IMG/VR virus record: IMGVR_UViG_3300024265_000097
Coordinates: 1-45,106 of that record
Length of the DNA stretch: 45,106 nucleotides
Strand: one strand, 5' to 3'
From: a virus
The notes beneath the pieces were generated by a model. The model searched no databases, had not been told where the DNA came from, and saw only the letters and a program-made list of their open reading frames with translations. The translations under genes and the position numbers were made by a program. This document shows positions 1 to 45,106 of this stretch, piece by piece (within the stretch, counting starts at the first letter, position 1; the number at the start of each line of letters is the position of its first letter).

Positions 1-146
1 ATCTCGATAGCCGACCTTGCCTGGGTCGAGCAAGAGGCGGCATGGGTAGATCGGAGCTTCTTTGCTATCTACAAAAGTGTCCAGAAGGAAGATTATCTCC
101 AGTTGATATGCCGGAACTGGGGCCGGGAGAATCCGGTAGAAACTCG
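1..146. repeat. Left copy of terminal direct repeat
   Basis: Bases 1-126 are identical to 44962-45087. After that the left copy has one extra G (GGCCGGGAG against GGCCGGAG), and the following 19 bases match again. This makes the window a closed or terminally redundant genome. It could be a true packaging repeat or an assembly overlap; the sequence alone cannot decide. Confidence 0.95.
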
Positions 147-360
147 TGAGGTTGATGTTGGCCGGAAGAAAGCACGAGTGCGTTTCAGGAAGGAAATTCC
201 CGCACAGATAGGGAACTGTGCGTACCGAGACAAGGTCGATTTGCATAGCTATGCGGTATATGCTGACAATTACACAGGGGGCCTGATTTGGCCTGAACCG
301 CCGCCGAAACCGTCGAAGATAGAAGTATTGTCGCTGTTTGCCGAATTTCTGTTTATGTAG
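1..360 (+). CDS. Hypothetical protein, 3' part of gene spanning the genome junction
   Basis: The frame is open from base 1 to the TAG at 358-360. Joined with the right end, where ATG 44929 is in the same frame, it gives a 130-residue protein. The N-terminus is hydrophobic (about residues 4-18), a possible signal or anchor segment. The middle is basic and the C-terminal third carries a proline cluster (PEPPPKP). No family recognised. It is convergent with the minus-strand gene at 367-642, only 6 bases away, with no terminator visible between them. Confidence 0.7.
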   Translation: MSIADLAWVEQEAAWVDRSFFAIYKSVQKEDYLQLICRNWGRENPVETREVDVGRKKARVRFRKEIPAQIGNCAYRDKVDLHSYAVYADNYTGGLIWPEPPPKPSKIEVLSLFAEFLFM

Positions 361-366
361 CGGCTT

Positions 367-642
367 TTATTCACCCATGGCGGCAAGGGCGGCTTCAATC
401 GCTTCCAAAGAAGGCGTCCAGATATGGTCTAATTGCCCGTGCTCTATCAATGCTTTCTGTGTTGTCTTCAGTGCTTTCTCCATTCCCGGAAACGCATTAC
501 ACGCCCGGACGATGTACTCAGCGTTGGCTTTGCCCATAGGGTCAAATGGATGAGTCTGTGCGATATAGAGAGCTTTTCTGTCTGTCGTGGATATGCTATA
601 GCCGTCGCCTACGGTTCCCCACGGTAAGTCTGTGTGTTTCAT
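367..642 (-). CDS. Hypothetical phage protein (91 aa)
   Basis: Last gene of the leftward operon. The motif ANAEYIVRACNAF followed by a helical stretch resembles a small family common in phage early regions, and the plus-strand protein at 36039 has a similar segment (AQFLLRAANSFDELLAAC). Function unknown. Its ATG overlaps the upstream stop (TAATG), indicating translational coupling. Confidence 0.7.
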   Translation of the reverse strand: MKHTDLPWGTVGDGYSISTTDRKALYIAQTHPFDPMGKANAEYIVRACNAFPGMEKALKTTQKALIEHGQLDHIWTPSLEAIEAALAAMGE

Positions 643-827
643 TACATCGCTCTCTTTCTGGCTGCTTTAGCCATTTTAAGCTGTTCAAGATAGTGGTCAT
701 AAGCGCATTCGGCCTCCGGCCAGCATTCGCAAAACCGGCAGTCCACCCAAAGCTCGTAGTACTCGCCCGCCAATATTTCGCATTCCTCAGCGATAACATG
801 CCATTCTTTGTATATCTTGCCGGTCAT
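642..827 (-). CDS. Hypothetical protein (61 aa)
   Basis: Starts at the ATG of the first AGAGGTGAAACCATG cassette, which supplies its SD. The protein has a Cys cluster (C31, C34 by count) in an acidic helical context and a basic C-terminus. No family recognised. Overlaps the next gene by one base. Confidence 0.65.
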   Translation of the reverse strand: MTGKIYKEWHVIAEECEILAGEYYELWVDCRFCECWPEAECAYDHYLEQLKMAKAARKRAM

Positions 828-839
828 GGTTTCACCTCT
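824..839 (-). repeat. Ribosome-binding/start cassette, copy 1
   Basis: On the minus strand it reads AGAGGTGAAACCATGA. It carries the SD and the ATG of the 642-827 gene; the TGA inside GGTGA is the stop of the preceding gene. Confidence 0.85.
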
Positions 840-1041
840 CGTAGATTCTCTTAATCAGTTGATTGTACCAATCCCTGTTCTGGGCGACTTCCCGTTGCAA
901 CTCACAATGTTTATCTTGCAAGTCTATTAATGCAATAATTTCCTCATCGGTTGCCCAGCATGCAATGTCGCGACCGCCTATATAACCAGCAATGTATGTT
1001 CGGCAAGTTGTGGCTTTTTGGATTTGTGCCGCTGTTAGCAT
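832..1041 (-). CDS. Hypothetical protein (69 aa)
   Basis: Start fixed by cassette copy 2. The N-terminus is alanine/isoleucine rich, followed by an acidic helical segment and a basic C-terminus. Stop lies inside cassette copy 1. No family recognised. Confidence 0.65.
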   Translation of the reverse strand: MLTAAQIQKATTCRTYIAGYIGGRDIACWATDEEIIALIDLQDKHCELQREVAQNRDWYNQLIKRIYER

Positions 1042-1053
1042 GGTTTCACCTCT
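1038..1053 (-). repeat. Ribosome-binding/start cassette, copy 2
   Basis: Minus strand AGAGGTGAAACCATG followed by C rather than A. Provides SD and start for the gene ending at 832. Confidence 0.85.
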
Positions 1054-1198
1054 ATTCTGCTGTTTGGATAAATACCGCGTTATTGTCTACAAAAACCCCG
1101 TCGCAAAAATAGTCCTGTTTTCTGTCAGGGCCTTCAATAAAGACTTCCATTTCTTGATGACATTTTTCCAGTAGTGCTATTAGTTCAGATACGGTCAT
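1052..1198 (-). CDS. Small hypothetical protein (48 aa)
   Basis: Start ATG at 1198-1196 lies in cassette copy 3 and the TAG stop (1052-1054) abuts copy 2, so both borders fit the operon pattern. The protein begins MTVSELIALLEKCHQEMEV and is acidic. No family recognised. Confidence 0.6.
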   Translation of the reverse strand: MTVSELIALLEKCHQEMEVFIEGPDRKQDYFCDGVFVDNNAVFIQTAE

Positions 1199-1210
1199 GG
1201 TTTCACCTCT
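1195..1210 (-). repeat. Ribosome-binding/start cassette, copy 3
   Basis: Same core as copies 1 and 2. The upstream similarity extends to CAAAAC, shared with copy 5. In the preceding gene's frame the cassette is translated as TEVKP-stop. Confidence 0.85.
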
Positions 1211-1458
1211 GTTTTGGCTTTGTTTATGGCGGCCATTATTGCTTGCCAGTCGATAGCTTCACAAATGTCGCCGTCTTTCACGGAGCCTTCACCATCACAA
1301 GGTTCAGCGGCTTCCAGTACCATCTCACATGCCGCCAGTAAATCGGACCTGATTTCGTCCTCTTTGGCGGTTATTTCGGCTCGTCTACAGTCAAAAAGGC
1401 AAAGATTACAAGTTATCTCACGTTTACACCGCATTGTTCTTTTTCTTATGTCATTCAT
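1195..1458 (-). CDS. Cys-containing hypothetical protein (87 aa)
   Basis: A longer frame exists upstream, but cassette copy 4 puts SD and ATG at 1458, giving a protein starting MNDIRKRTMRCKRE. The CKREITCNLCLFDC segment has four cysteines spaced as in a small metal-binding fold. The C-terminus ends KTEVKP, which is the translated cassette 3. The stop overlaps the next ATG (ATGA). Confidence 0.65.
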   Translation of the reverse strand: MNDIRKRTMRCKREITCNLCLFDCRRAEITAKEDEIRSDLLAACEMVLEAAEPCDGEGSVKDGDICEAIDWQAIMAAINKAKTEVKP

Positions 1459-1470
1459 GGTTTCACCTCT
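1455..1470 (-). repeat. Ribosome-binding/start cassette, copy 4
   Basis: AGAGGTGAAACCATGA on the minus strand. It supplies the start of the 87-aa gene and the KEVKP end of the preceding one. Confidence 0.85.
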
Positions 1471-1646
1471 TTGCCGTCCTTGCCAATACCCAAAATGTGC
1501 TGAATTGTGCCGAGCATTGCAAAGGTTTTTTGTGAGCAATCACGGCAGTGCATACCGCCGAGTCCGTCTTGCCATCTATCACAACAGCGAGGCCATTTAC
1601 TTGCTGCATCTCTTACTTCGTTGAGTATGTCGGTGTCTGTTTTCAT
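1455..1646 (-). CDS. Cys-rich hypothetical protein (63 aa)
   Basis: Start chosen at 1646 because cassette copy 5 provides the SD. Contains CCDRW, CRDC and a C-terminal KEVKP tail. The two Cys pairs may bind metal. The ATGA overlap with the next gene indicates coupling. No family recognised. Confidence 0.65.
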   Translation of the reverse strand: MKTDTDILNEVRDAASKWPRCCDRWQDGLGGMHCRDCSQKTFAMLGTIQHILGIGKDGKEVKP

Positions 1647-1658
1647 GGTTTCACCTCT
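1643..1658 (-). repeat. Ribosome-binding/start cassette, copy 5
   Basis: AGAGGTGAAACCATGA on the minus strand, preceded by CCAAAAC as in copy 3. Ends the 99-aa gene with TEVKP and starts the 63-aa gene. Confidence 0.85.
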
Positions 1659-1942
1659 GTTTTGGCGATAGCGGCCTTTTCCCACGTAGGCGAAAATAAC
1701 GCCGCTGTATCTGCGTTTTTGCAGTACTTGATAACTTTCTCAAAATAGCCGAGTTCTTTCACTGTGTAGCTACCGTCTTTTTTGCGCTCTTTGACATATT
1801 CTTTGGGGCTCAATGGGCGAAACGTATCACCTGTCCTTTTCAGGATTCGCATTACATTGGCGGCGACAATTTCACACTCACAGTTCTGGCAAGCAGAATT
1901 CCACGGGTGTTCGGTGAAAGTTGATGGTTTCGTTTCTTTCAT
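1643..1942 (-). CDS. Hypothetical protein with C-x2-C-x-C motif (99 aa)
   Basis: ATG at 1942 follows AGAGAGG on the minus strand. The segment ACQNCECEIVAANVMRIL has three closely spaced cysteines before a helix. The rest is basic and helical. The C-terminus TEVKP comes from cassette 5. Function unknown. Confidence 0.65.
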   Translation of the reverse strand: MKETKPSTFTEHPWNSACQNCECEIVAANVMRILKRTGDTFRPLSPKEYVKERKKDGSYTVKELGYFEKVIKYCKNADTAALFSPTWEKAAIAKTEVKP

Positions 1943-1958
1943 AATATCCTCTCTTTCT

Positions 1959-1973
1959 GCCCGGCGACAGGGC
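1959..1973. promoter_or_regulatory. Intergenic GC hairpin
   Basis: GCCC (1959-1962) pairs with GGGC (1970-1973) around a 7-base loop. It lies between the stop of the 53-aa gene's neighbour and the SD of the 99-aa gene in the leftward transcript. No T-tract follows, so it is not a typical terminator. Confidence 0.45.
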
Positions 1974-1984
1974 AGGGCGGGGGG

Positions 1985-2146
1985 TTATTTTTTGCAAAGC
2001 GCAATAGCAAAACTCGTGCCGAGAATCACTTGCACTATCAGGCAAGGTACATGGACAATCGGTGTCCGCCCGATGCTGAGACACCATACCGCGAGGCAAC
2101 TGAACACAATCGTCCAAATTAAACCAAAGGTCCATAGTTTTCGCAT
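1985..2146 (-). CDS. Small double-membrane-span protein (53 aa)
   Basis: ATG at 2146 follows GGGA on the minus strand; TAA at 1985. Two hydrophobic segments (about residues 5-25 and 33-51) separated by a short SIGRTP turn give a hairpin membrane topology with a CKK tail. This is holin-like in shape, but the position in an early-type operon makes another membrane role equally possible. Confidence 0.6.
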   Translation of the reverse strand: MRKLWTFGLIWTIVFSCLAVWCLSIGRTPIVHVPCLIVQVILGTSFAIALCKK

Positions 2147-2184
2147 TTTCCCATTCCCTTCAATTAAACAACATTTGCATTATC

Positions 2185-2227
2185 CCCCTGCGCCGGGCTT
2201 GCACCGACGCGCCGCTATGGGCAGGGG
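2185..2227. promoter_or_regulatory. Intergenic GC hairpin
   Basis: CCCCTGC (2185-2191) pairs perfectly with GCAGGGG (2221-2227), with further GC pairing possible inside. It lies between two minus-strand genes, without a T-tract. Confidence 0.5.
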
Positions 2228-2230
2228 TGG

Positions 2231-2485
2231 TTATTGATGTGGTACAAGGTCGGTAGCCGCTGCCATTAAGCCGTCAGGCGTGGCCGTACCAACGATCTCG
2301 CTGATTTTCACCATGCCTTTGCCGAAGCCTTTTGGTATTTCTCCGCCTAAATGGCAATTTGCCCACCCACATAACCCATCAGAAACCGCAGCAGCGTATC
2401 GTTTTGTTTTGTGGACGCTGTCGTACGGGTATGTAAAGTTGTCATTCGTAAAGATTTCAGGCCACATTATTTTCATTGTTCCCAT
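2231..2485 (-). CDS. Hypothetical protein (84 aa)
   Basis: The frame extends to 2506, but GGGAGA upstream of ATG 2485 supports that start (MGTMKIMWPEIF). The sequence contains paired aromatic and glycine-rich segments and two cysteines (CGWANC). No family recognised. Flanked on both sides by intergenic hairpins. Confidence 0.6.
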   Translation of the reverse strand: MGTMKIMWPEIFTNDNFTYPYDSVHKTKRYAAAVSDGLCGWANCHLGGEIPKGFGKGMVKISEIVGTATPDGLMAAATDLVPHQ

Positions 2486-2524
2486 GATTCTCAGTCTCCC
2501 AATCAAATAAGGTTATCATTTATG

Positions 2525-2562
2525 GCCCCGTATCGGAGTTGAGCCGATGAGCCGTGCGGGGC
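2525..2562. promoter_or_regulatory. Intergenic nested hairpin
   Basis: GCCCCG (2525-2530) pairs with CGGGGC (2557-2562), and inside it ATCGG (2532-2536) pairs with CCGAT (2544-2548). It touches the stop codon of the gene on its right. Confidence 0.5.
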
Positions 2563-2753
2563 TAAACATACAGCAGACTTGCCAATGCGTCAGCTTGGCC
2601 TTGCCAATAAGACTCATTTATCCTGGGATTAGAAACGGGTGTTTCGATTTGTTCCTCCCAATGTAATAAATTGTTTTTTGCTTGTCTGAGTTTATGCTCA
2701 ATATGTTCTCTTGTGATGCGTGATGCTGTTTTTGGTCCGACGTGTTTATCCAT
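2562..2753 (-). CDS. Hypothetical helical protein (63 aa)
   Basis: ATG at 2753 preceded by AAGGGAAGTGAAAC, a diverged form of the repeated start cassette. Mostly helical and basic N-terminal half; C-terminal half resembles the YWQGQADALASLL end seen in small phage proteins. Function unknown. Confidence 0.65.
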   Translation of the reverse strand: MDKHVGPKTASRITREHIEHKLRQAKNNLLHWEEQIETPVSNPRINESYWQGQADALASLLYV

Positions 2754-2782
2754 GTTTCACTTCCCTTCTTAAAAGTAGACCT

Positions 2783-2808
2783 GCCCGGACATTCGCTGCG
2801 AGCCGGGC
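2783..2808. promoter_or_regulatory. Intergenic GC hairpin
   Basis: GCCCGG (2783-2788) pairs with CCGGGC (2803-2808) around a 14-base loop, between the 203-aa and 63-aa minus-strand genes. No T-tract. Confidence 0.5.
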
Positions 2809-2818
2809 GGGGCTGGGG

Positions 2819-3430
2819 CTAAGTGTGCATATCCACAATAACGGCATACCATCCCTCTGTGTTGTCGGGGATTGCGAAGTTGTACGTCTCAAGATTAAAG
2901 ACATTCGCCCCAAAGCTAAAATCTTGGGCGTACAAGTGCCCGGCCCGTTTTAGGCAGTATCCATACATGTTGTAGTCTGGGCCTTTTTCTCCGTCAAGGT
3001 ATCGTTCCTTAGCCTGTTTTACTTCGTTATCACCGCATTTGACAGGGTCTTGTTGCCATTCTTTGACTTTCGGCAGACAGAGAGTTAAAGGTGCAATATC
3101 GTAAACGCCTCCGGTTTTTGGCAAGTCATAGTGATTTGCCCACGGATTTGGTCCTTCTCCGGCCAAAGATTCCCAGAGTGCTTGCAATTCAGACTGTTTG
3201 ACATTTACGGTGTTCTGAGAGAAAAAACCGGCTTCGTCTTGCGGCACAATGATTTTCGCTTGTTTCTCAAACTCGTCAATTATTGCAGATAGTAGGCCAG
3301 TCCACCTGCCGCCAATAACGTACCAATCCCAAACCTTGTCGTCTCCATACGCCTCCATGAACTCTGTGGTTTTTGTGTGTGCATTCTCCACGCTGGAGGC
3401 TTGCATGAGCAGAATTGTTCCTTTGTGCAT
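2819..3430 (-). CDS. Conserved-type phage protein with WDWYVIGGRW motif (203 aa)
   Basis: First and largest gene of the leftward operon; ATG 3430 is preceded by AGGG/TAGGA. The segment VWDWYVIGGRWTGLL near residues 33-47 is typical of a phage and plasmid hypothetical family whose function I do not know. The protein is soluble, mixed alpha/beta by look, with a conserved-looking C-terminus (GWYAVIVDMHT). Expression is probably driven from the divergent region at 3431-3832. Confidence 0.75.
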   Translation of the reverse strand: MHKGTILLMQASSVENAHTKTTEFMEAYGDDKVWDWYVIGGRWTGLLSAIIDEFEKQAKIIVPQDEAGFFSQNTVNVKQSELQALWESLAGEGPNPWANHYDLPKTGGVYDIAPLTLCLPKVKEWQQDPVKCGDNEVKQAKERYLDGEKGPDYNMYGYCLKRAGHLYAQDFSFGANVFNLETYNFAIPDNTEGWYAVIVDMHT

Positions 3431-3455
3431 AATCCTATCCCTTCATAAAATGAAA

Positions 3456-3480
3456 CCCCGCCCGGTTGGATCGCACGGGG
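3456..3480. promoter_or_regulatory. Leader hairpin of the leftward operon
   Basis: CCCCG (3456-3460) pairs with CGGGG (3476-3480) in the untranslated leader of the leftward transcript, 26 bases upstream of the ATG at 3430. Confidence 0.4.
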
Positions 3481-3533
3481 GAAGTGCCCGGAACGGAGTC
3501 TCGATAATTGGTTGTTTTGTTGCGCGATCCATG

Positions 3534-3566
3534 ATTATAGCTTAACACACACGGGGCAAGAGTCAA
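3534..3566 (-). promoter_or_regulatory. Candidate leftward promoter
   Basis: On the minus strand a perfect TATAAT (3539-3534) follows TTGACT (3566-3561) with a 21-base spacer. The -10 is ideal, but the spacing is longer than the usual 16-18, so the -35 assignment is weak. It is correctly placed to serve the 2819-3430 operon. Confidence 0.4.
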
Positions 3567-3659
3567 ATAAAATCTGGCCCGAATAGCACGATAACGGTAA
3601 AAGAACGGCATATTAGCAAGATATTTGCAGAAAAAGCAAGTTTTTTAGAACATTTCCAC

Positions 3660-3687
3660 TTGACAGGCGAAGAAATAGTGTTATACT
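3660..3687 (+). promoter_or_regulatory. Sigma70-like rightward promoter
   Basis: TTGACA (3660-3665), 16-base spacer, TATACT (3682-3687). An A/T-rich stretch (3630-3650) upstream resembles an UP element. It is the best host-type promoter I see in the window, and fits early expression of the small-gene operon by host RNA polymerase. Confidence 0.7.
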
Positions 3688-3832
3688 TTAGGTTGATACT
3701 TACGGTAATACATTTATCGTTCTTACAGAAAGCGAGGTGTATGATGTAAGTGGTGGTAAAACCACCGAGAGCCCGGATATCTCCGGATTGTCCGGGCCGC
3801 GAAATTGACTTGAATCAGGAATGGTTTAAGAT
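3688..3832 (+). promoter_or_regulatory. Structured 5' leader of the rightward early operon
   Basis: Contains ATGATGTAA (3741-3749), a two-codon minimal reading frame with GAGG just upstream. Then hairpin 1: GGTGGT (3752-3757) with ACCACC (3761-3766), loop AAA. Then hairpin 2: GCCCGGA (3771-3777) with TCCGGGC (3791-3797). No T-tract follows either stem. The arrangement suggests post-transcriptional control or transcript stabilisation; this is inference. Confidence 0.5.
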
Positions 3833-4084
3833 ATGATGATATGTTTGTTATTGCTTTTGGGAATTGCCGGGTTTGCTGTTATAATGGCAGTATTGTCTTT
3901 TGGCGATACAGAGTACGGCGACTCTTGTTATTGGTGCAAAGAGTCAGGAATCAACTATAAAGACTCGCAGTTTGATTGTGAGGAGTGCGGCGGGACAGGC
4001 CTGATAAAGTACAATTATCATCGGCCTTTGACCGAAAATAACGTTTGGAGCCGTTGGCGGTGGAAGATGACGGTTCAATGGTGA
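3833..4084 (+). CDS. Membrane-anchored zinc-ribbon protein (83 aa)
   Basis: First gene after the rightward promoter. Residues about 3-23 form one hydrophobic span. This is followed by CYWC (32-35) and CEECGGTG (49-56), a pair of Cys knuckles of DnaJ zinc-finger type (CxxCxGxG). The C-terminus is basic and aromatic. ATG 3833 and ATG 3836 are both possible; AGGA lies 12-15 bases upstream. Function unknown; a membrane-tethered DnaJ-like zinc module is an unusual layout. Confidence 0.65.
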   Translation: MMICLLLLLGIAGFAVIMAVLSFGDTEYGDSCYWCKESGINYKDSQFDCEECGGTGLIKYNYHRPLTENNVWSRWRWKMTVQW

Positions 4085-4215
4085 GCATATACACCGACCA
4101 GATACGACGGCTCTACAAGATGGCGAAAAAGTTCAAAGGGTCAACGGATCAGGGCATTAGCCAGGTTGGTGATAAGGACTATGCAAAGAAGTTCAACCGG
4201 AGCAAAGATGGTTGA
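4078..4215 (+). CDS. Small basic hypothetical protein (45 aa)
   Basis: ATG 4078 lies inside the end of the previous gene and the stop overlaps the next start region. Sequence is helical, basic and begins MVSIYTDQIRRLYKMAKK. A GTG at 4081 is an alternative start. No family recognised. Confidence 0.5.
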   Translation: MVSIYTDQIRRLYKMAKKFKGSTDQGISQVGDKDYAKKFNRSKDG

Positions 4216-4507
4216 CGTTGAACGTGAGATAAAATCAAGACTTCGGAAAACGCTTGTCTGTAAGACTCCGACAGAAGACAGTGGTTTTATCTACAGAAAG
4301 TACAACGAAACAAAAGGGTTGCCGGGTGCGGTTCCTGAGAGAAATTGCACCGGTTGCCCTTTTTATATATGCAAAAGACTCTCAGGCGCCGGTAGTGGAA
4401 TCGCAAGTTCCGGCACAAAACAAGAATCGACTCATTATCTACGACCACATGCTCCCGCCCATGGCGCCTCCTTTGCCCAAAATCAATCAAATGGCGCTAG
4501 TAGATAA
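4208..4507 (+). CDS. Hypothetical protein, reading frame uncertain (99 aa)
   Basis: From ATG 4208 the first 60 residues look protein-like and include CTGCPFYIC, a Cys cluster. Beyond about base 4390 this frame turns into low-quality sequence, while the frame ending at 4511 becomes plausible (proline-rich, IIYDHMLPPMAPPLPK). Either two overlapping genes exist here, or a frameshift joins the first half of one frame to the second half of the other. Confidence 0.4.
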   Translation: MVDVEREIKSRLRKTLVCKTPTEDSGFIYRKYNETKGLPGAVPERNCTGCPFYICKRLSGAGSGIASSGTKQESTHYLRPHAPAHGASFAQNQSNGASR

Positions 4508-4582
4508 TTAAAGAGTACCTGTTGAGTATTCAGTGTCCGTAGGCTATAGGGCATTAGCGGCGGGTGAATAAAGAGGTGGACA

Positions 4583-4711
4583 ATGGCCAAAAAGCAACCA
4601 AAAGACTACAATAAGCCAAAGTATGACAGGCAAAAAGAAAAGGCGCGGTTTGGGCGAATTGTCGAGATGGACAAGCAAGCAAAGCAACACATGGCGGAAA
4701 TATGTCAATAA
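4583..4711 (+). CDS. Small charged protein (42 aa)
   Basis: ATG 4583 with AGAGGTGG upstream. Highly charged (many Lys, Arg, Asp). Ends 10 bases inside the next gene. No family recognised. Confidence 0.5.
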   Translation: MAKKQPKDYNKPKYDRQKEKARFGRIVEMDKQAKQHMAEICQ

Positions 4712-4899
4712 CAATGCGCAGAAAAGCAAAAACCATTGAACAGATGAATATGCACAATAGTGAAGGTGCAAGAAAGCCGTTTTATCCGATAGATTTCGAT
4801 TTATACCGCGAAATGTTAAGAGATCACGTGATGCGACATAGACATAAGTGGGCTTGCCTGGTGAAAAACGAGAACTTAAACAGAATATGCGGTGATTGA
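4702..4899 (+). CDS. Small basic hypothetical protein (65 aa)
   Basis: ATG 4702 overlaps the previous stop; GGCGGA upstream. Contains basic helices and a central PFYPIDFDLYREML segment. No family recognised. Confidence 0.55.
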   Translation: MSITMRRKAKTIEQMNMHNSEGARKPFYPIDFDLYREMLRDHVMRHRHKWACLVKNENLNRICGD

Positions 4900-5022
4900 A
4901 TGAACAAATTAAAAAAGAAAATACGAATTCCGAAGGGCAAGAAAAAACGGGCATTGCTGCTAAAGAGGTTATGGCGGGCAATTCCGATTGCCACTGATTT
5001 ACCAGAAGGGTCGTGGGAATGA
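4900..5022 (+). CDS. Very basic mini-protein (40 aa)
   Basis: ATG 4900 follows the TGA of the previous gene by overlap. The N-terminal 26 residues are dominated by Lys/Arg (MNKLKKKIRIPKGKKKR), followed by an acidic end. It may bind nucleic acid; no family recognised. No strong SD, so translational coupling is likely. Confidence 0.4.
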   Translation: MNKLKKKIRIPKGKKKRALLLKRLWRAIPIATDLPEGSWE

Positions 5023-5231
5023 CTGAAACAGCAACAAAGCCAGAATTCACCGAACAGCAGATAGAGCAACATTGCAAAGACTTGGAAAGATGTCAGAAAT
5101 TGACGGATGTAAAAGCCGCGGCATGTTATCTACCGACATCTTTACAGATAATAAGGCAGTTACAAGGAAGCGTGCATGAATGTGCAGGACAAGGGCAAAG
5201 AGAGGAAGATAGTTTGCCAAGACAGAGATAA
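5019..5231 (+). CDS. Small helical hypothetical protein (70 aa)
   Basis: ATG 5019 overlaps the preceding TGA (ATGA); GTG 5013 in the same frame is an alternative. The first 50 residues look coding (MTETATKPEFTEQQIEQH); the last 20 are shared with another gene in a different frame. Confidence 0.5.
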   Translation: MTETATKPEFTEQQIEQHCKDLERCQKLTDVKAAACYLPTSLQIIRQLQGSVHECAGQGQREEDSLPRQR

Positions 5232-5276
5232 GGGATTGAGAGGCATGAATGAAAACTGGAACACAAGAAGCTCTTG
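5175..5276 (+). CDS. Mini-protein (33 aa), low certainty
   Basis: ATG 5175 has AAGGAAG about 10 bases upstream. Charged sequence, overlapping both neighbours by many bases. It fits the overlap-rich packing of this region, but its length gives little support. Confidence 0.3.
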
Positions 5277-5416
5277 AGAATCAACGTAAGCATAATATCG
5301 CAATGATACCAGCGTGGTGTGCGTTTATGCGTTGGCAAGCTGAGATGGAAGCCAAGATAATCGAGGGGGTGCTGAATACCATCGAACCAGAGATAATGGA
5401 TTGTAGGGCAAACTGA
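5249..5416 (+). CDS. Small hypothetical protein (55 aa)
   Basis: ATG 5249 is preceded by TTGAGAGG. Sequence MKTGTQEALENQRKHN then a Trp-containing helix and an acidic end. No family recognised. The stop lies 12 bases before the lipoprotein gene. Confidence 0.5.
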   Translation: MKTGTQEALENQRKHNIAMIPAWCAFMRWQAEMEAKIIEGVLNTIEPEIMDCRAN

Positions 5417-5427
5417 GAGGCGCAAAA

Positions 5428-5598
5428 GTGAGAATATGGTTGATTATAGCGGTAACACTACTCATGGCAGGCTGTGAACCGTCTAAGCCGATTGAGTTTA
5501 ATCCGATAGAAGCACGGATAGAGAGACTTGAACGGAACGCAAGAGAAGCAAGAATAGGGGAGATATTCCCTGATATAGCATCAAAGCCAGCATACTGA
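5428..5598 (+). CDS. Small lipoprotein, spanin-like in size (56 aa)
   Basis: GTG start with GAGAGG upstream. A short basic start (MRIW), a hydrophobic core and the lipobox LLMAGC give lipidation at Cys16. The mature part is only about 40 residues, charged and helical. Outer-membrane anchored mini-lipoproteins of this size occur as o-spanins (Rz1 type), but this one is not proline-rich, so the lysis role is inference. It sits 8 bases upstream of the small terminase candidate. Confidence 0.6.
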   Translation: MRIWLIIAVTLLMAGCEPSKPIEFNPIEARIERLERNAREARIGEIFPDIASKPAY

Positions 5599-5605
5599 GG
5601 ATAAA

Positions 5606-6088
5606 ATGCCAAGCATAAAGGACCAAAGCACAGTCGAGGCAGTAGCAAGGGCATTTACAGCGAAAGAAGCAGCAGCAATTGAATACTACTGCAACCCAGC
5701 CAGTGAGACGTACAATAACTGGTGCCAAAGCTATCTCAAGGGCGGATATAGAGAATGTACCGGGTGGGAGACTAACGCCATAAGAGTACTGCATAAAGAC
5801 TACATACAGGCGGAGATAGGGGAGTACAGGGGCAGGAATGGGGCTGAGATGGTGCATAACCGCAACGTAAGCCTAATAAACCTCGATACTGCGTTTATAT
5901 TGGCTCAATCCCAAAAAAACCCCACGGCTATGATTGGCGCGGAGCGTGAGAAGAACTCCATTAGTAACTTGCACAGTAGTACGGTATTCGATGGACATGA
6001 TAAGCCCAATGAGCTCACACCTGACGAGCTTGAGGTACTGCGAGCCGACGCTAAACGCTTGACAGCACTTAAGTTAAGGACTGGATGA
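5606..6088 (+). CDS. terS: Terminase small subunit (probable)
   Basis: 160 residues, usual length for phage small terminases. The segment FTAKEAAAIEYYCNPASETYNNWCQSYLKGGY, then NAIRVLHKDYIQAEI, follows the pattern of phage small terminases, where an N-terminal helix-turn-helix recognises packaging DNA. The C-terminal half (residues 80-160) is helical and acidic, as expected for oligomerisation and contact with the large subunit. SD GAGG lies 5 bases before ATG. It is unusually far (3.2 kb) from the large subunit at 9306. Confidence 0.7.
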   Translation: MPSIKDQSTVEAVARAFTAKEAAAIEYYCNPASETYNNWCQSYLKGGYRECTGWETNAIRVLHKDYIQAEIGEYRGRNGAEMVHNRNVSLINLDTAFILAQSQKNPTAMIGAEREKNSISNLHSSTVFDGHDKPNELTPDELEVLRADAKRLTALKLRTG

Positions 6089-6501
6089 TGGAATGTAAAT
6101 GGACAGAGTGCACGAATCAGGCCCGCGCCAAGAGCCCGTTCTGTAGCGATACATGCAGCAAGCGGTTTAGACGGGCCAACCCGGACACGCAACCCGGACA
6201 AATACAACCCGGACAAACAGATTATGTCCGACTTGACGGTAAGACTGTCTATGGTCGGCAGGCGGTTCACTACGATCACTACCCGGAGTTCGACACAAGG
6301 CCTGAACCACGCGATTCTACTGATGAGCCCGTGGCCAACAACCGGGGCAGATATAAGCGGACTGATGGTAGTGTCTATCAGTTTGATGTCAGAGGCCTCG
6401 GCTTTGAGTGTAAGCACCCGTTCACTGATAGGCAGGGCAAGCCGCACCTGGCAGTTTATGAGCCAGTGGCAGCAGTGCAGGTAGCCGCAGGGGGGCCTTA
6501 A
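6085..6501 (+). CDS. Protein with N-terminal treble-clef-like Cys motif (138 aa)
   Basis: Overlaps the terS stop (ATGA), so the two are coupled. The N-terminus has C-x4-C-x11-C-x3-C (CKWTECTNQ then CSDTCSKRF), followed by basic residues, as in small DNA-binding zinc folds of phages. The rest is polar with PGQ repeats (PGQIQPGQTD). Might assist packaging or regulation; no family recognised. Confidence 0.6.
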   Translation: MMECKWTECTNQARAKSPFCSDTCSKRFRRANPDTQPGQIQPGQTDYVRLDGKTVYGRQAVHYDHYPEFDTRPEPRDSTDEPVANNRGRYKRTDGSVYQFDVRGLGFECKHPFTDRQGKPHLAVYEPVAAVQVAAGGP

Positions 6502-6602
6502 GAAACGCGATGACCCCCCAAGGGGGCGGGGCAGTGTGAATCTATAGTCCCCCAAGCAATATATATGAAACAGAGCAATTATGGACATAGGAGAACTGGA
6601 AC

Positions 6603-6791
6603 ATGGACGAAACATTAACTGTTACACCCCACGAGCCTGTTTACTTAACGCCTGCCTCTCGCACGACTTGTAGGGAATCTTTGGCTAAGGTGGCTCTTGC
6701 TTTGGCTAATTATTACACTGCTCCTCCCATTTCTCGCGAGTTACCGCACGGCCTGCTTTGTGAACTGACCAAGGTTTCGGAGTTGACATGA
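6603..6791 (+). CDS. Hypothetical protein (62 aa)
   Basis: ATG 6603, SD AGGAGAA about 9 bases upstream. Threonine/alanine-rich with a hydrophobic helix (KVALALANYY). The 100 bases before it hold CCCCCC/GGGGG pairing and no other gene I can support. Overlaps the next start. Confidence 0.55.
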   Translation: MDETLTVTPHEPVYLTPASRTTCRESLAKVALALANYYTAPPISRELPHGLLCELTKVSELT

Positions 6792-6991
6792 ATGATGTTG
6801 AATTAAAGGTCCTTTTGGACGAGCTTCATGAGATAACCGACGAGCGGATAATACGGATTACGAACGAGAATCTTGTATCATGTCGTCTTGGTTACGAGTT
6901 GTTATGTGAGTCAAAGGGCGGGCACGAGTTTGTTTCTGACGGTATTTGTTCTGGTAAGACGTGTAAATACTGCGGAAAGCCGGGGCAATAA
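6788..6991 (+). CDS. Hypothetical protein with C-terminal CxxC (67 aa)
   Basis: ATGA overlap with the previous gene. Helical acidic N-terminus; the C-terminus CSGKTCKYCGKPG suggests a small metal knuckle. No family recognised. Confidence 0.6.
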   Translation: MNDVELKVLLDELHEITDERIIRITNENLVSCRLGYELLCESKGGHEFVSDGICSGKTCKYCGKPGQ

Positions 6992-7010
6992 TGGACAAAG
7001 GAGAACACGA

Positions 7011-7241
7011 ATGGCGATGACAGCAAGAGTATTGGAAACCTCTGAGCATAGCGATATTTTGGTTCAGGTTCGCACTGACCGCCATGAAGTATTGGATGCT
7101 ATGTCTGCCCGTAGTTTGTTGGACCGTATTCAGTCATCACTGGCTGATAAGATTGCGGCCCAGTTGTTTGAGACTGTGAGTCCTGCTATGATAGAGGCTT
7201 TGCGGGGGATATGTGAATCTGGAGAACCAGAACATGAATAG
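7011..7241 (+). CDS. Helical hypothetical protein (76 aa)
   Basis: AAAGGAG precedes ATG 7011 at normal spacing. Two predicted amphipathic helices (DAMSARSLLDRIQSSLADKI and PAMIEALRGI). Function unknown. Confidence 0.6.
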   Translation: MAMTARVLETSEHSDILVQVRTDRHEVLDAMSARSLLDRIQSSLADKIAAQLFETVSPAMIEALRGICESGEPEHE

Positions 7242-7470
7242 AGTATTTCATTGGTTTATATATATGCCGCGTCGCCCTTTGCATGGTGAGCAGACTCGTC
7301 TCCATGCTCTAAAATGGTGGTTGATTAAAGTTTTGAGGTTTTACGAGTTCAAGGTAACGTGCGATTGCGGGAACAAGATAAAAGCCACTGACGGTCTCAG
7401 GGATGCAGAATATACTTGTCTGGTATGCTCTGCGGTCTGGGTAGCTAAAAACAAGCGAGTCTTTACGTGA
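7234..7470 (+). CDS. Zinc-ribbon-like protein (78 aa)
   Basis: ATG 7234 chosen over 7213 because GGAG lies upstream. Aromatic, basic N-terminus, then CDCGNKIKATDG and YTCLVCSAVW, a two-knuckle ribbon common in small phage proteins. Overlaps the previous stop. Confidence 0.55.
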   Translation: MNRVFHWFIYMPRRPLHGEQTRLHALKWWLIKVLRFYEFKVTCDCGNKIKATDGLRDAEYTCLVCSAVWVAKNKRVFT

Positions 7471-7503
7471 ACCTGAATCCAATACTGGACCAGAAAGGTA
7501 GAC

Positions 7504-7689
7504 ATGGCTGAAAATGGAATAGTAAACGATTTGGGTCTATCGCGTCGATCTGTAACGAGCGTAGGCGCTATGTCGGGAATCTTGTACTTAGCCGACAAGG
7601 ACGCATGGCTGGCCATGTTATTGATATTCTTTCTGGGCATAGGCTATATGGTTATGGACGAAGTTAAGGCACGGAGGCGGCATGAGTGA
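7504..7689 (+). CDS. Single-span membrane protein (61 aa)
   Basis: AGAAAGG upstream. Polar first 30 residues, then a hydrophobic segment (about 34-52, WLAMLLIFFLGIGYMVM) and a basic tail (KARRRHE), i.e. inner-membrane with a positive cytoplasmic end. Holin-like shape but no direct evidence. Confidence 0.6.
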   Translation: MAENGIVNDLGLSRRSVTSVGAMSGILYLADKDAWLAMLLIFFLGIGYMVMDEVKARRRHE

Positions 7690-7843
7690 GCCTGCTATTC
7701 ATTATTTCTGTGAGCAGGTAGAGGCTGTTATTCAGAGATGTCGTCAGGAATGGGATATGAGTTATTGTGAGTTGATTGGCACTATTGAAATAATCAAGGC
7801 TGGTTTGCTTGAAGAGGCATTGGCAGATGACTCAGAATCTTGA
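7682..7843 (+). CDS. Small acidic protein (53 aa)
   Basis: ATG 7682 overlaps the end of the membrane protein gene. SD GGAGG at 7674-7678. Sequence MSEPAIHYFCEQVEAVIQRC, helical and acidic. No family recognised. Confidence 0.5.
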   Translation: MSEPAIHYFCEQVEAVIQRCRQEWDMSYCELIGTIEIIKAGLLEEALADDSES

Positions 7844-7985
7844 AACTGCAAAGGATAATTTACGAAGGGCCCGCACTGCCATCTTTGTGGAGGCTGGCAG
7901 TGATAATACTATGGAGCAGGAAGAGGCCCTTGAGGCCATACAGGCGAAGATAAACGAAGCGGAGGGATTGATAAATGCTTATTAA
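7827..7985 (+). CDS. Small helical protein (52 aa)
   Basis: ATG 7827 inside the end of the previous gene. Sequence is fully helical, with heptad-like Ala/Leu/Ile spacing (ALEAIQAKINEAEGLI). No family recognised. Confidence 0.5.
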   Translation: MTQNLETAKDNLRRARTAIFVEAGSDNTMEQEEALEAIQAKINEAEGLINAY

Positions 7986-7997
7986 AGGAGAAACGAA

Positions 7998-8405
7998 ATG
8001 ACAGATTTACAAACAGACATTGCATTGTTACTGAACCGCTATTCCCGCGAACAGGATTCAAATACGCCGGATTTTATTTTGGCAGAGTATATGGTTGCTT
8101 GTTTGTGCGCATTCGAGTTAGCGTCCAATCGTCGCGAGGTATGGTATGATGTTGAACATAAACCTGATGAAAGAGGTAATCTTTACCAGTTGCATTGGCA
8201 GTTTGATGATAGAACAGAAATGAAAGCTCAGTTTAGCCTACAGGAGTCATCGGAGAATAATCCAAACGCTACGCCGGGAGACGAGATGCGTAAGTGGACA
8301 AAAGAGATTAAGGATGAATATCCTTTACCCGACGGTGCTCAATGGTTACTGGTAAATGAAAAATCGGAACATTTTGTGTGGGCAGCAGAACCAGCGAGAG
8401 TATGA
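7998..8405 (+). CDS. Hypothetical protein (135 aa)
   Basis: Strong AAAGGAG before ATG 7998. Alpha/beta-looking protein with conserved-looking C-terminal segment DGAQWLLVNEKSEHFVWA. It begins with a helical segment and contains many acidic residues. No family recognised. Confidence 0.65.
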   Translation: MTDLQTDIALLLNRYSREQDSNTPDFILAEYMVACLCAFELASNRREVWYDVEHKPDERGNLYQLHWQFDDRTEMKAQFSLQESSENNPNATPGDEMRKWTKEIKDEYPLPDGAQWLLVNEKSEHFVWAAEPARV

Positions 8406-8431
8406 TTAACGCTTATTAGGAATAAATCCTG

Positions 8432-8605
8432 ATGGAACGTCAGATACGACGAATATATACAGAAGGGGATGTGGTTTGTGTCGAGGAATTGTCATCGGAC
8501 TACGTATTTGATACAATTGTCTTTACGGACTTCGCGGGCATTCAGGATTACTTGCGAAGATGGGCTCCTTTGCGGGATACACGCCAGAAGAAGTCTAATG
8601 GTTGA
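8432..8605 (+). CDS. Small hypothetical protein (57 aa)
   Basis: ATG 8432. N-terminus MERQIRRIYTEGD, then acidic aromatic stretch and a basic C-terminus (RQKKSNG). Overlaps the next ATG. Weak SD (TTAGGAA, 15 bases upstream). Confidence 0.45.
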   Translation: MERQIRRIYTEGDVVCVEELSSDYVFDTIVFTDFAGIQDYLRRWAPLRDTRQKKSNG

Positions 8606-8771
8606 CGAAAAGACAAAAGCCGTTATACTGCGTACAGGTAGGAAATTAGGTTTGTCTCTGCCGGGTTTTTACGGTAAGGTAGTATTCAACTACCAGAATG
8701 GTAAATGCGTCTGTTCTAATGTGGAGCAGAGTATTCATACGAATGACCTTAAAAAAGGAGTTGCAAAATGA
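8598..8771 (+). CDS. Small hypothetical protein (57 aa)
   Basis: ATG 8598 overlaps the preceding stop. Basic N-terminal half, then a FNYQNGKCVCSNVEQS segment with a CxC pair. No family recognised. Confidence 0.5.
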   Translation: MVDEKTKAVILRTGRKLGLSLPGFYGKVVFNYQNGKCVCSNVEQSIHTNDLKKGVAK

Positions 8772-8869
8772 GATGTGACGAATGTGAGTGGTGGGATGAT
8801 ATTAGCGATGGGGACCCTGATGGTCCCGTAGGTAGGACTGTAGAAAATGGTAGCAAACGAAAAACATAG
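8768..8869 (+). CDS. Mini-protein with N-terminal CxxC (33 aa)
   Basis: AAAAGGAG precedes ATG 8768 with good spacing, which is the main support. MRCDECEWWDDISDGD is the start typical of small phage Cys-knuckle proteins. Overlaps the next gene by 23 bases. Confidence 0.45.
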   Translation: MRCDECEWWDDISDGDPDGPVGRTVENGSKRKT

Positions 8870-9080
8870 TTGCATCGGATGTGGCAAGGATACGACGGCA
8901 AGATGCCAAATATGCGACTGTTGCACCCAAATGCGACGACATCGCCGCGACAATCGTGGTTCGGCGTCAGCAGGTGGCCCGCTTATAGAGTTGCATGAAG
9001 AGTGTGAGTATGACTATTCGGAAGATTCACTTGGCCCTCACGTAAGCGATGGAAGATGGAACTGGTCGTTTATTGATTAA
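8847..9080 (+). CDS. Zinc-ribbon-like protein (77 aa)
   Basis: Two Cys knuckles, CIGCGKD and CQICDCC, then a basic stretch (RRHRRDNRG) and an acidic C-terminus. Last gene before the terminator. No family recognised. Confidence 0.55.
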   Translation: MVANEKHSCIGCGKDTTARCQICDCCTQMRRHRRDNRGSASAGGPLIELHEECEYDYSEDSLGPHVSDGRWNWSFID

Positions 9081-9122
9081 TGGGAAGTTCTAAAAACTAA
9101 TCTTAGAGTAATCGGAAAACCG

Positions 9123-9156
9123 AAGCTCTATCACTTAACCGTGGTAGGGCTTTTTT
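9123..9156 (+). terminator. Intrinsic terminator
   Basis: AAGCTCTATCAC (9123-9134) pairs over 12 bases (three G-U) with GTGGTAGGGCTT (9141-9152), loop of 6, then six T (9151-9156). It closes the small-gene operon ahead of the virion module. Confidence 0.85.
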
Positions 9157-9160
9157 AATT

Positions 9161-9316
9161 ATGCGACGAATGATACGAAGAAAAAGAACCTGTGGCGGAT
9201 TTACAGAGATGGCGATACTTAACGATATATATGACGATCTATATGCAAAAATAGACGTGCCTGTTCCGGTAAAAGTATTAAAGATAAAAGACAAGAAATT
9301 GATATATGGACGCTAA
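9161..9316 (+). CDS. Small hypothetical protein before terL (51 aa)
   Basis: ATG 9161 lies right after the terminator T-tract; its last codons overlap the terL start. Basic N-terminus (MRRMIRRKRT), then hydrophobic beta-like C-terminus. No clear SD; an internal ATG at 9209 would give 35 residues. Confidence 0.4.
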   Translation: MRRMIRRKRTCGGFTEMAILNDIYDDLYAKIDVPVPVKVLKIKDKKLIYGR

Positions 9317-10997
9317 ACAACATAATCTTGATATGATGCAGTCTGATCCCGGCTATTGGGCGTGGAAGTGTCCGATCAAACTACAGGCCGGTCCCTTTAC
9401 GTTTGTGGGGTTCGAGTATCAGACTGAACCTATGAGCACCACAGCCCGGCGTATCTGCTACCTTAAAGCCCGGCAGTGTTTTGGTGCTACTACCAATGAG
9501 GTCATCAAAGACTTGCACGGCATGATAATGGGTATATATAAATTAGGTGTCGCCCACATCTTCCCCACTAATGATGAGGTAGGTGAGTTCAGTAAATCTA
9601 TTTTCAAGCCTCTGATAGCGAATAACAAAACCTTTATTGGAAGATATGTCAAAAACGTCGCCGGTACAACTGATACTACTTCCCTGAAAAAGGTTCGGGA
9701 TGCCTTCTTGTACCTGCGAGGTGCTCGTTTGAGCCAGAAGGTAGGCGAGTCTGCCGAAACCACATCTTCCAAGACTTCGAGTTTTTCTTGCGACAAGATG
9801 GTTTTCGACGAGGTAGATTTCATGGAGCCGGAGTCTATTGTCAAGTATTTACAAAGCATGGGGTTCTCTCCACACAAACATGAGGCGTATCTCGGTAATC
9901 CTTCTCACGAAGATTTCGGTATTGACCTTATTTTTAAACAGTCGGACCAGAGATATTGGTTCAGGAAGTGTAGTTCTTGTGGCAGAGAGCCGCCGCAGGG
10001 AGTTCGTCCTGAGTGGTTTCGGGATATAAATAATGGATGGACGTGCGCCGAAAAGAGTTTCCCCGGATGCGTTAAGATACGTACCGATGGAACGGGATAT
10101 GTTGGCTGTGATAAATGCGGCAAGGAAGTTCGTGTATGGGCCGGTACTGGTACAGGCGGATGGGTTCCTGACTATCCGGAGAAAAGCAATTATATGCACG
10201 GGTACATGGCGAGTCAGTTAATGACTCCGTTTAACGACCCGGCCGAGATACTTGAGGATTTTGTGAATCCGCCATTCGGCGACCTTGCCAATGTCTATCG
10301 TTTACGATTGGGCCGTCCATATTCTGCAACGTCCGATAAACTGCGAAGAGAAACTGTACTTGCAAATTGCGGGCACGACTCCCCTGCTGCTTTCCATAAT
10401 GGACCATGCGCGATGGGGGTTGACGTAGGTAAGGCATATCATGCGGTTGTTATAGGTATTAAGATTGCTAAGGATATGTATGAGATAGTGAAGACCGTTA
10501 AGGCTAAGGATTTTCAGGAAGTATTCGATCTGGCCCGAAGGTATAATGTAAAGAGTGATGTAGTCGATATTCGGCCCTATGAAGAGGAGGCAAGAAAGTA
10601 CCAGAAGAACTCAGGACATAAGACTTTCCTTTGCGAATACAGCGATACACAAGTAACCGATGCTGCATTCAATGACAAAACAGGGATAGTCAAAGCCCAT
10701 CGTACAGGTATCTTCGATAAGAGCCATCGCCTTCTTTCGGAAGGACATGTTCGGTTGCCTTGCCAGTGTCCGGAGATTGAAGAGTTCGCCCGTCAATGCT
10801 GTAACTGTGCCCGATTTGAAGAAGAAGACAAAAGGCGTGGCATTAAAGTGAACCGCTATCGTCCTACCGGTGACCGGCAGGAGCATTTCCGGAACGCACT
10901 GAATTATTTCCTGTTAGCAGCCAGAGGTCACAGGATAGCTATGGTCTCACCGTACAAAAAGAAGAGACAACTTAATGCAAAGATAAGGGTGGCATAA
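9306..10997 (+). CDS. terL: Terminase large subunit (GpA-like ATPase-nuclease)
   Basis: 563 residues; powers DNA packaging into the prohead and cuts the genome. N-terminal ATPase: atypical Walker A region KARQCFGATT (54-63) and Walker B KMVFDEVDFM (164-173). A zinc-binding insertion follows (CSSCG 222-226, C247, C255, CDKCG 268-272), typical of lambda GpA-type terminases. C-terminal nuclease: Asp373 in GVDVGK, and VVDIRPYEEEA around residue 420. The P-loop lacks the usual GK-T/S, which is worth checking. Overlaps the upstream small gene and the next ATG. Confidence 0.9.
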   Translation: MDAKQHNLDMMQSDPGYWAWKCPIKLQAGPFTFVGFEYQTEPMSTTARRICYLKARQCFGATTNEVIKDLHGMIMGIYKLGVAHIFPTNDEVGEFSKSIFKPLIANNKTFIGRYVKNVAGTTDTTSLKKVRDAFLYLRGARLSQKVGESAETTSSKTSSFSCDKMVFDEVDFMEPESIVKYLQSMGFSPHKHEAYLGNPSHEDFGIDLIFKQSDQRYWFRKCSSCGREPPQGVRPEWFRDINNGWTCAEKSFPGCVKIRTDGTGYVGCDKCGKEVRVWAGTGTGGWVPDYPEKSNYMHGYMASQLMTPFNDPAEILEDFVNPPFGDLANVYRLRLGRPYSATSDKLRRETVLANCGHDSPAAFHNGPCAMGVDVGKAYHAVVIGIKIAKDMYEIVKTVKAKDFQEVFDLARRYNVKSDVVDIRPYEEEARKYQKNSGHKTFLCEYSDTQVTDAAFNDKTGIVKAHRTGIFDKSHRLLSEGHVRLPCQCPEIEEFARQCCNCARFEEEDKRRGIKVNRYRPTGDRQEHFRNALNYFLLAARGHRIAMVSPYKKKRQLNAKIRVA

Positions 10998-11188
10998 TGG
11001 GTGGATTACTCGATAAACCAAAACCAGTTAAGGCCCCTCCAGTCCCTCCGGTTCCTCCGATACCAACTGTCGGCCAAGAGGTTGGTGAACAGGCAAGACG
11101 CAGGCGGCCTCGCGGCAGACAGGAAACATTCCTGACCGGCAATTTGATTCCTACTGAACAAGATTTGAAGAAACAAAGGTTTGGCTAA
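10997..11188 (+). CDS. Proline-rich small virion-module protein (63 aa)
   Basis: Starts on the last base of terL and ends on the portal start. Proline run (VKAPPVPPVPPIP, about residues 11-23), then an Arg patch (RRRRPRGR) and a TFLTGNLIP motif. Small proteins of this pattern sit between terminase and connector in T7-supergroup podoviruses and may be virion-associated (position comparable to T7 gp7.3). Confidence 0.7.
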   Translation: MGGLLDKPKPVKAPPVPPVPPIPTVGQEVGEQARRRRPRGRQETFLTGNLIPTEQDLKKQRFG

Positions 11189-12816
11189 TGTCAGATGAAG
11201 CGATAGAACTGATTGCGATATTCGATAAAGAGCGGGCACAGGACTCCAACTTTATGAATATGTATCAGGAAGTAGCTGATGTAATGTTCCCTCGCGAGAG
11301 CAGGATAATTACTGACCGAGAACCGGGTGCGATACTTGGAAGGCATATCCTTGATACTACCGGTCTTACGGCATCAATAGATATGGCGGCAGGGCTTTCT
11401 ATCAATCTCTTTCCGCCGGGGGATAAGTTTTACAACGTATTGATGGCAGATGACGAGTTGAATAAGATTGACGCCGTAAAAAGGAAACTTGGCCAGATAA
11501 CCGAGATATCTCACGAGAAGCGGGCCAACTCCAATTTCATGTTGCAAGCTAACGAAACAATCAGGTCGCTTGGTACTTTTGGGACAGGTAATATGTTTTC
11601 CGAATGGAAAGCAGGGATAGGTCTTAATTATACAGATTATGATGTTGGCATGTACACCTTTCAAGAAAACGAACTTGGCCTTGTTGATACTATGATGATA
11701 GAGTTTCCTTTTACCGCCAAGCAGGCATTTCAAAAATGGAAAGAGAAGGCAGGTGAGACGGTAATTCAAAAAGCCAGTGAACCTAAAACAAGTAGTGAGG
11801 AATTTAAGTTTGTGTGGGTCGTAAGACCAAGAGATTTAGCAAAGCAAACAGGAAACGAAACTACATCAATGCCGTTTGAGTCTTTGGTTGCATCAAGGAC
11901 TGATAAGACATTTGTGGAAGAGGGCGGATTTGAAGAATTTCCGTTTCAGGTTCCACGTTGGACTAAATCGTCACATGAAAAATGGGGCAGGGGCGTTGGC
12001 ACATTTGCTATCGGTCCGGTCAATGGCTTGCAGTCTGAAAAGAGAGATTTAATCGAGTGCGGCAACCTGCATAACAACCCGCCGAAAGAAGTATTGGAGA
12101 GTTTTGAAGGTGAAGTGAGAGTTTCGCCGGGCGATCTTAATTTTGTTGGCGAGAGAGGAACTATCAGCGCGATTGAACAGCAGGCACTTGGCAACTTTGT
12201 AATCACTGAGAAAATAATCGAGATGGACCAGCAGACAGTCAGAAAGATGTTCTTTCTTGACGCTTTCAACCAGCTTGAACAATTAAAAGGCGACCGCAGA
12301 AACGAACTCGAAATCAGGTCGCGTCTCGCTGAGGGGTTGAGGAAACTCGTCATGCCAGTCGGCAGGATACAAACAGAATGGCTCACTGGTCTGGTCACGA
12401 GAGATATTATGCTCTTGCAAAGAAACGGCGAACTCGGCCAACTTCCACCGGAAATGCAGGGACAGGACTTCAAAATAGAATACGTCGGCAGACTTGCGTT
12501 AGAACTCCAAGCCGCTCAGTCGATGGGATGGTTGAGGTGGATACAGGAAGGAATAGAAATTGAGGCGTCTATCCCCGGAACACTTGATAACGTAGATGTC
12601 GATGAAGGATTTAGGAGAAGAGGCGTAACTCTTGGCGTCAGCGTAGATGATATGGCGTCGGAAGATGAAGTTACAGTGAAGCGCGAGAACCGTGCCCTGA
12701 AAGAACAGCAGGCACTTGAATTGCAAATAGCTCAGATGGCCGGGCAGGCATATCAGAGTGCTACGAAAGCGCCGGAAAAAGGAAGTCCGGCAGAAACATT
12801 AGTGGGAGCAGCGTAA
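11188..12816 (+). CDS. Portal / head-to-tail connector
   Basis: 542 residues, as for T7 gp8-type connectors. Recognisable family features: N-terminal helical region with DVMFPRES, the HILDTTGLTASIDMAAGLSINLFPP stretch, SNFMLQANETIRSLGTFGTGNMFSEW, and a Gln/Ala-rich C-terminus. Forms the dodecameric ring at the packaging vertex and docks the tail. ATG overlaps the upstream stop (TAATG). Confidence 0.9.
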   Translation: MSDEAIELIAIFDKERAQDSNFMNMYQEVADVMFPRESRIITDREPGAILGRHILDTTGLTASIDMAAGLSINLFPPGDKFYNVLMADDELNKIDAVKRKLGQITEISHEKRANSNFMLQANETIRSLGTFGTGNMFSEWKAGIGLNYTDYDVGMYTFQENELGLVDTMMIEFPFTAKQAFQKWKEKAGETVIQKASEPKTSSEEFKFVWVVRPRDLAKQTGNETTSMPFESLVASRTDKTFVEEGGFEEFPFQVPRWTKSSHEKWGRGVGTFAIGPVNGLQSEKRDLIECGNLHNNPPKEVLESFEGEVRVSPGDLNFVGERGTISAIEQQALGNFVITEKIIEMDQQTVRKMFFLDAFNQLEQLKGDRRNELEIRSRLAEGLRKLVMPVGRIQTEWLTGLVTRDIMLLQRNGELGQLPPEMQGQDFKIEYVGRLALELQAAQSMGWLRWIQEGIEIEASIPGTLDNVDVDEGFRRRGVTLGVSVDDMASEDEVTVKRENRALKEQQALELQIAQMAGQAYQSATKAPEKGSPAETLVGAA

Positions 12817-13013
12817 TGGATGCGGTTACGACGAGAGATACGGAACACGAAAAAGCTATTTTGGTTAGCAGTATCTCGATGAAGTTATTTAGGAATGGCG
12901 TGTGTTTGGGTTTGGGAATCACTAAGGATCAAATTCCGGATGGGGGGAAAGTGATACTTATGATTAAATATGACTCGCAAAACGACCAAGTGGTTATTGA
13001 AAGTATAATGTGA
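12816..13013 (+). CDS. Hypothetical protein in head module (65 aa)
   Basis: Shares one base with the portal stop. Beta-rich sequence, conserved-looking SISMKLFRNGVCLGLG and KVILMIKYDSQNDQVVI. Function unknown. Confidence 0.65.
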   Translation: MDAVTTRDTEHEKAILVSSISMKLFRNGVCLGLGITKDQIPDGGKVILMIKYDSQNDQVVIESIM

Positions 13014-13024
13014 AAGGGTAAATA

Positions 13025-13120
13025 ATGCCAGTACACACAACCAGAGAGCGAAAGAAAAACAGGGCTGCACGAAAGCAGTTGAAAAAGTCAAGAAAATTTA
13101 AGTCCGGGAAACGTAAATGA
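13025..13120 (+). CDS. Lys/Arg-rich mini-protein (31 aa)
   Basis: ATG 13025 follows AAAGGGTAAATA; TGA overlaps the next ATG. About half of the residues are Lys or Arg (RERKKNRAARKQLKKSRK). Probably binds DNA or coats the interior of the head; no family recognised. Confidence 0.55.
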   Translation: MPVHTTRERKKNRAARKQLKKSRKFKSGKRK

Positions 13121-13422
13121 ATTGGAGAGAAGAAGCAAAGTCGCTCAATATAGCATTGTATGACCACCAACTAAAAAAGTTGAGACTGAAAGTGGACGTA
13201 CTGGCGGATATCGAAGTCAAAAAGAATAAGCCTGCTGGAAAGACAAGGGTTGTAATAACCCGGCAGGAAGCAGTTAATGTTTGCTGTAAGGCCCTAAAGG
13301 CGCACGCGATAAGTAAGGGTCTTGACCCGGATAGGGAAATTAAAGTATCTCGCTGGTATCTACGGATGAATAGAAATAATATGACATTTGTTGGGACAGA
13401 ATCTGTGGAAGTGGAGAGATAA
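13117..13422 (+). CDS. Basic hypothetical protein (101 aa)
   Basis: ATGA overlap with the mini-protein. Lys-rich; helical N-terminus and a C-terminal segment WYLRMNRNNMTFVGTESVEVER. No family recognised. Adjacent to the Bbp19-like gene without a gap. Confidence 0.65.
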   Translation: MNWREEAKSLNIALYDHQLKKLRLKVDVLADIEVKKNKPAGKTRVVITRQEAVNVCCKALKAHAISKGLDPDREIKVSRWYLRMNRNNMTFVGTESVEVER

Positions 13423-13677
13423 ATGGAAAGAAGTCCGGAAAATAAAAAAGCACTTGAAGTTCAGAAAGTATTCGTTACATCGAGTGGTCAGGTTTTATAT
13501 AAGATGCTGGAAAAGTTCACAACTTATAATGGGCCTCCGCCAAGAGATGTACAGGGCAGGATGGACGCATTGGCAGTTTTGTATAACGAAGGCAGACGAT
13601 CCGTGATGATGTATGTCAATGATTTGATAAACAAAAACGTAAATGAAATTAAACAGGCAAAGGCGGAAGTGAAATGA
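13423..13677 (+). CDS. Bbp19-like protein (84 aa)
   Basis: The pattern VFVTSSGQVLYKMLEKF, then ALAVLYNEGRRSVMMYVNDLI, matches the small Bbp19 family named after Bordetella phage BPP-1, which lies between portal and scaffold genes in podoviruses; the same order is seen here. Length also fits. Role in head assembly not established. Overlaps the scaffold start (ATGA). Confidence 0.7.
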   Translation: MERSPENKKALEVQKVFVTSSGQVLYKMLEKFTTYNGPPPRDVQGRMDALAVLYNEGRRSVMMYVNDLINKNVNEIKQAKAEVK

Positions 13678-14546
13678 GTGAAGACGGGACAACTGACCCA
13701 GCCGTAACTCCGGATGTAACTCCAGACATAACTCCGGACCCGGCAGGACAACCAACCTCGTTTGTGGCAGACGACGGGACGTTTAAGGATGGTTGGAGAG
13801 AACATCTCCTGCCAGAGGATATCCGTGAACACGGAACTTTCAAAGAAGGAAGAATAAAAGATGTACAGGGTTTATTCCGGTCCCTTGCGAGTGCCGAGAG
13901 CATGATAGGTAAGGATAAGATAGCCAGACCGTCCGAGTCATCCGGTGACGAAGAATGGGATGAATTTCACCGGGCCGCAGGTTGGACGGGTGAACCGATA
14001 CCGTTTACTGCCCCGGAAGGTTTACCGGAAGGCGTGTGGAGCGAGGAGAGAGCAACGAAGTTCTCGGAGAAGTTCAATGAGCTCAAACTAAATCCTAAAC
14101 AGGTAGCAGGTTTGGTTGAAGTATATAACGCTGATTTAATGCAGCAATTGACAGATGCTGGCAATGATTCAGATACTGCTATGGCAAACTTGAAGTCGGA
14201 ATTGTTAGCAGAAAAAGGTAACGCCTATACTCAATTTGAACATAATGGCAATATCGCTATTGAAAAAGGAATAGATAGCCCGGAACACAAGCAACGGGTG
14301 CTGGATAAATTCGCCAACGATCCTGATTTCGTGCGAATGATGGGCAATCTTGGCGCGAACTTCTCTGAGTCGGGCGGTATACCTGTTGTCAAGATGGCTC
14401 CGACGCCGGGTGATATAGAAACCAAGATAGCCGAAGTCAGGGCATCGGATGCCTATAATAACAAAAAGCATCCGGGCTACAGAGCGGCACAGGATAATAT
14501 CAAACGATTATATGAGGAGAAGAATGCAGTCAAGCAACCCGCTTGA
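13674..14546 (+). CDS. Scaffolding / capsid assembly protein
   Basis: 290 residues, acidic and helical, directly before the major capsid gene, as in T7 gp9-type scaffolds. N-terminal proline/aspartate repeats (TPDVTPDITPDP), central DEEWDEFHRAAGWTGEP motif common in phage scaffolds, and a basic helical C-terminus (DNIKRLYEEKNAVK) expected to contact the coat. It guides procapsid assembly and then leaves. Confidence 0.8.
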   Translation: MSEDGTTDPAVTPDVTPDITPDPAGQPTSFVADDGTFKDGWREHLLPEDIREHGTFKEGRIKDVQGLFRSLASAESMIGKDKIARPSESSGDEEWDEFHRAAGWTGEPIPFTAPEGLPEGVWSEERATKFSEKFNELKLNPKQVAGLVEVYNADLMQQLTDAGNDSDTAMANLKSELLAEKGNAYTQFEHNGNIAIEKGIDSPEHKQRVLDKFANDPDFVRMMGNLGANFSESGGIPVVKMAPTPGDIETKIAEVRASDAYNNKKHPGYRAAQDNIKRLYEEKNAVKQPA

Positions 14547-14547
14547 T

Positions 14548-14619
14548 TATATTTAGAGGCAACCTTGCAAGAGACCTCAAATATAGTAGTAACCTACTCG
14601 CTTAACGGCGTTAAGTAGG
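14548..14619 (+). promoter_or_regulatory. Two hairpins in the major capsid leader
   Basis: Stem 1: TATATTTAGAGG (14548-14559) with CCTCAAATATA (14575-14585), one bulged A. Stem 2: CCTAC (14593-14597) with GTAGG (14615-14619), and inside TTAAC/GTTAA with a GGC loop. No T-tract follows. They may stabilise or process the highly expressed capsid mRNA. Confidence 0.55.
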
Positions 14620-14677
14620 AAAGACCGGCAACGATAACCTTTCCGATAAATAGACAATTTATTTGAAAGGTTTTATT

Positions 14678-15655
14678 ATGAGTGTAACAATCAGCACTGG
14701 GATAACCACGGCGTTCGTGGACCAGTTCAAGGGCACGCTCGATCATGTGTGCCAACAGAAGAATTCAAAGTTTGGCCAAGCTGTTCAGGACGAGTCTGTT
14801 GTAGGCGCAGAGGATAAGGCGTTTGACCTACTCGACCAGTTTGAGCTTACCCCAAAAGAGGGAGCAAGTCCGGATACGCCTATCATTGATTCGTCCATCC
14901 AAAGAAGGTGGGTCACTCCGTCTCCGTTCCACAACGGAATATTGAAGGACAAAGATGAGGACTTGAGCATGATCGTCGAGCCTACGTCTGATTTTGTCCT
15001 GAATTTCCGCAGGGCCGGCAATCGGACGAAAGACGATGTAATCCTTGCGGCTTTCGATGGCGATGTGGCTTCCGGTCGAAGAAAAGGCCAGACGATTACA
15101 TGGGCGAGCCAAAGAGGTAACACTTCGTACACGGGTCTCGATAGTAATGGCGACGTTGACGGTCGTACTATTATCTTTAACTGTAGCACAGGTAACTGTA
15201 CTGCCGGTGATACCGGGATGACTATCGAGAAAACGGAACTTGTCCGTGAGTATTTCAACTTCAATGATTGCGACGAAGACACTCCTATCTGGGGTGCAAT
15301 TAGTCCGCGTCAGGCCACAAATCTGTTCGGTCAGAACGAGTATGTCAATGTGGACTTTAATACCCAAAAGCCTCTGGCTACTGGTCGTATTATCCGCAAC
15401 TGGCATGGTATCAACTGGATTGTGTCTACGAAGATCGTGAAGGGCACGAACAATGATGTCGTAGGTGGTGCACAGGATGTATTCCGTTGTCCGTTCTGGC
15501 TTGAGGATGGGATTATTCTTGGTGTTCACGATATGATGTCTGTTTCGATATCTACTCGTAACGACAAGTCGGATGCTCAACAGATTTACGTTCGCATGAG
15601 TATTGGTGCGTTCAGAACGAATGAAGATAAAGTTATCTTCATCGAAGCAGTATAA
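14678..15655 (+). CDS. Major capsid protein
   Basis: 325 residues from ATG 14678, chosen because GAAAGG lies 7 bases upstream; a TTG at 14663 would only translate that SD. Follows the scaffold and precedes decoration-type genes. Contains NFRRAGNRTKDDVILAAFDGDV and ATGRIIRNWHGINWIVSTKI, typical of podovirus coat proteins with HK97 fold. The C-terminal SIGAFRTNEDKVIFIEAV fits the same group. Confidence 0.85.
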   Translation: MSVTISTGITTAFVDQFKGTLDHVCQQKNSKFGQAVQDESVVGAEDKAFDLLDQFELTPKEGASPDTPIIDSSIQRRWVTPSPFHNGILKDKDEDLSMIVEPTSDFVLNFRRAGNRTKDDVILAAFDGDVASGRRKGQTITWASQRGNTSYTGLDSNGDVDGRTIIFNCSTGNCTAGDTGMTIEKTELVREYFNFNDCDEDTPIWGAISPRQATNLFGQNEYVNVDFNTQKPLATGRIIRNWHGINWIVSTKIVKGTNNDVVGGAQDVFRCPFWLEDGIILGVHDMMSVSISTRNDKSDAQQIYVRMSIGAFRTNEDKVIFIEAV

Positions 15656-15718
15656 TATTAACGGGTCAGCGGTTAATCAGTATGCCGGTTAAGACCTAAA
15701 AATTTTAAGGAGTAACAC

Positions 15719-16513
15719 ATGAGTAACTACAATTATAGTTTTAGAAGGAACAGGATTGTTGGGCCTACGAGGCAAGTAAAGACTTCGGATATTTATACGC
15801 CCACAGTTGACCAGAACCACACGCTGGGCGTGGAGTTCGATCTGAATGATAGTACGGGCCGAATGTTTAAGTATTGCAAAGCAGGTTCGACTGGACTTGT
15901 AAAGGCCACTATGAACCAGGCAGAGGCCGTAACAGCCAATTGGGTTGATGAGCCTCAGACAGTTTCCGGCGGTGCAATAATTGCTGCGATTGGCGATACA
16001 AGTATTACGCTTCTGGTCCAAACGGCTCCCACGGTAAACGTGTGGAATGACGGGTGGATGCTTGTCAATAACGGCACTGGTAAAGGCGAGATGTACTTGA
16101 TTAAAAAGCACACACTGACTACCAATCCGCGTGTTGAACTTGTTGACACCGGCGGCATTCGTACAGCTACGGTTGATGGGACAGATATTACGATTCTCAA
16201 AAGTCTGTATCGTGATATTATCGTTGTTCCGGCTGGTGCGGGAACGCATACGCCTGTTGGTGTTGCACTGTCTACGGTGACTGCCGATTATTACTTCTGG
16301 GCACAATTCAGAGGTCCTTGCCCGATGTTGGTTGATACTAACGGCGGCGGTGCGGCTTTGGTTCCCGGTAATATGTGCGGCGAACCTGCTGCGGCGCAGG
16401 ACGACGGTACTGTTGGTGTAGTAGAGGCTGACGGGACTCTTGTGATTTACGGTACGGTACTGTGGATTGCCGAAGACCTTCAATACGGTATGGTAAATCT
16501 GACACTTCCATAA
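15719..16513 (+). CDS. Virion structural protein, decoration-like (264 aa)
   Basis: TAAGGAG precedes ATG 15719. Beta-rich, glycine/threonine-rich, with short hydrophobic strands and few Lys after residue 30. Position right after the coat gene suggests head decoration or fibre; specific family not recognised. The C-terminal part (VVEADGTLVIYGTVLWIAEDLQYG) looks like a compact beta domain. Confidence 0.65.
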   Translation: MSNYNYSFRRNRIVGPTRQVKTSDIYTPTVDQNHTLGVEFDLNDSTGRMFKYCKAGSTGLVKATMNQAEAVTANWVDEPQTVSGGAIIAAIGDTSITLLVQTAPTVNVWNDGWMLVNNGTGKGEMYLIKKHTLTTNPRVELVDTGGIRTATVDGTDITILKSLYRDIIVVPAGAGTHTPVGVALSTVTADYYFWAQFRGPCPMLVDTNGGGAALVPGNMCGEPAAAQDDGTVGVVEADGTLVIYGTVLWIAEDLQYGMVNLTLP

Positions 16514-16527
16514 GAAAGGAGCCTGAA

Positions 16528-17106
16528 ATGACTGTAATTAAAAGTGAAGATATCAAATTAGGTGCTTTTACGGGCCCTGAAGCCGGTGCGGCGCAAGACG
16601 ATAATGTAAAAGCGTCCCTTGATTTGGCGCATACGGACCTTGATTCTGTTTTGGTTAATCAGGCAGGGACAGGTACTCTTGCTGCCGGAAGGACGTATTC
16701 GATAACTATGACTATGCCCGCTGCCGACAGCGATGATCTGTTTCTTGTTGCCGGTGGACCGATCTTGATAAACACCTTGACTTTCTACTGCACGACTGAT
16801 GTTGATGGTGCGAATACCTGGACAATCATCGTAGATCATGCCACGAAGGATATTGAGTTTACCGACGCTGTCGATATTCAAGCAGCAAATGATGGCGATA
16901 GAATCGTGTTTTCAGCAGCCAATCCTGCCGCAATGTCGATAGTAGCTCTTACTGCCAATGTTGGTAGTTCAAACTTGATGGGGCCATGGTTCTGCCCTCC
17001 GGGTATGATAGAAGTTACTAACGATGATAGTACCCAAGCGGGTGTATTTGAAGTTTATATGACTTTTACGCCTCTCACAACCGGTGTAACGGTAACGGCA
17101 CAGTAA
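16528..17106 (+). CDS. Virion structural protein (192 aa)
   Basis: Start at ATG 16528 because AAAGGAG is directly upstream; the frame is open further upstream without an SD. Beta-rich, acidic, with an N-terminal segment GPEAGAAQDDNVKASLD. Likely head- or tail-surface protein from context. No family recognised. Confidence 0.65.
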   Translation: MTVIKSEDIKLGAFTGPEAGAAQDDNVKASLDLAHTDLDSVLVNQAGTGTLAAGRTYSITMTMPAADSDDLFLVAGGPILINTLTFYCTTDVDGANTWTIIVDHATKDIEFTDAVDIQAANDGDRIVFSAANPAAMSIVALTANVGSSNLMGPWFCPPGMIEVTNDDSTQAGVFEVYMTFTPLTTGVTVTAQ

Positions 17107-17113
17107 AGGTAAC

Positions 17114-17135
17114 GGGGAGGGCTTCGGCTCTCCCC
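17114..17135 (+). promoter_or_regulatory. UUCG-tetraloop hairpin
   Basis: GGGGAGGGC pairs with GCTCTCCCC (one G-U) around a TTCG tetraloop. Followed by ATATTTT, a weak T-tract. It could be an mRNA-stabilising hairpin or a partial terminator. Confidence 0.65.
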
Positions 17136-17154
17136 ATATTTTAAGGAGTATATT

Positions 17155-17544
17155 ATGGCGGGCACTCAAACAATTTCCGTCACCACAAATACAAAGTTTG
17201 CCACAAACCAGAAGCGAAGCGAAGATGTCTGGGATATTGTTGCTACGTCTATTCACGATGCAACTGGTGACGAGGCGGTAACAGAGGCAATTCCGTTCAA
17301 TGGTATCATAAGGCATGTAACAATAACGATACCACTTACAACCACCACCGGTACTACATCCCAGATACTCGTTAAAGATAATGGCGATAATACTGTTTTT
17401 GACTCTGGCGAGATAGCCGAGAATGCGACGCACAACTTTAGTGTTGATTTGCCACTGTCTGGAATAATTGATGTTAGCGTAGAGCCGTCTGCCGCCGCAG
17501 GCGCTGGAGGTAATACGACAACGGTTGGCTTACGAGGTATCTAA
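17155..17544 (+). CDS. Virion structural protein (129 aa)
   Basis: TAAGGAG upstream. Thr/Ala/Ile-rich beta protein; the middle has ITIPLTTTTGTTSQILVKDN. Similar small beta proteins occur in the head-tail region of podoviruses. The stop overlaps the next ATG. Confidence 0.65.
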   Translation: MAGTQTISVTTNTKFATNQKRSEDVWDIVATSIHDATGDEAVTEAIPFNGIIRHVTITIPLTTTTGTTSQILVKDNGDNTVFDSGEIAENATHNFSVDLPLSGIIDVSVEPSAAAGAGGNTTTVGLRGI

Positions 17545-18218
17545 TGAAAGAGAAGTACAGAAAACCACAAATCAGCACTGTCGGCTTAGTGGCTCATTAT
17601 AAACTGTGGGCTGGATTAACTACCGCAGATATCGTGTTTGATTATTCCCTCAACGGGAATGAGGGAACGGTTTCAGGTGCTGTTCCTGCATATCCGGGTT
17701 TTGCCTTTAGTACGGATACAATAGCCTGCGGAAGCGCAAGCGTAATAGATAATTTGTTCGCTGGCGGCGGTACAGTAAGCACATGGTTGTTGTCGATAGG
17801 TAAAGGGGGAGGTGATGCCGGTACGGTTATTACGAAAGAAAAGTGGTTGTTGCAGTTGGGTGGCGCTGTAACGTCTATGATATTTTCACAGGCATTTGAC
17901 GACGATGATGGAATCTGGACGTTTGCTGTTACAGGTAACATTTGGGAAAATGTCATTGTTGTTTATGACAATGATGTAGGAGCAAATGACCCAACGGTGT
18001 ATGTAGACGGAGTTGCGGTATCGGCTACTCCTGCAACACAGGATCCCGGATCAGATGACGCTACCTCAGATGCAGCAGATTCACTTTTGTTTGGCGACGT
18101 AGATGCAACCGGTAGCGACTGGAATGGTAAAATTGGCGAAACTATGCTTTTTGATAGAGTATTATCTGCTGCGGACGCAAAGAGTATTTATGAACTCACC
18201 AAATGGAGATACCAATGA
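17544..18218 (+). CDS. LamG/concanavalin-type lectin-like protein (224 aa)
   Basis: The order LVAHYKL, then DYSLNGNEGTVSG, then VDGVAVSATP and finally MLFDRVLSAADAKSIYEL is the signature of phage LamG-like domains (jelly-roll fold binding polysaccharide). Probably exposed on the virion. A second LamG-like gene lies at 30541. The stop overlaps the tail tube A start (ATGA). Confidence 0.75.
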   Translation: MKEKYRKPQISTVGLVAHYKLWAGLTTADIVFDYSLNGNEGTVSGAVPAYPGFAFSTDTIACGSASVIDNLFAGGGTVSTWLLSIGKGGGDAGTVITKEKWLLQLGGAVTSMIFSQAFDDDDGIWTFAVTGNIWENVIVVYDNDVGANDPTVYVDGVAVSATPATQDPGSDDATSDAADSLLFGDVDATGSDWNGKIGETMLFDRVLSAADAKSIYELTKWRYQ

Positions 18219-18856
18219 CTATCTCAAATACAGATATTTGCAATATGGCCCTTGGCAAAATCGCGGCGAGCAGAATAGTCAATCTTGCCGATACCTCAGA
18301 AAATACACCAGAAGCCATACAGTGCAGACTTCATTTTGAACAGACGAGGGATGCGTTGATACGTTCGCATTATTGGCGATTTGCTTCTGCACGTGCTGAA
18401 TTAACGCAAGACAGCACCGACCCGGACTTTGAGTGGGACAGTCAGTTTGTTCTTCCTACTGATTTTATGCGACTGAAATCTGTATTTGGTGATAATTTCA
18501 CCCCGACAGGAAATACGACATTGAGTTTTGCAATTGAAGGGCAAAGAATATTAACTGACTGTGATTCAGTAAGCATAAGATATATCAAGAAAGTGGAAGA
18601 CCCAACAGAATTTGATTCTTTGTTCGTGGAAGTATTTGTTCTGACGCTGGCCTTAAGGTTGTTAGCTCCATTGTCTGGCGCATCGCCTAAACTTCAGCAA
18701 GTTCTCGCAACTGAATTAAGACTCATAATGCCAAGCGTAAGGGCTTTAGATAGGCAGGAAACCAATACTATTGGAAGAGAAAATCGCAGGCCGTGGCTTG
18801 AAGCAAGGGTTCGCGGTGGAAATTCTGGGTTTAGTCAGGCTACTGTACCAATATGA
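18215..18856 (+). CDS. Tail tubular protein A (T7 gp11-like)
   Basis: 213 residues. The N-terminus SNTDICNMALGKIAASRI, then ALIRSHYWRFASARAELTQ, is the hallmark of gp11/gp4-type adaptors that sit between connector and nozzle. ATG 18215 preferred over 18203 because GGAG stands before it. The later part (LRLLAPLSGASPKLQQVL) fits the family's helical end. Precedes the nozzle genes. Confidence 0.88.
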   Translation: MTISNTDICNMALGKIAASRIVNLADTSENTPEAIQCRLHFEQTRDALIRSHYWRFASARAELTQDSTDPDFEWDSQFVLPTDFMRLKSVFGDNFTPTGNTTLSFAIEGQRILTDCDSVSIRYIKKVEDPTEFDSLFVEVFVLTLALRLLAPLSGASPKLQQVLATELRLIMPSVRALDRQETNTIGRENRRPWLEARVRGGNSGFSQATVPI

Positions 18857-19233
18857 GCGGTGAAATTGCACATAATACGATCACGGGCAACACACTATAT
18901 TTGTGTCGGTGGACACTGGATGGAGACGTATTTCTGTCCGATGGCTCCGCGTCTGAAGAATGGGGCACAGATGGCAGGGATGCAGATGACTACGACGTTG
19001 TAATGACAGAAAATGCTCCAGACGGACATTATGTAGGAGATTTTGATTCGGACAGCAATATTGTCCTTGGCACATATACGGTTTCTGTGTTTTTTCAATT
19101 TGGGGCTAATCCAGACGACTCCGACCAGCGCGTTGCGCAAGGAGAAATAAGCTGGAGCGGAAGTAGCGAGATAACGCTCGGTACGTTGTCGGCACAGGGC
19201 GGTAAGGTACTTAATGTTTATGATGAGACCTAA
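18853..19233 (+). CDS. Structural protein between tail tube genes (126 aa)
   Basis: ATGA overlap with tail tube A; its last base is the first base of the nozzle fragment. Beta-sandwich-like with acidic loops (DGRDADDYDVVMTENAPDGH). A protein at this position is common in relatives, but its role is unknown. Confidence 0.65.
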   Translation: MSGEIAHNTITGNTLYLCRWTLDGDVFLSDGSASEEWGTDGRDADDYDVVMTENAPDGHYVGDFDSDSNIVLGTYTVSVFFQFGANPDDSDQRVAQGEISWSGSSEITLGTLSAQGGKVLNVYDET

Positions 19234-19409
19234 TGGCAAATATTCCGATAGTAAACTTGAACGGCGGTGTGTTTACTCCGCTTATTGATCCACGGTCAGA
19301 TATTGCAAAGTATCGGTCGGGGTGTCGTAAGCTGGAGAATTTCATACCGAGAATATATGGGTCAATTGAACGTCGGCCCGGAACTCGTTTTATAAAGGAA
19401 GCAAAATGA
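19233..19409 (+). CDS. Tail nozzle (tubular protein B) N-terminal fragment (58 aa)
   Basis: MANIPIVNLNGGVFTPLIDP, then SGCRKLENFIPRIYG and SIERRPGTRFI, is the N-terminus of T7 gp12-like nozzle proteins, where it is normally followed by RxxPFIFSSTIAY. Here translation stops after KEAK, while that continuation occurs at 21680 inside a different reading frame 2.3 kb downstream. The stop overlaps the next ATG, and its last codons double as the SD for it (AAGGAAG). Confidence 0.75.
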   Translation: MANIPIVNLNGGVFTPLIDPRSDIAKYRSGCRKLENFIPRIYGSIERRPGTRFIKEAK

Positions 19410-19549
19410 AAGTACAAATTGGAGACAAAGTAGTAGAAGTTAAAGACGGCGTTATTAAAGCAACGGCAGAGGAAATACCCCGTGAAGACGGCGGGGTCGA
19501 TGTTATCGTTCATGTTCCCTGCTTACAAATTCAATCAAAGAAAGGGTAA
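19406..19549 (+). CDS. Small hypothetical protein (47 aa)
   Basis: ATG 19406 with AAGGAAG 4-5 bases upstream. Beta-strand pattern (MKVQIGDKVVEVKDGVIKAT). First gene of the block that interrupts the nozzle gene. No family recognised. Confidence 0.6.
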   Translation: MKVQIGDKVVEVKDGVIKATAEEIPREDGGVDVIVHVPCLQIQSKKG

Positions 19550-19552
19550 ATC

Positions 19553-19969
19553 ATGGCAGAGACAGGAATTTACAGTAGGTTCTTAGAGAACCTAATGAAC
19601 AAGGAAGTGGACATGGAGGATGACGTTATCAATGTCGCACTAATGAAAACTGCTCATACATTTACGGCATCGGATACCGTGTTTGGTGATGTGTCTGCGA
19701 ATGAATTGGATAACGGAAACGGTTATACGACGAACGGCCAGGCGTTGGATAGTAAGGCAGTGGCAACAGCCGGAGTAACAACTTCTTGGGATGCAGCTAA
19801 TGAGGACTGGGCTGATGCCACGTTTACTGCTTTTCACGCGGTAATTTACGATACTTCCGTCACCGACAACCTTATCGCATCTATTGACTTTGGCGGTGCA
19901 AAGACGGTTGCCGCCGGTACGTTCACGATACAATGGAACACTTCCGGTATTATCACACTTGCAGAATAA
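19553..19969 (+). CDS. Virion-associated protein (138 aa)
   Basis: AAAGGG upstream. Sequence VDMEDDVINVALMKTAHTFTASDTVFGDV, then a beta-rich end (AGTFTIQWNTSGIITLAE), is like small phage structural proteins that occur near tail genes. Within the inserted block. Confidence 0.7.
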   Translation: MAETGIYSRFLENLMNKEVDMEDDVINVALMKTAHTFTASDTVFGDVSANELDNGNGYTTNGQALDSKAVATAGVTTSWDAANEDWADATFTAFHAVIYDTSVTDNLIASIDFGGAKTVAAGTFTIQWNTSGIITLAE

Positions 19970-19981
19970 GGAGATATTGAA

Positions 19982-20188
19982 ATGGCGGAAACACATAATG
20001 AAAAAAGAGAACGTATAGCCAAAGTAATTTACGAGGTACTTGGGGAGGATATATCAAATAACCGACTCGATATAGGCATAAAGGATGCGGCGTTCGATAC
20101 AAGAGTCGCGCATGGGCATCCGGAAATAACGCTCACGACAGACGACGACGAGATAAGATTACTTGTAACACTTCATGCTAAGAGTTAG
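19982..20188 (+). CDS. Hypothetical protein (68 aa)
   Basis: AGGAGATATTGAA before ATG 19982. Acidic C-terminal half with beta strands (EITLTTDDDEIRLLVTLHA). No family recognised. Confidence 0.6.
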   Translation: MAETHNEKRERIAKVIYEVLGEDISNNRLDIGIKDAAFDTRVAHGHPEITLTTDDDEIRLLVTLHAKS

Positions 20189-20198
20189 GAGATGAATT

Positions 20199-20660
20199 AT
20201 GGCTGCATTACCAACGCCAGGTGGTTCTGACGGTACGTATGGAACTGAACTGAATGAGTATTTAGAGGTAGAACACGAAGCAGATGGCACACATGGTGCA
20301 TTGACGCCTACGAGCATTTCGGCAACAGGCAATATAACAACAACCGCGTTTATAAATTTGGGAGCAGGTTCAGAGCTTACTATTTCAGGTGGTGTGGTTA
20401 CAGCGACGAATAGTCATCATGCAATAGACACTGAATCTGATGACAGTACAGATAATCTTGATACAATAAACGGCGGTTCGACCGGAGATGTATTAGTTGT
20501 CAGGCCGATAAATTCAGCCAGAACGATTATTGCAAAGGATGGTGTAGGTAATTTGAGATTGGCTGGTGATTTTACAATGGATATTTCTTCCGATATGCTG
20601 TTTTTGTTAAAATTGGGAGCTAATTGGGTTGAGATTTCGCGTTCAGATAACGGGACATAA
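20199..20660 (+). CDS. Structural protein, fibre/collar type (153 aa)
   Basis: TAGGAGATG before ATG 20199. N-terminal TYGTELNEYLEVEHEADGTHG is a motif widespread in phage tail-fibre and base proteins. The C-terminus ends LLKLGANWVEISRSDNGT, a normal fibre-domain end. The stop lies just downstream of where the next open frame begins (20651). Confidence 0.65.
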   Translation: MAALPTPGGSDGTYGTELNEYLEVEHEADGTHGALTPTSISATGNITTTAFINLGAGSELTISGGVVTATNSHHAIDTESDDSTDNLDTINGGSTGDVLVVRPINSARTIIAKDGVGNLRLAGDFTMDISSDMLFLLKLGANWVEISRSDNGT

Positions 20661-20785
20661 TTATCGCGCACACGTTTGATAATAATCTACGGTTTTCGGC
20701 TGTTACAAATCCGCTGACTTTCGACTATACCTGCGGGAACGGTGCTACGCTTCTTGTCTTAGGGATAGTCATAGGTCCGCTTGGT

Positions 20786-23700
20786 GTGCGGCCCGGTGGC
20801 GATCCGACTTATAATGGCGTGCCATTAACTCGTGCTAATGTCCCCCGGAGTGTTCCTGCAAGTCTGGGTTGTGAATTATGGTACATGACAGACCCTCCTA
20901 CAGGTTCTGCGCTCGAGATTAGTGTGCCCAATCCGTTATCTTTCCCTCTTCACGTTCAGGCATCGAGCTATATTGTGGCTGCGGGGAAAACAAGTGCAAT
21001 AGATGTTGATGATGGCGATTTTGACTTTACTTCAGCCAGCCCGTCACTTTCTCTCACTACCACAGAGGACGGCGATGTTGTTGTTGGCGTATTTGGTGAT
21101 AATGAAGATTTTATTCCGACTGGTAACTCAGGAACGCAGTTGAACTCAAATGATAATGGGTTATATTCAGATAATAACCAATTTACATTGCAAGCATCTG
21201 CTGGCGCAATAGCGACCAGTTGGACTACGCAGACATACGGGGCAGGAGTTTATGGAGGAGGAGTCTACAATGGTGACGATAGTTGGTGCATGGTTGTTGC
21301 TGCATTCAAAGAGGTTAATGTCCCGGTAGTTGTAGAACCGGACGCTCTTGCCATTGCTGCAACTCTTTTACTTCCTGCTATTGAAATTGACGGCAGTATA
21401 GACGTGTTGCCTGTGGCTGTGGCAATAACTGCCACGCTTAATGCGCCGACGGTTAGTTCGAGTCTGACGCATGAACCAACAGCATTATCTCTTACTGCAA
21501 CACTGCTTGCTCCATCGCTTCAAATAGATAGTTCTGTTAGTCCGGCTGCTGTTCCAATATCAGCATCGCTTCTGAATGTGTCTATTTCGGTACAGGAAAA
21601 TATTACAGTTCTTATTTCGGCCTTAGCAGTAACAGCAACGGTTGAACAGCCAAATGTCCTTGCGCCTCTTCCAGTGGTTCGGATGATGCCCTTTATCTTT
21701 TCGTCCACAATCGCATATATGATGGAGTTCGGTAATCTGTACGCACGGTTTTATTTTGACGGGCAACCCTTGCTTGGTTCGGGTGAAATCCATGTAGAGA
21801 TTGCCACACCGTACACATCGGAGCAATTATATCAATTGCAAACGAGACAGATTGCCGATGTCATGTGGACTGTGAATTCAAATCACCCACCGGCCCAATT
21901 AAGAAGAACGGGCGTGTCCACGTTTTCGCTGGACGAGATTGAGTTTACGAAAGGACCGTTCCTCGAAAGAAACGATATAGCGGAAGATGATGGCGTTACA
22001 ATGAATGTGGACGTAACCGGGGCAGGGTTGCCGGGCACATTAACCCGTTCAGCCGGTGCGTTCGAGGAGGGCCATGTTGGAGCATTGTTCAAACTGACAC
22101 ATCCGCGAGTAAACAGGCAAACGAATGGAACACAACCGCCCCCAGAAATACCCGGAGCACCAATAGATGTGATACTTGGTGAAACAATAGATGTGTTTGG
22201 TGATTTTATCTTTTCCGCTACTACCAATTTTATCGGAACTTTGCGATTACAAAGAAGTATTGATGACTTTGTAACCAGCACTGACGTTAAAATATTTCTT
22301 GGTGGGCCGCAGACTTTCGAGTCTACAGAAGAAACCGCAGGTGCTCGGTATCACATGAAGATTACGACTCATACGTCCGGGACAATAGCGGCCAGTCTCG
22401 CAGTGAATACAAGTTCTGTAAATGGTACAGCGACAGCCATTGGAGTAATAGGTATTCCGCTTGATATAAAAGGCAGTTTTAACTTTAATACGCATGGTAA
22501 TTGGGGTGGTACTGTTGCGTTGGAAAGAAACGAAAACGACGCTGGCTGGGAGCCATTTAGAACCTTTGTTTCTGCGATAGTAGGCGCAACGGGAGATCGT
22601 AATGTTCAATTGAGGGACATAGAAGAAGAGGATAATGTTCGTTACAGAATAAATGTAACTGCCTATGACAGTGGAACTATTCGTGCAGACCTTGAAGCTA
22701 CATCAAGCACACAGTCTGGCATCGTAAGAATTAACGGCATTAACTCAAATACCGAAGCATCCATAACAGTTGTATCTGAAGTCAGCCAGACCACAGATAC
22801 GATAAGATGGGCCGAGGGCGCATGGTCCGATGTACGGGGATTTCCCGCTGCAATAGGATTGTTTGAAGAGAGAATAATTTATGGCGGGACTTTCAATAAT
22901 CCCAATAGACTATGGCTTAGTGAAATCGGTAGATTTGATAATTTCGAGGCAGGCATTAACGATTCTGATTCGTTCCAGTTGGATTTGCCAAGTACCAATA
23001 TTATAAAGTGGATTTCCGCTCTCGAAGCATTGATAGTCGGAGATGGTGGCGACGAAACACGAATACGGTCATCTCAATTGGATCAAGCATTGACTCCGAC
23101 TGATTTTAGTATTAGAAAACAGAGCGGTCACGGCAGTGCAGCCTTACAGGCGCCGGAAGTAGGTTCTGTTCTGTTATTCGTTGATAATGTCGGGCGCAAG
23201 GTTAGAGAGTTTGTGTTCTCTGATGCGGAACAGAAGTTTCTCGCCCCTGACTTAACAGCGTTGGCAGAAAACATAACTACGTCCGGGATAGTAAATTTTG
23301 CGTACCAAAAGAACCCGGATTCTCTGCTGTGGTGTGTATTGGATAATGGCAATTTATTATCGTTAAGTTACGAGCGAGAGCAAAATGTCGTTGCATGGGC
23401 ATTGCACCCTATGGACGGTTTGGTTCAGTCGGTAGCAGTTATCCCCGCTGCAAAAGAAGATGAAGTATGGATTTCCATCGTTCGGTCTGTTGATGGGGAT
23501 ACGAAAGTTTATATAGAACAATTTGAATCACGCTTTCTTGATATCAGAAAAGAGAATTCATATTTTGTAGACAGTGGTATTATTTATAACAGTATCTTGA
23601 CATCAACTGTGTCGGAACTGGGTCATTTGGAAGGAAGAACGGTATCTATTCTTGCTGACGGAGAAGTAATTGACAACCAAAGGGTTTCAGGCGGGCAAAT

Positions 23701-24076
23701 TACGTTATCGACTCCGGCCCGCAATGTTCGTGTCGGTCTTCCCTATACATCGAAAGCAATTCCGATGCGGTTGGACATGAATCTTCCTGGTGGTACTACA
23801 ATGGGTAGTATAAAGAAAATTGCCGAAGTCGTATTTAGTGTGCATGATACTTTGAATATGAAATATGGCGCGTCTGATACGACCTTATTCCCTATTAATT
23901 GGGAAGATGCACGATGGAAGAACACGAGTGAAACAGAAGGTTTGTTTACAGGTATTGTTGTCGTTGCGACCGATGGTGGATTTGACGTAGAGGACGATCT
24001 CGTTCTTTCACAGTCCGATCCTTTACCATGCACGGTTAGAGCTATAGTTCCACGAGTGGATAAAACGAGCCGATGA
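20786..24076 (+). CDS. Chimeric tail nozzle protein: beta domain + repeats + T7 gp12-like body
   Basis: 1096 residues from GTG 20786, but the frame is open from 20651 and the upstream 42 codons (HTFDNNLRFSAVTNPLTFDY) belong to the first domain; no ATG/GTG/TTG lies there, so the true start is unclear (ATT/ATA or frameshift). Domains: beta-sandwich (1-180), about five degenerate ~23-residue repeats of ALAxxATLLxP type (190-296), then from R299 (21680) the nozzle body: RMMPFIFSSTIAYMMEFG, two related beta domains (about 450-690), then FPAAIGLFEERIIYGGT and later gp12-like segments. The first 58 residues of the usual nozzle are at 19233. Confidence 0.8.
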   Translation: MRPGGDPTYNGVPLTRANVPRSVPASLGCELWYMTDPPTGSALEISVPNPLSFPLHVQASSYIVAAGKTSAIDVDDGDFDFTSASPSLSLTTTEDGDVVVGVFGDNEDFIPTGNSGTQLNSNDNGLYSDNNQFTLQASAGAIATSWTTQTYGAGVYGGGVYNGDDSWCMVVAAFKEVNVPVVVEPDALAIAATLLLPAIEIDGSIDVLPVAVAITATLNAPTVSSSLTHEPTALSLTATLLAPSLQIDSSVSPAAVPISASLLNVSISVQENITVLISALAVTATVEQPNVLAPLPVVRMMPFIFSSTIAYMMEFGNLYARFYFDGQPLLGSGEIHVEIATPYTSEQLYQLQTRQIADVMWTVNSNHPPAQLRRTGVSTFSLDEIEFTKGPFLERNDIAEDDGVTMNVDVTGAGLPGTLTRSAGAFEEGHVGALFKLTHPRVNRQTNGTQPPPEIPGAPIDVILGETIDVFGDFIFSATTNFIGTLRLQRSIDDFVTSTDVKIFLGGPQTFESTEETAGARYHMKITTHTSGTIAASLAVNTSSVNGTATAIGVIGIPLDIKGSFNFNTHGNWGGTVALERNENDAGWEPFRTFVSAIVGATGDRNVQLRDIEEEDNVRYRINVTAYDSGTIRADLEATSSTQSGIVRINGINSNTEASITVVSEVSQTTDTIRWAEGAWSDVRGFPAAIGLFEERIIYGGTFNNPNRLWLSEIGRFDNFEAGINDSDSFQLDLPSTNIIKWISALEALIVGDGGDETRIRSSQLDQALTPTDFSIRKQSGHGSAALQAPEVGSVLLFVDNVGRKVREFVFSDAEQKFLAPDLTALAENITTSGIVNFAYQKNPDSLLWCVLDNGNLLSLSYEREQNVVAWALHPMDGLVQSVAVIPAAKEDEVWISIVRSVDGDTKVYIEQFESRFLDIRKENSYFVDSGIIYNSILTSTVSELGHLEGRTVSILADGEVIDNQRVSGGQITLSTPARNVRVGLPYTSKAIPMRLDMNLPGGTTMGSIKKIAEVVFSVHDTLNMKYGASDTTLFPINWEDARWKNTSETEGLFTGIVVVATDGGFDVEDDLVLSQSDPLPCTVRAIVPRVDKTSR

Positions 24077-24504
24077 TGGAATTCAGGAAAGCTACGCAAG
24101 AGGATTTGGCTTTTGTCAGACAGAATCCATACGAAGGCGCAATAAAGAACTATCCATATATGGAAGTTCCTGACGAGAATACTTACTGTGTGATATATGA
24201 CAGTGCTATTGTGGCAGTAGGCGGCCTGTGTGTCCGCTGGGAGGGCGTGGGGCTGTTATGGCTAATGTTGACTGCCCAATGCAGAAAGGACGGCATACAC
24301 GGCTACAGGGCCTTGTATGCGATACGTGAGAAGATGGAACATTTGATTGAGGTAAATAACCTTCATCGGGCCGAGGCTTACGTTAGAGATGACTTCCCGC
24401 AAGCTATCAAAATGATAGAGGCGTTTGGATTTAAGCGAGAATGCCTCATGGCCCAACAGTGTCCCGATAGAAGTAATGCGTTTTTATATGCAAGGGTAAT
24501 ATAA
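24073..24504 (+). CDS. GNAT-fold-like protein, position of T7 gp13
   Basis: 143 residues; overlaps the nozzle stop, with ATG 24076 as an alternative. The segment VVAVGGLCVRWEGVGLLWLML, then YRALYAIREKMEHL and RAEAYVRDDFPQAIKMIEAFGFKRECLM, is acetyltransferase-like. A GNAT-like protein follows the nozzle gene in many T7-supergroup phages and T7 gp13 has this fold. Whether it acetylates anything is unknown. Confidence 0.75.
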   Translation: MMEFRKATQEDLAFVRQNPYEGAIKNYPYMEVPDENTYCVIYDSAIVAVGGLCVRWEGVGLLWLMLTAQCRKDGIHGYRALYAIREKMEHLIEVNNLHRAEAYVRDDFPQAIKMIEAFGFKRECLMAQQCPDRSNAFLYARVI

Positions 24505-24971
24505 TGGGTGGAATATTTGAAAAGTTAAGCGGTGCTACGGCACTAAGGGCAGAAGGCAAGTCTGCCCAGAATATAGATAATTTCAATGCCGCCGTAGCTA
24601 AACAACAGGGAAAAGCTGCCAAAACAAGGGCGGGTTTTGCCCAGAAACGACAGGCTGAAACTGCGGTGAGAACACAAAGTGCTTTAACTGCGAAAATAGC
24701 TGCTGCTGGCGGACTTGAGTCTCCTGTGGCTGCGGATATACTTGCAGAACAGGCCGCCGAATCGGAACTTGAGAATCTCTTGATAGGATTCGAGGGAGAA
24801 GTGGCTGCAAGGCGAGCCGAGTCTCAGGCCGAACTTGATGTACTGGCAGGCAAGTTGGCAAGGAAAAGAGGCAAGGCTGCTGCGAGGGCGGCCAGTATAA
24901 GATTCGGCACACAATTGGCTACGACGCCGGTAGGCAAAAAAGGTGGTACATTGCTGACGGGATTCGCGTAA
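24504..24971 (+). CDS. Internal virion protein (T7 gp14-like)
   Basis: 155 residues, Ala/Glu/Lys/Arg-rich with long helices, begins MGGIFEKLSG. Family pattern of gp14: glycine start, helix-rich body and AARAASIRFGTQL end. In T7, gp14-16 are ejected to build a conduit through the cell envelope. Starts on the previous stop and ends on the next start. Confidence 0.7.
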   Translation: MGGIFEKLSGATALRAEGKSAQNIDNFNAAVAKQQGKAAKTRAGFAQKRQAETAVRTQSALTAKIAAAGGLESPVAADILAEQAAESELENLLIGFEGEVAARRAESQAELDVLAGKLARKRGKAAARAASIRFGTQLATTPVGKKGGTLLTGFA

Positions 24972-26617
24972 TGGCAAAGTTTGGAATACAACGGGCAACA
25001 CAAGAGTTAGGATTTACTCCATCAACCGCCGTCCGCGCAAATATTGATACGAGAACTGGAGCGGGGGCGGTTGGTGTGGCTATCGGACAGGCGGGGTTGG
25101 CTGTGGCGGGGGCATTACAAAGGAGGAGTGTCCGCAGAGAAGCTATCGAAGAAAAACGACAACAGATGATAGATGCGAATTTGTCCGTTAGGGCAGATAA
25201 GATACGGAAACTTGCGGACGAAGAACGGAAACAGTTTCAGGCGACTAATCCACAAGAGGAATGGGAATCATTTACGCAAAAACAGACTCAAAGTGTTTCA
25301 GAGGAAATATCGGCTCTTGATTTTTCCCCTGATGCCTTGATTGCTGAACGGTTGAAGTCAGAGACGTACAGTGCGGTATCAACCGCAAAGGCGCTGACGG
25401 CAGCTACGTTGCAATTGCGCACAGACACTATTGAGGCTCAAACCGAAGCTATGACGGAAGCATTCCGTACCGGAGGCGCAAAAGAGCAACTTGAGGCTAT
25501 TGTTCGGTATAGGGACAACGGCGCAAATATGGGCAAAGATAAAGTCGAAGTCCTCAATGATATTAAGGCTGCAAGAGAAGCAGGGAGGAAGTTGAAAAAA
25601 CAAGATACTATTGATTCTTGGCAAGACAGGATAGCACAATCGCCACAAGTTGTTGAGGATGAACTGAACACGGAACTTGCAGCCAGGGAAAAAGGCAAGG
25701 GTATTATTCCCGAAAATGAATTAGCGAGTAGTGATATACAGTCGCTTATTAATTTGGCTAATGCCAGAGAAGTGCAACTTGCAGCAGATACCTTAGCGGA
25801 AAAGAATCGTATTGAACAAGAAGAAGAGGACAGACTGTATGATGGGTTAGCTGATGGAACTGCTTCAGTAACAGATGTTTCGCAAAGCAAACTTATTCCC
25901 GCTGCTGCCAAAAGGCGACTTATTAGCGATGAAGAGAATTTTGCAAAGCGAGATGTAGAGAAAAACTGGCCTCTTGTAGATGAAGATATAACAGTTCAAA
26001 GATTAGAAAGTCTATTAACATCATTGGAGTCTGGCACGATTGATCGAACACAGTTTAATCAACAAGTAAATGCTGCGTCGATAGATGGCAAACTTACCAG
26101 AGAAGAAAGAGACAGGTTTAGAGGTTTGGCGAAAAAAGGAGGTCGAGACGCTATTGATGCTGCTGTTAAATTGTCAACTGATACAATAAGCAATGCGTTA
26201 TTGAGTAGATTGACAAATAGGGACGCGAGATTTATTGTCAGAAGCCAGGCTGGAACATTGACTCCGGCGGAACAAAGAGAGGCTGGCAATAACGCGTTTC
26301 TTATCCAAGTCAATAGACATCAATTATCGTTGATACGATCCGAGATTGACCGGACAATGCGACTCACCGGAAAAGATATTGTGAGTGGCGTAGAGGCTAT
26401 GGCTATTGCGTCAAAGGTGTGGGAGCAAGTCAGACAAAAAACATTAGGTGAAAAAATAAACGATTTCAAAGAATTTTCCGGGCAACGAATACCAAAGCCC
26501 AGTGATTTTCCAACAAGTAAATGGGAGGTATTAGATAGTCGTGGCCGGGCAGCAGTTGTGGAAGCCGTAGACCGAGGTGAAACAATTGAAGGCATATTAA
26601 AGGTAATTGGTCAGTGA
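24971..26617 (+). CDS. Internal virion protein (T7 gp15-like)
   Basis: 548 residues, predominantly helical and charged with long predicted coiled-coil stretches (about 55-170 and 255-340). An N-terminal glycine/alanine-rich hydrophobic patch (AGAVGVAIGQAGLAVAGA) near residues 33-52. Place in the order gp14-gp15-gp16 supports the call; sequence similarity itself is weak by eye. Confidence 0.7.
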   Translation: MAKFGIQRATQELGFTPSTAVRANIDTRTGAGAVGVAIGQAGLAVAGALQRRSVRREAIEEKRQQMIDANLSVRADKIRKLADEERKQFQATNPQEEWESFTQKQTQSVSEEISALDFSPDALIAERLKSETYSAVSTAKALTAATLQLRTDTIEAQTEAMTEAFRTGGAKEQLEAIVRYRDNGANMGKDKVEVLNDIKAAREAGRKLKKQDTIDSWQDRIAQSPQVVEDELNTELAAREKGKGIIPENELASSDIQSLINLANAREVQLAADTLAEKNRIEQEEEDRLYDGLADGTASVTDVSQSKLIPAAAKRRLISDEENFAKRDVEKNWPLVDEDITVQRLESLLTSLESGTIDRTQFNQQVNAASIDGKLTREERDRFRGLAKKGGRDAIDAAVKLSTDTISNALLSRLTNRDARFIVRSQAGTLTPAEQREAGNNAFLIQVNRHQLSLIRSEIDRTMRLTGKDIVSGVEAMAIASKVWEQVRQKTLGEKINDFKEFSGQRIPKPSDFPTSKWEVLDSRGRAAVVEAVDRGETIEGILKVIGQ

Positions 26618-29601
26618 GTATTGAAGAACTAATTCGTCTTAATCAAAGATATCAGGTTGATCCAGTTGATCTTCAGGGCATTACTTCAAATGAAGAGTTG
26701 GCCCAGCAAGGCAGGAGTATAGAAGCTATTGCTGCGCAAAGGCATATAGAAATAGGTTTCGACGATTTTGGTATGGCAGACCCATCTTCTTTGCCGGAGG
26801 ATATGAGTATAACAGGTGAATTCGATTTAGGTGAGGTACTGCACAGTGATAGATTTCAATCGGGGTTACAGAAGACGGTCTTCGGCTTAGGATATCCATC
26901 GCGATTGATACGTTCCGCTATGGCACTAACGGGTGTATCTGCAATAACGGAAAGATTTGGGGACATACGAAGAAGTCAGAATTTATGGATTGCTATGGCG
27001 GACCTCATGCGAACCGCCAATCCGCTCGCATCTGGTACTGCACTTAAGGAAAAGGCTGCGATAGCCGGTACACAGCAAGAACAGATAAAGCAGATACCGG
27101 CCATACTTACCCAACCATCTGCTCCCGAAAGTACATTGCCTGGAATAGGCAGCGCTGTTGGCGACATTATTCCTATAAGAGAAGAAGACGAATGGGTGTA
27201 TGATGTCATTGGCGAATTGATTATAGAAGCCAATGTGGCCAAGGCAGTTCGTACAACTGCGAGGAAAGGCATTGCCAAATTAACGAAGACGGCGTTTGAT
27301 GCCGGGCCTGACCTTGCCAAGCGAAAAGGAATAAAATCGCTTCTTGGTCAAATGACAGATGATGAATTAGCTGCTATTGATGAAGCTGTAAGATTCAGGC
27401 AAGTTGGAAAGCTGGGAACTAAACCGCCCCAGCAAGAGATAGACGATGCTTTCCGGAGAACTTTTGAATATATCAAACAATCCGGAGATGCAAGACTTAC
27501 AAAAAAAGAAACTATAAATGCTGCAAGAAGGCAGGGCGCGGCCAGAATGCACGCTATCCAGAGAAACGCCGATAAGACGGGGGAATACGGTCCCGGATTA
27601 GCGGCAAGAATGAGAGCTGCAGGACGAACTGAGAAGGCACAAAAAGCATTTACTCCATTATTGGATGTGTCAACGAAAGCCGCGGACGATTTGACGACAT
27701 TAAACAAAGTGATTGCAAACCATGATTTTGCTGGCAAGATTTTTACACAAGCTAATGCGCACGAAGCCCTTGCGAAACTCTACGAATATGGTGAATTATT
27801 GACGAGAGGCGAAGTGGAACTGTTGAGGGATGTATTGGGCCATGATTTCGCCAACAGCCTTGCCAAATTCACTGCCAAAGAGGTAGGGGTTGCCGGAAAA
27901 ATGGCTGCTGTCGGTGGTAAAGTAATGAAGGGGTTAGCCGCAACATCGAGAACTGCTATGACTACGGGGGAACTTTCTTTTCTTTTAAGACAAGCCAATT
28001 TTCGAGCATGGACCCGACCTAAAGATGCTATCAGGTCTTTTGCTGTTGCTGCCCGATCATTGTTATCGCCCAAATATGCCCGGCACATGGACGATGCATT
28101 TCGTTTTAGTAAAGCTGGTAAGGTCGGTGTAGAACACGGACTATTTCTGGGCAGATTTGATGACGGCGCCCGACTCTTAGGTAGAGAAGAAGTGTTTATG
28201 TCTGAATGGTTACATAAGGTTCCGGTACTTGGCAAAATCGTTAAATCTTTCGAGAGAGGGTACGTGTCCGGGCTAAATCAGATTCGCGTAGATTGGTTTG
28301 ATGAGGGATTGAGGATACTCGAACATACGGGCCGGGCGGGCGACGATGATCTCGTTAAGAAATGGGCGTCTTACGTAAATAATATGACAGGTAGAGCGGA
28401 TATTGATAATATCGCAACAGCTAACAAGACAATGAAAAATATGTCCGAGGTTGCAAAATCTGTTTTATTCGCGCCCCGGTTCTCGGCATCTAAATGGAAT
28501 CGGCATCGGGTGGCTGCGCAACTAATGTTTGGAAACGATACGCCCAATGCCATGAGGCGAATGCTTGCAAGCGATACTGTATTAAGATGGAGAAGATATG
28601 AGCGTCTTGCCCATTATGCTGCACAGAATGGCTTTGAAGTCGAGAACGACCCACGAAGTCCCGACTTTTTGAAGATTAAGGAAAAGGGCGGGAATACCCG
28701 ATTCGATATCATGGGTGGGGATATGCAAATACAAGTCCTGTTGGCGCGATTGGCAACTGGCAAAACTAAAGATACTGCAACAGGATTAATTAAAGATGCT
28801 GCCGCCGCAGATATTGCACAGCGATATGCTACGGGGAAACTTAATCCTCTATGGTCTTTGGCTATAGATAAAGCTGTTGGCTCTACTTTTGAGGGCGAGG
28901 ATATTGATGACCCAAAAGTGTTAGCTAAAGTTATACGAAATAAATTTATTCCATTATATTTGCAAGATATTAAAGAAAAGATATTTAGTGAGTACGAATC
29001 AGAAGGGGCTTCTTATGCTGATGCTATTGAAAGTGGGGTGAGTACAATAGGGTTAGGGTTTCTTGGTGCTGGTGTCCAGACTTACGAGCCGTCTGCCCGT
29101 AAAGAATACGAACTAATGGTAAACGACAAGGCACAGGAAATGTACGCCAAAGACTTCGCCGATCTCGTTCCGTTTCGCAAAGAAGAGGTTCTATGGTCCG
29201 CTGAGAATGACGATTTAGACAGAACTGACAGATTGAAAGAAGAAATGGGCATGTCGCGCATGACCCGTAAAACAGCAGGAAGAATAAGTAAGGCATCGGA
29301 AAAGGCATTTCGCCGGGTACGAGATGGACTTGGAAAAGAGTACAAATTATTTGAAGACAGTAATATATCCATAAATGGATTAGGCGCCACCCTTGGCGAT
29401 GTTAAACTAAATGCTGAGCAACATAATTTTCTGAATGATACATATATCCAACTTATAAAGCGCGAATTAGAATTGTTTCCCCAATTGCGCAGGTTAAAAC
29501 CAGAAGACTTTGCTCGCAGGCAATGGCTACAAGATATTCTGTCTGATGCCAGAGAAGATGCCAGGGCTGAACTTTTATTTGTTGAGCCAATAGGACAATA
29601 A
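26614..29601 (+). CDS. Large internal virion protein (T7 gp16-like)
   Basis: 995 residues from GTG 26614, overlapping gp15-like stop (GTGA). Helical, rich in Ala/Arg/Lys, with conserved-looking regions FSVAARSLLSPKYARHMDD-like (around 475-500) and VLFAPRFSASKWNRHR (around 615-630). I find no lytic transglycosylase motif, which T7 gp16 carries at its N-terminus; it may act only as DNA-ejection conduit. Last of the core tail genes. Confidence 0.7.
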   Translation: MSIEELIRLNQRYQVDPVDLQGITSNEELAQQGRSIEAIAAQRHIEIGFDDFGMADPSSLPEDMSITGEFDLGEVLHSDRFQSGLQKTVFGLGYPSRLIRSAMALTGVSAITERFGDIRRSQNLWIAMADLMRTANPLASGTALKEKAAIAGTQQEQIKQIPAILTQPSAPESTLPGIGSAVGDIIPIREEDEWVYDVIGELIIEANVAKAVRTTARKGIAKLTKTAFDAGPDLAKRKGIKSLLGQMTDDELAAIDEAVRFRQVGKLGTKPPQQEIDDAFRRTFEYIKQSGDARLTKKETINAARRQGAARMHAIQRNADKTGEYGPGLAARMRAAGRTEKAQKAFTPLLDVSTKAADDLTTLNKVIANHDFAGKIFTQANAHEALAKLYEYGELLTRGEVELLRDVLGHDFANSLAKFTAKEVGVAGKMAAVGGKVMKGLAATSRTAMTTGELSFLLRQANFRAWTRPKDAIRSFAVAARSLLSPKYARHMDDAFRFSKAGKVGVEHGLFLGRFDDGARLLGREEVFMSEWLHKVPVLGKIVKSFERGYVSGLNQIRVDWFDEGLRILEHTGRAGDDDLVKKWASYVNNMTGRADIDNIATANKTMKNMSEVAKSVLFAPRFSASKWNRHRVAAQLMFGNDTPNAMRRMLASDTVLRWRRYERLAHYAAQNGFEVENDPRSPDFLKIKEKGGNTRFDIMGGDMQIQVLLARLATGKTKDTATGLIKDAAAADIAQRYATGKLNPLWSLAIDKAVGSTFEGEDIDDPKVLAKVIRNKFIPLYLQDIKEKIFSEYESEGASYADAIESGVSTIGLGFLGAGVQTYEPSARKEYELMVNDKAQEMYAKDFADLVPFRKEEVLWSAENDDLDRTDRLKEEMGMSRMTRKTAGRISKASEKAFRRVRDGLGKEYKLFEDSNISINGLGATLGDVKLNAEQHNFLNDTYIQLIKRELELFPQLRRLKPEDFARRQWLQDILSDAREDARAELLFVEPIGQ

Positions 29602-29832
29602 ATGGAAATCCACCCACTAATTGATATTAGATTGAAGAGCGGCACAGCCCAAGGCGAGATGTTGTTCTGGGATGATACCTTGAAACGGTGGGTGAACACA
29701 GAGAACAGTGAGTTGTTTTGGGACGATACGAATAAGCGAGTGGGAATACTGACAGCTACTCCAGGTTCGGAACTGGATGTGGTTGGGACAGTAACAATGA
29801 CAAGAATATTAGCAGGTGGCGTTACGGAGTAA
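29602..29832 (+). CDS. Short tail-fibre-like fragment (76 aa)
   Basis: Starts right after the gp16-like stop. The repeats GEMLFWDDTLKRWV and ELFWDDTNKRVGI, then ATPGSELDVVGTV, are typical of the N-terminal shaft of large tail-fibre proteins, but the gene ends after one unit. Either a truncated fibre or a small attachment adaptor. Confidence 0.65.
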   Translation: MEIHPLIDIRLKSGTAQGEMLFWDDTLKRWVNTENSELFWDDTNKRVGILTATPGSELDVVGTVTMTRILAGGVTE

Positions 29833-29836
29833 AATC

Positions 29837-30097
29837 ATGGCAATAACATGGGACGCGAAATTTACAAAAAAAGCAACTGGTCATTATTCTGCTATGTTTC
29901 GCAGATTCGATGACGCTAATCCGGACACAGCGTTAGGAAGCGTAAGTATTGGAGACGCTATACTTGAAACCGATGAGCAAGAAAAGGCTCTGTGGGATTT
30001 AGTATGGGCACAATATGAAAAGAATAAAGTTGTTGCTGATTCTATTATTAGCAGGTTGCAGGCTGATGCAAAAACTAATTTAGAAGCAAGGGAGTAA
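29837..30097 (+). CDS. Hypothetical protein (86 aa)
   Basis: ATG 29837, SD ACGGAG upstream. Sequence AITWDAKFTKKATGHYSAMFRRFDD, then a helical C-terminus. Similar small proteins sit between fibre genes in phages. No function known. Confidence 0.6.
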   Translation: MAITWDAKFTKKATGHYSAMFRRFDDANPDTALGSVSIGDAILETDEQEKALWDLVWAQYEKNKVVADSIISRLQADAKTNLEARE

Positions 30098-30101
30098 TGA
30101 T

Positions 30102-30539
30102 ATGGCAAATACAGGACACGATTGGGGTGCGTTTGCGTTCGTGCAAGAGTCTGGCGGCAACTGGGATGCAAATGCCTTAGCAGATGACGCTACAGATACA
30201 AGCGACACAATTACAGTGGATACCAAATCGGCCATAATAATTGGAATGCTTTTTACGGAAGACAACACTGGTGCAGTCGTGGCAAACAGTGTAACTGTGG
30301 CTATCTTGGGTACATTCAACGATACTATCTTTGAGGATGCCCCCGGCCTTGCAGGCGCACAAGTTGGTGCGCCGTTTAAGTTGACAGTTACGCCGGTCCA
30401 GAATGATTCTGTTGCTATCCAGTTTTCGATTGATCCACGGGATTATAATCTTTTTAAGATTGCAGTCGTAAACGAAAGCGGGCAGGAATTAGCGGTGTCC
30501 GCGAAAATCAAAACAGCAGATATTCCGCTGGCGAGTTAA
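30102..30539 (+). CDS. Structural beta protein (145 aa)
   Basis: GGGAG upstream. Beta-rich, Thr/Ala/Val-rich, with ATDTSDTITVDTKSAIIIGML and a C-terminal FKIAVVNESGQELAVSAK. Likely virion surface component from context. Confidence 0.6.
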   Translation: MANTGHDWGAFAFVQESGGNWDANALADDATDTSDTITVDTKSAIIIGMLFTEDNTGAVVANSVTVAILGTFNDTIFEDAPGLAGAQVGAPFKLTVTPVQNDSVAIQFSIDPRDYNLFKIAVVNESGQELAVSAKIKTADIPLAS

Positions 30540-30540
30540 T

Positions 30541-31329
30541 ATGAGATTGAAACCAAGGATATTTAGAAAGCCGCAATTAACACATCCTCTTGCCAGAGGG
30601 CTTGCAGCTTATTGGCTATTGAATGAAGGTACTGGAAGGATCGTAAATGACCTGAGTGGCAATGGCAATTATGGCATATTCGTCGGTGATCTTTTTTGGA
30701 CGGGAGGCAGAAATGGTGTCGCACTCAATTTTCCCGGCTCAAATGATTATATCAATGTTTCGGATAGTTCAGAATTGCGATTCGATTCTGCAACTCAGGA
30801 TTTTTCTATGTTTGCTGTGGTACAAAGTAATGTTGGTGTTCCCGACGACGTTATAATAGACAAAAGGGACGCTAATGATGACGGCTGGGTTCTTAGAACC
30901 GTTAGCGGTGCTGTATGGCTATCTGTTAATGGAATTGACGTCAAAGGCACTATTGATATAGGCGATGGTAATTGCCACTTTGTTGGAGCGGTTGCGGACA
31001 GGAGTGGTAATGGGCAAGTATATATTGATGGTGTAGCAGACGGTGCTCCTGTCGATGTAAGCGGTCAGGCTATGTCAACATCGGTAGATATACGGATCGG
31101 CAGGTCTACCATTGGCGCTAATGAATGGAATGGTTTGATGGAAATAGTTTACATTTACAATCGTATTCTATCCGCCAGCGAAGTCCATCAACTCCACAGA
31201 GACCTTTACATATTATTCCGGCAGGACCCGGTATGGATGGGCCAAGCCCCGGTAGTGGTCGGGGCAAATCCAAAAGGACCATTAACTCATCCTCTATATG
31301 GTCCGTTTGCCGGGCCAATAGCATGTTAA
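30541..31329 (+). CDS. LamG-like lectin protein with N-terminal anchor (262 aa)
   Basis: LTHPLARGLAAYWLLNEGTG, DLSGNGNYG, ALNFPGSNDYINV, then VYIDGV and IYNRILSASEVHQLHRD: the standard order of a LamG/jelly-roll domain in phage tail proteins. The C-terminal 50 residues are Pro/Gly-rich. Probably binds host surface glycans. Separate from the LamG gene at 17544 but of the same type. Confidence 0.75.
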   Translation: MRLKPRIFRKPQLTHPLARGLAAYWLLNEGTGRIVNDLSGNGNYGIFVGDLFWTGGRNGVALNFPGSNDYINVSDSSELRFDSATQDFSMFAVVQSNVGVPDDVIIDKRDANDDGWVLRTVSGAVWLSVNGIDVKGTIDIGDGNCHFVGAVADRSGNGQVYIDGVADGAPVDVSGQAMSTSVDIRIGRSTIGANEWNGLMEIVYIYNRILSASEVHQLHRDLYILFRQDPVWMGQAPVVVGANPKGPLTHPLYGPFAGPIAC

Positions 31330-31346
31330 ATTAAAGGATTAGAACA

Positions 31347-32375
31347 GTGAATTATGTTGGCGATTTCGTAGACGATGCAACGGTTTATATTCCGTTTAAT
31401 ACTTTTGACTCCAATGACCCAAGCGCATCGGTCACAATAACAGATTTAGCACAGGGAGATGTGGAGATTTGGAAAAACGGTGTTGTTCAGACTACCCCCG
31501 GAGCAGGAGTTACTCTTACGCTCAATATCGGTGCTAATAATGGTTCGCACTTAATTGCAGTCGATACAAGCGATGTTACTGATGCGGGATGGTTCGCAAC
31601 TGGAAATGATTACCAAGCAAGAATAAACGGTACAACTGTTGACGGAGCCACTATCAATGCCTGGGTGGGCACTTTTAGTATCGAGAATCGGTTCATGCGT
31701 GGAACAGATAGTGCAGCTCTCGCTTCTGTGTTGGGTGCTGCTGTAGGCGCAACTATCAGTGCCGATATTGCAGACCTTCCGACAGTTGCCGAGTTTGAGG
31801 CGAGAACTATTGTGTCTGCCGATTATGTCGTTGTAGGTGATACCATTGCGGCAGTAACCCTTGTCAATGGTCTTGCAGCAAATGTCATTACGGCGGCATC
31901 AATAAATGGCGACGCCATTACTGAGGCCAAGATCGCAGATGATGCTATCGCGGCTGAACATCTTGCAACCGGGGCAGTAGTAGCTGCCACATTTGCAGCA
32001 AACGCTATAACGTCGACAGTTGTTGCGGACAATACAGTTACCGCAGCCAAACTTAATGCAGATTGCATTACGAACGCTAAAATTGCAGACGACGCTATAG
32101 GTGCTGAGAATCTGGCTACAGATGCGTTAAGTGCAGATGCCCTTGCCGCTGATGCCGTAACGGAGATATGGGCAAAGACAATGAGTGATTTGGCAGGAAT
32201 ACCCGCTTTTAATGCGAGTGTCTTGGACGCTATCAATATTATGTTTATGGCCCTAAGAAATGAACAAACAGCTACATCTACTGCTCAGACGATAGCTAAC
32301 AATGCAGGTACAACAATAGCTACGGCAACACTGTCTGATGCTGCCGGTACTACTACAAAGGCTGAGTACGCGTAA
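31347..32375 (+). CDS. Tail-fibre-like protein with shaft repeats (342 aa)
   Basis: GTG start, AAAGGA upstream. N-terminal domain (VGDFVDDATVYIPFNTFDS) resembles phage fibre heads. Residues about 185-265 hold short repeats of the type ITEAKIADDAIAAEHLATGAV, usual in trimeric fibre shafts. C-terminus is Ala/Thr-rich. Stop overlaps the next ATG. Confidence 0.75.
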   Translation: MNYVGDFVDDATVYIPFNTFDSNDPSASVTITDLAQGDVEIWKNGVVQTTPGAGVTLTLNIGANNGSHLIAVDTSDVTDAGWFATGNDYQARINGTTVDGATINAWVGTFSIENRFMRGTDSAALASVLGAAVGATISADIADLPTVAEFEARTIVSADYVVVGDTIAAVTLVNGLAANVITAASINGDAITEAKIADDAIAAEHLATGAVVAATFAANAITSTVVADNTVTAAKLNADCITNAKIADDAIGAENLATDALSADALAADAVTEIWAKTMSDLAGIPAFNASVLDAINIMFMALRNEQTATSTAQTIANNAGTTIATATLSDAAGTTTKAEYA

Positions 32376-33526
32376 TGTCATTAGAGAACGCAACAAAACG
32401 AAGATCACTTTTTGCAATGGGTTTGCTCGCGTTAGTGGTGCATCCTGTACCAGACGGTGTTATAGCAGGTTTAGATAGACGGCATCTCCTTGGCTTGATG
32501 GCGACGCAGGGAGTTCTAACAGGCAATGTTCATATATTCAGTACAGGTATTGTTGAGCCGAACCACATTGCCGATTCAGGCAGTAATCTGTTGGTTGCAG
32601 GTGATTTAGAAGTTCAGGGAGCAGGATGGGTTGAGGGCGTTTTGACTGTCAAAGGGATCGCTGACGGTGGGCGTACAAATTATGACTTAAAAGTCGGCGA
32701 TACAGATGGGTCGCCAACGTATGGCATGATACAAATGGGTAATGCTTCAATCGGCAGGACTTCGCATACTGACGGTATAGACTTAGATGGTGCGGTGCTT
32801 ATTAGAAATATAGCTGGTCCGGTAACAAGCGAGATAGAATTTATTTTTGCGGAATCAACTGGCAGCACTTGCCGATTTGCTCTTCCTAAATCCGGCGTTG
32901 GCAATGCTACGTATAATCCCCGGTCTCTGCTTATTGCGGGACCTGCCCCGGCAGATACGGATTTTGTTAAAGTTACTTATTGGAGAACAAATAATAATAT
33001 ATTTCACAATATAGATTGTGATACGACCGGTGTCGGTGCCGATCTTGGCGTACAGAATGATTTGGAAGTCGAAGGGGACATATTTACTGATAGTCTTCTG
33101 GAAAGTACGCCCGGAGCGGGCATAGAAAGCAACAAAATCAAATTAACGTCTATCGGTGGCTATGCTGTAAAGTTAACTAACAAAAGTGGCGCAAATAGCG
33201 TTGCCGGTGACGTTGTCCAAGTTGCGGCGGCAACGGCTGATGCGGTTGATATAACAGATGCGGGCAATCTGTTTCCTGTAGGTGTGTTTTTAGATAGTGG
33301 CGTAGCCGACGGGAGCGAGGCATGGGTTGTGATTGCCGGTATAGCAGATGTTCACATGGATGCAGGTGGGACTACGATACAGGACAGAATTATAACAAGT
33401 GCAACTCCGGGCCGTGGCGACGCATCCAATAATCCTGCTGTGGCCGAACATTTTCAGGAAATAGGTCACGCGTTAGAGACTGTGGGTGCAAATGGAAATG
33501 CCCGATGTATAATACATTTCTTATAG
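32375..33526 (+). CDS. Tail-fibre/receptor-type protein (383 aa)
   Basis: N-terminal 30 residues hydrophobic, then beta-rich fibre (DLEVQGAGWVEGVLTVKG). Residues about 260-383 (AVKLTNKSGANSVAGDVVQV, VFLDSGVADGSEAWVVIAG, ending EIGHALETVGANGNARCIIHFL) match a beta domain shared by phage surface proteins. Likely distal tail component. Confidence 0.7.
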   Translation: MSLENATKRRSLFAMGLLALVVHPVPDGVIAGLDRRHLLGLMATQGVLTGNVHIFSTGIVEPNHIADSGSNLLVAGDLEVQGAGWVEGVLTVKGIADGGRTNYDLKVGDTDGSPTYGMIQMGNASIGRTSHTDGIDLDGAVLIRNIAGPVTSEIEFIFAESTGSTCRFALPKSGVGNATYNPRSLLIAGPAPADTDFVKVTYWRTNNNIFHNIDCDTTGVGADLGVQNDLEVEGDIFTDSLLESTPGAGIESNKIKLTSIGGYAVKLTNKSGANSVAGDVVQVAAATADAVDITDAGNLFPVGVFLDSGVADGSEAWVVIAGIADVHMDAGGTTIQDRIITSATPGRGDASNNPAVAEHFQEIGHALETVGANGNARCIIHFL

Positions 33527-33535
33527 GAGAGCAGC

Positions 33536-33856
33536 ATGGCAAAGGAACAGTGGCATAATTGGGGCAGGACGGTAACAACAATAGTAACTTTGGTGTTCGT
33601 ATGCGGCATCACCTATAAAACGATAGGGCATAACACAGAGGATATTACCAAAGTTGAGATTAAAGTCGAAACCAACACAAAGGATATCCATGAAATCGAA
33701 CTGAACGCCAAGGACATCAAGAATGTGGCCGTGCAAGCCGCCGAGTCTATGATATCAATCGACTCGAAACTGGACGCCATACAGGCAGAACAGGCAAAGC
33801 AAGCTACTATTCAGGCCGTAAACAGTGTTAAACTTGAATCTCTAACAAAGGACTAA
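33536..33856 (+). CDS. Membrane-anchored coiled-coil protein, holin/spanin-like (106 aa)
   Basis: AGGAGAGC upstream. One N-terminal span (about residues 11-28) followed by a long heptad-rich helix (EVKVETNTKDIHEIELNAKD-like). This N-in, C-out form resembles i-spanins or single-span holins, and the position after the fibre genes fits a lysis gene. No lysin is found beside it. Confidence 0.65.
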   Translation: MAKEQWHNWGRTVTTIVTLVFVCGITYKTIGHNTEDITKVEIKVETNTKDIHEIELNAKDIKNVAVQAAESMISIDSKLDAIQAEQAKQATIQAVNSVKLESLTKD

Positions 33857-33858
33857 TC

Positions 33859-33930
33859 ATGGCACATAAAGTGAAAGTTAAAAAGCGCAGGGTCAAAGTC
33901 AAGAAACGCCGAGTCAAGAAAAAGACATAA
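33859..33930 (+). CDS. Cationic repeat peptide (23 aa)
   Basis: MAHK followed by two copies of VKVKKRR-type units and a VKKKT end. The two 21-base units differ at several synonymous codon positions, which argues that the peptide is translated and conserved. Fifteen of 23 residues are Lys/Arg. Last gene before the terminator. Could bind DNA or membranes. Confidence 0.6.
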   Translation: MAHKVKVKKRRVKVKKRRVKKKT

Positions 33931-33952
33931 AGTTCCTTCATCACCCCTCCTC

Positions 33953-33988
33953 CGAAGCCCCTTGCCATACACGGTCGGGGGCTTTTTA
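33953..33988 (+). terminator. Intrinsic terminator of the virion module
   Basis: AAGCCCC (33955-33961) pairs with GGGGCTT (33978-33984), followed by TTTTT (33983-33987). Ends the late transcript. Confidence 0.85.
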
Positions 33989-34051
33989 TATTAATATATC
34001 TTATGAAACTATTAGCCACAAAAATACATGAGATTTATTTTACTTTGCCTC

Positions 34052-34079
34052 TTGACTTCCCGGGAATCTGTGATAGGCT
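34052..34079 (+). promoter_or_regulatory. Candidate promoter for the right-arm operon
   Basis: TTGACT (34052-34057), 16-base spacer, then TAGGCT (34074-34079), a weak -10; TATATA at 34081 is an alternative -10 at longer spacing. Located between the terminator and the next gene as expected. Confidence 0.4.
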
Positions 34080-34087
34080 GTATATAT

Positions 34088-34193
34088 GGTAAACAGGATG
34101 ATGCAATCAAATGAGCCCAAACAAGCCGCGACCCGTCTGTCCTGTTTACCGACACCACTGGTGGGGAGCGGCTTTAATTTTAGGAGAAAGTAA
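34088..34193 (+). promoter_or_regulatory. Leader with inverted repeat and possible 31-codon leader frame
   Basis: GGTAAACAGGA (34088-34098) pairs perfectly with TCCTGTTTACC (34140-34150) across a 41-base loop. A frame from ATG 34098 (or 34101) ends at TAA 34191-34193, overlapping the next ATG (TAATG), so it could act as a coupled leader peptide. TTTAGGAGAAAG is the SD for the gene at 34193. Confidence 0.4.
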
Positions 34194-34642
34194 TGTATTA
34201 CAAATGGAAACGTCAACCCTTCGCAGGCGCTGATGCAGATGTCATCGGGGAGCATATCGAATCTCTGGCAAAGAACGGGATTATTACTCCGACAGATTTG
34301 GTTAAGGATGCCAAACGCAAGAGTTCTCCGCTTCACAGGTGTTTCGAGTGGGATGATACTGCGGCGGCACGGGCATACCGGATAACGCAGGCTCAGTATA
34401 TTCTCCGGTGTATTGACGTAATGATTGAGCGTGAGGACGAGACATCGTTTACGGTTCGGGCATTTCACCATGTCAACACTGAGGCGAAGCAGGGCTATAC
34501 CACTGTGGAAAATGCCCGCAACGATCCCGAAATGTGGGATTGCGTCAAACTGCAAGCGATCACTGAGATTAAAAACTGGCAGCAAAAATACAAGAATATC
34601 ACAGAGTTTGAGGTGATATTTGAAGCGATTAAAACAATATAG
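34193..34642 (+). CDS. Conserved-type phage protein (149 aa)
   Basis: Begins YYKWKRQPFAGADADVIGEHIESL, then SPLHRCFEWDDTAAARAYRITQAQYILRC and a helical end (LTEIKNWQQKYKN-like). This pattern occurs in early regions of many phages but has no assigned role that I know. First gene of the right-arm operon; directly followed by the pentamer array. Confidence 0.75.
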   Translation: MYYKWKRQPFAGADADVIGEHIESLAKNGIITPTDLVKDAKRKSSPLHRCFEWDDTAAARAYRITQAQYILRCIDVMIEREDETSFTVRAFHHVNTEAKQGYTTVENARNDPEMWDCVKLQAITEIKNWQQKYKNITEFEVIFEAIKTI

Positions 34643-35137
34643 GGTCGGGTGCGATGTGGCGCGGTCCGGTTCGGTCCGGTCGAATATGTTTCGGACAGGT
34701 TCGTTATGGTTAGGCAGGTTAGGACGGGTAAGGTCCGGCAAGGTTCGGTTTGTTAGGTTCCGGCTGGGTCGGGAATGGCAGGTGTGGTACGGCATGGCGG
34801 AGCGAGGTGTGGCATGGTGCGGTCAGGTACGGCAGGTGGGGTTGGGTCTGATAGTGTGGGTTTTGGCAAGGTGCGGTTAGGCAGGTGTGGTGGGATTGGG
34901 TCCGGTCAGGATTGGTTGGCTAAGGTTTGGCAGGTTAGGACTGGCCAGGCATGGAGAGGTGGGTTGAGGTTGGATGAGGTAAGGCAGGTCGGGTTAGGTA
35001 TAATATGATGCGGTGCGGTAGTTAGAGGTATGGATAGGAATGGCAGGTAAGGTAGGCTATGATAAGGTGCGGAACGATACGGTCGGGTATGGCAGGTTTG
35101 GTTAGGTGAGGTAGGGTCAGGTGCGGCAAGGTAAGGT
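34643..35137 (+). repeat. Degenerate pentanucleotide (GGTNN) array
   Basis: About 495 bases, nearly all GG-containing pentamers. GG occurs in strict 5-base register over long runs, e.g. at 34643, 34648, 34658, 34663, 34668, 34673, 34678, 34693, 34698, 34708, 34713 and at 34781, 34786, 34791, 34796, 34806 to 34831. Register drifts by one base between runs. The plus strand is G/T-rich and C-poor. Open frames crossing it give low-complexity protein and lack SDs, so it is non-coding. A TATAAT (34999-35004) interrupts it once. Confidence 0.9.
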
Positions 35138-35165
35138 TAATTGTACTTCAATAAAGGGCAAGAAA

Positions 35166-35804
35166 ATGGCAAAGAAAAAAGAAACGAAAGTATTGGAAAT
35201 CAAGCCAATTAAATTGGAAACCTTGCATGTGCATGTAATCGGCAAGCCGGGTTCTGAACTGATTATGCACGCATGGGACCCGAAATCAATCAAGATGATT
35301 GAGGACAAGCAGCAGGGCAAGGCAAAGTCAAAGAAGAAACCCCCGCGTGTCCCGCATGACGAATACTGCGCAAGCATGTACTGGTTGGACAAAAACGGCA
35401 ATGGCATTGTTCCGAAGAAAAGCCCGGACAAGCACAAGTGGTTTGGTATTCCGTCGCGGTCCTTCAAAAAGGCAATGGTAGCAGCTTGCCGGAACATTGA
35501 CGATATACCCATGACACTTGCCAGAGGGGCATTTCATGTCCTCGGCGAGTTCGTACTGATTGAAAAGGCGACTCCGGCCATGCGGACAGATATGGTACGG
35601 ATAGGGCAAGGGACATCCGATGTTCGTTACCGTGGCGGGTGGACTGGCTGGGAAGCAATGCTGCATATTGAATTCAATGCAGGAGTCCTCACCGCTGAAC
35701 AGGTCATCAATCTTTTGCACCTTGCGGGTTTCGCTTGCGGCGTAGGCGAATGGCGGCCAAGTTCACAGGCAGGTGGCTCTTGTGGCATGTTCAGAGTAGC
35801 GTAA
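35166..35804 (+). CDS. Conserved-type phage protein (212 aa)
   Basis: ATG 35166 chosen because AAAGGG lies upstream; the 35121 start would be in the repeat array. Sequence features: FGIPSRSFKKAMVAACRNID, then MRTDMVRIGQGTSDVRYRGGWTGWEAML and HLAGFACGVGEWRPSSQ. The same pattern occurs in many phages close to recombination and SSB-like genes; biochemical role not known to me. Basic Lys-rich N-terminus. Confidence 0.75.
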   Translation: MAKKKETKVLEIKPIKLETLHVHVIGKPGSELIMHAWDPKSIKMIEDKQQGKAKSKKKPPRVPHDEYCASMYWLDKNGNGIVPKKSPDKHKWFGIPSRSFKKAMVAACRNIDDIPMTLARGAFHVLGEFVLIEKATPAMRTDMVRIGQGTSDVRYRGGWTGWEAMLHIEFNAGVLTAEQVINLLHLAGFACGVGEWRPSSQAGGSCGMFRVA

Positions 35805-35844
35805 TTGCCCAGCTTGCCGCGAAATTGAAGAAAAGGAGACGGAA

Positions 35845-36042
35845 ATGACTTGTGGTGACTGTCGTTTTTGGATGAAATATTCAAATAAGAAATTTTTGGG
35901 ACAATGTAGAAAACGTGCTCCTGTGGCGCAGCGTGCTGTAGGGAGGTCGTTTCTGGTCTTGTTTGCAAGTTGGGACACGATGTGGCTTGCAACAGTAGCG
36001 GACCAATATTGTTATGAGTTCGAGGAACGGAGAGCAAAATGA
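35845..36042 (+). CDS. Cys-knuckle protein (65 aa)
   Basis: AAAAGGAG upstream. TCGDCRFWMK then GQCRKRAPVA is a frequent phage mini-protein pattern with probable metal binding. C-terminus has YCYEFEERRAK. Overlaps the next ATG. Confidence 0.65.
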   Translation: MTCGDCRFWMKYSNKKFLGQCRKRAPVAQRAVGRSFLVLFASWDTMWLATVADQYCYEFEERRAK

Positions 36043-36356
36043 CTGAATCAGCAAAGCCACTTTACGAGCTACGGCTAAGAGGCAAATATTATCAAGGGAT
36101 ATGGCAGGGGGAACATTGCTTGGCTGCAATCTGTGTTAAAAAGCAGCGTGGGGTCCGGGATGCTCAATTTCTTCTGCGAGCGGCTAACAGCTTTGACGAG
36201 TTGCTGGCGGCGTGCGAAGCACAACATGACGCTATCGACACTCTTTTTGCAATGCTAATCGAATGCAAGACCGGGTTTTTCCCATCACAAAGCGGCCGTC
36301 CGTGGGATGCTCTCCTGCAGGGCAACGCAGCAATCAAGAAAGCTAAAGGAGAATAG
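36039..36356 (+). CDS. Hypothetical helical phage protein (105 aa)
   Basis: ATGA overlap. The segment VRDAQFLLRAANSFDELLAACEAQ resembles a common small phage family and the protein at 367-642 of this genome. No function known. Confidence 0.65.
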   Translation: MTESAKPLYELRLRGKYYQGIWQGEHCLAAICVKKQRGVRDAQFLLRAANSFDELLAACEAQHDAIDTLFAMLIECKTGFFPSQSGRPWDALLQGNAAIKKAKGE

Positions 36357-36360
36357 AACA

Positions 36361-36474
36361 ATGAACTATGCAATAGCACTGTCTCTAACCGTCCTGATGT
36401 GGGCGACGATTTGGAGGCTCGGAAACGTGCAGTACAGCAGCCAGACAGACGCGAATATGGGCAACTGGCGGTAA
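36361..36474 (+). CDS. Single-span mini membrane protein (37 aa)
   Basis: AAAGGAG before ATG 36361. Hydrophobic residues 3-19 (YAIALSLTVLMWATIW), then a polar tail. Function unknown. Confidence 0.5.
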   Translation: MNYAIALSLTVLMWATIWRLGNVQYSSQTDANMGNWR

Positions 36475-36480
36475 GCTCTT

Positions 36481-36511
36481 TTGACAATCGAATCAGTCGG
36501 CGGCGTATGAT
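36481..36511 (+). promoter_or_regulatory. Weak candidate promoter
   Basis: TTGACA (36481-36486) and TATGAT (36506-36511) separated by 19 bases, in the 180-base gap between two genes. Good hexamers, poor spacing. Confidence 0.3.
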
Positions 36512-36559
36512 AACGTCTGTGCGGATGGTAGGTGCGTTGCTACAGAGGCATCTGGTTGC

Positions 36560-36667
36560 ATGAATTTAAGCAAACACAATTTATCATGGACGCAAGATTG
36601 GGGAAGCCTTGCCCGGATGGTTCGATTTTTTGAATTTACAGGAGAAATAGAAAGATGGACAACGTAA
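36560..36667 (+). CDS. Possible mini-protein (35 aa)
   Basis: Fills part of the gap before 36655 and overlaps that gene by 13 bases. Sequence MNLSKHNLSWTQDWGSLARM looks protein-like, but the SD is poor. Confidence 0.3.
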   Translation: MNLSKHNLSWTQDWGSLARMVRFFEFTGEIERWTT

Positions 36668-37128
36668 TCAAGCAACTCAAAGCAAACGAGAAGGCATTTT
36701 GCAAGATGGCGCCGGAGTTGCAAGCAAAGGCGAGGGAAATCGGAGAAGATGAATTTCAACGGTTAGGTGCAGCTAATGGGGAGTGGTTAGCTCTTGGCAA
36801 CACAGTTGTATTTAGTCCCGGCTACACCTACCGCCTGCGCCCCGACTACGCAGAGAAGCCGGAGATAGTGGAATGTGAGATATACGAAGATGGTGGAAAA
36901 CTGTATTTTGAAAGACCTGATGGTAATGTTTCTGAATACGCTTGCGATGCACCCAGATACAAGAATTTTGGCGGTTTCAAGTTTGAAGGGTATTCTGATT
37001 TATTCAATGAGCTTATTATGTACGAGTGGAACGGCAAGCTTTATAGAGAGGTTCAACTTGACTGGGTGATATCCGGTAAAGCCAAAGTCCTCCACGCGAC
37101 CCACGTATTATTCCGGAGTCCGAAATGA
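36655..37128 (+). CDS. Hypothetical protein (157 aa)
   Basis: AGGAG about 10 bases upstream. Two halves: helical start with a FSPGYTYRLRPDY motif common to small phage proteins (residues about 53-65), then a beta-rich half with YFERPDGN and Gly/Phe-rich stretch. ATGA overlap with the next gene. Confidence 0.65.
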   Translation: MDNVIKQLKANEKAFCKMAPELQAKAREIGEDEFQRLGAANGEWLALGNTVVFSPGYTYRLRPDYAEKPEIVECEIYEDGGKLYFERPDGNVSEYACDAPRYKNFGGFKFEGYSDLFNELIMYEWNGKLYREVQLDWVISGKAKVLHATHVLFRSPK

Positions 37129-37574
37129 CCAAATACCAAAGCCTAAAAGCCCTGCTTGGCATAGTCATCATAGTTCTCGTAACTATCTGGGCTACGTTGT
37201 TGGTACATGAGTTTCTCCCCAGAGTCGGGGTCGAAGTCACACCGATGGAGGCCCCGGCTCAATTATTATCCACCATCGACTTGCAACGGGTACTAAACCG
37301 ACGTTATCCGGACCTGAAACTGGCCGAGGATGGTGTCTATGGCCCAGCAACGGAAGCGGCCCATGTGCGGGCAATAGGCGACCAATACGCAAAAGAGCTT
37401 ATGGTAAAGGAGGTGCATGCAATGGAATATGTAATTAAATGGAAATCGAAACTCACAGGCAAAACCGGAGAAGGCACTAAACGATTCAAGAAGTGGGATG
37501 CTGCGGAGCAAGTTGCAAAGGCGAATCGTATTTTTCCAGACATCGACCACTGGTATGAGGAGTCCACCCCATGA
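37125..37574 (+). CDS. Membrane-anchored peptidoglycan-binding-like protein (149 aa)
   Basis: Residues 10-28 form a membrane span. Residues about 50-80 (IDLQRVLNRRYPDLKLAEDG, then VYGPATEAA) resemble a PG_binding_1 helix bundle. Residues 99-149 form a separate small domain (EYVIKWKSKLTGKTGEG, RIFPDIDHWYEE) found alone in other phages. No lytic catalytic domain is present. It is the only cell-wall-related gene seen, so a lysis or anti-superinfection role is possible but unproven. Confidence 0.65.
   Translation: MTKYQSLKALLGIVIIVLVTIWATLLVHEFLPRVGVEVTPMEAPAQLLSTIDLQRVLNRRYPDLKLAEDGVYGPATEAAHVRAIGDQYAKELMVKEVHAMEYVIKWKSKLTGKTGEGTKRFKKWDAAEQVAKANRIFPDIDHWYEESTP
37422..37574 (+). CDS. Probable internal in-frame start: 50-aa C-terminal product
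   Basis: AAAGGAGGT (37406-37414), a near-perfect SD, stands 7 bases before the in-frame ATG 37422. Initiation there would give the 50-residue C-terminal domain alone, as it exists in other phages. The longer gene may be a fusion that lost a stop codon, or the locus may make both products. Confidence 0.5.
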   Translation: MEYVIKWKSKLTGKTGEGTKRFKKWDAAEQVAKANRIFPDIDHWYEESTP

Positions 37575-37936
37575 CCCCGGAACGATTAAAGCAAATCAAG
37601 GCCCGGTACGAAGCACTGGTTGGGGATGGGGGGTATCCAATGAGATTTCATACCCTTTTGGCAGAAGACATGCCCGATTGTCTTATGGAGATAGGGCAGT
37701 TGACGGCTGCACTTGAAGGTATGTGTTATCAGTTTGGTGGATGGAACGACAGAAAGGGTGGACTTACAACTAACGGATTATCGGACTTGGAATATGCCTT
37801 TGATGTTCTTGGCTGGAAAGAGCCGCATCCCGTACCCGAAATGCAGTGCGATGAACCAGGCTGCAAGAAACAAATAGTATGTGGCTGGCCGTCTGATAAA
37901 GGATACCGCAGGACTTGTTCGGAGCATAATAAATGA
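37571..37936 (+). CDS. Hypothetical protein with C-terminal zinc motif (121 aa)
   Basis: ATGA overlap. N-terminal helical region (MTPERLKQIKARYEAL, then MEIGQLTAALEGM) is common in phage mini-proteins; C-terminal CDEPGCKKQIVCGWP then CSEH may bind zinc. No function known. Confidence 0.6.
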   Translation: MTPERLKQIKARYEALVGDGGYPMRFHTLLAEDMPDCLMEIGQLTAALEGMCYQFGGWNDRKGGLTTNGLSDLEYAFDVLGWKEPHPVPEMQCDEPGCKKQIVCGWPSDKGYRRTCSEHNK

Positions 37937-38169
37937 GCTTAGCCGATAATGGTTACGATGACTGGTGGCGGGACCATGCAAAAGACGAGTTCTTGCGCAT
38001 GTCCTGTCCGGATGTATCTGAACCGCCTGTCATAGTGAAGCGAAAAACGGAACAATGTTTGCAATGTGGATGGGCGGGGATACCGCCAAGAACACAGAAT
38101 TCAGGCGGAGCGACGAATTACAAGTGTTGCCCACGATGTCGATATTCATGGTTCAAGGAGATAGACTAA
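37933..38169 (+). CDS. Zinc-ribbon protein (78 aa)
   Basis: ATGA overlap. CLQCGWAGIPPR and CCPRCRYSWF form two knuckles of a ribbon of the transcription-factor/primase type, preceded by a Trp-rich acidic N-terminus. Its last base is the next start. Confidence 0.6.
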   Translation: MSLADNGYDDWWRDHAKDEFLRMSCPDVSEPPVIVKRKTEQCLQCGWAGIPPRTQNSGGATNYKCCPRCRYSWFKEID

Positions 38170-38585
38170 TGACACAGGATTGTGAAAAATGTATAACGAA
38201 AGCATGTTTGGCGTCTGGACTACCTCAGTTCACATCGGGCTGCTCGCAATATTCGTTTCCCCCTGCCGACCTTGCCCGGCACATGGCCAAAGGCCAGCAG
38301 ACATTCAACAACACGGACTACGACGCCAAAATAGCTGTAATAGCCGAAGATATGAAGAACCTGACCAGTAACCAGCTTGACGTGATAGCTGCGTTTGTAC
38401 TGGCTATGCGCAGGAGGTCATGGGGGTTGTCACCTTCGCCGCCAGTGGACGAACAGCCGGAGCCGGAGCAATTAGGCCCGTGTGCAAGTTGGGGGCCCAG
38501 CGGGTCAACTGAGGGTCTTGACTGTACATTCAACGATCTCTGCGACAAGGACAAGACAAACCCCCTGCCGTTGGGAAGTGAATAA
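38169..38585 (+). CDS. Cys-rich hypothetical protein (138 aa)
   Basis: ATG 38169 on the previous stop (TAATG). N-terminus CEKCITKACLASGLPQF, a helical middle and a Pro/Glu-rich linker (PSPPVDEQPEPEQ, about residues 90-102), then a second Cys pair. Ends on the next start. Confidence 0.6.
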   Translation: MTQDCEKCITKACLASGLPQFTSGCSQYSFPPADLARHMAKGQQTFNNTDYDAKIAVIAEDMKNLTSNQLDVIAAFVLAMRRRSWGLSPSPPVDEQPEPEQLGPCASWGPSGSTEGLDCTFNDLCDKDKTNPLPLGSE

Positions 38586-38893
38586 TGAGCACCAGAGACC
38601 AACAAATAGCCGCTCAACGCAAATATGTACCGGATAATTGTCTGAAAATATATGATAAGGCCATGCTGGGCAAGAGTTTACGTGCATGTATCAATGCCCG
38701 GTGTACGGATTGCTGTGGATGGCAGAAGGCGGAAGTCCATAAATGCACTGCAAAGTCATGCCCATTGTGGGCTGTCAGGCCCTATCAACGCAAGCCCAAA
38801 TCGACAAACTCAGGCGAGGGATGCGTCAGGAAGGGCCAGTTTAGAAAAAAACAGGAGCTATCTGATGATACGCAAGCCCCAACAGCAGATTGA
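38585..38893 (+). CDS. Cys-rich phage protein (102 aa)
   Basis: Central motif CINARCTDCCGWQKAEVHKC, followed by CPLWAVRPYQ, is a frequent phage mini-protein pattern likely to bind metal. The C-terminus is polar. The first base is shared with the previous stop. Confidence 0.65.
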   Translation: MSTRDQQIAAQRKYVPDNCLKIYDKAMLGKSLRACINARCTDCCGWQKAEVHKCTAKSCPLWAVRPYQRKPKSTNSGEGCVRKGQFRKKQELSDDTQAPTAD

Positions 38894-39005
38894 GCACATG
38901 GAACAGGCCAGAGTGAGGCCGGGATGGTCTAGTAGACGGCCTGAAAGTGATATTGAACAGGAATTAGCAGACGAAGCGAAGCGTTCGGTTCGTCGCCCCA
39001 AATGA
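38865..39005 (+). CDS. Small charged protein (46 aa)
   Basis: ACAGGAG 8 bases before ATG 38865. Charged, Arg-rich (RPGWSSRRPESD). No family recognised. Overlaps the previous gene by 29 bases. Confidence 0.5.
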   Translation: MIRKPQQQIEHMEQARVRPGWSSRRPESDIEQELADEAKRSVRRPK

Positions 39006-39032
39006 GCCATAAACACAGAAAGGAACATGAAC

Positions 39033-39461
39033 ATGGCAAAAGTAAGCGATCTCAAGAACAGTAAGTATCTGGCAAAAGAGGATTGTGGCCCGCAAGGACT
39101 GAAGGTGGTTATTGCGGGGTATGAGCAAAAAGATGTATCGAAAGACTCGGACCCGACAGAACTGAAATATATCCTACAGTTTCAGGGCGATGTCAAGCCT
39201 ATGATATTGAACTGTACCAATGGCGAACGGATACAGGCTGTTACTGGCAGCGATGATTTGGATGATTGGATTGGTAAGGAAATTGTTCTTTACAATGACC
39301 CGGATGTGATGTTTGCCGGTGAAAAGGTTGGTGGCCTTCGAGTGTATGTTCCGCAGCAGGTTCCCATTGCGGCCCGACAGACCTCACAAGGACCGGGAAC
39401 GTCGAATCCCGACTGGGTAGGCGACAGCCCGCCGCCGCCAGCTGATGATGACAAGTTCTAA
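39033..39461 (+). CDS. SSB-like single-stranded DNA-binding protein (probable)
   Basis: 142 residues. ATG 39033 chosen; AAAGGAA is 9 bases upstream (ATG 39027 also possible). OB-fold-like beta pattern (GLKVVIAGYEQ, KYILQFQGDVKPMILN, IVLYNDPDVMFAGEKVGGLRVYV). The C-terminal tail PPPPADDDKF is acidic with an aromatic end, like the SSB tip that binds partner enzymes. The call rests on fold pattern and tail, not on a close relative. Confidence 0.6.
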   Translation: MAKVSDLKNSKYLAKEDCGPQGLKVVIAGYEQKDVSKDSDPTELKYILQFQGDVKPMILNCTNGERIQAVTGSDDLDDWIGKEIVLYNDPDVMFAGEKVGGLRVYVPQQVPIAARQTSQGPGTSNPDWVGDSPPPPADDDKF

Positions 39462-39473
39462 ACCAGCAAACCG

Positions 39474-39543
39474 GCCCCGCTCCACGGACGGCCCCCTGTG
39501 CTTGACAGGATGTTATTATTACTGGCGCAGGGGCGGGCGGGGC
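39474..39543 (+). promoter_or_regulatory. Large nested hairpin in intergenic leader
   Basis: Outer stem GCCCCGC (39474-39480) with GCGGGGC (39537-39543). Inner stem CCCCTGTGC (39493-39501) with GCGCAGGGG (39525-39533), one mismatch. SD AGGAG follows 6 bases later. No T-tract, so control of the next gene is more likely than termination. Confidence 0.6.
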
Positions 39544-39560
39544 ACATAGGAGAAATGAAA

Positions 39561-39974
39561 ATGAGCAGAGAGATAAAGTTCAGGGCATGGGATAAAAACG
39601 AGCAAGAAATGTGTTATGCGTTTTGGCTTGGATTCAAGGGTAGGCCCGGTACGGAATACGGGAGCTTGCCGCCGGAATTTCTACATTGCAATGCGCCTGC
39701 CGTCGATGAGTTTCCGTCAGTTATTCTCATGCAATACACCGGCCTCAAGGACAAGGATGGGCCAGAAATGGATTGGTGGGAAAGCGACATTCTCGAAGAT
39801 GAAGATGGCTATAGATTTAGAATTGATTACTTGGGTGACGTTGGCAGATATGGGTTTCTTGCGTTGGCGGACTTACCTATCGAGAATTATTACTTCCCAT
39901 TTTATGACTACCAACTTGATGAGCTTAAAAAAATCGGCAACATCCACCAGCACCCCGCACTCTTGGAGAAATGA
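39561..39974 (+). CDS. YopX-family protein (137 aa)
   Basis: Start REIKFRAWDKNEQEMCYAF, then LMQYTGLKDKDGPEMDWWESDILEDEDG and IGNIHQHPALLE, is the full YopX signature. Widespread in phages; function unknown. ATG 39561 has AGGAG 8 bases upstream; ATG 39555 is an alternative. A second, diverged YopX gene lies at 44284. Confidence 0.8.
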   Translation: MSREIKFRAWDKNEQEMCYAFWLGFKGRPGTEYGSLPPEFLHCNAPAVDEFPSVILMQYTGLKDKDGPEMDWWESDILEDEDGYRFRIDYLGDVGRYGFLALADLPIENYYFPFYDYQLDELKKIGNIHQHPALLEK

Positions 39975-39976
39975 AA

Positions 39977-40309
39977 ATGGCAGAGGAAGCCGTAGCAGTA
40001 GCACGAAAAATAGAATCGGTAATTGAGGCTCTGCGAGTAGAAGGGCAGCGCTCAAAGGACTTAATTATCGCCGAAGCAGAATCTATGCGCGACTATGACA
40101 AGGATATTGCGATTCGTGAGCTTGCCCTGAAAACCAGCGGCGTAGCTGTGACCCTGATAAACCACCAAGCCAAAGGCGGGGCTGCTGATTTGCTCTGTGA
40201 TATGATTGTGGCCCAAAAGACGCTCAAGGCTCACTGGGAACGGTTGAAATACTTACAGGCACAGCTTAACGGGTATCAGAGCATATATCGGTATTTGACA
40301 CATACTTAA
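39977..40309 (+). CDS. Conserved-type helical phage protein (110 aa)
   Basis: Begins with the same GGAGAAATGAAAATG start unit as the YopX gene. All-helical; LINHQAKGGAADLLCDMIVAQ and LKYLQAQLNGYQSIYRYL are family hallmarks of a phage hypothetical protein. No known function. Confidence 0.7.
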   Translation: MAEEAVAVARKIESVIEALRVEGQRSKDLIIAEAESMRDYDKDIAIRELALKTSGVAVTLINHQAKGGAADLLCDMIVAQKTLKAHWERLKYLQAQLNGYQSIYRYLTHT

Positions 40310-40310
40310 A

Positions 40311-40359
40311 GCACGCGCCGGGCGTGCCTGGTATCATTAGACCGGACCGGGCCGCCCGG
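40311..40359 (+). promoter_or_regulatory. Two GC hairpins between genes
   Basis: GCACGC (40311-40316) with GCGTGC (40322-40327), loop GCCGG; then CCGGG (40347-40351) with CCCGG (40355-40359), loop CCG. No T-tracts. Confidence 0.55.
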
Positions 40360-40386
40360 CATAACCTTAAAGCAAGGAGACACAAA

Positions 40387-40644
40387 ATGGCAAAGTACAG
40401 GAAGAAGCCAGTAGTAATTGAAGCCGAGCAGTTTACAGACAAGAACAAAGACAGAGCTTTCAATTTTGTGCGATGTACTTGCAGCCCAACACAGGACGCC
40501 GCCGGGAATCCCACACTGACAATCCAGACACTTGAAGGCGATATGGTAGCTTCCATTGGTGACTGGATAATTAAGGGTGTGCAAGGCGAGTTTTATCCCT
40601 GCAAGCCGGATATTTTCGAGCAAACATACGAAACCGTAGACTAA
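40387..40644 (+). CDS. Conserved-type phage protein (85 aa)
   Basis: AAGGAG before ATG 40387. KYRKKPVVIEAEQF, TLEGDMVASIGDWIIKGVQG and EFYPCKPDIFEQTYE are the hallmarks of a very common small phage protein without assigned function. Confidence 0.8.
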   Translation: MAKYRKKPVVIEAEQFTDKNKDRAFNFVRCTCSPTQDAAGNPTLTIQTLEGDMVASIGDWIIKGVQGEFYPCKPDIFEQTYETVD

Positions 40645-40660
40645 TCATGGACGGTAAGCA

Positions 40661-40676
40661 GGGGCACGGAGGCCCC
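40661..40676 (+). promoter_or_regulatory. Short GC hairpin before the 40687 gene
   Basis: GGGGC (40661-40665) pairs with GCCCC (40672-40676), loop ACGGAG. Sits 10 bases upstream of the start codon and near its SD, so it might mask it. Confidence 0.45.
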
Positions 40677-40686
40677 GGATTGGAGT

Positions 40687-41187
40687 ATGGACATGGACAC
40701 AAAACAGATAATTGAGGAAACCCACGAGTTAATCAGGCTGGCAAAGGGCGTTATTGAACGTTGCGAGGCTGTACTTGCCGAGGCCGAGCAGCCGGAGCTG
40801 CGGCATGGGGATTATGGGTACGACGAAAACAATAGACCGTGCCTGACAATTAAATCGGCAAGCAATAAGTATGAACTACGAGAGGTAGGCTCGTGTTGTG
40901 CGCATGATAACTGCGGATCAACATGGATGTATCGGCCAGACAATCGCATCGGCAACATCTTCGCCGACCTCAAGGCAATATCGGAATCACTGGCGGTGTT
41001 CAAAACAGATATCTACTGGTATCGCATTGACGACGAGAACTATCCTGGCGCACCTATCTATATGGCTGGCAATCACCATAGCGTAGCAGAGGTGGAGGAA
41101 CACATCCTTAAACTTCGCAGATTAGTTGCTACATATAAAAGGACACAGGATGAGCAAGAAGAAACGGAAAAAAGCGACTCTCGCTGA
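40687..41187 (+). CDS. Hypothetical protein (166 aa)
   Basis: Helical N-terminus (IIEETHELIRLAKGVIERCE), then DYGYDENNRPCLTIKS and a Tyr/Asp-rich C-terminal part. No family recognised. Overlaps the HNH gene by 38 bases. Confidence 0.65.
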   Translation: MDMDTKQIIEETHELIRLAKGVIERCEAVLAEAEQPELRHGDYGYDENNRPCLTIKSASNKYELREVGSCCAHDNCGSTWMYRPDNRIGNIFADLKAISESLAVFKTDIYWYRIDDENYPGAPIYMAGNHHSVAEVEEHILKLRRLVATYKRTQDEQEETEKSDSR

Positions 41188-41554
41188 ACGCAAGGCCAAC
41201 CCCAACAGTAAATACTGGAAAGGGAAAGCAGATGACGCCTGGGCAGAAGAAATCAAAAAGGTAGGGCATTGTGAATATTGTAAAAGTACCGTCAACCAGA
41301 AAAACGCGCATCACATTATCGGCCGTACCAGATTGCGGTTTCGCCATGACTTGGCCAACGGTATTTGTTTGTGTACAAGATGCCATGCCTTCGACCCGGA
41401 AATATCACCGCACATCGATAGTTACAGTGCGGAGAATTTTCTGCGATGGCTCAAAGAGTCCCGGCCCGGCCAGTTCCAATGGTACGAAGAGAACAAGCAC
41501 AACAAGCGACAACCCGACTGGACGTATAGAGAGAAGTACGAGGAGTTGATATGA
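41150..41554 (+). CDS. HNH endonuclease (134 aa)
   Basis: CEYCKS, NAHHIIGRTRLRFRHDLANG, then CLCTRCH: the ββα-metal HNH core with the two Cys pairs that bind structural zinc, and the HH catalytic pair. Lys-rich N-terminus. Phage HNH proteins act in packaging-end cutting, recombination (NinG-like) or as homing enzymes; the site here, amid early genes, does not decide. ATG 41150 with AAAGGACACAGG upstream. Confidence 0.85.
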   Translation: MSKKKRKKATLAERKANPNSKYWKGKADDAWAEEIKKVGHCEYCKSTVNQKNAHHIIGRTRLRFRHDLANGICLCTRCHAFDPEISPHIDSYSAENFLRWLKESRPGQFQWYEENKHNKRQPDWTYREKYEELI

Positions 41555-41570
41555 AAGAGAAGGAGCTAAC

Positions 41571-41759
41571 ATGGAAACAATAGGAACATCCATCCCCCGA
41601 AAGCAGCGGGATTTATTCGATAAGATGTTACCTGATGACGCTTGCCAGTCCGATGCTGTTGCGGCTGGTATCTTGTTATGGATGTGTCGGGAGCCGGACG
41701 ATAGGCTGGAGCTTATGGCTTTGGCCCGTGCGATTCGCAAGAATAAGGCTAATGACTGA
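41571..41759 (+). CDS. Small helical protein (62 aa)
   Basis: AAGGAG upstream. METIGTSIPRKQRDLFDKML, then helical end. A 10-codon frame (41551-41583) runs across its start and could be a coupling leader. Ends on the next ATG. Confidence 0.55.
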   Translation: METIGTSIPRKQRDLFDKMLPDDACQSDAVAAGILLWMCREPDDRLELMALARAIRKNKAND

Positions 41760-42103
41760 TGAGTAAAAACTTCATACCGCCAACACTTAAAGAAATAAAA
41801 GAGGCTATAGCCGAGAAAGGCTATAATGTTGACGCGGAGACGTTCTTTTATCATTACGCAGCGAATAACTGGTTCCGGGGCAGAACAAAAATGGTGTATT
41901 GGAGAATGGCCCTGGCAGGCTGGTCGCATCGGAACACGAAAACCAATGGTAGAAAAACAAAGCTATACCCCATTAAAGGCAAGTGCTGTGGCATTGAAAG
42001 ATGTCCCATGCCCGCTATATACAAAGGTAATACAGGTGGCTATGATTGTTACCGTTGCGGGAACCATCTGCCGGAAGAAGTAAAGGAAAAATATGTCGGT
42101 TAA
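41759..42103 (+). CDS. DnaD-like motif protein with zinc knuckle (114 aa)
   Basis: FIPPTLKEIKEAIAEKGYNV, then FFYHYAANNWFRGRTKMVYW follows the C-terminal motif of phage replisome-organiser/DnaD-like proteins. The rest, CCGIERCPM and YDCYRCGNHLP, adds two Cys pairs. Possible helicase-loader adaptor, which would be the only replication-initiation candidate in the genome. Inference only. Confidence 0.55.
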   Translation: MSKNFIPPTLKEIKEAIAEKGYNVDAETFFYHYAANNWFRGRTKMVYWRMALAGWSHRNTKTNGRKTKLYPIKGKCCGIERCPMPAIYKGNTGGYDCYRCGNHLPEEVKEKYVG

Positions 42104-42290
42104 AATGACAGGAATGCTATCTCCAGAAGACAACCAAAAGGCGCTTAAGGCCTTGATAGAGATTTTGTACGGCCCCCGATGTGCGTATGGCTCAGAACGT
42201 CGGACGATAGGCAGGTTAGCAACGACGTTACGGCGGCTGACAGTACATGAAGGGTTTTTGATCCATACGATACGTAGACGGTTCAAATAA
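42093..42290 (+). CDS. Small basic protein (65 aa)
   Basis: AAAGGA before ATG 42093; overlaps the previous gene by 11 bases. Helical, Arg-rich end (FLIHTIRRRFK). No family recognised. Confidence 0.55.
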   Translation: MSVKMTGMLSPEDNQKALKALIEILYGPRCAYGSERRTIGRLATTLRRLTVHEGFLIHTIRRRFK

Positions 42291-42378
42291 AGGCCCGATA
42301 AGCTGGCGGGATGCGTGTAAGGTGCAATATACGAAATTGTGAACAAGGGCAAGGATAGGCGGGAAAAGGAGTAATAAT

Positions 42379-42582
42379 ATGAACATGACTTTACATAAAA
42401 CAAAACCAGTAAAAGTAACGGCGTCACATTTCGCCGCTGACAATCTATGTTTGGTTTTCAGCGATGAAAATGGCAATCAATACAAACTCGATATGCCTAC
42501 CTGCGCAATGCTCACGGTTGGCGGCCTAATGACGGAAGTGGCCCATAGGCGACAATTGGCATTAGCGTCAAGGGGCAATTAA
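42379..42582 (+). CDS. Hypothetical protein (67 aa)
   Basis: AAAAGGAG upstream of ATG 42379. Beta-then-helix pattern (NLCLVFSDENGNQYKLDMP). No family recognised. The 88 bases before it contain a 20-codon frame (42311-42373) of doubtful reality. Confidence 0.55.
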   Translation: MNMTLHKTKPVKVTASHFAADNLCLVFSDENGNQYKLDMPTCAMLTVGGLMTEVAHRRQLALASRGN

Positions 42583-42607
42583 AGGGCAAGGATAGAAAGG
42601 ACTGATT

Positions 42608-42880
42608 ATGTGCGATTGCTATACGACAGGATGCAAAAACTGCGGGTGTGATATTCCTATTCACATCGCGGATTTCTGCACACCACGGGAAAACGTAGCG
42701 GCATATTGCTCTCGATGCACCAAAAAGATTGTGCGGGGAAAACTTACGCCGCCGGACGGATGGAAAGTATTCGATGAAACGGCGGAGATATCGTATCCCC
42801 GAAACTTCCACCTTCGCAAAGGTGGCAAGGTGAAAATATACTGCAAAGATCAATCTGCGTACGGGATACACTTGAATTGA
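42608..42880 (+). CDS. Cys-rich protein with CKxCxCxIPI motif (90 aa)
   Basis: GAAAGGACTGATT before ATG 42608. CDCYTTGCKNCGCDIPI, then CSRCTKK; several Cys pairs. Shares CKxCxCxIPI with the protein at 43161, so the two are probably paralogous at their N-termini. Likely metal-binding. Confidence 0.6.
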   Translation: MCDCYTTGCKNCGCDIPIHIADFCTPRENVAAYCSRCTKKIVRGKLTPPDGWKVFDETAEISYPRNFHLRKGGKVKIYCKDQSAYGIHLN

Positions 42881-42894
42881 CGGAAGGACTGATT

Positions 42895-43173
42895 ATGGCA
42901 ACGATGAATCCATTGAAGGCGCGATTTGTAATTGAAGAGCTAATCAACAGTCATGGACCAGACTGCGCAGAAACAGGGCATGAACTTGTCGTATCAGAAA
43001 ATGGAACGCCACTGTTAATTCACAGAGGGTATAAGTGGCCCAAAGGGGCCGTCACGGCCTGCAAAATGCCAAAGGCGGGCATGAAGCAAGGTTTCACGTC
43101 GCAGGCGTGGGATGAGATGGGCGAAGCATTATCAAAAACCATTAACAAAATGGAGGCAAAATGCAAATCATAG
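42895..43173 (+). CDS. Hypothetical protein (92 aa)
   Basis: Start ATG 42895 uses the same AAGGACTGATTATG unit as the gene at 42608. Helical N-terminus and a beta hairpin (HELVVSENGTPLLIHRGYKW). No family recognised. Confidence 0.6.
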   Translation: MATMNPLKARFVIEELINSHGPDCAETGHELVVSENGTPLLIHRGYKWPKGAVTACKMPKAGMKQGFTSQAWDEMGEALSKTINKMEAKCKS

Positions 43174-43397
43174 CTATATGCAAGGGATGCGACTGCGAAA
43201 TTCCAATCGTGGATATGTTTCGAGGTCCCGGCGGTATGATTCGCGTGGAAGTGGACAGGTGCAGGACTGGCGGCTGTGACCCTAATATGTGTGAAGGCTG
43301 TGAAGAAGTGGAGCCGCTTCGAGAAGAACTTGAAGAGGCCAATGAGACAATCGAGAAGCTGGAAGGGCAAATTAAAGAGTTAGAAGCCGAGGTATAA
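43161..43397 (+). CDS. Cys-knuckle plus coiled-coil protein (78 aa)
   Basis: GGAGG before ATG 43161. CKGCDCEIPIVDMF, then CDPNMCEGC, followed by a C-terminal acidic coiled coil (EELEEANETIEKLEGQIKEL). Probably an oligomeric metal-binding mini-protein. Confidence 0.65.
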   Translation: MQIIAICKGCDCEIPIVDMFRGPGGMIRVEVDRCRTGGCDPNMCEGCEEVEPLREELEEANETIEKLEGQIKELEAEV

Positions 43398-43401
43398 CAA
43401 A

Positions 43402-43890
43402 ATGAGTGATAAACAAAGAACAGTTGAGCAATGGCTCCACGTACCGGACCAAGACTTACCCGTGACGCTGGCGGAGGCGTTGGTAAAGAAGCCGTGGAAG
43501 CATAAAAAAGATCCAAATGCTTATAGATTTACAAGTTGTATAAAATGCTTGGTAATATTGGAAACACATTTATCGCCCAAGTATTGCACCGTCCCCGACC
43601 CCATCAAAATCGACGAAACCACAGCAAGGTATTATCTCGATAAGGCTATCGCGGGTGTGCCATTGCAACAGTTGTGTGGCCCTTTGCTTGTTGCGATGCG
43701 AGAGATTTGGGAGATCCGTCGTGTATGGAGCGACGATATGTGGAAATGGTGGGCGCTATACGCAACTGCTGCAGACAAGTTAATCGCCGCAGCAATGACG
43801 GCGGAAGGAGCGGAAAAGGAAGTGTGTCCACTCAACAATGACGAGCAGGGCGACGTGTATGATAACAGCATACACGGAATGAGGCCATAG
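43402..43890 (+). CDS. Hypothetical protein ending in palindrome (162 aa)
   Basis: Starts MSDKQRTVEQWLHVPDQDLP. Trp-rich helical body. Its last ten codons and TAG form the left arm of the 65-base palindrome, so its C-terminus (DNSIHGMRP) may not be the original one. No family recognised. Confidence 0.6.
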   Translation: MSDKQRTVEQWLHVPDQDLPVTLAEALVKKPWKHKKDPNAYRFTSCIKCLVILETHLSPKYCTVPDPIKIDETTARYYLDKAIAGVPLQQLCGPLLVAMREIWEIRRVWSDDMWKWWALYATAADKLIAAAMTAEGAEKEVCPLNNDEQGDVYDNSIHGMRP

Positions 43891-43924
43891 CTGCTATGGC
43901 CTCATTCCGTGTATGCTGTTATCA
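43860..43924. repeat. Perfect 65-base palindrome (31-base arms, 3-base centre)
   Basis: Bases 43860-43890 are the exact reverse complement of 43894-43924; centre CTG at 43891-43893. It begins GATAACAGCATACACGG on the left arm (from 43861). No T-tract. It overlaps the end of one gene and the start of the next. Confidence 0.95.
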
Positions 43925-44280
43925 AGAAACTGAACACCAAAATTACGGCAACCGCAAATCTCGGTAATTTAGATATAGGCAAGGAACCTACTTACGGCCC
44001 ATCATCGTGTTCGGTATGTGGGCGCTGTACGTCGCTGCCGGGACATCATCAATGCAATCCGTCATACAAGCAACTCCAAGCCGAACTCGCCAAAGCCAAC
44101 GATTTATTATTCGCATACGAAAGCGTGAAGGCTCCCATAAACCCACTGCTTGCCAAGAATACGCGGCTGCGGATAGCTATAAATATCGCCATCCACTTGA
44201 TATGCAGCGATGACGATTTTGGTGGCACTAAGCAAATATTGGGGATTGAGAAACTTGAGCAAGCCCTGAAAGGAAAATAA
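43909..44280 (+). CDS. Cys-containing helical protein, start inside palindrome (123 aa)
   Basis: Frame is open from CTG 43891; the only usual start is GTG 43909, within the right palindrome arm and without an SD. The body has CSVCGRCTSLPGHHQC (Cys/His knuckle), then a long helix. The original N-terminus may have been lost with formation of the palindrome. Confidence 0.5.
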   Translation: MYAVIKKLNTKITATANLGNLDIGKEPTYGPSSCSVCGRCTSLPGHHQCNPSYKQLQAELAKANDLLFAYESVKAPINPLLAKNTRLRIAINIAIHLICSDDDFGGTKQILGIEKLEQALKGK

Positions 44281-44283
44281 GCC

Positions 44284-44700
44284 ATGAGTGAGCAAAGACC
44301 GTTTAGGGGCCAGCAAAGATGGGGCGACGATAAAGGCAAGTGGGCCTTTGGTTCATTCCTAACATTAGGATTAAGATGTTATATTGTACCGATTCCGCCT
44401 CCACACGAAACACCTGCCGACGATATAACATTACTTGCTCAGATTACAGAAGGCGTCGAAGTCATCCCTGAATCCGTCGGGCAGAGTACGGGGAGGATGG
44501 ATAAAACAGCAAAGGAATCATATCGCGGCGACCGTATCAAGTCCCGTCACTACGACGGTATAGGGGAAATTGTTTGGCGGGGTAACGGGTGGGTGGTAAA
44601 AGTAAAGGGTGATACGCTGCTGTATTCGCTTAATTATGAATTTACTATCATCGGCACAATTCACGACAAGCCGGAACTATTACAGGAGACAGACAAATGA
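44284..44700 (+). CDS. Second YopX-family-like protein (138 aa)
   Basis: AAAGGAAAATAAGCC before ATG 44284. VGQSTGRMDKTAKESYRGDRI, then GEIVWRGNGWVV and EFTIIGTIHDKPELL follow the YopX order, diverged from the copy at 39561. Function unknown. ATGA overlap with the next gene. Confidence 0.65.
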   Translation: MSEQRPFRGQQRWGDDKGKWAFGSFLTLGLRCYIVPIPPPHETPADDITLLAQITEGVEVIPESVGQSTGRMDKTAKESYRGDRIKSRHYDGIGEIVWRGNGWVVKVKGDTLLYSLNYEFTIIGTIHDKPELLQETDK

Positions 44701-44894
44701 AACAATGCACCAGATGTTTACACGAAACCGTATGCGAACGATGGCTAAAACTGGCTGCTATATGGCAAACTGCAATAGACCAGCGTGTGCCAAAAGAAGT
44801 GGATGTTGCAGTTGCGACGAATTGTAAGGATTGGTTGTGTTGCGGGATACTTGACGCCCTTAAAGAATACGAAACACAGAAACAAGACACATAA
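44697..44894 (+). CDS. Cys-rich small protein (65 aa)
   Basis: ATGA overlap. CTRCLHETVC, then CKDWLCCGIL in a helical context. No family recognised. Confidence 0.55.
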   Translation: MKQCTRCLHETVCERWLKLAAIWQTAIDQRVPKEVDVAVATNCKDWLCCGILDALKEYETQKQDT

Positions 44895-44928
44895 ACTGCT
44901 ACCCATACGACCCTCGATGGTGGGGGGA

Positions 44929-45106
44929 ATGAAGATGTGGCTACAAACAGTCATGCTAATAATCTCGATAGCCGACCTTGCCTGGGTCGAGCAAGAGGCG
45001 GCATGGGTAGATCGGAGCTTCTTTGCTATCTACAAAAGTGTCCAGAAGGAAGATTATCTCCAGTTGATATGCCGGAACTGGGGCCGGAGAATCCGGTAGA
45101 AACTCG
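44929..45106 (+). CDS. 5' part of the junction-spanning gene
   Basis: ATG 44929 (alternatives 44917, 44935) in frame with base 1 of the window. In this copy a missing G near 45086-45087 shifts the frame to WGRRIR-stop. Using the left copy, the protein continues to 360. The GGGGGG tract upstream serves as SD. Confidence 0.6.
44962..45106. repeat. Right copy of terminal direct repeat
   Basis: 145 bases, identical to 1-146 except for one deleted G. Confidence 0.95.

Follow-up and report, generated by a model that had tools for sequence, protein, structure and literature searches.

Described Palindromes and Hairpins

The protelomerase site telRL of N15-type phages is a long perfect or near-perfect palindrome that lies inside the phage DNA, and T7 carries RNase III hairpins between its genes. 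A perfect palindrome of some 65 bp is tolerated in DNA, with strong instability setting in at greater lengths. Perfect inverted repeats that overlap coding sequence have been described in the mitochondria of Nematomorpha, where they are numerous and conserved in function (PMC6649704). Template switching inserts reverse-complement copies of the nascent or complementary strand, creating perfect hairpin stems in one step (PMC8794818). A search of the literature on long perfect palindromes in phage genomes returned nothing directly relevant.

The 65-nt palindrome described here, from an uncultured T7-like podovirus, shares different features with each of these systems. Like the hairpins made by template switching (PMC8794818), it consists of a perfect reverse-complement copy beside its source, with sharp ends and a short loop; unlike them, it comes without an ancestral sequence, and no source for its central 31 nt was found in the DNA analyzed. 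It overlaps coding sequence, as do the palindromes of Nematomorpha mitochondria, but it is present in a single copy and carries a central stop codon (PMC6649704). In contrast to the N15-type site, it lies within an operon, in a phage in which no protelomerase gene was found.

The Genome Record

The window, meaning the whole stretch of DNA that was analyzed, is an IMG/VR record of 45,106 bases. Matches to T7-like podovirus families were found among its structural genes, including those for the terminase, head–tail connector, major head protein, and tail proteins. The first 126 bases are repeated exactly at positions 44,962–45,087, and the 19-nt tip that follows this overlap differs from the start of the record by the deletion of one G (1–145 compared with 44,962–45,106). 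Because its ends share an exact 126-nt overlap, the record appears to be effectively circular, though it is classed as linear. We infer that the overlap is of the kind left when short reads are assembled with k near 127. To include a 65-nt feature, an assembly of this type would as a rule require reads that span it. This falls short of proof, as multi-k assemblers carry over contigs from shorter k.

Two other repeated elements were observed in the window. A non-coding, strand-asymmetric stretch of about 360 nt (34,650–35,010) is made up of a G-rich degenerate repeat with GGTTAGGCAGGT-like units, and is flanked by two open reading frames (ORFs) from phage families that are conserved but unknown (phrog_15946 upstream and phrog_4652 downstream). 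On the minus strand, several small genes between 367 and 3,430 have a near-identical leader (AGAGGTGAAACCATG) in common, as if a ribosome-binding cassette had been duplicated.

Geometry and Stability of the Palindrome

The palindrome is present in the assembly at exactly the positions given by the first-pass annotation, 43,860–43,924. Its arms had been described as 31 nt each around a 3-nt center; the perfect match stands, and the geometry is better given as 32-nt arms around a single base, as follows.

43,860–43,891, no strand assigned: left arm of the perfect palindrome, 32 nt
43,892, no strand assigned: unpaired center base T; the folded strand has a 3-nt loop, CTG
43,893–43,924, no strand assigned: right arm of the perfect palindrome, 32 nt

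The complementarity of the arms is 100% over the 32 nt on each side of T43892, and the window contains no other perfect inverted repeat whose arms reach 11 nt with a loop of up to 20 nt. By simple arithmetic, the chance of a 32-nt match anywhere in 45 kb is about 1e-15. The predicted fold is very stable, with a free energy of −60.2 kcal/mol as RNA (z −11.9; 0 of 200 shuffled sequences folded as well) and −39.4 kcal/mol as DNA (z −14.3). The earlier remark that such a palindrome is normally unstable is overstated, judging from general knowledge of palindromes of about 65 bp.

Reading Frames across the Palindrome

The palindrome sits within a co-oriented operon of small orphan genes, at the boundary between two ORFs.

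43,402–43,890, plus strand: upstream ORF, orphan, 162 aa, with its TAG stop within the left arm
43,909–44,280, plus strand: downstream ORF, orphan, 123 aa, with a Cys cluster (CSVCGRC) and a GTG start within the right arm

As had been claimed from the sequence, the last codons of the upstream ORF are supplied by the palindrome, and the downstream ORF begins within it. The first start codon of the latter is the GTG at 43,909 and the next in-frame one lies only at 44,125; the GTG inside the palindrome is its only plausible start. No Shine–Dalgarno (SD)-like motif precedes this GTG, again as first noted, whereas most of the neighboring genes have one. Both ORFs share one frame, in which the TAG of the palindrome is the single stop between them. 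Coding signal in frame 1 reaches right up to the palindrome, both before it (43,760–43,849) and after it (43,910–43,999), and is missing from the arms themselves. Few of the likely genes listed for the window use TAG as their stop. A recoded TAG, read as a sense codon, was considered and is unsupported, as the standard code leaves the large genes open and the gene at 32,375–33,526 ends in TAG.

The upstream ORF has no match in Pfam or PHROG, and the downstream ORF has only insignificant PHROG matches (E 0.13–0.44), which, if real, would lean toward a separate short gene and away from the second half of a larger one. No relative of either protein was detectable among isolate phages, in IMG/VR, in GTDB genomes, or in 44 viral records related to this one. 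Directly 3′ of the downstream ORF lies a gene for a YopX-domain protein (44,284–44,700; Pfam PF09643), and an ORF with an HNH endonuclease domain is found in the early operon at 41,126–41,554 (Pfam PF01844, E 1.2e-5).

An 8-nt direct repeat marks the left edge of the palindrome.

43,854–43,861, plus strand: left copy of CGTGTATG, spanning the left edge of the palindrome
43,908–43,915, plus strand: right copy of CGTGTATG, inside the right arm, 54 nt downstream

A direct repeat of at least 8 nt at an edge arose in 1.5% of trials with random flanks drawn from the window. The distance of 54 nt between the copies is a multiple of three, and removal of these 54 nt yields a single open frame of 274 codons that reads through as ...NNDEQGDVYAVIKKLN... 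The repeat and the read-through were both spotted post hoc and are only suggestive as an edge signature; the structure prediction for the read-through protein (pLDDT 37) is uninformative.

Copies and Relatives

No further copy of the palindrome was found, whether the 65-mer was sought elsewhere in its own record, the 32-mer arm in IMG/VR, or the core in IMG/VR or GTDB genomes, and no 12-mer of the arms recurs elsewhere in the window. For comparison with relatives, viruses related through the terminase and connector were collected from IMG/VR, with the larger records completed by their missing stretches, to give 125 loci and 1.45 Mb, some overlap included. Among perfect inverted repeats, to which the count was confined, the longest in these loci (loop up to 15 nt) has arms of 13 nt, and only three reach 12 nt, close to the roughly 1.4 that arithmetic gives for chance. 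The comparison with relatives that the first-pass annotation had proposed thus gave no counterpart of the palindrome in about 1.45 Mb of related loci. No homologous flank for a direct comparison with the state before the event was found in the 44 related viral records.

Origin of the Palindrome

We propose that the perfect hairpin was made by a recent, lineage-specific template-switch (fold-back) mutation during phage replication, a reading that we hold to be about as probable as all others taken together. Over 32 nt, the nascent strand would briefly have been extended on itself or on the opposite strand before it returned to its template. One outcome would be that a single early gene (43,402–44,280) was interrupted in frame by the TAG of the palindrome; another would be that the junction of two early genes was overwritten, along with the second gene's start region and ribosome site. 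If the downstream ORF is still translated, this may occur by reinitiation, after ribosomes finishing the upstream ORF have opened the hairpin. A template switch would account for the perfect arms, the one-base center, the sharp ends, the absence of the element elsewhere, the missing SD motif, and the accidental TAG. At 43,860–43,924, a perfect reverse-complement repeat with a short spacer is found, as expected of such an event, and the direct repeat at the left edge could have provided the microhomology, at the 1.5% chance level given above. The single copy, the lack of a counterpart in relatives, the CGTGTATG repeat, the continuity of the frame, and the rarity of TAG all speak for this reading. 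Against it stands that no relative shows the pre-event state; the mutational origin, the recency, and the ancestral state are all inferred. Moreover, a purely local template does not explain the whole palindrome, because the central 31 nt (GAATGAGGCCATAGC-T-GCTATGGCCTCATTC) have no source in the window, where the longest stretch in common is 10 nt.

The main rival to a template switch in the phage is an artefact, in which amplification or the end repair of the library gave rise to a chimeric fold-back molecule that the assembler then built into the contig. Inverted chimeras are common in libraries and amplified DNA and are well documented (PMC10908179; PMC6218980). The palindrome is unique and absent from relatives, as an artefact would be, and the one-base deletion in the 19-nt tip means that the contig is not error-free. 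However, a typical chimera yields a read that doubles back as its own reverse complement; its arms extend as far as the read does, and only one flank is unique. The arms here end after 32 nt, and each runs on into a unique flank of its own. In addition, with k near 127, as the end overlap suggests, single k-mers would span the 65-nt feature; the circle closes through the site without a visible competing path; and coding carries on in the same frame on both sides. The flanks, the arms, and the closure of the circle make an artefact less likely, and we regard it as improbable, at about half the weight of a template switch. Of the readings put forward in the first-pass annotation, the hairpin and the fold-back origin are plausible; a simple fold-back or assembly artefact is weakened by the two unique flanks, the sharp 32-nt ends, and the near-circular closure through the site.

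A functional hairpin is somewhat less probable still. A 31-bp stem could act in the operon mRNA, either by marking a processing site for RNase III or by locking the start of the downstream ORF until translation of the upstream ORF opens it, or it could form a DNA cruciform used in replication. The stability of the fold, its location at an ORF boundary, and a downstream ORF that lacks an SD motif and starts inside the stem are consistent with such a role; but none of the perfect inverted repeats counted in the related records is comparable, and a perfection of 32 bp exceeds what a regulator needs. There is no T-tract, no terminator call at the site, and no Rfam match, the Rfam and tRNA scans of the window having both been negative; an ordinary intrinsic terminator is not supported, there being no T-run (U-tract) on either strand. 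The specific idea of a selected switch, in which translation of the upstream ORF opens the stem that hides the only start of the downstream ORF and so couples the two without a ribosome-binding site, seems quite unlikely. The replication or recombination site suggested earlier is unsupported, with no comparable element in relatives and no copies. A small mobile element of palindromic type (MITE-, REP-, or Rickettsia-palindrome-like) that had inserted here would explain why palindromic DNA stands in or between ORFs, and the 8-nt direct repeat resembles a target-site duplication; yet there is no second copy in the window, IMG/VR, or GTDB, and the palindrome contains one CGTGTATG copy together with sequence beyond it, unlike a target-site duplication, so that this origin is very improbable. 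A site for hairpin-telomere resolution, or a joint between the inverted terminal repeats of a linear genome, is the least probable of all. The size of the palindrome is similar to that of known resolvase sites and a different flank adjoins it on each side, as is the case in circular virion DNA of the N15 type, but the site lies inside a co-oriented operon and has nothing similar in relatives. The telomere reading of the first-pass annotation is also unsupported by an enzyme: no ResT/TelK-type domain was detected in the genome (no match to PF16684), and none of the large unassigned ORFs (548, 995, and 383 aa) gave a match in Pfam.

Implications

The palindrome is most likely the product of one chance copying error, or else of an artefact in sequencing, and not a special working site. 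If it is an artefact, it calls for caution over contig-based gene calls at the junction of the two ORFs. If it is real, it would be a clean natural example of a phage genome acquiring a long perfect hairpin in a single step, a change that apparently cost the phage a gene or the start of a gene. It would also show that a palindrome in a metagenomic contig, however striking, does not have to be a site of replication or a telomere.
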